Of a stretch of 25,947 nucleotides of DNA, positions 1 to 25,947 are shown piece by piece; the stretch's first letter is position 1; each line of letters begins with the position of its first letter. The notes beneath the pieces are model-generated. The model saw only the letters and a list, made by a program, of their open reading frames with translations. It did not search any database and was not told the DNA's origin. Source of the stretch: a virus; the IMG/VR virus record IMGVR_UViG_3300043409_001840, positions 1 through 25,947 of that record. The stretch is one strand, 5' to 3'. The position numbers were made by a program, and so were the translations under genes.

Positions 1-1251
1 GACTGGGAGATGATTAAACGGGCCCGCGTGTCGGACCCAGATGGTCGCCAGCTTAACTTCTTGATTCAGACATCCCTTGGGCCGTCTGCTATTCAGTATG
101 TTTCTCCCGGCGTTACCGGTCAGTTCCCATCCTCGCAGCAGATTACTACCCAAGAGTGTAGTGCTCTCTACAAGGAACTCGCATCCACCATCGAGATTGA
201 GTACAGTGTCTGGGACCGCGCACGCAAGTCGCCATCCAAGTACGCTGAGCCACTCGCCAAGGAAATCGAGTCCAAGACGGTAGCCTCCAAGCGCCGCCTC
301 GCCGCTGACCTTTATGGTGACGGTACGGGTGTTGTGGGTAGGGTCCTCACTGAGGTATCCCTGGTTGCTGGTCTCGTTACCATTAACCTTAACACGGCAG
401 CCTCTGAGCCAGGCAGCGTTGGATTCTTTGAATTCAATGATGTTCTGTCAGCTAACCAGGCAAGTGGCGCGGCCCGTAACAATGCCAGCGCACTTAATCT
501 CTACCGCGTCGTCGGCAGAAGTCGCAAGCTGGACCAGGTTACCCTTCAGGCTATTGATGCCGCAGGCGCTAATATCTCGCCAGCCTCAACTAACCTGGCC
601 GCGGGTGATTATTTCTACCGCGCAGGTCAGCCAACCAAGCCTAACCGGGCAGCCCCTGGCGACTATGGCAATGTGACTGAGGCCATCCCGGGACTCTTCT
701 CACTGGCAGCTGATGACGGTCGCGTTGTTCACGGTATCACCATGAGTGGCGTAACGGCAGGCTCACAGATTGACGCCGATGGTAACCCACTGGATGTCAG
801 CCAGATTCAGGAACTTATGTCGAATGTTAAGACCATCGTTGGTCAGTCGGCATACAGCTGGAAGCAGCTGGTCATGGCACCTGAGGCCCTTGATAGTCTG
901 ATTGAGTCGCGTGAGACGGACCGCCGCTTTAACAGCGTCGAAGACACCACTCGCGGCGCTCGTAAATTCGTTTACCAGCACCAGAATGACAGCCTGGAGT
1001 GTATCACCTCCGAGTATGTCCAGAAGAAGTTGGTCTATGCTATGCCAGAGGCTAAGAGCGGACAGAAGGTTATCGAGTCCTACATGACTGACTTTGAGCC
1101 AGTTACGATGGGCAACCAGATGTCAGAGTTCCACCTGAAGCCAGTGTCCGGCGGATACCAGCGCTCAGTGGTCTCCTTCATGCAGGCGATGGGTACCCTC
1201 GTGGTCAAGCACCCAGCGGCTATCGCGGTTCTCAAGAACTTCGCTATCTAA
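1..1251 (+). CDS. Major capsid protein (5' end outside window)
   Basis: Probable HK97-fold major capsid (coat) protein, the building block of the icosahedral head. The frame is open to base 1 (Asp-Trp-Glu before the Met at base 10), so the true start probably lies upstream and the Met at 10 is internal; at least 416 codons are present. Visible features are an N-terminal arm with NFLIQTS and GPSAIQY, then a charged long-helix segment beginning KSPSKYAEPLAKEIESK and ending DLYGDGTG, which looks like the spine helix and following loop of phage coat proteins, then a long mixed alpha/beta part ending in a hydrophobic tail. It is followed by a C-run and a hairpin, then a small gene and the fibre genes. 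I recognise the pattern, not a specific named homologue; a structural search would settle it. The TAA stop at 1249-1251 is clear. Confidence 0.75.
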   Translation, partial: DWEMIKRARVSDPDGRQLNFLIQTSLGPSAIQYVSPGVTGQFPSSQQITTQECSALYKELASTIEIEYSVWDRARKSPSKYAEPLAKEIESKTVASKRRLAADLYGDGTGVVGRVLTEVSLVAGLVTINLNTAASEPGSVGFFEFNDVLSANQASGAARNNASALNLYRVVGRSRKLDQVTLQAIDAAGANISPASTNLAAGDYFYRAGQPTKPNRAAPGDYGNVTEAIPGLFSLAADDGRVVHGITMSGVTAGSQIDADGNPLDVSQIQELMSNVKTIVGQSAYSWKQLVMAPEALDSLIESRETDRRFNSVEDTTRGARKFVYQHQNDSLECITSEYVQKKLVYAMPEAKSGQKVIESYMTDFEPVTMGNQMSEFHLKPVSGGYQRSVVSFMQAMGTLVVKHPAAIAVLKNFAI

Positions 1252-1253
1252 TA

Positions 1254-1263
1254 CCCCCCCCCC
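1254..1263. repeat. Run of ten C residues
   Basis: Ten consecutive C bases start three bases after the capsid stop codon. This is the longest homopolymer I noticed in the window. It is non-coding. It could be a real length-variable tract or a sequencing or assembly artefact. Confidence 0.9.
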
Positions 1264-1264
1264 A

Positions 1265-1292
1265 GGTCTGGCGGCTGAAAGGCTGCCAGGCC
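1265..1292 (+). terminator. GC-rich hairpin after capsid gene (possible terminator or RNA-processing site)
   Basis: Arms 1265-1275 (GGTCTGGCGGC) and 1282-1292 (GCTGCCAGGCC) pair over 11 bp with two G-U pairs and a six-base loop. There is no T-tract after it; the sequence continues ACCAACAACTAAAAAGGA into the next ribosome binding site. It sits just after the major capsid gene, where T7-type phages carry their main late terminator. Without the T-run it may be an mRNA-stabilising or RNase III-type structure rather than an intrinsic terminator. Confidence 0.5.
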
Positions 1293-1316
1293 ACCAACAA
1301 CTAAAAAGGATATAAC

Positions 1317-1514
1317 ATGTCTTCATCAGAAGCTAGTAAGACAGTCCCAGTAAGCAACCAGATTCCTAATAAGCGGGAGCGGGCAGCGGCCCAATTCGGC
1401 CAATTGGATGGTCAGGATGCGACTGATTGGGCCAGTCTCCCGACATCAATTCAGAATGCTATTGCCCGGTTGGCGGCAGAGGTAGCCACCCTCAAGGGTA
1501 GCCCTATCACCTAA
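1317..1514 (+). CDS. Small hypothetical protein (65 aa)
   Basis: I do not recognise a family. The ATG at 1317 follows a strong AAGGA ribosome binding site (1306-1310) with a six-base spacer, so translation is well supported. The N-terminal half is polar and basic (NKRERAAAQFGQL); the C-terminal part, from about residue 40, is a predicted amphipathic helix (LPTSIQNAIARLAAEVATL). It lies between the capsid gene and the first fibre gene, only 19 bases ahead of the latter. It could be a minor virion or assembly protein, but nothing in the sequence proves that. Confidence 0.7.
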   Translation: MSSSEASKTVPVSNQIPNKRERAAAQFGQLDGQDATDWASLPTSIQNAIARLAAEVATLKGSPIT

Positions 1515-1533
1515 CGCGCAGTAGGACGGCACC

Positions 1534-3063
1534 GTGTCAAGTATTACGCCTAATCTAAGACTCAGGCTGTCCGAGAATTTGACTGCCGACGCTCGCTATA
1601 ACCTAGAGAGGATTGACCTTGTCGGGTCCATCGTCCAACTAGATGATAGTCAGAGCGCGGCAGTCGCCTCTCTTTCCTCTATTAATCTACTTCCCAACGC
1701 CCCCAGTAAGGGTGGCAGTGGTAGCGGTGGTACCGTCTATGTCGGTTCCGCCTCTCAATTATCTAATCTTCTAGTATACGGAACTATTACAGGGGATTTG
1801 TCTGGCAGTGCCACAAGTTTCACCGGTCCTCTTTTAGGGGATATTATTGGAACCCAAGGGGCCACCGCCATAGCTCCGGGCGTTATTGTAAATGGAGATA
1901 TAAATGCCGCAGCGGCTATTGCAGGAAGCAAAATATCGCCTGTATTCACTGGCCTGGTGGAGTCTGGACCACAAGGATTCCTTATCCGTAATGGTTCGTA
2001 CTCTACGAGCCTTCTCCCAGGTAATTCGCAACTTGCTGATGTAAGCCTGAAGCTGCCCATCACAGACGGCCTCCCTAACCAGGTACTCACCACTGACGGC
2101 AGCGGTAATCTATCCTTCTCCAGTCCAGGCGCGGGGACAGTAACCAGTGTGGGCCTAGTCCTACCTGCCATGTTCACCGTAAGCAACTCTCCTGTAACCC
2201 TATCCGGCGACCTAACCGCCGTCCTGGCTACCCAGAGCGCCAAGGCTGTACTAGCAGGGCCTGTTTCAGGTGCCGCAGCGGTCCCTACCTTCCGTCAACT
2301 ATCAGCTGATGACCTGACAGACGGCAGTACCAACAGGTTCTACTCTGACAGCCTCTTTGCTATCAGCCTCAGTACCCGTACAACCACCAATCTGGCTGAG
2401 GGTACCAATGAGTACCACACCACTGCCAGGGCCAGGACAGCTGCGGTAGTTAATAGCACAGCAGGCACAGAGACTGACCAGGCCCCCAGCGTCTCCTCAA
2501 TTAAAAGCTATATCGCTGGCCTGACCACCTCTGATATAGCCGAGGGTACTAATCTCTACCATACTGACCTCAGGGCTCAGGACGCAGCCGGTGCCTTGGT
2601 AGCCGATACCGCCACCGCCCAGCTGGATTATATCTCTGGCACATCCTTCTCTGTCACCGTCCTGCCGCAGGGCCTTATTAATAGCGTCTCAGGCATAGCG
2701 GAATCGGGCGGCATACTTAGCGTATCCCCCGTTGACGCCACCGCCAAGACTACCCCAATCGCCACTGATATCCTGCTGATTGCTGACAGTGCATCCAGTA
2801 ACGCCTTGAAAAAAATTACGCTGGCTGATATTGTTACCCTGGCCGGAAACGGATTCTCTGATACATGGGTCTCAGGAACAACCAAGGCAGTGGCTCACGG
2901 CCTAGGAACCAGAAATGTAATGGTTGAGGTATTCGATAATGTTACCTATGAGACCGTATACCTGGATAGCGTAGTGAGAACAGACACTAACACAGTAACA
3001 CTTACGGCCAGTGTGGCCCCATCAGGAAGCGGCCTCACCGTGCTCGTTAAAAGGATAGCCTAG
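1534..3063 (+). CDS. Tail fibre protein (509 aa)
   Basis: Receptor-binding or stem fibre built of modules common in phage fibres. The GTG start at 1534 is preceded by AGGA (1523-1526) at seven bases. Residues 1-60 are polar and may be the virion-attachment part. Residues 60-66 are a Gly/Ser linker. Residues 118-135 (IVNGDINAAAAIAGSKI) are a fibre-stem motif also seen as IVDADIKAAAGIVYSKL in the next gene. Residues 200-262 (GTVTSVGLVLP to RQLSADDL) match a very common tail-fibre module. Residues 258-350 hold three imperfect repeats (DLTDGSTNRFYSD, NLAEGTNEYHTT, DIAEGTNLYHTD). Residues 447-509 form a C-terminal beta domain (VAHGLGTRNVMVEVFD to VLVKRIA) widespread at fibre ends. The function is secure at the level of fibre; the receptor is unknown. 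Confidence 0.85.
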   Translation: MSSITPNLRLRLSENLTADARYNLERIDLVGSIVQLDDSQSAAVASLSSINLLPNAPSKGGSGSGGTVYVGSASQLSNLLVYGTITGDLSGSATSFTGPLLGDIIGTQGATAIAPGVIVNGDINAAAAIAGSKISPVFTGLVESGPQGFLIRNGSYSTSLLPGNSQLADVSLKLPITDGLPNQVLTTDGSGNLSFSSPGAGTVTSVGLVLPAMFTVSNSPVTLSGDLTAVLATQSAKAVLAGPVSGAAAVPTFRQLSADDLTDGSTNRFYSDSLFAISLSTRTTTNLAEGTNEYHTTARARTAAVVNSTAGTETDQAPSVSSIKSYIAGLTTSDIAEGTNLYHTDLRAQDAAGALVADTATAQLDYISGTSFSVTVLPQGLINSVSGIAESGGILSVSPVDATAKTTPIATDILLIADSASSNALKKITLADIVTLAGNGFSDTWVSGTTKAVAHGLGTRNVMVEVFDNVTYETVYLDSVVRTDTNTVTLTASVAPSGSGLTVLVKRIA

Positions 3064-3065
3064 TA

Positions 3066-5045
3066 ATGAAAATTCTTGGTACTATATCAGAACTTGTAAA
3101 GGTAATCCTTCGCAAGTCTACCTATGAGGTCACAGTACAGCCTAGTACAGTTACCGCAGATACAACATTCGAGCTGCCAGCAGCAGGCGGTGGCACAAAG
3201 GCTATTGTAACAGCCGATAGTTCAGCTACCCTCACTAACAAGACAATTGACAGCGATAGTAATACTATAACTAATATAGTGGATGCCGACATCAAGGCAG
3301 CCGCCGGTATTGTATATTCCAAATTAAGTATTGCCGACGGCGACCTTACTATAGCTAAGACCTCTGGACTACAGACGGCCCTGGATAGCAAGGTAGACGA
3401 AAATCTCCCCATCACTGGTGCCACGAAAACAAAGATTACCTACGACGCCAAGGGTCTAGTAACAGCCGGTGCCGACATCGCTAATACAGACATGCCAGAA
3501 GACATCGCCAGAAGCAAGCTGGCCCCGGGAACGGCTAATCATGTCCTCATTAATGATGGCACGGGTGAGATTACTAGCGAGGCGCAGCTGGCTACTAGCC
3601 GGGGCGGAACCGGGGTAAACTCCACGGCCACCTTTCCCTCCACCGGCACGGTAGTTACTAGGGATGCCACAGAGACACTTCTCAATAAGACAACCGTATC
3701 CTCTACCGGAGCGGCAACGGGTGCCCTGACCCTTCCTACAGGTAATACGAGCGACAGGACCGGCCTTACCACAACGGGCATGGTTCGCTTTAATACTAGC
3801 CTAACATCCTTTGAGGGCTATGATGGCACTACATGGTCAGGTATTGGTGGAGGAGGAACCACTGACCGCGTTACCCAGGCCTCCCACGCCTTTGTGGTTG
3901 GCAATGTTCTGTACCTGAATGGCGCAACCTATGCCAAGGCTAGGTCTGACGTAGCCAATACCGCCGAGGTAGTCGGTATGGTCAGTCGCGTTATTGATGC
4001 CAATACCTTTGAGATTACCCTGAGTGGGGAGGTATCAGGACTTACTGGCCTCACGGCTGGTGAGGTCTATTTCCTTTCTCCCATTACAGCTGGTGATGTC
4101 ACGGCCACTGAGCCTAGTGTCGTGGGACAGGTATCGCTGCCGGTAGGTATCGCCAGCAGTACCACCACCATGTATGTCCAGCCTAAAAGGGGCGTATTAG
4201 TTGGCGCTACTAACGTCAGGACACAGATTGCCCTGGCGGCATCGGCTACTACTACGGTGCAGAATGTATCGGCGTACGACGCCGGGGAACTCTCTGGCTA
4301 TGTAATAATTAATGCCACGGCATCACTTCGTTTCTTTGTGAATGCACAGTTCTCCAGGAATGGCGCAGGAACTAACTACAATGTTAGCTATCAGGCCAGC
4401 GGTGATATGCCGCCAGCTGGCTTTCAGATTACGATTACAGCCGCCGGACTACTTCAGGTAGTAATGCCCAGTGTTGCAGGATTCACCAGCGCCGCTATCA
4501 CATACGGCCTGGACGTGGCCGCCGTAGGCGCGACACTCCCACTGAGTATCTCGGCCAGAGCTGTTCTTGGTGATGTATCAGGGACGGCGGTACCGGCGGG
4601 GTATATTGGGGAAGTTATAACTTCCAGCGTGACTACTGCCACAAATGTTGGCACTACAGGACAATATTTTAATTTAACTTCAATCACGTTAACGCCCGGA
4701 ACTTATCTGATTAATGCTTCAGCAAAATACAATAGAAATTCTGCAACATTTAGTTCAGTAGATTTAGAAATTGGTTTCAGCGCAACTACCGGAAATTCAT
4801 CTACTGGGCTTGTTACTGGTGTGAGTTTGATTGAAAAAGTACAAGATGTTGGCCTTACGTTTACACAAACACCAATTTCTATGCCTACGGTTTACCTTAG
4901 ATATGACGGAACAACTGCAACAATACAAAACGGCGGAACATTAACGCCAACCGGCGGTGTTTTTTATCTAAAAGGATATTGCGGTGTATATTCTGCCGCT
5001 ACTCCGCAATATTATTGCACTGTAACAGCAGTCCGTATCGCATAA
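3066..5045 (+). CDS. Tail fibre protein with exchangeable tip (659 aa)
   Basis: Long fibre whose start ATG (3066) lies two bases after the stop of the previous fibre gene; AAGGA at 3051-3055 inside that gene can serve as ribosome binding site. Stem region: TLTNKTIDSDSNTITNIV (56-72), AAAGIVYSKL (78-87), LTIAKTSGLQTALDSKV (94-110), ITYDAKGLVTAGADI (124-138). A TTTGMVRFNTSLTSFEGYDG module (236-254) is typical of tail fibres ahead of a head domain. Residues 260-500 are beta-rich. Residues 503-659 form a tip domain opening GDVSGTAVPAGYIGE and ending AVRIA. That opening and end recur in the small gene at 5870, while the centres differ. The DNA of the tip centre is visibly richer in A/T than the rest of the gene, suggesting recent exchange. 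Probable receptor-binding fibre. Confidence 0.85.
   Translation: MKILGTISELVKVILRKSTYEVTVQPSTVTADTTFELPAAGGGTKAIVTADSSATLTNKTIDSDSNTITNIVDADIKAAAGIVYSKLSIADGDLTIAKTSGLQTALDSKVDENLPITGATKTKITYDAKGLVTAGADIANTDMPEDIARSKLAPGTANHVLINDGTGEITSEAQLATSRGGTGVNSTATFPSTGTVVTRDATETLLNKTTVSSTGAATGALTLPTGNTSDRTGLTTTGMVRFNTSLTSFEGYDGTTWSGIGGGGTTDRVTQASHAFVVGNVLYLNGATYAKARSDVANTAEVVGMVSRVIDANTFEITLSGEVSGLTGLTAGEVYFLSPITAGDVTATEPSVVGQVSLPVGIASSTTTMYVQPKRGVLVGATNVRTQIALAASATTTVQNVSAYDAGELSGYVIINATASLRFFVNAQFSRNGAGTNYNVSYQASGDMPPAGFQITITAAGLLQVVMPSVAGFTSAAITYGLDVAAVGATLPLSISARAVLGDVSGTAVPAGYIGEVITSSVTTATNVGTTGQYFNLTSITLTPGTYLINASAKYNRNSATFSSVDLEIGFSATTGNSSTGLVTGVSLIEKVQDVGLTFTQTPISMPTVYLRYDGTTATIQNGGTLTPTGGVFYLKGYCGVYSAATPQYYCTVTAVRIA
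4581..4612 (+). repeat. Tip-cassette left flank, copy 1
   Basis: 32 bases encoding GTAVPAGYIGE at the start of the fibre tip. They match copy 2 (5906-5937) at 30 of 32 positions, same orientation and same reading frame. Copy 2 is 1325 bases downstream. Confidence 0.95.
5028..5041 (+). repeat. Tip-cassette right flank, copy 1
   Basis: GCAGTCCGTATCGC at the 3' end of the fibre gene, encoding the terminal AVRIA. It matches copy 2 (6299-6312) at 13 of 14 positions. With the left flank it brackets a 415-base divergent centre. Confidence 0.9.
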
Positions 5046-5055
5046 GGAACTATAT

Positions 5056-5292
5056 ATGTTAATTAAAATACTTCCAGGCGAATACCTCTGGTCAGAGAGT
5101 GGACTCCACGTCATTGATAGTAGCGGATTTGCAACTATTGCGACTGAGGAGTCTGAGGTTGAGGTAGCTGATGAGGCACAGGTTGCTATCATTCAGGCAT
5201 ACCAAGAAGAGAGAAGGCGGGCAGTCGAAGAGCCCGCGGTCCAATTGGAAGAAGAACCAGCCCCCGAACAGCAGGAGAATACAAATGTCTAA
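5056..5292 (+). CDS. Small acidic hypothetical protein (78 aa)
   Basis: I do not recognise a family. The ATG at 5056 has an AAGGA site (5044-5048) that overlaps the TAA of the fibre gene. Residues 1-30 look like a short beta segment (MLIKILPGEYLWSESGLHVI), and residues 32-78 are a charged helical tail rich in Glu ending in EEEPAPEQQENTNV, probably disordered. Its last eight bases overlap the start of the collar-domain gene, and the AGGAG that serves that gene lies within it. Position between two fibre-type genes suggests a role in fibre assembly or a small fibre component, but this is inference from context only. Confidence 0.65.
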   Translation: MLIKILPGEYLWSESGLHVIDSSGFATIATEESEVEVADEAQVAIIQAYQEERRRAVEEPAVQLEEEPAPEQQENTNV

Positions 5293-5860
5293 CAGCGCAA
5301 TTGGAGCCACGGGAGCCATTGCGGCCCTGCCCGCTGGCGTTATGATTGATTACGCGGCAACGGTAGCCCCAGCAGGCTGGCTGATGTGCGATGGCAGCGC
5401 GGTCAGTAGGACCACCTTCGCTAGTCTATTCGCCACCATCGGTACTCTTTATGGGACAGGAGACGGCAGTACAACATTCAACCTGCCCGACTTCAGGGGG
5501 CGTTTTGCCCGGTACATGGATAACATGGGCACTCCGGCAGGGGCGGCTGGTAGAGATACCGGCAGGGTGCTGGGGGCAACCGCACAGGCAGATTCTACTA
5601 AACGTCCGACAACGTCACTGACTACGGGAAACGAATCTGTGGGTCATACTCACGGAATCGGCGGCAGCGTGCCTATCAATGGTGGGTCAACGGCATTTGG
5701 TGCTGTGGCCTGGTTAACCGGCAACGCTGTTAACACCACTACTACCATGCCGGGGACCACCACTGGTGTGAGCGCAAGCCACACACATACGGTCACGGGC
5801 GGTGGTGACGCAGAGACCCGCCCAATCAACCTCGCCTGCAATAGAATCATAAAGGTATAA
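5285..5860 (+). CDS. Phage tail collar domain protein (191 aa)
   Basis: Short-fibre type protein with a Phage Tail Collar domain (Pfam PF07484 family). Residues 16-74 carry the family pattern: PAGVMIDY, then APAGWLMCDGSAVSR, FATIGTLYGTGDGSTTFNLP and DFRGRF. The C-terminal region has two HxH motifs, GHTHGI (120-125) and SHTHTV (165-170), and ends with ETRPINLACNRIIKV, a typical ending of these proteins. HxH pairs bind metal in the T4 gp37 tip, so a metal-stabilised trimeric tip is possible. I chose the ATG at 5285 because AGGAG (5273-5277) lies seven bases ahead; the in-frame upstream extension to 5171 only overlaps the 78-residue gene and has a sequence unlike the family. Confidence 0.88.
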   Translation: MSNSAIGATGAIAALPAGVMIDYAATVAPAGWLMCDGSAVSRTTFASLFATIGTLYGTGDGSTTFNLPDFRGRFARYMDNMGTPAGAAGRDTGRVLGATAQADSTKRPTTSLTTGNESVGHTHGIGGSVPINGGSTAFGAVAWLTGNAVNTTTTMPGTTTGVSASHTHTVTGGGDAETRPINLACNRIIKV

Positions 5861-5869
5861 GGAAATAAT

Positions 5870-6316
5870 ATGACACAGAAACAATTGCTACAGGGTGCGG
5901 GGGATGGGACGGCGGTTCCGGCGGGATATATTGGGGAGAAAATTTCATCTGTTGTTACAAATGCAACGGCACCTGCTACCGGAACTGGCTTTGTTGAAAT
6001 AGTTGCTAGAACCATTACTTTAAGTAGAGGTAGTTATATTGCTTTAGCCTATGTTGCGCCAAGTGGCTTTACTGGAAATGTAGGATTACTTGATGTATTT
6101 ATAAATTCCGGCACAAATTCTCCATCTGTTTCTGGCGGCGTAAGAGGCTCATCATACTCACCGGCAAATGTTATTCTGGCCGCAAACTGCACTGCTTTTA
6201 TCCTAGTAACTGCGGATAGTTCAACTATAACCCTAAGCTGTCGTGCAACGTCAAGTAGTACAATGAGCGGTACGGTAAGTTTAGGCTCAGACTTTCAAGC
6301 AGTTCGTATCGCCTAG
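5870..6316 (+). CDS. Stand-alone fibre-tip protein (148 aa)
   Basis: A free-standing copy of the tip module found at the end of the 659-residue fibre. The ATG at 5870 has AAGGA (5859-5863) at six bases. After about 12 leader residues (MTQKQLLQGAGD) comes GTAVPAGYIGE, then a beta-rich domain (about 22-143), then the terminal AVRIA. The flanks are shared with the big fibre at DNA level, while the centre (5938-6298) has no evident close similarity to the fibre's centre beyond the general fold pattern. It has no stem, so it must either trimerise on another fibre, act as an accessory adhesin, or be a reserve cassette. The centre is A/T-rich relative to neighbouring genes. Confidence 0.75.
   Translation: MTQKQLLQGAGDGTAVPAGYIGEKISSVVTNATAPATGTGFVEIVARTITLSRGSYIALAYVAPSGFTGNVGLLDVFINSGTNSPSVSGGVRGSSYSPANVILAANCTAFILVTADSSTITLSCRATSSSTMSGTVSLGSDFQAVRIA
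5906..5937 (+). repeat. Tip-cassette left flank, copy 2
   Basis: Direct repeat of 4581-4612, differing at two bases (T for A at 5917, A for G at 5926); both changes keep the encoded residues. Confidence 0.95.
6299..6312 (+). repeat. Tip-cassette right flank, copy 2
   Basis: GCAGTTCGTATCGC at the end of the stand-alone tip gene, a direct repeat of 5028-5041 with one silent change. With the left flank it brackets a 361-base centre. Confidence 0.9.
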
Positions 6317-6333
6317 TTGCCAGGGAGTAACCA

Positions 6334-7215
6334 GTGCTATCCACTATCAGATACATTCTTACCGGGGGCGGCCTTACCAGTAGGCCAAATCGCCCCGACT
6401 ATCTGGACTCCCATCAGGTAGTAGACAAGTACCTCCTGTATAGGGCGCATTGTACCGGTGTGATGCCCGGCTGCGATGGTCTCTTATTCACCGCTATCGG
6501 CCAATCCTCCGGTGCCTGTGGCGATGCCCAGCTGTCCTCCTTCGAGGGTGAGCCAGGGCAATGGTTCCGTTCTCCTGACCACGACTGCCACCCCCTACAC
6601 TCGGCCTCAGATATCAGCAAAGATATGATGATGGGCCTCGCTCTCTGGTGCTCCGTATTCAGGGCGGAGAAGGTGGCGGCCAGAACACTGCGCAGAGCCC
6701 TGCTCCGGGCAGGCAACATGGGCCGCCCCTGGTACCTAATCTCCAGGACCCTGATGTCTCCTAATCTCATGTACTACTTCTTTTTATGTAGCAAAAAGTC
6801 ACGCAAACCAGGACTTTTCGGCAGACTGCTCCTAGCCACCAGCCATCTGACTCCACTTTCTGGTTTCCAGGCCCACCTACAGGCCCTGTCAATCCTTCTA
6901 CTTATGAGAATAGAGGGTGGTATCAATCCCATCTCTATGAAAACACTGAAGAAATTGACAGCCGCTAGTCCCAGGAATGCTATGTTCTTGGCTATGCTGG
7001 GCATAAATAATGAGTGTGTTTCAATGCTTATGGACATCTCTATGTTCCCCGAGAACGGCCCTCCTAGCACTAGGAACTACTCTACAGATTATCTGTGGCA
7101 GCGGACCCCCTCAGAAAACCCTAAAGACTGGTTGCCTAGCGATGAGGAACCTGCTAAAATCCATAGTGGTATTGACTTCCTGGTAGCCGCGGCTATCTAC
7201 CTCAGAATGGTCTGA
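6334..7215 (+). CDS. Conserved phage protein of unknown function (293 aa)
   Basis: No domain with known function recognised. The GTG start at 6334 follows GGGAG (6323-6327). The sequence is Cys- and His-containing near the N terminus (C40, C47, C62, C85, with DGLLF at 48-52 and SPDHDCHPLHS at 80-90), followed by SASDISKDMMMGLALWC (90-106). This layout, DGLLF then a Cys/His segment then S-x-ISKDM-like and a Trp, reminds me of uncharacterised proteins near tail-fibre genes in other podophages; that is from memory and unverified. The rest is helical and basic, with an acidic stretch near 265-280. There is no signal peptide. It sits between the fibre-tip gene and an XhlA-like membrane protein, so either a virion-associated or a lysis-cassette role is conceivable. 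Confidence 0.7.
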   Translation: MLSTIRYILTGGGLTSRPNRPDYLDSHQVVDKYLLYRAHCTGVMPGCDGLLFTAIGQSSGACGDAQLSSFEGEPGQWFRSPDHDCHPLHSASDISKDMMMGLALWCSVFRAEKVAARTLRRALLRAGNMGRPWYLISRTLMSPNLMYYFFLCSKKSRKPGLFGRLLLATSHLTPLSGFQAHLQALSILLLMRIEGGINPISMKTLKKLTAASPRNAMFLAMLGINNECVSMLMDISMFPENGPPSTRNYSTDYLWQRTPSENPKDWLPSDEEPAKIHSGIDFLVAAAIYLRMV

Positions 7216-7222
7216 CACTATT

Positions 7223-7432
7223 ATGGAAAATAACACCACAGACAAACACCTAGAGCGAATAGAGGCTAAGGTCGATAGAATCGACGCCAAATTCGATATG
7301 CTGGGAAGTCGTACCACTCGCACCGAGACCGATATTATTTGGGTCAAGGGTGGCCTAGCCATAGGCCTATCAATTGTTCTGGCGACCGCCGGATACCTCG
7401 TCACACGACTAGTTGACCTCATTAAAATCTAA
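7223..7432 (+). CDS. XhlA/holin-like small membrane protein (69 aa)
   Basis: Short protein with the layout of haemolysin XhlA-type and holin-accessory proteins. An N-terminal amphipathic coiled-coil (about 7-36, HLERIEAKVDRIDAKFDML) is followed by a single membrane segment (about 43-61, GGLAIGLSIVLATAGYLVT) and a short charged end (RLVDLIKI). Such proteins sit in the inner membrane and assist host lysis. The ATG at 7223 lies seven bases after the previous stop, with no good ribosome binding site, so translation is probably coupled to the upstream gene. The -35 box of the promoter for the next gene lies inside its last codons. Holin activity is inference from topology. Confidence 0.65.
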   Translation: MENNTTDKHLERIEAKVDRIDAKFDMLGSRTTRTETDIIWVKGGLAIGLSIVLATAGYLVTRLVDLIKI

Positions 7433-7440
7433 TATATAAA
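7413..7440 (+). promoter_or_regulatory. Sigma70-like promoter
   Basis: TTGACC (7413-7418), 16-base spacer, TATAAA (7435-7440): five of six matches in each box. It reads into a leader of about 30 bases ahead of the acidic protein gene at 7476. The surrounding 7420-7460 stretch is markedly A/T-rich. The -35 box is within the last codons of the membrane-protein gene. Confidence 0.55.
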
Positions 7441-7475
7441 ATCTGATATAAACGCCAATTAAAAGGACCCCCACC

Positions 7476-7766
7476 ATGGCGATGAAGATGAAGAACATGA
7501 AGATGCCAGCACCAAAGTCCGCTAAGGACCCAATGCTGGAGATGGACGAGATGGACCTGGAGCTAGAGCTTCCGGGCGCTAAGGTAGAGGCTGAGGAAGA
7601 CTCCGCCGAAGAGATGGACATGGGCGAAGAGTCCCCGGAAGAGGCAAGCCCGCTGGCAGATGTCTCTGACGAGGAGCTCCAGAAGGAACTTGAGGCCCGT
7701 GGCTTCTCTATCTCCAAGGCAGAGGCCGAAATGGATATGGAAGAGTCCGAGGAAGAAGAGGCCTAA
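7476..7766 (+). CDS. Acidic Met-rich hypothetical protein (96 aa)
   Basis: Unknown function. The ATG at 7476 is served by AAAAGGA (7461-7467). The first 15 residues are basic and methionine-rich (MAMKMKNMKMPAPKSAK); the remainder is strongly acidic and Met-rich with long Glu/Asp runs, ending EESEEEEA. Residues 65-80 (DEELQKELEARGFSIS) form one predicted helix and resemble NEALRKELEARGYKF in the 742-residue core protein (200-214). Low complexity suggests a disordered protein, perhaps a scaffold, packaging or internal virion component, or a charge mimic. Position directly after a good promoter suggests strong expression. Confidence 0.7.
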   Translation: MAMKMKNMKMPAPKSAKDPMLEMDEMDLELELPGAKVEAEEDSAEEMDMGEESPEEASPLADVSDEELQKELEARGFSISKAEAEMDMEESEEEEA

Positions 7767-7787
7767 TAGCCTCACTAAGGAATTTTC

Positions 7788-8762
7788 GTGGCCAGACGAC
7801 TTACCACCGAGGACCTCGTAGCAGAGGTTCGCTCGATGATAGACGAATCTAATATTACGTCCGTTCGCGATGAGGAGGATATTATTCCTGCCCTTAATCG
7901 TGGACAGGACATGGCGGCTAATATTCTAGCACGCCATTATGAGGCCCCATTACTAGTACACCAAGATGTAGCCCTCACGGCGGGACAGTCTGAGTATCCC
8001 ATACCAGAGGATGCCTTCGAGCAGCGCCTGGAGAAGATAGAGGTAAGGGTTAATAACCTGTTCTATCCCGTAAAAAGAATTGATTATCGGGACTCCAGCG
8101 CCTACGAGAGCCTGAACCTAAAGACCAATGTACCCTACTACTACACCGTAGTCGGTAATAAGTACCGCCTACTCCCGTCACCTACCGCCACATACCCACT
8201 TCGTATCTGGTTCCTAAAGGACCCTGAGCCGCTCGTAAAGAGTCAGGGCCGCATCACCTTTATCAAGGCCGACCAGAATTATATTATCCTGGACGCGGTA
8301 GGCTCATCTCTCACCGTATCAAATGCGGAGTTGAACTGTTACGCCAATCTAATTGATGGTCAGACAGGAGAGGTAAAGGCAACAATGCAGATTTCTAATA
8401 TCCAGGGCAATAAGATTACCTTTAAGAGTGTCTTTGGCCCTAATGACCGCACCACCGTTCTCAATAAAACAATCAGCAGTGACCTCTCCACCGTCTCCGT
8501 ACAGCCAGACGATTTCATTTGTACGATTCACGGCAGCTGTATCCCTATCATGAAGAAGCCCTTCAGTAACTATATCATTCAGTATGCCGTGGCAGAGATG
8601 CAGCGCAAATTGGGCGGCCCGGCTGATATGGAACTTAAGGTAAAGCAGGACCTAGAGGTTGTCGTGGAGAGAAGCTGGGTCGGAAGAGAGACCTCCCTTC
8701 GCGTATCTCGGGCCAATAGGAATTGGGAAGTACCACCAAGAAGATACTACGATGGCCGATAG
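7788..8762 (+). CDS. Head-tail adaptor protein (324 aa)
   Basis: Probable connector/adaptor that bridges portal and tail, comparable in role to T7 gp11 or P22 gp4. The GTG at 7788 has AAGGA (7777-7781) at six bases. The N-terminal helices (TTEDLVAEVRSMIDESNI, 6-23; DIIPALNRGQDMAANILARH, 31-50) are the pattern seen in adaptor proteins, followed by a beta section (SEYPIPEDAFE and RLEKIEVRVN) and a strand-loop part with YYYTVVGNKYRLLPSP. The C-terminal half is longer than in gp11-like proteins and ends in a basic helix and tail (RANRNWEVPPRRYYDGR). It lies two small genes upstream of the nozzle protein, as expected from T7-like order (adaptor then nozzle). Its 3' end overlaps the next gene by 11 bases. 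Confidence 0.65.
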   Translation: MARRLTTEDLVAEVRSMIDESNITSVRDEEDIIPALNRGQDMAANILARHYEAPLLVHQDVALTAGQSEYPIPEDAFEQRLEKIEVRVNNLFYPVKRIDYRDSSAYESLNLKTNVPYYYTVVGNKYRLLPSPTATYPLRIWFLKDPEPLVKSQGRITFIKADQNYIILDAVGSSLTVSNAELNCYANLIDGQTGEVKATMQISNIQGNKITFKSVFGPNDRTTVLNKTISSDLSTVSVQPDDFICTIHGSCIPIMKKPFSNYIIQYAVAEMQRKLGGPADMELKVKQDLEVVVERSWVGRETSLRVSRANRNWEVPPRRYYDGR

Positions 8763-9030
8763 AAAAGAAAAACTTAAGAAACTCCGTAAGAAGGGATTCC
8801 AGTTCCGTAAGGAGCACAAAAATCCTGAGGGTGGCCTGTCAGAGAAGGGCCGAAGTGCCTACAACAAGGCTACTGGCAGTAACCTGAAGAGGCCCCAGCC
8901 CGAGGGCGGCTCCCGTAGGGATAGCTTCTGCGCCAGGATGAGGGGCATGAAGAAGAAATTGACCAGCGAGAAGACGGCCAAGGACCCTGATAGTCGAATC
9001 AATAAATCACTCCGAAAATGGAATTGTTAA
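8752..9030 (+). CDS. DUF6321-like small basic protein (92 aa)
   Basis: Small, strongly basic protein matching the pattern of a phage family that I recall as DUF6321: a KEKLKKLRKKGFQFRKEH start, GGLSEKGRSAYNKATGSNLK (30-49), then GGSRRDSFCARMRGMKKKL and a DPDSRINKSLRKWNC end. No function is established for the family to my knowledge; the charge suggests nucleic-acid or acidic-protein contact inside the virion. I chose the ATG at 8752, overlapping the adaptor gene's stop by 11 bases; the in-frame extension upstream to 8659 lies wholly in the adaptor gene and does not fit the family start. Confidence 0.8.
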   Translation: MADRKEKLKKLRKKGFQFRKEHKNPEGGLSEKGRSAYNKATGSNLKRPQPEGGSRRDSFCARMRGMKKKLTSEKTAKDPDSRINKSLRKWNC

Positions 9031-9031
9031 C

Positions 9032-9757
9032 ATGGCGCAAAAGAAAACAGGAAAAGAAAAAAAAGAAAGTCCAAATCTTTATCCAAGAAATTTAGGTAAA
9101 CTTGTAAGAAGGCAGCGTGATAAGGGGCCCCCAGGACCTACATATGAGGACGCTGAACTTCATAAAAAAATTTCAGAATTAATAGAGGATGAGGACACCT
9201 CAGACTTCTTACGTGCGTCAAGACCTTGGGGCAAGAATAATAACGAGGATGCTGAGTTGGAGCAGGTAAGGTCTCGCTCGAAGTATTTTAATAAGATACC
9301 ACAGGACCTTGATAGAAATGAGGCATATACCACATTAGAAAACCTTAAGAATAAAGGCGATGCAAAACTTTTAGAAAAACTTAGAACTTTTGAAAACCTT
9401 AGAAATAAGGGGATGCCACTAAAAGACGCCGCTAATCAAGTTGGCGACCTAGATGTAATGTCACAATATGATGGTCTGGATAATGAGTACGTAGGTGAGG
9501 AGGTTTCAGCCAGGGGCGACGGTTATGGCGCATATAAGTCACCAGTTGACCGAGCTATGGATAAAGCTAATGTTCGTAAAAAAGAAGTTCAAGATAATCC
9601 AGGATACTATAAAGCCAACCCTGACTATCTTGAACAAGAAGCAGGTCGTCAAGAAGACCTAGAAGAGTTTATTCAATTTTATGACTCTACAGCGGTTGTA
9701 CCAAAGATTAAATCTTCTAATAAATCCAGCAAACCAAAGTCAAAGCCAAAAAAATAA
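9032..9757 (+). CDS. A/T-rich hypothetical protein (241 aa)
   Basis: No family recognised. The ATG at 9032 follows the previous stop by one base, with no clear ribosome binding site. The protein is hydrophilic with Lys-rich ends (MAQKKTGKEKKESP and SSNKSSKPKSKPKK), a helical middle containing two similar pieces (TLENLKNKGDAKLLEKL, 102-118, and TFENLRNKGMPLKDAANQV, 119-137), and no membrane segment. Codon use differs from its neighbours: many AAA, CTT, TTA and GAA codons, versus AAG, CTC/CTG and GAG in the adaptor and nozzle genes. This suggests a recently acquired accessory gene inserted between the adaptor and the nozzle. Confidence 0.65.
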   Translation: MAQKKTGKEKKESPNLYPRNLGKLVRRQRDKGPPGPTYEDAELHKKISELIEDEDTSDFLRASRPWGKNNNEDAELEQVRSRSKYFNKIPQDLDRNEAYTTLENLKNKGDAKLLEKLRTFENLRNKGMPLKDAANQVGDLDVMSQYDGLDNEYVGEEVSARGDGYGAYKSPVDRAMDKANVRKKEVQDNPGYYKANPDYLEQEAGRQEDLEEFIQFYDSTAVVPKIKSSNKSSKPKSKPKK

Positions 9758-9772
9758 TCTAAGGCATTCTCC

Positions 9773-12700
9773 GTGGCCATGAATTTCATCACCGTTAGTG
9801 AGTCTGACCTGGGCGCGGGTATTGACCAGCAATCGGCAGAGAGTAGGATTCAGCCAGGATTCTCTGAGGACCTGGTTAATGTGGACCCACAGGCCGAGGG
9901 CTATCTGGCCAAGCGTCCGGGATACCAGGGCGTGGCTGGCTACATGCCGGTCCGCGTATCCTCTATTCAGTACAGCGGCACCTCTCTTTGTTTCACCCTA
10001 GATGGCTCAGTTGACCTCACTGGCGTTACCAGTAGCCCTATCGTGGTCTATGGTAGGACCAGTGGCAGTCCTGTTACTAATCTCCCATTTCAGCCATACA
10101 GTAGCGCCGTCCCTAATAAAGGGGAGTACTTCCCCTCATTCGAGGTGGATGATAAGAAGATATTACTAGCGGCCAATACCTCTCTCGTTATTCCTGCCAC
10201 CGAGCATGGACAGTCAGGACTCTTCCTAGTAAAACTATTCAAACCTACAGTCGGCCCTACGGGGAATGAGTCAGTTGGTATAAGTAGCTACGAGATTGAT
10301 ACTGGCACCAATGCCCTCACCCTAAATTACGGCGTGGCCGTCGATACCCCTATCTATATCTCATACCGCTCTTTGGCCTCCGTTCCCGGCAGTGTCTATG
10401 TACATCCCGTGGTAACTGCGACCACTGTCACCATACCAGCCGCTACCCACGGCCTATCAAATTACAATATAATTACAGATTTCTATGAGGTTACAGGGGC
10501 GGTATACGAGAGCATAGAGCCGGACAGCCTAACGGTGAGTACCACGGGAGAGGTGGTGGCTACCTTTAGTCAGTCGGTTAATGTCGTGGTCGTTCTCCGC
10601 TCCGTTCCATTCTCTCAGCAGGAAATTATTACTATACCCTCTATAGGTCCAGGCACCGCTACTATAAATAATATAGCCGGTCACTACCTGGATTCTCAGG
10701 TCTATGTTAGGACTGCGGCAAATCCTGGAGTCCTTGAGCAGGTTCTCTTGGATAGTATTGTTGTTAATACCTCGAACAATACCGCCGTACTGAGTTGGAC
10801 CAATTACGTTCCCTTTACTGAGGCCGTGGTCTTCTATGAGCCTATCTCAATCCTCTCTAATAAACTCTGTGTTAATATTAGCACCCTTACTAAAGTATTT
10901 ACGGCCAGCGGCAGTACAGTAAGCACGGTTGATGATAGAATAACTATTGCCAGCCACGGATTTACTAATGGTCAACTTGTAACATTTTCTGGTAGTAATC
11001 TTCCGGCACCACTCAATACCACTACTACCTATAATATACAAGTATTTGATGTTAACGAATTCTATGTTTACAACGGGTCTACTCTAGTAGACCTTACCAC
11101 CACAGGCTCTGGTCAAGTATCAATAATATTGCAGGGAGAGGACCTATCCCCACAGCTGACTATATGGGGCCTTAAGCACGCAGAGATTTACGGGGATAAT
11201 CCAACCGAGGACCGAGTAGGCTGGACCACACATATAGATAGCTATAGGGCGGCTGGCAATAACAGGGTGGTAGCTGGCCTTGGCGGCAATCTGTATGGTG
11301 AGTATAATACCCTAGAGCTAAGTGCCGACTATAAATTACCAACGCTATACACTAACCTAAGAGCACGGGCCCTTAATACTACTCGACTGGCACCGGCATT
11401 CTTTGGTCTCAGTACCCCTAACCCAAGTCTCTCTCGCACAGACGGCTGGTATCAGTTTACTGGTGGAGAGCAGGGACTGGCCGTTGCCACCTCAGCCGAG
11501 TGGATTAGTGGCACCCAGGTCAAGTACACCCTCTCCGCCCCATTCGTACAATCCTCTGCTATTAGTGATGTTACTGACCAGCAACTAACCATTACCCAGT
11601 CAGCTAATCCCAAGAACTCTGGCGTATTCAATATTCTGTCCATTTCTGTCACCGGCATGCTGGCTGCGGCCAAGATAGAGATAGTGGTCAATAATCCTCT
11701 CCGCACCAGTACAGATGATGATGAGGTGGGTAGCGGGATGCAGGCCGGTATCTTTACTGACACCATTCCACTTATCGCTGACAGCCCCTTTTTACCAGGG
11801 GATAGAATTCAGGCGGATAGCTTTGGGGATGAGGAGCTACTCACGGTTACCTCTAGTACTGCTACTCGGGTAGTTATTAGCGGACTCGCCAGTAGTCTAT
11901 ACCTACAGGGTGGTCAGCGTATAATCGGACAGCGCACCTCTCGCATCCTTCCGCTTAGGGACGCCCTAGAAGCCCCAACGGTGGAGAACCTGGTGCGTGG
12001 TGACATGCTATCAGTTAGCGGAATAGATAGAAAATTACGGGTTGAGTACATTAATACCCTATCAGATGATGTTGTTTCTATCACTAATGACACCATTACC
12101 TCTGTATCCAGCACCTCGGGATATGTGGTAGGTCAATTAATTGAGCTGGTCAGGGCAGGAAATTGGAGCGGTACCTGGGCTATCTCTGAGATTGTAAGTA
12201 CCACCAGCCTAAAAATAGATTGCGACCTGGTCGGCAACGCGCCAAACGGGTCCACCATCTTGGGTAAGACCGTGCAGCTGGATGAGGAGTTTCAGTTTAG
12301 CGATACGGTTAACAGCATTGTGGCGGTGCAGGTGAGTAGTCGCTGGGTTCCCCTTGAGGCACCAGATGATGAGTTCTCCCTAACACCTACCACCCATGAG
12401 AATTACTTCCCGGCCAATACCCCCGGCAGTCAGCCTATCCTAAAGAGCGCCATGGTCTCTGACAACATGTACTTTAGTAATGGCGATGATAGCGTTATGA
12501 AGTGGGATGGCAGTGCCCTGGTACGCGCTGGCCTTCCTAACTGGCAGCCACAGATGTTCGTGGCCACTGACAGTGCGGCTAGCGAGAGGATTGCACTTAA
12601 CCTGTCCAATGTACTAACATCGGAACAGCGTCCTCTTGATATATCCAGTACCGGGTCCGTGTTTAAGTTAGCGCATTATTCCTCCGGTGTTTTTCAAATC

Positions 12701-15184
12701 GGTGATGTGGTAGAAATTTACAGATGTCTCAGCGCTACGCCCAATGTGCCTATTGTACCTTTATTAGGCGGCACTGACGGTACAGTGAGGGCTAAGATTA
12801 CAAAAATATGGATTGATAGTTCATCAAGCGCCCACGACTATATTCAGGTTGAGTATTTTGGAAACCTAAATACCGAGCTGGGGTCTGCTCTCTTATCTGG
12901 TAGTCAAAATTTTAATATCAGAGAGACCACCACCTACCGCTACTACTTTCGTCTATCGGCCCTGGATAACAATGATAACCTGATAGCCAGCGCCGTTACA
13001 GGCGTGGATGACTGTGTAGTAGAAACCTCCATAGATACGCAAATCAAGTTGCGTCTCAGTAGAATGCCAGTCTGGGACATTTACGACTATGATAAACTTG
13101 AGCTACAGGTATACCGAACCAAGAAGAATGGCGTAGCACCATACTACCTCCTGCAATCCATACCACTTAAGTTTAATCTTAATGAGCAGTATATAGATTT
13201 CATTGATACCAGAAATGACGATACCCTTAATCAGCTGGATGATGTGTCCACATCCCTAGAGGGTGCCGAGCTCGGTACTCAGTGGTCAGCCCCACTCCGT
13301 AGTAGATATATTACCAGTGCCGGTAACAGGCTGGTGCAGGGCAATATTACTAATGACCCTATCATAGATATTCAGGTACAGAAAAATGAAGGCGATACGG
13401 CTATTCAAGACTCTTACTTCACCGGTGAGATTATTACCCTTAGAAGAGATAATAATAACCCGTCCTCGACAAGTGATGGTGAGAATGTACAACGCTTCCA
13501 GTTTGTGAATTCTGGCGTTACTATTAACACTACCTCTATTGCCGCCGGTGTTGTCACGATTACTACGGCAACCGGTATCTGGACCGCAGGACACTGGGTA
13601 TACCTCTATAGGGAGGGAGTACAGGACGGCATGCACCTGGATATATCTGGCTGGTACAAGATAGCCACCGGAGGGACTGGCACCTTTACTATCAATACCA
13701 ACCTATCCTCGCTTACCGCGCTGGCTAATACGGCCAATCGAGTGGCCAGGGCCTCCGACGGCCTGGATGTCCCGGTCTATATTAAATCTGATGATGGCAA
13801 CTACGCGACTGTCGTGGGCAATACGCCAGTCGTAGAGCTGCGGGCAATGATGCGCCTGTCTCAGGCTATTAATGCCCAGCAGACGGTGGCGACAAGTCCC
13901 TGGATGCTAGCCACGGCGGGCAACCTGATTGGTAATGGCAGGATTATTATATCACAGCCCCGGGTAGTAGACACCATCCTGGAATTAGATGTTGACGCAG
14001 GACTTACCACCAAGATGCAGCTATTCGCCAATGGACTCAAAATACCGAGGACCGTAGCAGGTAGTGCCGTGTACACCGCAGGCGCGGTAGAGTATGAATA
14101 TCCTAGCCGAATCCTTATCTCGTACCCTAACTTCCCGGAAATATTTAGTAATCCCACGGCAGCGGTTGACAGCGAATCCGTTTCTGTGATAGATGTTAAT
14201 AGTGCTGATGGTCAGCAAATAACCGGCATCATTCCATTCTTTGGGGAGTCGGCCTTCGGGGCGGCTCAGAAAAGTGGCGTGGTTGTGGTCTTCAAGACTA
14301 ACAGCATATACCTGATTGATATCTCCGCGAAGGCGGCGGGTGTTAATCCGGTGCAACGTATTGAATCCCAAGGCCTGGGATGTACGGCCCCTCACTCCAT
14401 AGCCAATACTAGAGATGGTATTGTGTTCGCGAATGAGTCAGGCCTCTACCGACTGGGCAGAAACCTGGCGATTGAGTACGTTGGTCAGAAGATAGAGCGG
14501 GTCTGGAGGGAGCGAGTTAATCTCTCCCAGCTGGACCGGGTGTTTGGTCACCATTACGGCACGGGCAGCCAGTACAAGGTCTCCGTTCCGTTAGATGGCA
14601 ACACGACACCAGGCGACCTTTTGGTCTATTCGCACGTTCGAGAATACCGGGGCGGATTCGGTGCCTGGACTCGGTATTCCAACCATCCGGCTATAGGATG
14701 GGCTAATCTTTTCTCGGACGCCTACTTTGCCACAACCGACGGGCAGGTAATGAGTGTTCGGAGGACCGGGGGGACCTCTGATTACCGAGACGATGCCCAA
14801 CCAATTAGTATGAGGGCTCTCCTTAGGGCTCTCGACTTTGGCGATTCTGGTATCAGGAAGTCAGTCCGCTTCCTGGTAGTGAAGTTTCGCGTGGTGGCCG
14901 ACACCTCCTCTACCCTTCTGTTCACCGCCAGGGACCTGGTGGATAACTTTGAGGAGACGGATGCCTTCTCCCTGGACGATACCCGCAATAATATCACCGG
15001 ACTACAGGACCCTAACCGGGTAAAGATAAAGTCCATCAGATTCTCTCCCAAAGAAAAAGAATGCATCTATTTCCAGGCCCTTATAACTAATGAGGAATTG
15101 GACCAACCCGTTGAGATTGTTGAGATTTCGTACCGCATTACAGGCATGACTGACAAGGGTATGGAAGAGGCAGCCGAAACCTAG
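9773..15184 (+). CDS. Tail nozzle / stabilisation-type protein, very large (1803 aa)
   Basis: Candidate tail-tip conduit protein in the role of T7 gp12 or P22 gp10. The GTG start at 9773 has AAGG (9761-9764) at eight bases; an alternative ATG at 9779 is too far from it. Residues 14-50 carry the nozzle-type opening: GAGIDQQSAESRIQPGFSED, then NVDPQAEGYLAKRPG. Residues 137-358 contain three tandem fibre-like domains, and 388-450 a further beta module (IASHGFTNGQLVTFSG). The core resumes around 480-520 (AGNNRVVAGLGGNLYGEYN). Later parts show VYRTKKNG (about 1120), RYITSAGNRLVQGNI, VVVFKTNSIYLIDI (about 1505), SQGLGCTAPHSIANTRDGI, FANESGLYRL and GGFGAWTRYSNHPAIGW, a propeller-like C-terminal part. 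At more than twice the length of T7 gp12 it carries extra domains. Fit to this role is good but based on pattern only. Confidence 0.75.
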   Translation: MAMNFITVSESDLGAGIDQQSAESRIQPGFSEDLVNVDPQAEGYLAKRPGYQGVAGYMPVRVSSIQYSGTSLCFTLDGSVDLTGVTSSPIVVYGRTSGSPVTNLPFQPYSSAVPNKGEYFPSFEVDDKKILLAANTSLVIPATEHGQSGLFLVKLFKPTVGPTGNESVGISSYEIDTGTNALTLNYGVAVDTPIYISYRSLASVPGSVYVHPVVTATTVTIPAATHGLSNYNIITDFYEVTGAVYESIEPDSLTVSTTGEVVATFSQSVNVVVVLRSVPFSQQEIITIPSIGPGTATINNIAGHYLDSQVYVRTAANPGVLEQVLLDSIVVNTSNNTAVLSWTNYVPFTEAVVFYEPISILSNKLCVNISTLTKVFTASGSTVSTVDDRITIASHGFTNGQLVTFSGSNLPAPLNTTTTYNIQVFDVNEFYVYNGSTLVDLTTTGSGQVSIILQGEDLSPQLTIWGLKHAEIYGDNPTEDRVGWTTHIDSYRAAGNNRVVAGLGGNLYGEYNTLELSADYKLPTLYTNLRARALNTTRLAPAFFGLSTPNPSLSRTDGWYQFTGGEQGLAVATSAEWISGTQVKYTLSAPFVQSSAISDVTDQQLTITQSANPKNSGVFNILSISVTGMLAAAKIEIVVNNPLRTSTDDDEVGSGMQAGIFTDTIPLIADSPFLPGDRIQADSFGDEELLTVTSSTATRVVISGLASSLYLQGGQRIIGQRTSRILPLRDALEAPTVENLVRGDMLSVSGIDRKLRVEYINTLSDDVVSITNDTITSVSSTSGYVVGQLIELVRAGNWSGTWAISEIVSTTSLKIDCDLVGNAPNGSTILGKTVQLDEEFQFSDTVNSIVAVQVSSRWVPLEAPDDEFSLTPTTHENYFPANTPGSQPILKSAMVSDNMYFSNGDDSVMKWDGSALVRAGLPNWQPQMFVATDSAASERIALNLSNVLTSEQRPLDISSTGSVFKLAHYSSGVFQIGDVVEIYRCLSATPNVPIVPLLGGTDGTVRAKITKIWIDSSSSAHDYIQVEYFGNLNTELGSALLSGSQNFNIRETTTYRYYFRLSALDNNDNLIASAVTGVDDCVVETSIDTQIKLRLSRMPVWDIYDYDKLELQVYRTKKNGVAPYYLLQSIPLKFNLNEQYIDFIDTRNDDTLNQLDDVSTSLEGAELGTQWSAPLRSRYITSAGNRLVQGNITNDPIIDIQVQKNEGDTAIQDSYFTGEIITLRRDNNNPSSTSDGENVQRFQFVNSGVTINTTSIAAGVVTITTATGIWTAGHWVYLYREGVQDGMHLDISGWYKIATGGTGTFTINTNLSSLTALANTANRVARASDGLDVPVYIKSDDGNYATVVGNTPVVELRAMMRLSQAINAQQTVATSPWMLATAGNLIGNGRIIISQPRVVDTILELDVDAGLTTKMQLFANGLKIPRTVAGSAVYTAGAVEYEYPSRILISYPNFPEIFSNPTAAVDSESVSVIDVNSADGQQITGIIPFFGESAFGAAQKSGVVVVFKTNSIYLIDISAKAAGVNPVQRIESQGLGCTAPHSIANTRDGIVFANESGLYRLGRNLAIEYVGQKIERVWRERVNLSQLDRVFGHHYGTGSQYKVSVPLDGNTTPGDLLVYSHVREYRGGFGAWTRYSNHPAIGWANLFSDAYFATTDGQVMSVRRTGGTSDYRDDAQPISMRALLRALDFGDSGIRKSVRFLVVKFRVVADTSSTLLFTARDLVDNFEETDAFSLDDTRNNITGLQDPNRVKIKSIRFSPKEKECIYFQALITNEELDQPVEIVEISYRITGMTDKGMEEAAET
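10181..10846 (+). repeat. Three tandem fibre-like domain repeats inside the nozzle gene
   Basis: Protein-level repeats at residues 137-200 (10181-10372), 217-278 (10421-10606) and 294-358 (10652-10846). Shared plan: a short strand with IPA or similar and an H-G or G-H pair, then a hydrophobic strand, a D/E-S-I/L-x-V strand and a terminal hydrophobic strand. The second copy (IPAATHGLSNYNIITDFYEV) resembles the fibre's AVAHGLGTRNVMVEVFD. DNA identity between copies is low, so these are old or fast-diverging. Confidence 0.6.
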
Positions 15185-15187
15185 CAC

Positions 15188-15216
15188 TAGACACATCATG
15201 GGAATCTTTGTATAAT
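15188..15216 (+). promoter_or_regulatory. Near-consensus sigma70 promoter for the internal virion block
   Basis: TAGACA (15188-15193), 17-base spacer, TATAAT (15211-15216): five of six and six of six matches with optimal spacing. It lies in the longest gap between predicted genes in the window (121 bases), just after the nozzle stop, and would start transcription near 15223, leaving an untranslated leader of about 80 bases before 15306. Confidence 0.65.
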
Positions 15217-15241
15217 CTACTTGCAGCCGTAGCCTTTGGTC

Positions 15242-15309
15242 CCAATGTTCCCCCCAACACACCGCCAATCGCTACGCTGCTTCCTATCTTTCAACAGGAC
15301 CAACATTGG
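15242..15309 (+). promoter_or_regulatory. Inverted repeat that could cover the TTG start codon
   Basis: CCAATGTT (15242-15249) is an exact reverse complement of AACATTGG (15302-15309). The second arm contains the TTG start at 15306. The intervening 52 bases hold the ribosome binding site (AGGA, 15296-15299). A folded leader could lower initiation. An 8-bp match over this distance can arise by chance. Confidence 0.3.
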
Positions 15310-17792
15310 CTAGTCCTCTTAACAGACTACAGACCGGATTCAGGCAGGGCACTCAGCTAGGAAAGACTAGTATTGAGGAGGCATCGGCACGCGCCGGTCA
15401 ACCAGTCAGGCCAACCACACCAATGGGTGCGGCTGGATTGGGCCTAGGTCCTGACAGTGCTAAGATGGCTGGCTCCTCCGCCAACATGGCCGCGGCCCAG
15501 CGCCAGGCCCTTCAGCCTAGTGAGACCCAGAGACTTCAGGATGTCCTTCGCACACGTACACTGGCCAGAGAAGAAACCACTGCCGAGGAGGCCGCGAGAC
15601 AGAAGGCCGCCGGTGTATCAGGACTATCCTCCCTGCAGGAGCGTGTTCAGCAATTGGTGCTTGCTCAACTAAATAATATTACACCACCTACCACCGCCGT
15701 CTATACACCAGATAGTAGTAAAATAACAACACTATATCCCACTATAACGGGTACTGATAAGAGTGACTTGGTGGCCATCCTAACCAGACATGGCTCTGGT
15801 AAGGCAACTAGCACTGATTTTACAGATGCTGCTCGTATACTTGGTATCACTGATATAGCCAATGTTAACTCCAAATTAACTGAACTTCTTAACACAACTA
15901 ATACTGAGGTAGGTACCGCGGGCGCAGCCGCCGTGGGCGATAAGTTATTTATTACTGAGGAGGCCCTTGTCCAGATGGGAACTAGTAGTGAGGAACTCGC
16001 CGGTATCTTGGGCATGACAGCGGCCCAAATCCTGGACCTCACCACGGATGAGCTAGTCGGACAGATTAATAATCTGGCGGCTAAAGAATACTCCCGGGCA
16101 GAGGCACTCCGTAGAATTATCTCTGACCCTAATGTGGGTGCCGCCGAGAGGCAGGCCGCACAGGAACAGTTAATTGGTCTGGGATACGCCGGTGTCTCCG
16201 CCACTGAATCGGATATAGGTAAACTCACGGCTGAGCTTGAGGACGCCAACTCCGTGACCATTAACGGAGAGACCCTATCAGTCTCCGAGGTCCTTGCCGA
16301 TAGCTTCCTATCCAGTCTTATTAAGGACTACCTACAGAATCCAACCGGCGACGCCGCTGAATACATTAACAGCACCCCCGGCCTGTCCGGCTTCAAGGCA
16401 TTCATTGATGCCAATAGGACCGCACTGGCCGCAACCACCGCCGCAATGGCCGCGGATGTAACAGCATTCGCTGGCATCCAGACCGACACGGCGGCCCTTA
16501 GGAATAATCCAAAAACAGGCACCGGCCTCAGTGACCAGACCGCCGCCGACATGGGTATAGGGGATACTGGATTTGTTGATGCCGTGCCAGTCGCACCACC
16601 CGTCGTAGCCTATATCAATGACGGGAAAGACGCGGATGGAACTATAACCACCAGCCTTAATAATATTGCAGCGATTGATGGGGCGGCGGATACCGGCGGA
16701 ATCATGGCCGGAATTAAAATAGCTACTCAGGATGAACTACAGGCCTCCGGCTTTATTGATAATGCTGATGACTACGCCAACTATGTAACAAAAATTAGTG
16801 CCCTTAATAACTCCAGCCCGCAATCCCAAGAGCAGGTACTTGAGTCTATCTTTGGTGATAATTTTGATATCCAAGGACTTGAGGCCGAGTTAACAAAGAT
16901 TAGAAACTTCCAGAGGGCCGGACTACTCACCAGTGCCGACCCAATCATGGACCTCCTAGATGCCGATAGGGATGGAAAACTAGATAGTCCTGATAAGCTG
17001 AAGGCCGCCTTCCTTGCTAAGATATCCAAGGATGGAAGACCTATGACCATCAAAGAAATGCTGGCGGGTGGGACTAATGTAACTACTCTGAATCAGACTA
17101 TTAAGGACATGATTAACGGAAGGACGAATCTCAAAAGAAGTTCTACCGAATCCCCGCGTGACCAGGATAATAAACCGCTATTTACTCCTACTCAATGGGA
17201 CACCTTTAGTGCAAGATTAGAGGATGGCGTTTTTGATGATGCTGATGTTTATAAATTGAAAGATGAAACCTATGTTGACCTGGAGGCCCTATCTAAACTT
17301 CCAGGGGCCAGTAATAATACGGCACTTAAAGATTTAATAAAAACTAAAAGAAGAGAGTGGGTTACGGGGATTGCTCAGGCCGGACTTGATGCCATGAAAG
17401 CTGTTCCTAAAGAAAATAGATATGGTAGTGATAGGACCATAAATGATTCCTGGGAAGCCGCCGCGTCGTCAACTTTGGCCCTATTGAATAAGGCATATGA
17501 GGATGCTTCCAGTGATGTCGATAAATCTTATATTAATTCTTATCGTATAGATTTTATTAATAGACAGAAAGAAATGCTTCAGTGGAGTCTCGGGCAAGAA
17601 TTACGCGACATAGAGAGAATTCGTGCTCAGCTTCGTGGGCGACTAGATAAGCACAGAGATGTTAGGTCGTACAAAAATGCCCTAAGAGATGCCGATAGGG
17701 ACTACGATAATGCTATTAGAAGATATTATCGTTATGCGAATTCTCTTGGTATAACTGGTAGCTTAGGTGCTAACCACCCGGACCGTAGGTAA
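15306..17792 (+). CDS. Internal virion protein candidate (828 aa)
   Basis: First gene of the putative ejection-protein block. The TTG start at 15306 has AGGA at six bases, and no alternative start lies between it and the in-frame stop at 15213. Residues 1-110 are low-complexity, Ala/Gln/Thr-rich and polar (MASPLNRLQTGFRQG start, shared in outline with the next gene). Residues 110-440 are Ala-rich helical segments. Residues 552-563 (DADRDGKLDSPD) form an EF-hand or dockerin-like calcium loop with Asp at positions 1, 3, 5, 9 and 12 and Gly at 6. The C-terminal 130 residues are a charged coiled coil (EMLQWSLGQELRDIERIRAQ) ending RRYYRYANSLG. The last kilobase is noticeably richer in A/T than the first. 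I know no exact homologue; the call rests on position, size and helical composition. Confidence 0.6.
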   Translation: MASPLNRLQTGFRQGTQLGKTSIEEASARAGQPVRPTTPMGAAGLGLGPDSAKMAGSSANMAAAQRQALQPSETQRLQDVLRTRTLAREETTAEEAARQKAAGVSGLSSLQERVQQLVLAQLNNITPPTTAVYTPDSSKITTLYPTITGTDKSDLVAILTRHGSGKATSTDFTDAARILGITDIANVNSKLTELLNTTNTEVGTAGAAAVGDKLFITEEALVQMGTSSEELAGILGMTAAQILDLTTDELVGQINNLAAKEYSRAEALRRIISDPNVGAAERQAAQEQLIGLGYAGVSATESDIGKLTAELEDANSVTINGETLSVSEVLADSFLSSLIKDYLQNPTGDAAEYINSTPGLSGFKAFIDANRTALAATTAAMAADVTAFAGIQTDTAALRNNPKTGTGLSDQTAADMGIGDTGFVDAVPVAPPVVAYINDGKDADGTITTSLNNIAAIDGAADTGGIMAGIKIATQDELQASGFIDNADDYANYVTKISALNNSSPQSQEQVLESIFGDNFDIQGLEAELTKIRNFQRAGLLTSADPIMDLLDADRDGKLDSPDKLKAAFLAKISKDGRPMTIKEMLAGGTNVTTLNQTIKDMINGRTNLKRSSTESPRDQDNKPLFTPTQWDTFSARLEDGVFDDADVYKLKDETYVDLEALSKLPGASNNTALKDLIKTKRREWVTGIAQAGLDAMKAVPKENRYGSDRTINDSWEAAASSTLALLNKAYEDASSDVDKSYINSYRIDFINRQKEMLQWSLGQELRDIERIRAQLRGRLDKHRDVRSYKNALRDADRDYDNAIRRYYRYANSLGITGSLGANHPDRR

Positions 17793-17794
17793 TT

Positions 17795-18688
17795 ATGGCC
17801 ACTCCTCTTCAAAATCTACAGTCAATGGCCGCCGGTGGTGGAGGACTAAACCCCCTACCAGCACCGACACAGACCTCACAGATTCAACAACTCCTTACGA
17901 CTAAGGCCACTGGCCGGGCCACAGGGCCTGCGGCAGCCCCCAAGGCTACCAATATCCAGGAGCAGATGGCCATTAGTCAGGCCCGTCTTCAGCAACAGGA
18001 ATTGCAGCAGGCAGGACGAGAGGCCGGTGCTAAGCTGGGGCTTGAGGCTCAGGAGGCACAGCAGCAGTATCAGCAGTCTCGCGGGGAATTGGATGAGAAA
18101 CAGATATCCTCTCAGGAACAATATCAAAGACAGGCCGAGGCCGTGTTTCGTGACCTGGCCAGGGGTACCAGAGAGATTGACTTCCAAAAAGATAGCGCCA
18201 AGGCTGAGCAGGTAGGCTTTCAGATTCGCCTGTCTAATGACCGGTATGTAAATAATCTTAAGCTAGAGGGAATGCGTAGTCGCCTTAACTCCGAGATTGC
18301 CTTTAAGGAGGCCCTAACGGTGTCAATCTTCGCTGAGGAGGAGGCCCTTTACCGTAGCAATCTATCCTTCAAGTCAATGATTGATGCTAATGATAGGGCA
18401 TTCAATGAAAGATTATCAGAGATGGATATTGAGCTGGCCATTGAGCTAGCATCGGCGGAGGCCAAGGGACAGGCAATGTCTAACACAATCTCAGGATTTA
18501 CCCAGGCCTTTAAGGGTGGGGTGCAGGCCTACAGCGCATATGAATCCCCGACCCCGACCACGATTGGCGGTCAAACATTTAATCCAGACGCATTTACTGA
18601 AGAAGAGGTTGGGCAAACACGCCCATGGCAACAGGACGCTGCCGCCACACAATCCACCGAACCTGGAAATATGAGTAGACGTAAATGA
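17795..18688 (+). CDS. Coiled-coil internal virion protein candidate (297 aa)
   Basis: The ATG at 17795 is two bases after the previous stop, probably coupled. The N terminus, MATPLQNLQSMAAGGGGLNP, resembles the MASPLNRLQTG start of the gene before it. Residues 50-225 are almost entirely helical and rich in Gln, Glu and Ala (ARLQQQELQQAGREAGAKL; EAQEAQQQYQQSRGELDEKQ), a long coiled coil. A GFTQAFKGGVQAYSAYES stretch (about 234-251) and a polar tail follow. This composition is usual for small internal or ejection proteins of podoviruses, for example the T7 gp14 class. The last four bases form an ATGA overlap with the next start. Function is inferred from context. Confidence 0.6.
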   Translation: MATPLQNLQSMAAGGGGLNPLPAPTQTSQIQQLLTTKATGRATGPAAAPKATNIQEQMAISQARLQQQELQQAGREAGAKLGLEAQEAQQQYQQSRGELDEKQISSQEQYQRQAEAVFRDLARGTREIDFQKDSAKAEQVGFQIRLSNDRYVNNLKLEGMRSRLNSEIAFKEALTVSIFAEEEALYRSNLSFKSMIDANDRAFNERLSEMDIELAIELASAEAKGQAMSNTISGFTQAFKGGVQAYSAYESPTPTTIGGQTFNPDAFTEEEVGQTRPWQQDAAATQSTEPGNMSRRK

Positions 18689-19524
18689 GTATGCGACTTG
18701 GGCAACTTAATAAACTAGCCGCCGCTATCCCTATGGCCAATCAGCAGATTGCTAGTGGTATGCAGCAGGCCAGGGAGACCCAGCTTCAGCAGAGCATTGG
18801 ACAGATGACCCCCGAGCAGGCCGCTACACCCAGGCTGGCACAGAGCATGGGGGCGCAGCAGGCCGCACAGGCATCAGCAATACAGCTGGGCGCACAGCAA
18901 AAAACACAGCAATCCGCAGTAGTCGCTGGACAGCAGGCTATCGTCCAGGATAAAATACAAAAGCAGCAGGAATTATTCACTCGCTCTCAGGCACTCTCAC
19001 AGAAGAATCGTTACCTGGAGAATGAATTGGCTCGCATCTCCCAGTCAGCTAAGGATAAACTCCTTGACCAGCAACTCTCCTTTAAGAGAGACGAGCTGGG
19101 TCGCACTATCTGGAATGAGAGACAGCTGGCTGATTATAAGATAGCCACGGCTAAGGATGAGGAAGACTTTCGAAACTATCAGCAAGAGGCCAGTAATCTA
19201 TCAGAGCGCAGGATGAAGATGCTACAGATGGCACAAAGAAAACTTGAGCAGGTCCTGGAGCAGGGCTATATTTCTACTAACCAAAAATTGGACCAGGCAT
19301 CTCGACTCAAGATAGTTGAAACCGTGGCTGCGCTTAAGAGAAAGCAGGCCAGAGAGTCCGCCCGCCAATCTAGTAATATGGGAATGTGGGCAGGGGCTGG
19401 CACGGTCGTTGGTGCCGTCGCGGGCGCTATGATAGCAGGCCCTACAGGATATGCGGCTGGTGCCGCGGTCGGCGCACAAATTGGACAGGGCGTTGGAACT
19501 GCCGCTGGCGCACAGAATACTTAA
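18685..19524 (+). CDS. Glycine-zipper internal virion protein candidate (279 aa)
   Basis: Starts in an ATGA overlap with the preceding stop; a second ATG six bases on (18691) is possible. Residues 17-100 are Gln/Ala-rich helix, 100-222 a charged coiled coil (KDKLLDQQLSFKRDELGR; QMAQRKLEQVLEQG). Residues 233-275 are a glycine zipper (WAGAGTVVGAVAGAMIAGP, then GYAAGAAVGAQIGQGVG), a membrane-inserting motif found in phage ejection proteins and pore-forming or cell-envelope proteins. I infer it is ejected with the DNA and helps form the conduit across the host inner membrane, comparable in role to T7 gp14. No exact homologue is recognised. Confidence 0.65.
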   Translation: MSMRLGQLNKLAAAIPMANQQIASGMQQARETQLQQSIGQMTPEQAATPRLAQSMGAQQAAQASAIQLGAQQKTQQSAVVAGQQAIVQDKIQKQQELFTRSQALSQKNRYLENELARISQSAKDKLLDQQLSFKRDELGRTIWNERQLADYKIATAKDEEDFRNYQQEASNLSERRMKMLQMAQRKLEQVLEQGYISTNQKLDQASRLKIVETVAALKRKQARESARQSSNMGMWAGAGTVVGAVAGAMIAGPTGYAAGAAVGAQIGQGVGTAAGAQNT

Positions 19525-19536
19525 TAGGATTATATC

Positions 19537-21765
19537 ATGGCTACTGAATTTCAAAAGGCAAGCAGGGGAAAGATAGTATCAGATACTCCCGCAATACAAG
19601 AATTTGAGCGGATTAAGGAGGAGGCCTCAATCGAGGCAGCCGCCGCACGCGCCGGGAAATCACCCGAAGAGATTAAGGCTGAGGCCAAGGCTGCCGGTAC
19701 GGACCCTATCAGCTGGATTAAGGATAAGTATCCGCCACCGGGGATGCCTAAAAAGCCAGCCGAGAGAGCGCCCGCCGAGCCCGTGGCTGACCAGATAGAG
19801 ACACCAGAAGAGAAGGCCACAAGGCTACAGAAAATTCAGAGACAGATAAAAGCAGGCACCTATAATCCGGTTGAGGGAATTGCCGCAAGCCTTGGTGTAC
19901 CTGAAGAGGCCGCCCCAAAAACCGTTGCCGAGACAGTAAAAAAGGCAGCTAAAGAAAAGAAAAAGGCAGAGGCCGCTCCACTTGTACAGGAGGCTCCGAC
20001 GGTAGCCGAGCAGGTCAAGAGTGGCGCAGCCCTTAAAAAAGAGCAGGCGGCCATTCGTAGTGCCATTACCTCAGCCCCACAGTTCGCTATTATTACCGCT
20101 GAAAGTCCAAGGGGGGAGACCGTCCCAGGCGGTAATGAGGCCCTTAGGAAAGAGCTTGAGGCCAGGGGGTATAAGTTTGAGCAGATGGAAGGAATGTATG
20201 GTGGTAAAGAAAATCCATTCCTAGTACAGACAGATAAACTCTCAGACATTCAGAGTCTCGGTAAGAAGTATGGCCAGGAATCTGTTATCCTTGCAGATAA
20301 TAATAAGTACAAGATGCAGTTCACCAGCGGGCCGCAAGAGGGTCAGTTTTACACAGCCAACACTATTACTCAACACGCCACCCCGCCCAAGGATTATTAC
20401 TCAACCGTGGTTAGGGATGGCAAGCCGGTTCATTTTACCATAGACTTTGATATGGAAAAATTAAAAGGGAAACCTGTGGCGCAGGCTAAGGCTCCGGCGC
20501 AGGCTTTGGCTAAGGTAGTTGGACCAGAGGCACCACCACCGGCTACGGGTGTCGAGCAGGTAGCCAACGCGGAACGTCGCACACAGGCCGAGGGAGTCAA
20601 AAAGTTACTTATTGAGCAGGGAGTACCTCCACAGGAAGCCCTTGCGCAGGCAGAGACCGTGGTGACCGGTGCGGAGAAGGCTGCCTCAAAGACCGGCAGT
20701 AGTCTAAAAGATATCATACAAAATAATGTCAAGACAGCATTCAGGGTTGCCTCAGAGAATCCTAAGACATCACTTGCCGCCGCCCTGGTAGGCCTTGCCT
20801 CTGCTGGTTTAATGGCAACCGGAGAAAAGGATAAGACTCCTCCACCAGTATCTCCGCCAACGCCACCAGCTGAAAAGAAAAAAGAATCGGTAGAGCCCCC
20901 ACCGGCTGTAGTAAAGACAGTTAAAGAGGGAGATGACACACTGACCGAGTTTGAGGCATATAAGAAGAAGATGTCACTCACCGATACCGAAAAAGAGAAA
21001 TTTGCAGGGATTGAGGAACGCCTGAAAGATTCTTTGGATTCCGCCAAGGATGCCTACTCCAAGGGAATGAGAAGCACTGAGCTATACAAGGCCTTTGAAA
21101 AAATAGCCGAGGGTCTGGCCCTATACGGCGCAGGACTGTATGGCAAGAAGAGTGGAATTGATGCCGTTAGCGGACTGAAGTTTAGTCCCATTGATTGGTC
21201 TACTCGAACGGATAGACTGACCAAGGAGTTGGATATGGCTGACAGGTCCTATACCAAGGGTATGGAGACGGTTAAGGAAGAGAAGCGCGGTATTGAGAAA
21301 TTGCGGGAAGAGGCCGTTAAGTTCGAGGAGGGCCGCAAGGAGCGCGAGGAGAAGCGGGCGGAAAGACTTGGAACCAAGCAGACCGCGGCGGAGGAAAAGG
21401 TTGCAAAGGGCCAGAAAGAGATTCTGATGGGAAGGATTAAGGACCTAGATAGGCAGATTAATGATATTGAAAAGGTTAGGACCTCAACGCCCAAGTCTGG
21501 TGATGCCATGGAAAGGCAGTACAAGGCCCTGGCCACTACCCTAAAAATCCCTGAGACTGAGTTCATGACCGGAATGCTTGGTGGATTTAGGGAGGGAGCG
21601 GCTGATGCGGCATTCCTAAAGAAGCAGCAAGAACTTACAGCAACACGGGACCGGCTTGAGAAAGAGTTGCGGGGAGAACCCGGTCAGGCGCAGCCAGTCT
21701 CAGGACTTACACCAACACAAGAAGCTAGAAGACAAGAACTACTACGCAAGCAAGCTGGTAAATAA
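19537..21765 (+). CDS. Internal virion protein with DUF3293-like domain (742 aa)
   Basis: The ATG at 19537 follows AGGA (19526-19529). Residues 1-180 are Lys/Glu/Ala/Pro-rich and low complexity. Residues 182-305 form a globular domain resembling DUF3293 proteins: FAIITAESPRGE, NEALRKELEARGYKF, EGMYGGKENPFLV, LGKKYGQESVILAD, then YYSTVVRDGKPVHFTI. DUF3293 has no established function to my knowledge. A hydrophobic segment (411-428, TSLAAALVGLASAGLMAT) is followed by a Pro-rich stretch (434-456) and helical parts (NDIEKVR and similar, about 556-645). The C terminus (VSGLTPTQEARRQELLRKQ, 721-739) resembles the motif at the start of the next two proteins. It is probably a core or ejection protein; the domain's job there is unknown. 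Confidence 0.65.
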   Translation: MATEFQKASRGKIVSDTPAIQEFERIKEEASIEAAAARAGKSPEEIKAEAKAAGTDPISWIKDKYPPPGMPKKPAERAPAEPVADQIETPEEKATRLQKIQRQIKAGTYNPVEGIAASLGVPEEAAPKTVAETVKKAAKEKKKAEAAPLVQEAPTVAEQVKSGAALKKEQAAIRSAITSAPQFAIITAESPRGETVPGGNEALRKELEARGYKFEQMEGMYGGKENPFLVQTDKLSDIQSLGKKYGQESVILADNNKYKMQFTSGPQEGQFYTANTITQHATPPKDYYSTVVRDGKPVHFTIDFDMEKLKGKPVAQAKAPAQALAKVVGPEAPPPATGVEQVANAERRTQAEGVKKLLIEQGVPPQEALAQAETVVTGAEKAASKTGSSLKDIIQNNVKTAFRVASENPKTSLAAALVGLASAGLMATGEKDKTPPPVSPPTPPAEKKKESVEPPPAVVKTVKEGDDTLTEFEAYKKKMSLTDTEKEKFAGIEERLKDSLDSAKDAYSKGMRSTELYKAFEKIAEGLALYGAGLYGKKSGIDAVSGLKFSPIDWSTRTDRLTKELDMADRSYTKGMETVKEEKRGIEKLREEAVKFEEGRKEREEKRAERLGTKQTAAEEKVAKGQKEILMGRIKDLDRQINDIEKVRTSTPKSGDAMERQYKALATTLKIPETEFMTGMLGGFREGAADAAFLKKQQELTATRDRLEKELRGEPGQAQPVSGLTPTQEARRQELLRKQAGK

Positions 21766-21768
21766 CTA

Positions 21769-22458
21769 ATGGCCCTTACCCCAGAAGAACAACAAGAATT
21801 AAACCAGCTAAATAAAATGGCATCATATCCTGGGCCAATCTCGGCCTCTACGATAAAGTACGCGCCACAAAATCAAGAAACCTCCCTACTCAAATATGCC
21901 CAGGGAGAGGGCCTGAACAAGAATGAGCTTACGGCCTTTATGGCGCAGGTATCCCACGAGTCAAATGGATTTAGAAACCTGGAAGAAATCGGTGGTGGGA
22001 AAGATACTTACAGTGGTGGCAAGGATTATAAGGGTCGCGGCTATATTCAACTAACCCATGATTATAACTATAAGGCCATGGGCGATAAGCTGGGAATTGA
22101 CTTACTTAATAATCCTGACCTGGCTGCTGACCCAGAGATTGCCAAAAGAATTGCGGTTCAGTGGTGGAAGGATAATGTTAGGCCGGGCGTAAAAGACTGG
22201 AATGATGTATACTCTCATAGCAGACTTGTTAATTATCCAAACGCAACCGGTCCGGAGCAAGTCAAGGGATATGATGAGAGGGTGGCTGAGTTTCAAAAAT
22301 ACCAGAAACAACTCAGGCCGGTTATTGTTGAGGTAAAGGGCGGCCTTTTTAAGATTCCAGCGATTCAGGTACCAGAAGTACTTAACGATTGGCCCGAGGC
22401 ACGTGTGGTACCCAGTTCAACTAGCATAGCATCTGAACGGAAAAGTCAAAGACCATGA
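21769..22458 (+). CDS. GH19-type lysozyme, virion-associated or endolysin (229 aa)
   Basis: Peptidoglycan hydrolase of the glycoside hydrolase family 19 / phage lysozyme type, cleaving glycan strands. Key pattern: FMAQVSHESNGFRNLEEI (57-74), with the putative catalytic acid at Glu64 in HES and Glu72/Glu73 as nearby acidic candidates for the second residue. It continues with YKGRGYIQLTHDYNY (87-101), the family's GRG-x-IQ(L/I)T signature, and IAKRIAVQWWKDNV (124-137). The segment between HES and GRG is only about 22 residues, shorter than in classical GH19 chitinases. Residues 2-17 (ALTPEEQQELNQLNKM) are a motif seen again in the next protein; residues 185-229 are a polar tail. There is no signal peptide. 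The gene lies inside the internal-virion block, separate from the XhlA-like gene, and overlaps the next gene by ATGA, so a virion-borne role during entry seems likelier than classical endolysis. Confidence 0.8.
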   Translation: MALTPEEQQELNQLNKMASYPGPISASTIKYAPQNQETSLLKYAQGEGLNKNELTAFMAQVSHESNGFRNLEEIGGGKDTYSGGKDYKGRGYIQLTHDYNYKAMGDKLGIDLLNNPDLAADPEIAKRIAVQWWKDNVRPGVKDWNDVYSHSRLVNYPNATGPEQVKGYDERVAEFQKYQKQLRPVIVEVKGGLFKIPAIQVPEVLNDWPEARVVPSSTSIASERKSQRP

Positions 22459-25400
22459 CGGAAAAGTTTGACCCAACTAAATACGGAGGCGTTCCCTACG
22501 ACGGCAGTCCTGAGGAGGACACGACCACCTCCGGATTATCCCCTGAAGAGGAGGAGGAGTTACGTCGGCTGGAGGCAATGAAACCGGCACAGACTGGCCT
22601 CACCGCAGCTGAGGAGGAAGAACTTCGCCAACTGGAGGCCATGGCTCCAAGTGTCGCCGCCGGTCCAGCACAAAAGAAACCTGAGGCAGGGGACCTGGAT
22701 GAGTCAGAGATTAGAGAAATTGCAGACACTCGCGGGGTATCAGTAGAGTACCTAAAGGAAAGAATACCATATCTGGCCGGGGTTACCGGCGGGTATACAA
22801 AGGAGCAGGGAGCACTATCTCAGGTTCCTCAAAGGGCCATTGCTGAGGTAGGTAAGCAGGTACTTTTAGGCATACCACAGAAGGCCTATATCCTAGCACA
22901 GGATGAGAAGGAGCAGGCCGCCCTTGATGATATCAGAGAACTGATTGATGCCAAGCGCACACTGGGACAGAAGGCCGCAGAGTTTGGCCTATCCTTTGCC
23001 CTGCCTGGTGGTGTCATTGCCAAGGGGGCCAAGACCGCAATAGGCAAAGTCGCCGCCGCTGCCGCTACCGGTGCTACCTATGGTGCTACCTCTTCTCGCA
23101 CGGGAGAGGAACTCCCAGCCGCCGCCATGGGCGCGGCAGTGGGTGGAACCCTGGGGGGCGCTATTGTAGGTGTTCCCGTGGCCTATAAGGGAATTAAAAA
23201 TCTACTGAGTAAGGAGAGTGTGGATGATGCCGCGCGCCTAGCCAAGATGGCAGACATTGAGGCCAAGGCTGAGGAATCCCTAAAGACTAATCAGGAAGAG
23301 ATATCCAATAAGGCCAAGTTCTTTAGTGACCCTAAGCAGATTGAGAATATTATACCCGCCAATGAGGCCACTAGGACTCAATTAAGAGATATTAAAATGG
23401 CAGCCGCCAGGGAGAAACCCAGGGGCGCTCAAAAGGAATCAGCCGATGCCCTGATTGAGCAGCTAGGAAAGCGCGTGGAGAGCCAGGAGCGGGCTATTAC
23501 TGAGGCCAGAGAATTTGCGGCCTATATACAGGGTGGCAGCCAGGCACTGCCTAGGGCTGGGGCCATGAAGGTACTTCAGGAGGCCGGAAAGAGAGAGGCT
23601 GGCTTTCTTGAGAAAGAATACAATAGCTTTAGGAAGGTAAAGGCCTTTGAGGAGGCACAGCAAAAAACCCTTGCGGCGCGTATTCCTAAGGAAAAGAACT
23701 TCATTAGTCGATTCAAGGAACTTATCTATGACGGGACCGTAGTGGCCCGCGGGATTGATAGGGAGGTGGCCGGAAGTGATATGACCACTGTCTTGGACAA
23801 GATGGCCCGTAATAAGCGTCTATTCGACACGCAGACCGCGGCCAAGCTGCAAAGGTCAACCGAGTTAAAAGAGGCGCTTACTAAGACAGGCGTCGATAAT
23901 GACCTGGCCTACCGCGTCTTGGATACGGTGGACCTACTTAAAAAGGGTGGCAGGGAGGCAGCGATAAAGGCTGGCATGAACGAGGCCCAGGCCGATGCCA
24001 CCATAGCATTCAGAAAGGCATTCGAGGACATCAGGATTGAGGCCGATAAATTAGGGCTCAAGATTGAGGCCAGGGATGCCTATGTTCCACACCTCCGCGT
24101 ATCCACACCGGAGACCATTCGCCGCATTAACAAGGAGGCCAAACGGGCGGGACTTGATTTCGAGGACACAAGAAATACCCCAGGTATTGATGACCTTATT
24201 AAGAAATATTCAAAGTATAGTCAATATCTTAATAGTGGCTTCAAGGAAAAATTAAAAAAGCCAGAGGGACTGGATGACTTCGTATCAAATAATGAGGCCT
24301 TTGTAAATACTGCCCGAGCACTAGAGTATGTCAGTGGCGAGAAGATAACTAATGCCTTTGACCTAGGCGTTGCCCTTAGGCAGTCTCAGAGCCCGCAGCT
24401 TCTCAATAGACTGGCCATAACCGAGGCCCGGCGTGCCATGCAGCGTACCCAGGACATGCCGGACTTTATTCGGGAGAAGAACCTGGCCAAACTTTACCTT
24501 GACTGGTCAAGTGATACCTTTAAGCATATCTATTTTAGGGAGGGCCTAGGTGAACTGAAGGTGGTACGAGACCTGGCCGTGGCCGCTAATAACCGAAGCG
24601 CCGCTGACTATGTGGAGCGCCTTAGGCAGGACCTTACCGGCCTCAGGCATGGTACGGGACTTGAGTGGACCCGTCAGACAACCCAGAAATTCCAATTGAC
24701 CATGAAGACACTGGCGGATAAGTCTCCAGAGAATAGCTATAAGAAACAAATATATGAGACCCTTGGTGAGTCTCCTGAAATCTTCTCTATCATAGCCTCA
24801 CAGGTTTATCCAAACTTCTTAGGACTATCCGCTAAGGCTATTATCGCCAACCTGACCTCCCCATTTACTATGGCGGTGCCTGAACTCGGCGGGGCCTACG
24901 GAACAAAGAAACTACTCACGGCAGGTATTCAGTCCGCCAACTATATGAGGGCCGGGCGTAAGGTATCAATCAGTCAGGAACTAGCCAGCTATCTGAACTC
25001 TAAGAAATACGCAGGCAAGACAGACTACGTGGCCGGTCAGAATGTTGTTTTTAATGGGATGGATGCACTAACAATGTCCGCCAAAAATGCCGGATACATG
25101 GGACCGCAATACTCCAGCGAGTTATTCCGGGCCGTCGAGGGCGGAATTAAGGATAGCGCCGTATATAACATGGGAATGAGTACCGTGGAGAAGTGGAATA
25201 CCTTTGCCATGTACGCCTTTGAGAAGTCAGAGACCGCCATTCGTAGCATGATGAGCGATGTGGCCGATGGCGTGGCCATTGACCTACTCCGTGGCAATAA
25301 GGACGCCATGAAGTTTATTGGAAAGATGGACCGGGCCTACCAGATAAAGATACAGAAGGCCATGGCAGCCGGGCCTGAGAGTAGCAAGGAGGTTACGTCT

Positions 25401-25947
25401 CTAATCAAGGACTACCTGGTTGGACGCACCCTGTTCAACTATGACCGGATAAGTATGAGTGAGTTCGGGCGCTCCATGGGACCGCTATTCAGTGTGTTCT
25501 CGAAGTGGCCGACCACCATTGCCGCCGATGTTATAGATAAGCTGGAGGAGAAGGGCGTGATGAAGGGAGGCAGGGATGTCCTTATTAAGTACATGGCCCC
25601 CCTAGCATTCCTCACCATGATGGACAAGATGGCCGATGGGCTTGATGTCAGTCCGGAGAAATCTGACCTGGCCTATCGCCTGATAGGAAAAGAGGGCTTC
25701 AGTGGCATGGCCCCAATTAACTCCATTAATCCCCTGCTTGAGGGTACGATGGTAAAGCCGCCGGTGGTTGAGGCCCTAGCCGGTGGTATCATGGCCCTGG
25801 TCAAGGCTGACCCCGAGGCCCTATGGAAGTGGGCCAATAAGACAGGACAGGCCTTTCTGCCAGGCAGCGGCATGCTTCGCTTCATGGTCGAGGACCTTCC
25901 GGTATGGGCGGGAGAGGATAGGGTCGAAGGCCCATTCGCTGAGAAGA
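22455..25947 (+). CDS. Large internal virion protein (at least 1164 aa, 3' end outside window)
   Basis: Open frame from the ATG at 22455 (ATGA overlap with the lysozyme stop) to the right edge with no stop; 1164 complete codons are present. Residues 27-47 and 48-68 are two tandem copies of a 21-residue unit (GLSPEEEEELRRLEAM and GLTAAEEEELRQLEAM). Residues 170-250 are Gly/Ala-rich with possible membrane-active segments (EFGLSFALPGGVIAKGAKTA and MGAAVGGTLGGAIVGVPVAY), as in ejection proteins. The rest is long, charged and mainly helical, with a conserved-looking region near 990-1060 (FGRSMGPLFSVFSKWPTTIA and YMAPLAFLTMMDKMADG). Its size, position last in the block and lysozyme neighbour resemble T7 gp16, which carries its own lytic transglycosylase domain; here the lytic enzyme is a separate gene. 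Family assignment is by context. Confidence 0.7.
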   Translation, partial: MTEKFDPTKYGGVPYDGSPEEDTTTSGLSPEEEEELRRLEAMKPAQTGLTAAEEEELRQLEAMAPSVAAGPAQKKPEAGDLDESEIREIADTRGVSVEYLKERIPYLAGVTGGYTKEQGALSQVPQRAIAEVGKQVLLGIPQKAYILAQDEKEQAALDDIRELIDAKRTLGQKAAEFGLSFALPGGVIAKGAKTAIGKVAAAAATGATYGATSSRTGEELPAAAMGAAVGGTLGGAIVGVPVAYKGIKNLLSKESVDDAARLAKMADIEAKAEESLKTNQEEISNKAKFFSDPKQIENIIPANEATRTQLRDIKMAAAREKPRGAQKESADALIEQLGKRVESQERAITEAREFAAYIQGGSQALPRAGAMKVLQEAGKREAGFLEKEYNSFRKVKAFEEAQQKTLAARIPKEKNFISRFKELIYDGTVVARGIDREVAGSDMTTVLDKMARNKRLFDTQTAAKLQRSTELKEALTKTGVDNDLAYRVLDTVDLLKKGGREAAIKAGMNEAQADATIAFRKAFEDIRIEADKLGLKIEARDAYVPHLRVSTPETIRRINKEAKRAGLDFEDTRNTPGIDDLIKKYSKYSQYLNSGFKEKLKKPEGLDDFVSNNEAFVNTARALEYVSGEKITNAFDLGVALRQSQSPQLLNRLAITEARRAMQRTQDMPDFIREKNLAKLYLDWSSDTFKHIYFREGLGELKVVRDLAVAANNRSAADYVERLRQDLTGLRHGTGLEWTRQTTQKFQLTMKTLADKSPENSYKKQIYETLGESPEIFSIIASQVYPNFLGLSAKAIIANLTSPFTMAVPELGGAYGTKKLLTAGIQSANYMRAGRKVSISQELASYLNSKKYAGKTDYVAGQNVVFNGMDALTMSAKNAGYMGPQYSSELFRAVEGGIKDSAVYNMGMSTVEKWNTFAMYAFEKSETAIRSMMSDVADGVAIDLLRGNKDAMKFIGKMDRAYQIKIQKAMAAGPESSKEVTSLIKDYLVGRTLFNYDRISMSEFGRSMGPLFSVFSKWPTTIAADVIDKLEEKGVMKGGRDVLIKYMAPLAFLTMMDKMADGLDVSPEKSDLAYRLIGKEGFSGMAPINSINPLLEGTMVKPPVVEALAGGIMALVKADPEALWKWANKTGQAFLPGSGMLRFMVEDLPVWAGEDRVEGPFAEK
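22533..22658 (+). repeat. Tandem 63-base repeat coding for GL-[ST]-x(2)-E-E-E-E-L-R-x-L-E-A-M
   Basis: Two in-frame copies, 22533-22595 and 22596-22658, encode 21-residue units. Similar single copies lie at the start of the lysozyme (21772-21819) and, weaker, at the end of the 742-residue protein (from about 21703). Confidence 0.8.

Follow-up and report, generated by a model that had tools for sequence, protein, structure and literature searches.

The window, that is, the whole 25,947-nt stretch of viral DNA analysed here, carries on its forward strand a tail-fibre operon with two genes that end in a tip domain, a long fibre gene and a short stand-alone gene. In each, a variable centre is enclosed by a pair of shared border sequences. 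The features are as follows:

3066..5045, + strand: long tail-fibre gene, 659 aa (body, residues 1-505; tip domain, residues 506-659)
3467..6334, no strand: block of fibre body, tip, collar and stand-alone gene (blastn of the window against L008; ORFs)
4581..4612, + strand: 5′ border copy 1, encoding GTAVPAGYIGE at the fibre-tip junction
4613..5027, + strand: variable centre 1, 415 nt, predicted TNF/C1q-like beta-sandwich fibre tip (AF2, PhiM1 profile match)
5028..5041, + strand: 3′ border copy 1, encoding AVRI, then A and stop (same end in relatives)
5056..5292, + strand: small conserved gene, 78 aa, also in L009 and L010
5285..5860, + strand: phage tail collar protein, 191 aa from the ATG at 5285 (PF07484, E 4.6e-23)
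5859..5863, + strand: Shine-Dalgarno AAGGA of the stand-alone gene (upstream sequence)
5870..6316, + strand: stand-alone tip gene, 148 aa, candidate second adhesin (same operon position in about 20 relatives)
5870..5905, + strand: constant N-terminal peptide MTQKQLLQGAGD, candidate docking peptide (relatives: pN 0.19 vs pS 0.52)
5906..5937, + strand: 5′ border copy 2, encoding GTAVPAGYIGE
5938..6298, + strand: variable centre 2, 361 nt, predicted TNF/C1q-like beta-sandwich tip of the stand-alone protein
6299..6312, + strand: 3′ border copy 2, encoding AVRI
6334..7215, + strand: conserved downstream gene, 293 aa (p293), right-hand anchor of the exchangeable block

The comparison set consisted of about 20 related uncultivated phages, designated individually by L-numbers. 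Full-length homologues of the fibre occur in L009 and L027 (46-55% identity), and L025 matches it at 50% over most of its length. The p293 product is 94% identical in L008 and 70-72% identical in L009 and L010. In the siblings L008 and L011, the block at 3467..6334 is swapped for an unrelated fibre C-terminal part. Many relatives carry AAGGAGCAAAC-ATG ahead of the stand-alone gene. Searches of named phages returned no match for the tips, the fibre body or the capsid, with the collar, which did match, serving as a control, and a scan of GTDB genomes for the stand-alone N-terminus gave 0 matches.

Border repeats and tip domains

The sequence-only reading had described these flanks as direct repeats in the same frame, and this was confirmed: the 32-base 5′ borders match at 30 positions (4581-4612 vs 5906-5937), the 14-base 3′ borders match at 13 (5028-5041 vs 6299-6312), and the copies of each border lie in direct orientation and in the same frame, encoding GTAVPAGYIGE at the start and AVRIA at the end of the tip. 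Within the window, the 5′ border occurs only in these two copies at up to 3 mismatches (0 in 100 dinucleotide shuffles), as does the 3′ border (shuffle mean 0.14 at up to 2 mismatches). A fully degenerate pattern search also found the 5′ border in 12 IMG/VR records.

Protein conservation accounts for part of the border identity. The two 5′ copies in the window share 8 of 11 codons, against 3.7 predicted from codon usage (P = 0.008), and the shared codons are mostly rare in this phage (GGG 11%, ACG 14%, GCG 13%, CCG 18%). Border codon agreement overall is likewise in excess (31/54 vs 19.4 from codon usage, P 0.0009). In the same codon-usage test, codon sharing between second-fibre and stand-alone borders was not above expectation, and long border identity is therefore not needed for exchange. 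The longest exact run between the window's border copies is 11 nt, and exact 5′ border runs inside single genomes span 5-17 nt; runs of 24-35 nt are seen between different genes of different phages, for example the 35 nt common to the borders of the L009 fibre and the L010 stand-alone gene. On average, run lengths are alike within and between genomes, and the idea that phages avoid long border identity inside one genome was dropped on these grounds.

The centres are, as had been noted, A/T-richer than their surroundings, with GC of 0.39 and 0.42 vs 0.54 in the fibre body and 0.55-0.56 downstream. They had also been called unlike each other, which holds for sequence, where no significant match between them was found once the border was removed, but not for fold, as both are predicted beta-sandwich tip domains. 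AF2 prediction for both tips gave all-beta monomer models of moderate confidence (mean pLDDT 80 for centre 1 and 78 for centre 2), in which the first strand of the sandwich begins at residue 24 of the modelled stretch, directly after the border; the border thus coincides with the domain boundary. Foldseek matches were modest (TM ~0.4-0.66) and included BC2L-C, TNF and C1q-like proteins, and cyanophage fibres, with centre 2 matching the BC2L-C N-terminal lectin 2wq4 at TM 0.55-0.64. Both centres are therefore predicted to be complete C-terminal tip domains of the TNF/C1q-like type. With the border included, the tips align with each other at ~28%, and the most fitting view is that the two centres belong to one domain family and have diverged strongly. 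Of the 41 tips in the set, 13 matched PHROG 11393 (tail fiber protein), the top family, with E values as low as 1.2e-8; the window's stand-alone protein did not reach the threshold. Judged by sequence-profile homology, the tips are related to a solved structure, the C-terminal domain of gp47 of the Pectobacterium phage PhiM1 (PDB 8VBX, residues 401-533), which the tip profile matched at E 6.3e-12 over profile positions 8-147 of 148 (8vbx_R) and which has a related start, GTAAASGIVGEV, and the end ARRV (PMC11440229).

Exchange of tips within and between genes

About 20 relatives have the stand-alone gene in the same place after the fibre operon; the sequences on either side of it remain 87-100% identical while the centre is replaced. 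Unrelated stand-alone centres are flanked by 99% identity upstream and 87% downstream in L031/L036, by 100% and 91% in L040/L042, and by 100% and 87% in L034/L035; these three pairs combine near-identical neighbours with non-homologous tips, the pattern of modular tail-fibre tip exchange. Tips also move between genes. The tip that L032 carries on its second fibre is found in L034 as the stand-alone tip (89% DNA identity over 417 nt), and the similarity ends at both borders, TGTTGGGGGAG and AGAATCGCCTAA; this bears out the suggestion that related phages would show tips reassorted at these exact borders. The tip on the L024 fibre recurs in L045 as the stand-alone tip (78% DNA, 81% aa), and the second-fibre tip of L031/L036 matches the stand-alone tip of L042 at 72%, so that in L032/L034, L024/L045 and L031/L042 one tip sits on different gene bodies, as modular exchange predicts. 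The fibre tip of L033 and the stand-alone tip of L037 are 64% identical. For the window's stand-alone tip, a search for close relatives found none, and for its fibre tip it gave only partial matches at 40-50%; exchange is therefore documented for the relatives rather than for the window's own cassettes.

Rearrangements extend to whole genes. L024 lacks the collar and stand-alone genes, and its fibre consists of the fibre N-terminus, the second-fibre body and a tip joined to the stand-alone/p293 junction, which matches the deletion and fusion that had been foreseen from simple crossing-over, although L024 could be an ancestral single-fibre form instead of a deletion. The stand-alone gene of L041 includes second-fibre body sequence, and in L031 a 3′ border persists downstream of a new stop, as a footprint.

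How the border DNA itself contributes can be read in two ways. The borders may be conserved only as structural domain edges, with selection retaining only the in-frame swaps among cassettes that move either by illegitimate recombination or by ordinary homology in the genes alongside. This account, which we regard as tentative, fits the hundreds of nt of high identity that flank the stand-alone gene, the exchange between L032 and L034 with only ~10 nt shared at the 5′ border, and the similar average run lengths within and between genomes; the excess of identical codons in fibre/stand-alone borders, the 24-35-nt exact runs noted above and the L031 footprint argue against it. Alternatively, and in our view rather doubtfully, the 32-nt border would itself be retained for its DNA homology, as a tract common to the fibre, second-fibre and stand-alone genes, such that incoming tips splice into any of them and the stand-alone gene is both a working adhesin and a landing or donor site. 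The structural-edge account overlaps with the cassette-pool explanation given below, and differs from it solely in the role of border DNA.

Role of the stand-alone protein

The stand-alone gene looks like a second, expressed adhesin gene, as judged from its own Shine-Dalgarno and start, its conserved N-terminal peptide, and the low dN/dS of stand-alone gene pairs (0.09 and 0.17), which indicates purifying selection. These same features speak against the earlier proposal that it encodes a silent or spare receptor-binding head, with direct-repeat recombination inside one genome switching host range. The in-frame direct repeats are compatible with such a switch, as is the L024 arrangement, which is what recombination of fibre or second-fibre with stand-alone borders would give. 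However, the window's longest exact run is below the minimal pairing lengths of Red-beta (23-27 nt) and RecA (31-34 nt) (PMC3945230), and the collar would be lost in a simple crossover. Furthermore, no phage in the set carried the same tip twice, and a single phage recovered as identical copies from three metagenome records had an unchanged tip pair in all of them. A switch of this kind is very improbable.

We give similarly little credence to the stand-alone protein acting as a fibre chaperone or transient cap, in the manner of Tfa or of the chaperones of Alteromonas phages. Fibre chaperones are usually encoded by a small gene downstream of the fibre gene (PMC10579305, PMC9608196), but the protein belongs to the fibre-tip domain family, such centres are covalent fibre tips in other phages, no chaperone family was matched, and it varies independently of the fibre that would need folding. 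A Tfa-type chaperone in particular was rejected, given the lack of a family match and the homology to fibre tips. Frameshifting that joins the fibre and the stand-alone protein was ruled out because the collar gene lies in between.

A proposed shared cassette pool and known systems

The explanation we favour, with a probability of roughly 0.7, is that the two tip-bearing genes draw on a cassette pool shared by uncultivated phages, from which recombination swaps, moves and fuses tips. Both the fibre gene and the stand-alone gene would terminate in a single receptor-binding tip, the two tips belonging to one TNF/C1q-like family, and the stand-alone product would be a small separate adhesin with a short constant N-terminal peptide followed by the tip. 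The cassette would extend from GTAVPAGY[IV]GE to RIA-stop, and recombination would exchange it in one gene, move it among fibre, second fibre and stand-alone gene, or sometimes merge genes into one. Since the borders lie at domain edges, a swap would preserve frame and fold, and through exchange within and between genes phages of the group would bear one to three heads, changed independently. Trimeric adhesin function, incorporation into the virion, an effect on host range and the participation of a recombination enzyme are presumed.

Separately encoded, hypervariable adhesins in a fibre operon are known as gp38 of T-even phages, and in the invertible tail-fibre genes of Mu and P1 (Gin/Cin) alternative fibre C-termini lie side by side. 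The likeness to gp38 is functional, as a separate adhesin, whereas here the head family of the separate adhesin is that of the fibre; no tip gave a Pfam or PHROG family match to T-even gp38, and the tip alignment held no glycine-rich segments. S16 gp38 is discussed in a report on the cyanophage Pam3 (PMC9608196). Gin/Cin systems use inverted repeats, whereas here the repeats are direct and both versions are apparently translated; an invertible locus was rejected on the repeat orientation and the lack of a recombinase among the window proteins scanned (3′ terminal ORF at 22455 excluded). A diversity-generating retroelement was likewise rejected, as whole domains differ with indels and no reverse transcriptase match was found among the same proteins (ORF 22455 excluded).

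Mosaicism of tail-fibre C-termini in the P2/Mu/lambda tradition, where the N-terminal part is conserved and the receptor-binding C-terminal domain exchanged (PMC10684548), shares the conserved N-terminus and swapped tip, but here three genes of an operon, including one that encodes a bare tip, have borders in common and are fed by one pool. The PhiM1 domain was treated as part of a T7-like fibre (PMC11440229), with, to our knowledge, neither a stand-alone copy nor cassette exchange reported there. The Pam3 fibre also ends in a TNF-like head, but Pam3 additionally carries a glycine-rich domain and has a separate chaperone (PMC9608196), and the Bdellovibrio fibres have TNF-like tips swapped in evolution on a conserved fibre (PMC10769870); the portions of the two reports cited here describe no stand-alone tip gene beside the fibre.

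That phages exchange fibre tips is well established. The distinctive feature here is a single pool of tip domains for two or three genes of the same operon, a bare tip gene included, with borders sharp enough to define the cassette from sequence. If the border does act as a homology tract, this would be a combinatorial multi-head host-range system without an invertase or reverse transcriptase. The system offers a natural set of interchangeable phage heads to study, and shows a route for the interconversion of separate adhesins and fused fibre tips.

Tip Cassettes in the Structural Gene Run

The window, a single 26-kb record of an uncultivated virus, carries a run of structural genes that includes a podovirus-type capsid protein (NF033394, score under its cut-off), fibre genes and a collar, an SU10-type adaptor, large tail proteins, and an endolysin. 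Around the tips, the order is:

3066..5045, fibre gene (659 aa), tip at its C-terminal end
Between fibre and collar, 78-aa gene
5285..5860, collar gene (PF07484)
5870..6316, stand-alone tip gene (148 aa)
6334..7215, 293-aa gene

The window proteins scanned with Pfam and NCBIfam, a set without the large 3′ terminal ORF, gave no match to an invertase, transposase, or reverse transcriptase. A small protein adjoining the adaptor gene (8686-9030) clearly matches DUF6321 (E 1.8e-21), and residues 200-280 of a 742-aa protein within the structural run (19537-21765) have a sub-threshold match to S-adenosylmethionine lyase/DUF3293.

Each tip cassette comprises a 5′ border (GTAVPAGYIGE), a variable centre, and a 3′ border (AVRI, then A and stop). 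The direct repeats described in the sequence-only reading are present: the 5′ copies (4581-4612 and 5906-5937) match at 30 of 32 positions and the 3′ copies (5028-5041 and 6299-6312) at 13 of 14, where shuffled sequence gave 0 matches and a mean of 0.14, respectively. The centres (415 and 361 nt) are also A/T-richer, as it had stated, with GC of 0.39 and 0.42 vs. 0.54 for the fibre body and 0.55-0.56 downstream. Tip GC was below fibre-body GC in 18 of 22 genes across the group (mean difference 4.5 points, P 0.0004).

An alignment of 41 tips was the basis for AlphaFold models of both window tips. The models are all-beta; their first strand begins at residue 24, directly after the border, and their last reaches the RIA end. 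By Foldseek, the BC2L-C N-terminal lectin (TM 0.55-0.64) is a structural neighbour of the stand-alone model, as are TNF, cyanophage fibres, and C1q-like viral proteins. Because model confidence is moderate (pLDDT 78-80), family assignment relies mainly on the profile of the 41 tips, which matched one solved protein: residues 401-533 (E 6e-12) of gp47, the tail fibre of Pectobacterium phage PhiM1. PHROG 11393 (tail fiber protein) was matched by 13 of the 41.

Exchange of Tips Within and Between Genes

The 293-aa gene is common to four related uncultivated phage records in IMG/VR (L008-L011). L009 and L010 share ~70-76% DNA identity with the window and keep its gene order and borders, with different centres. 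L008 and L011, identical to each other across the compared stretch, are ~90-96% identical to the window over conserved genes and carry an unrelated 924-aa fibre in place of the entire block from fibre body through stand-alone gene. The L010 fibre gene (3-950) is frame-shifted within its tip, possibly an assembly error; another record, L038, has the same tip intact.

Degenerate pattern scans for the border, the stand-alone N-terminus, and the fibre context brought the total to ~30 records, of which some 20 carry a stand-alone tip gene. Its upstream neighbour is usually the collar or a second fibre gene (MSSSAF...), or in L027 the fibre itself, and downstream usually lies a member of the 293-aa gene family. 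This gene is conserved in otherwise distant phages; no family match was found for it, and its homologues in L024, L025, and L031 start with a lipoprotein-like signal (LLFIILAxxSC).

The proposal that tips behave as cassettes was borne out in these relatives, where centres are swapped at the borders both within and between genes. In three pairs of stand-alone genes (L031/L036, L040/L042, L034/L035), unrelated centres lie between immediate upstream sequence that is 99-100% identical and downstream sequence that is 87-91% identical. Between genes, L032 carries on its second fibre the tip found in the L034 stand-alone gene (417 nt at 89% DNA identity); it is bounded by TGTTGGGGGAG at the start and AGAATCGCCTAA at the end, with unrelated sequence outside. 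Likewise, the L045 stand-alone tip is the L024 fibre tip (78% DNA, 81% aa), that of L042 is related to the second-fibre tip of L031/L036 (72%), and that of L037 to the L033 fibre tip (64% DNA, 52% aa). The L031 fibre has lost its tip, and the former 3′ border TAAGAATCGCCTAACAAGGAGCGCATATG persists past the new stop.

Fusion is also seen. The L024 fibre joins a fibre N-terminus, second-fibre body, border, and tip, the last running straight into the TAATGCTAAAACTACTC junction that elsewhere follows stand-alone genes; the collar and stand-alone genes are absent. This arrangement matches the product expected from crossing-over between borders, though L024 may instead represent the ancestral single-fibre state. 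In L041, the stand-alone gene contains second-fibre body sequence and fibre-type context.

Border identity probably assists some of the exchanges and is dispensable for others. Different genes of separate phages can have exact runs of 24-35 nt in common, the longest being a 35-nt border tract in the L009 fibre and L010 stand-alone gene; these runs are in the range of Red-beta, quoted as 23-27 nt (PMC3945230). Within a genome, the fibre and stand-alone borders have 31 of 54 codons in common (19.4 expected, P 0.0009); in the window the figure is 8 of 11 (3.7 expected, P 0.008). Codon agreement among fibre borders is 61%, vs. 40% in the adjacent upstream stretch. However, exact border runs inside one genome span only 5-17 nt, and no codon excess was found between second-fibre and stand-alone borders.

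Status of the Stand-Alone Gene

The sequence-only reading took the stand-alone tip for a spare head and a possible host-range switch. The spare role is unsupported: dN/dS of orthologous centres is 0.09 (L009/L010) and 0.17 (L025/L039), constraint acts on the N-terminal peptide MTQKxLLQSAGD (pN 0.19, pS 0.52), and a dedicated Shine-Dalgarno precedes the gene, with AAGGAGCAAAC-ATG seen in many of the relatives. This looks like the pattern of an expressed protein rather than a silent store. Cross-gene tip pairs gave dN/dS of 0.10 to 0.57. One phage kept the same tip pair across three metagenome records, and the evidence does not favour a within-genome switch.

Other Modular Sites and the Shared Tip Pool

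The block exchanged in the close siblings L008/L011 corresponds to window 3467-6334, and their unrelated fibre ends in ELESKPTWAY; a similar terminal domain (IELASKPTWAY) is present on the L044 fibre. Judged by sequence, fibre ends of this type would form another class of exchangeable tip, unrelated to the first. Upstream, the L008/L011 homologue (759 aa) of a fibre-like gene (1534-3063, 509 aa) has ~300 unrelated residues mid-protein, and a second modular exchange site therefore lies close by.

Fibre-tip mosaicism itself is already known. The new element is a single pool of tips that serves several genes, a bare tip gene included, and within fibre-tip mosaicism this arrangement is novel.

Follow-up and report, generated by a model that had tools for sequence, protein, structure and literature searches.

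Two stretches of the window, a linear virus record of 25,947 bases (IMGVR_UViG_3300043409_001840, itself a fragment) that was analysed over its full length, very probably encode interchangeable receptor-binding heads of a tailed phage, housed in a host-recognition cassette with two slots. The window has structural genes of tailed-phage type, including the fibre, a collar protein (PF07484) and an adaptor (SU10-type, PF24175). The first location, henceforth referred to as slot A, is the C-terminus of the fibre and follows the pattern ARNVIGDTSG-GTAVPAGYxGE-head-AVRIA-stop. The second, slot B, is a stand-alone gene with the pattern MTQKALLQSAGDG-GTAVPAGYxGE-head-AVRIA-stop. The same linker and head device, in two slots, is borne by about 30 other uncultured phage contigs. 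In this reading, slot A forms the tip of the long fibre; the head in slot B is translated separately, from a start of its own, and has its own N-terminal anchor. In either slot, the same 33-base linker lies at the N-terminus of the head and AVRIA-stop at its end, so that a head brought in by a co-infecting phage could replace the resident head, or change slot type, with the reading frame intact. The features of the cassette are listed in Table 1.

Table 1 Features of the two-slot cassette in the window (positions are those of the whole window).
Feature	Position	Strand	Basis
Tail-fibre shaft (fibre residues 1–505 of 659); its last residues are the slot-A junction peptide ISARAVLGDVS	3066–4580	+	ORF
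Whole fibre ORF, 659 residues	3066–5045	+	ORF list
Receptor-binding segment, in whose place L030 and L033, the nearest relatives, have a single unrelated fibre of 924 residues	3107–6333	+	Nucleotide comparison
Slot-A linker GTAVPAGYIGE, 30/32 nt in common with slot B	4581–4612	+	Flank comparison; same-codon excess across phages
Head 1 centre (fibre tip), predicted TNF/C1q-like jelly roll, 38.6% GC	4613–5027	+	Composition, AlphaFold model, fold matches
Slot-A right border AVRIA-stop	5028–5045	+	Flank comparison; kept in nearly all heads
p78, 78-residue small protein between the slots, N-terminal 50 residues conserved	5056–5292	+	ORF, relatives
Phage tail collar-domain protein of 191 residues, encoded between the slots	5285–5860	+	PF07484, E 4.6e-23; PHROG tail families
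Slot-B start region, AGGAAATAAT-ATG and MTQKQLLQGAGD	5861–5905	+	Relatives, codon comparison
Stand-alone 148-residue head ORF (slot B)	5870–6316	+	ORF
Slot-B linker GTAVPAGYIGE	5906–5937	+	Flank and codon comparison
Head 2 centre (148-residue stand-alone protein), predicted TNF/C1q-like jelly roll, 41.8% GC	5938–6298	+	Composition, AlphaFold model, fold matches
Slot-B right border AVRIA-stop	6299–6316	+	Flank comparison
p293, 293-residue protein, downstream edge of the cassette in most relatives	6334–7215	+	Relatives

The original prediction, made from the letters of the window, described two cassettes with common flanks, and the flanks were recovered as described. The left flanks match at 30 of 32 positions, and the right flanks (5028–5041 and 6299–6312), which lie directly ahead of each stop codon, match at 13 of 14. 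All are direct repeats in one frame, both left flanks beginning at codon position 1 of their ORFs, and the left peptide GTAVPAGYIGE and the right peptide AVRIA-stop are identical in the two slots of the window. The chance expectation is ~2e-10 for the left flanks, counting all register pairs, and ~3e-7 for the right flanks, which were anchored; a chance origin of these matches is excluded. A search for an inverted repeat at the linker found none, and the longest exact run shared by the two linkers of the window is 11 nt.

The centres between the flanks (415 and 361 nt) had been described as A/T-rich and unlike each other. Their GC contents (Table 1) are indeed lower than those of the fibre shaft (52.3%) and the whole window (50.7%). 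Stretches of equal A/T-richness also occur at about 8951–9451 and 16951–17451, so the low GC of the two centres is by itself unremarkable. Lower GC than the rest of the same locus was observed for 38 of 41 heads, with a mean difference of −4.3 points; A/T-richness is a general property of heads from these loci. The dissimilarity of the centres holds for their DNA but not for their proteins, which are remote members of one alignable domain family (E 5e-7, 40% over 88 aa with the linker counted in). Both slots draw on one divergent pool of ~125-residue heads.

AlphaFold monomer models of both heads are beta sandwiches of moderate confidence (pLDDT 79 and 77), and the same fold is predicted for the two. 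By structure comparison, both models match TNF/C1q-like domains with Z about 8–11 over 100–134 residues, including the TNF-like lectins BC2L-C and PLTL, Pgp3, C1q, TNF ligands and cyanophage tail proteins; for the two lectins and the cyanophage proteins Z is 9–11. Both heads are thus predicted, with moderate strength, to be jelly rolls of the TNF/C1q type. TNF/C1q-like folds make trimeric binding heads in other systems, and head 1 forms the C-terminus of a long fibre. The heads would accordingly be candidates for binding host receptors, the link to lectins being one of fold alone. Neither head has a Pfam match or a significant PHROG match.

Related loci were collected by searching uncultured virus contigs for the linker and the two junction peptides. 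A head is present in 33 loci, the window included: both slots were seen in 8, only slot A in 12 and only slot B in 13, and a missing slot is weak evidence because many of these loci are fragments. The order fibre with tip, p78, collar, stand-alone head and p293 is common to the window, the 60-kb contig L003, L031 and L032, with different heads. The shaft of the window is 72.8%, 58.4% and 78.4% identical in amino acids to those of L003, L031 and L032, respectively, and p293 has neither a Pfam nor a PHROG match. The nearest relatives, L030 and L033, are 90–96% identical to the window at the nucleotide level outside the receptor-binding segment, and its replacement there by a single fibre indicates that variation also arises by swap of the complete cassette. 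Used as the sole query, the 148-residue head found no relative among viral contigs; weak matches to Arthrobacter minor tail proteins in a phage collection had E above 1 and were not used. The fibre, p293, the adaptor, the capsid and a related head had no match among 50,697 phage records, which thus contained no cultured relative. In bacterial and archaeal genomes the strict linker pattern gave 0 matches and a looser one 4 scattered matches.

Comparison of the closest relatives shows that heads are reassorted at exactly the borders given by the flanks, as the original prediction had anticipated. Tip 1 of L003 and L032 is 98% identical over 255 aligned bases, and the preceding shaft is 65–88% identical. 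Between L031 and L032 the shaft close to the tip is 83–97% identical and identity drops to about 35% in tip 1; their slot-B heads share 85.5% of amino acids although the tips 1 differ. The pair of tips thus varies among related phages. Codons at the right border are constant in slot B (z 10.7) and hardly so in slot A (z 2.1), and the right-hand crossover in slot A may therefore lie elsewhere. The collar gene is also mosaic, part of it being 98–100% identical between L003 and L031 and ~67% for L032.

Movement between the slots is shown by L038 and L133. Over all 135 amino acid residues, the tip of the L038 fibre is 81% identical to the head that L133 encodes as a stand-alone protein. In the head region, nucleotide identity starts in the linker (9190) and ends at the stop, and the blastn match between the two contigs covers 982 columns, from the linker through the head into the p293 gene. 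Upstream of the linker, the matches of L038 are to fibre shafts of slot A in other phages, and downstream of the head it carries the spacer of slot B. This is the layout expected of a fibre recombined with a slot-B head, the intervening part being lost, and a fused product lacking the intervening genes had been predicted. One module thus sits on different structural proteins, with identity beginning at a shared motif, which is the situation described for Kuttervirus. The L038 layout may stem from one intragenome event, from exchange between genomes or from an ancestral state, all of which its sequence would fit; it could, in the last case, be the ancestral arrangement instead of a deletion product. 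At dS 1.2 between the two heads, the exchange is old.

Further cross-slot pairs were found, including slot B of L126 with slot A of L130 (52% amino acid identity), L044-A with L132-B, L046-A with L130-B and L003-B with L035-A. In a maximum-likelihood tree calculated for 39 heads, the slot label switches 12 times, compared to 13.2 times after shuffling, and well-supported branches force a minimum of 8 of these switches. Slot labels are thus not clustered on the head tree, and the slots form no clades. L044 shares its metagenome of origin with L031 and L032, and where p293 begins it matches L032 at 99% identity. It retains 12 codons from the start of p78, joined in frame to a stub that ends GGFISAVRIA-stop. 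The stub is interpreted as the C-terminal end of a slot-B head, which would make it a deletion scar of slot B. In L129, a slot-B start is followed by a piece of shaft, a slot-A junction and a head.

The comparisons rest on metagenomic contigs throughout, and linker regions with their flanks share exact runs of up to 44 bases between contigs of different phages, such that misjoining at a short repeat during assembly could in principle generate such layouts. An artefact of this kind is very improbable, as the same layouts recur in contigs of many metagenomes, the L038 and L133 heads have diverged to the dS of an old exchange, and only about 8 bases are shared at the junction in L044.

Codon use within the linker was evaluated from contig pairs having the same residue at a position, with the expectation drawn from each contig's own codon usage. 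The same codon was used in 57% of cases within slot A, 57% within slot B and 56% between A and B, compared to about 33% in simulation (z 12.1 within A and 10.6 within B). For the conserved peptide just upstream in slot A the rate was 38% where 32% was expected (z 3.1), and codons downstream of the linker were near expectation (z 1.5). Since synonymous sites in related heads are nearly saturated (dS about 1), the constancy of the linker calls for recent exchange or for selection on its DNA. Codon constancy in slot B extends over the start region as well, and part of the likeness there may come from closer relatedness of those contigs.

An old gene duplication followed by vertical inheritance, in which the flanks are alike only through constraint on protein structure, would account for the one fold and the linker peptide common to all heads. 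It is hardly credible given that the linker codons are also alike, across slots and across phages with heads near synonymous saturation, whereas the upstream slot-A peptide is equally conserved and shows little codon excess. The mixing of slots on the head tree and the adjoining of a 98% identical tip to diverged shafts likewise argue against it and for exchange of heads.

Among 11 related records, most of them fragments, no reverse transcriptase (PF00078) and no serine recombinase (PF00239) were found; a tyrosine recombinase (PF00589) is present in 2 and RecT or ERF annealing recombinases in 6, with none of the latter found in the 60-kb relative L003. Three known variation systems were rejected: a diversity-generating retroelement target by the lack of a PF00078 match in these records, an invertible tail-fibre segment of the Mu/P1 Gin/Cin type by the direct orientation of the flanks and the lack of PF00239, and a shufflon by flanks that are direct, not inverted, with PF00589 in only 2 of the 11. 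The linker DNA might itself be selected as a protein-recognised recombination site or hotspot, instead of being homology left by exchange. Its near-invariance, as in CCGGCTGGGTATATTGG in L027, L031 and L032, and a codon z of 12 would fit such a role. This explanation is nevertheless quite unlikely, since homogenisation is expected from exchange alone, the linker shows no inverted repeat, and the 11 related records have no serine recombinase or reverse transcriptase, with a tyrosine recombinase in only 2 of them.

Homologous recombination within the linker, by single-strand annealing, would be the mechanism that fits exchange of heads. Minimal exact pairing is quoted as 23–27 nt for Red-beta and 31–34 nt for RecA (PMC3945230). 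The 11-nt run between the linkers of the window is shorter than either, and switching inside this genome looks inefficient. Runs between phages are longer: 35 exact bases are common to the slot-A linker of L031 and the slot-B linker of L032, two contigs of one metagenome. Exchange between co-infecting phages is therefore the likelier route. Internal switching would be possible in genomes resembling L032, whose own two linkers share 23 nt.

These run lengths bear on the proposal that the stand-alone head is a silent spare and that crossing-over between the linkers of one genome switches the fibre tip, in the manner of phase variation. The in-frame direct repeats, the fused layout of L038 and the run in L032 are consistent with such a switch. 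It is improbable all the same, given the short run in the window and because crossing-over would entail irreversible loss of two conserved genes. Furthermore, slot B has a ribosome-binding region ahead of its own start codon, an N-terminus (MTQKALLQSAGDG) that is fixed across relatives, and a conserved gene order. Stand-alone heads have dN/dS values of 0.08 (L031/L032) and 0.18 (L040/L048), indicative of strong purifying selection, which argues against an idle spare. The slot-B protein is probably a second working protein, and both heads would be carried on the virion. The original prediction is therefore upheld in part: exchangeable heads of receptor-binding type, which pass between fibre and stand-alone slots, are retained, the term "spare" is not, and an active switch in this genome is unproven.

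A more far-reaching form of head exchange is doubtful. The stand-alone slot would then be the port and reservoir for incoming heads in a dedicated two-slot system, the linker DNA would be held constant by selection for recombination itself, and heads would circulate between distant phages and slots, the fibre included.

How host-binding tips can be swapped in phages while the fibre stays intact has long been asked. In the present system, many uncultured phages show the borders at single-base resolution, and products of exchange (fusion layout, deletion scar and reassortants) are present in public data. The pattern GTAVPAGY[IV]GE...AVRIA-stop can serve as a search tag for receptor-binding heads where a phage lacks cultured relatives, and the system permits a concrete test of whether host-range change in nature is driven by short linker homology.

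The closest precedent comes from Kuttervirus (Ackermannviridae), whose tailspikes exchange receptor-binding modules at a conserved motif. Within that genus the same module is found on different tailspikes (TSP1, TSP3 and TSP4), and the modules start at the motif GTTAVSL, a proposed recombination site (PMC8432352). The two systems have in common the swap from a conserved motif and several receptor-binding proteins per phage. They differ in that Kuttervirus carries large beta-helix spikes, in place of the ~125-residue TNF/C1q-like heads described here, and in that the present system has a stand-alone slot for a small protein, a conserved right border and codon conservation of the linker. In marine and cryoconite phages, C1q-like heads lie by the tail fibre in a variable host-recognition region of otherwise near-identical phages, and the variants shuffle. 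These islands are known from read recruitment, and the relevant sections of the two reports mention neither an in-frame linker common to the heads nor a pair of slots with heads crossing between them (PMC3909814, PMC7468147). The T2-type gp38 adhesin, with glycine-rich motifs around hypervariable segments, may be a parallel in that its tip specificity segments lie between conserved motifs; it differs in being a separate tip protein with several recognition loops, and no sequence relation to it emerged from the Pfam and PHROG searches. Mosaicism produced by Rad52-like phage recombinases, for which short and diverged homology is enough, is a plausible mechanism given the RecT/ERF relatives in several of these phages, although such exchange was demonstrated in coliphages, a different lineage (PMC3945230). 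No mention of the linker motif was found in the literature searched. As far as was searched, what distinguishes the present system from these precedents is a fibre and stand-alone two-slot layout served by one pool of heads, a codon-constant in-frame linker, and a natural fusion layout together with a putative deletion scar.

On L129, a contig from a related uncultured virus, the start characteristic of the stand-alone head gene leads into a piece of shaft, then the junction found at the fibre C-terminus, and finally a head. This arrangement is a chimera, in which GDGTA marks a further module border. The fibre reading frame of a second relative, L032, stops prematurely within tip 1, and its usual C-terminal end lies farther on in a different frame, reflecting either a phage frameshift or an assembly error.

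Searches of Pfam and PHROG with the 293-residue protein of the window returned no match. Distant versions (L040) were seen by eye to carry a lipoprotein-like signal at the N-terminal start.

Coordinates of features in the window and related loci
Feature	Location	Remark
293-residue protein	window 6334-7215	in most relatives, bounds the cassette on its downstream side
GH19-type cell-wall hydrolase look-alike (QVSHESNGFRNLEEIGGG...)	window 21769-22458	by eye only
Second variable site	window 2330-2567 versus L030 4728-5715	
Chimera	L129:8628-9467	
Prematurely stopped fibre	L032:3-1045	

Capsid, adaptor and fibre of the window each gave zero matches among 50,697 phage records, and its lineage therefore appears to be without a cultured member there. 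Its nearest relatives, L030 and L033, look like identical contigs despite separate source metagenomes (3300042478 and 3300042467), as alignment coordinates, identities and ORFs are all equal across the shared 9.6 kb, including their 924-residue fibre. A second variable site was observed upstream of the fibre. The protein encoded 5' of the fibre comprises 509 residues in the window versus 759 in both relatives, and the ~250 extra residues look, by eye, like a beta-helix (pectate-lyase-like) region.

Follow-up and report, generated by a model that had tools for sequence, protein, structure and literature searches.

Which domains stand ahead of the core of a large phage tail protein, where did they come from and what may they do there? 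The question is raised by a stretch of viral DNA of 25,947 nucleotides (the window, taken at its whole length from IMG/VR record IMGVR_UViG_3300043409_001840). In the initial annotation, it was proposed that fibre-like domains had been inserted between the opening and the core of its nozzle protein, so that the tail would be decorated with further modules. Extra binding or stability from such modules is possible. The protein, its core and a neighbouring gene are placed as follows.

7788..8762, + strand: SU10-type head-to-tail adaptor (Pfam SU10_adaptor 5.3e-13, 50.3 bits against a cut-off of 27)
9773..15184, + strand: ORF of the nozzle (tail-tip) protein, 1803 residues, with a predicted core resembling known nozzle structures
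12452..15145, + strand: predicted nozzle core (propeller and platform), residues ~894-1791, delimited by VIA-align and HMM alignment

P22 gp10, T7 gp12, SU10 gp17 and the crAss001 muzzle belong to a superfamily of hexameric nozzles. The window protein was folded with AlphaFold2 as two pieces, residues 1-560 and 604-1803, and the model of the second piece, which holds the core, had a mean pLDDT of 69. When this core model was searched with Foldseek, phage tail or nozzle chains took the top 16 places (7e-13 to 2e-4). The best match was the crAss001 muzzle gp44 (PDB 7qol; 7e-13), and SU10 gp17 (PDB 7z47, 7z4f) and cyanophage A4 (1e-9 each), P22 gp10 (1e-8) and T7 gp12 (5e-6) were also found. VIA comparisons with nozzle chains gave Z scores of 10.7-16.4, with crAss001, SU10 (13.4) and P22 at 13-16; the best alignment joined core-model residues 292-1187 to P22 gp10 residues 99-472 (Z 16.4). 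The model predicts a core of beta-propeller plus platform, and the gene lies near the adaptor gene and the fibre genes, all of them upstream. A 553-residue 'phage stabilization protein' also aligned by HMM with the nozzle profile, in the N-terminal segment (~16-53) and in the C-terminal core (~1470-1760), with ~160 residues between the two aligned blocks compared to ~1400 in the nozzle. As had been annotated, the predicted structure identifies the 1803-residue protein as the tail nozzle of a short-tailed phage, in the superfamily of P22 gp10, T7 gp12, SU10 gp17 and the crAss001 muzzle.

No match was found among annotated phages for the adaptor, or for the whole nozzle by tblastn; nor did the nozzle have any hit in sequence-profile searches of solved structures, SU10 gp17 included. 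The best matches of the nozzle model in BFVD were uncharacterized phage proteins. PHROG 5107, labelled 'amidase', matches the nozzle core; because the match lies within the propeller region and the label is probably an artefact of the annotation of this PHROG, no enzyme was inferred and that role was set aside. Further internal repeats, forming a second and weaker family, are present in the nozzle (residues ~601-700, 751-850, 951-1050 and 1251-1350; hhalign up to 78%), and one relative has a match to Pfam End_beta_barrel, an endosialidase beta barrel, in its nozzle core (E 2e-4). Directly before the nozzle gene lies an ORF of 241 residues (9032-9757). It has no counterpart of at least 100 residues listed in one of the two nearest relatives (L002), and a different ORF of 161 residues takes its place in the other (L001). 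Among the virion genes, 21769-22458 encodes a chitinase-like protein (Glyco_hydro_19, 1.1e-14), probably a cell-wall hydrolase, and residues 200-280 of the large protein encoded at 19537-21765 show a weak match, below the cut-off, to S-AdoMet_lyase and DUF3293.

The modules occupy window positions 10181-10846, which correspond to residues 137-358 of the nozzle ORF, exactly where they had been annotated.

10181..10372, + strand: module 1, residues 137-200 (hhalign against module 2 96.3%; pLDDT mostly 79-93)
10421..10606, + strand: module 2, residues 217-278, of the three the most similar to the fibre tip (identified by hhalign; pLDDT mostly 92-96)
10652..10846, + strand: module 3, residues 294-358 (hhalign against modules 1 and 2 88.4 and 96.3%; pLDDT 83-91)

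The hhalign profiles were built from up to 16 sequences for each nozzle module and from eight fibre C termini for the fibre. As controls, the flanks and 16 other windows of the nozzle were compared; their highest values were 3.7% against the modules and 15% against the fibre profile. In an all-against-all comparison of 36 overlapping nozzle windows and two external profiles (667 pairs), the top five pairs were all module-module or module-fibre. AlphaFold2 (residues 1-560, 16 sequences) modelled the module blocks mostly at pLDDT 80-96, while residues 1-58 and 474-560 were of low confidence. The order of elements was similar in each copy, with a strand at the start and four or five strands at the end; in copies 1 and 2 a short helix stands in between, at the H-G turn. 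Profile comparison and structure prediction thus both bear out the repeat, with similarity detected among the copies and three beta domains of like order, and the profiles identify residues 137-358 as three diverged copies of one module. These tandem beta-sandwich modules probably arose through duplication. With the single nozzle sequence as query, Pfam, NCBIfam and PHROG yielded no useful match for the modules, and a profile search of solved structures with module 2 gave no credible match.

The other partner in the comparison is the end of a fibre encoded upstream.

2872..3060, + strand: C-terminal tip module of the 509-residue fibre (profile match to module 2, PDB 9nx3 and PHROG 2647)

The motifs on which the likeness had been based are present, THGL...YESIEPDSLTV in copy 2 and AHGLG...YETVYLDSVV in the fibre. 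When the last 68 residues of the fibre were compared with the nozzle by BLASTP, residues 220-266 ranked first (E 9e-5, single sequences). The Smith-Waterman score was matched by 4 of 2000 shuffled fibre ends, and other 75-residue windows of the fibre scored lower against the module region (60 compared to 43 for the next, which overlaps the fibre end). With profiles, module 2 matched the fibre C terminus at 86.2%, whereas copies 1 and 3 had no direct hhalign match to it (1.4 and 0.7%) and are therefore tied to the fibre through copy 2 only. The annotated likeness to fibre-type domains consequently holds directly for copy 2 and at one remove for its neighbours, and the profiles make the fibre C terminus a relative of the nozzle modules, closest to copy 2.

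This module is found beyond nozzles and fibres. When the module-2 profile was run against 1807 ORFs, all matches other than nozzles were fibre proteins, and they were C-terminal save for one weak extra stretch. The fibre C-terminal profile matched residues 173-240 of a capsid decoration protein (PDB 9nx3, E 5e-6; a literature search on this entry found no relevant paper), the head decoration family PHROG 2647 (E 3e-13, best among relatives) and PHROG families of virion structural proteins. Module 2 itself gave weak matches, for single family members, to PHROG 21918 (E 3e-4) and PHROG 2647 (E 0.04). Since a decoration structure and these PHROG families are matched, the module is one used on several virion proteins, and the likeness of nozzle and fibre is best read as that of a widely shared phage module which head-decoration proteins also carry. 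PDB 9nx3 and PHROG 2647 have one C-terminal copy on a head protein, whereas the nozzle has three internal copies in tandem, and we therefore call the nozzle modules relatives rather than members of the fibre-tip and decoration families.

The fibre itself is mosaic. The fibre of the window (1534-3063, 509 residues) and its counterpart in L002 (2076-4355, 759 residues) share both ends and differ in the middle of the protein. The C-terminal part of a fibre-like protein of 659 residues (3066-5045) and a protein of 148 residues (5870-6316) have a common domain starting with G-T-A-V-P-A-G-Y-I-G-E, and both proteins end with A-V-R-I-A.

The conserved C-terminal region of the nozzle (A2) served as the query of a scan that gave 17 viral contigs. 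Three contigs were excluded: L004 duplicates the contig L002, and the nozzle ORFs of L007 and L008 agree with that of L006 in length and ends. The alignment then comprised 16 nozzle sequences, the window included. Every full-length relative of the nozzle has 1672-2047 residues. The three copies are in register in all 16 sequences, although identity to the window over the first 560 residues drops to 24% among them. Because they are present throughout, the modules are constitutive, and the alignment marks them as a standing part of the nozzle family and no insertion peculiar to the window phage. With a mean pairwise identity of 27%, compared to 35 and 41% for the flanks and 52% for the core, they are the fastest-diverging part measured. 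Between the window and L002 their dN/dS is ~0.22, indicating purifying selection; fast divergence together with purifying selection is expected for exposed structural domains.

Additions to the array were nevertheless seen in the window nozzle and in the largest relative, L015 (2047 residues).

10889..11128, + strand: FCCH-like module, residues ~373-452 (~80 residues), absent in L001 and L002
L015:4014-4994: extra cassette, nozzle residues 383-709; its last copy, the sixth, encloses an FCCH-like module

The FCCH-like module of the window lies after module 3 and ahead of the next conserved block, outside the array of three. Its likeness to the E1_FCCH-like modules of phage tail proteins is weak (Pfam E1_FCCH, PF16190, E 0.005, under the Pfam cut-off). 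L011 has a related module between its first two copies and L015 has one within copy 6, whereas L014, L016 and L017 carry theirs in the nozzle core; for the L014 module, further matches were obtained to fibre, tube and sheath proteins from other phages. By sequence comparison, it is this FCCH-like module, and not the three fibre-like modules, that is the demonstrable recent insertion in the window nozzle. The L015 nozzle has six copies, three of them after the usual three. Copies 4-6 were best assigned to modules 1, 2 and 3 in order (18.2, 40.8 and 19.2 bits, with profiles built without L015; the best of 1000 shuffles gave 8.5, 11.4 and 8.8 bits), the preference of copy 4 for module 1 over module 2 being weak in hhalign (57 compared to 52%). 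This order suggests a block duplication of the three-module cassette.

Ig-like domains are a known feature of nozzles, as both SU10 gp17 and the crAss001 muzzle have them. In SU10 gp17, four Ig-like nozzle domains lie between propeller blades 2 and 3, nozzle domain 4 including residues 303-308, and they change from an L shape to a straight form when the genome is released (PMC9509320). The crAss001 muzzle is likewise a large protein with Ig-like domains within its propeller, IG1 being located between blades 2 and 3 (PMC10172136). The window modules sit between the N-terminal segment (~16-53) and the propeller core. In the VIA alignments, residue ~291 of the core model (residue ~894 of the protein) was paired with SU10 residue 541 and P22 residue ~99. 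This puts the modules in a stretch of chain for which SU10 has many residues and P22 few. With ~99 residues before the matching point, compared to ~893 in the window protein, P22 gp10 has no room for the modules, and the stretch is short in the 553-residue homologue too. The annotated insertion between opening and core thus stands as a location and as an expansion relative to P22 gp10, but not as an event specific to this phage, since all 16 nozzles have the modules.

Like SU10, the window genome has an SU10-type adaptor and a nozzle with a long stretch before the main propeller body that contains several Ig-like domains, here three beta modules of high pLDDT. SU10 gp17 differs in its size (~910-920 modelled residues with four nozzle domains, compared to 1803 residues) and in that no sequence similarity was found. 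IG1 and IG2 of crAss001, like the individual SU10 domains, are at most possible homologues of the modules, and the distal 'crass fold' of that muzzle was not identified in the window nozzle. The Foldseek and VIA matches of the N-terminal model were weak and mixed beta-sandwich matches and were rejected as evidence of family: cyanophage A4 alone was below 1e-3, TM-scores were low, the SU10 nozzle domains gave no clear match, and single modules scored Z 5-8, the range of any beta sandwich. Since the chain was folded in two pieces, it is by inference that we place the modules between blades 2 and 3, at the insertion point used in SU10 and crAss001. The Ig-like nozzle domains of these two phages are the probable counterparts of the modules.

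We give a probability of about 0.7 to the reading that the modules are the Ig-like distal domains of the nozzle, in identity and in placement. They would belong to a small Ig-like family that is also found on fibre tips and capsid decoration proteins, and would occupy the stretch ahead of the main propeller as the inserted Ig-like domains of SU10 and crAss001 do, probably doing the same job. At the distal end of the tail tip they would face outwards and, in the virion, pack around the tail outlet, between adjacent nozzle subunits and fibres; they may also contact the cell surface. At genome release they may swing or extend as in SU10, a movement in which we have less confidence than in identity and placement.

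Could modules and fibre be alike through convergence, as generic sequences that are beta-rich and T/V-rich? Phage proteins rich in T, V and S are numerous here, and the similarity of single sequences is modest, as the shuffled fibre ends show. However, the module pairs stand at 88-96% against the control values from the same protein, confident non-nozzle matches of the module-2 profile among the 1807 ORFs were fibre C termini only, and PHROGs 21918 and 2647 are matched by both the module-2 and the fibre profiles. Convergence is therefore very improbable, and chance similarity was rejected. We consider it just as improbable that the modules were inserted in the lineage of the window phage from its own fibre gene. 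The window fibre does match module 2 of the window significantly, but the modules are in register in all relatives, the fibre is as similar or more similar to module 2 of other phages, and only copy 2 resembles it directly. Moreover, nozzle-fibre module pairs of the same genome are no more alike than pairs across genomes, which disfavours recent copying between the two genes; recent transfer from the fibre of the same genome was rejected.

The main rival, that the modules are fibre-type receptor- or carbohydrate-binding domains which add adhesion at the tail tip, is a good deal less likely than Ig-like distal domains, though it deserves more weight than the two origins just discussed. Homology of module 2 to the fibre tip, the fast divergence of the modules, a copy number that can double (L015) and a weak VIA match (Z 4.9) between module 2 and the receptor-binding protein of phage Oekolampad would all suit binding. 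Yet the three are kept together in all 16 relatives, which suits a structural part better than an adhesin subject to change; capsid decoration proteins carry the same module, fibre-module similarity shows no excess within genomes, and no binding site was identified. Somewhat more doubtful still is the idea of a single mobile Ig-like module at work in the nozzles, fibre tips and capsid decoration of tailed phages alike, with the number of tandem copies in this nozzle family setting the reach of the opened tail tip as a length adjuster.

As Ig-like distal domains, the modules are a variation on the nozzle domains already known from SU10 and crAss001. The finding provides a link at the sequence level between domains inserted in nozzles and the module of fibre tips and decoration proteins. 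In addition, the family shows a domain array that grows by what looks like block duplication, in L015, and that gains FCCH-like modules at varied places. With such growth and uptake, it can be asked by what means short-tailed phages extend or refit the tip of their tail.
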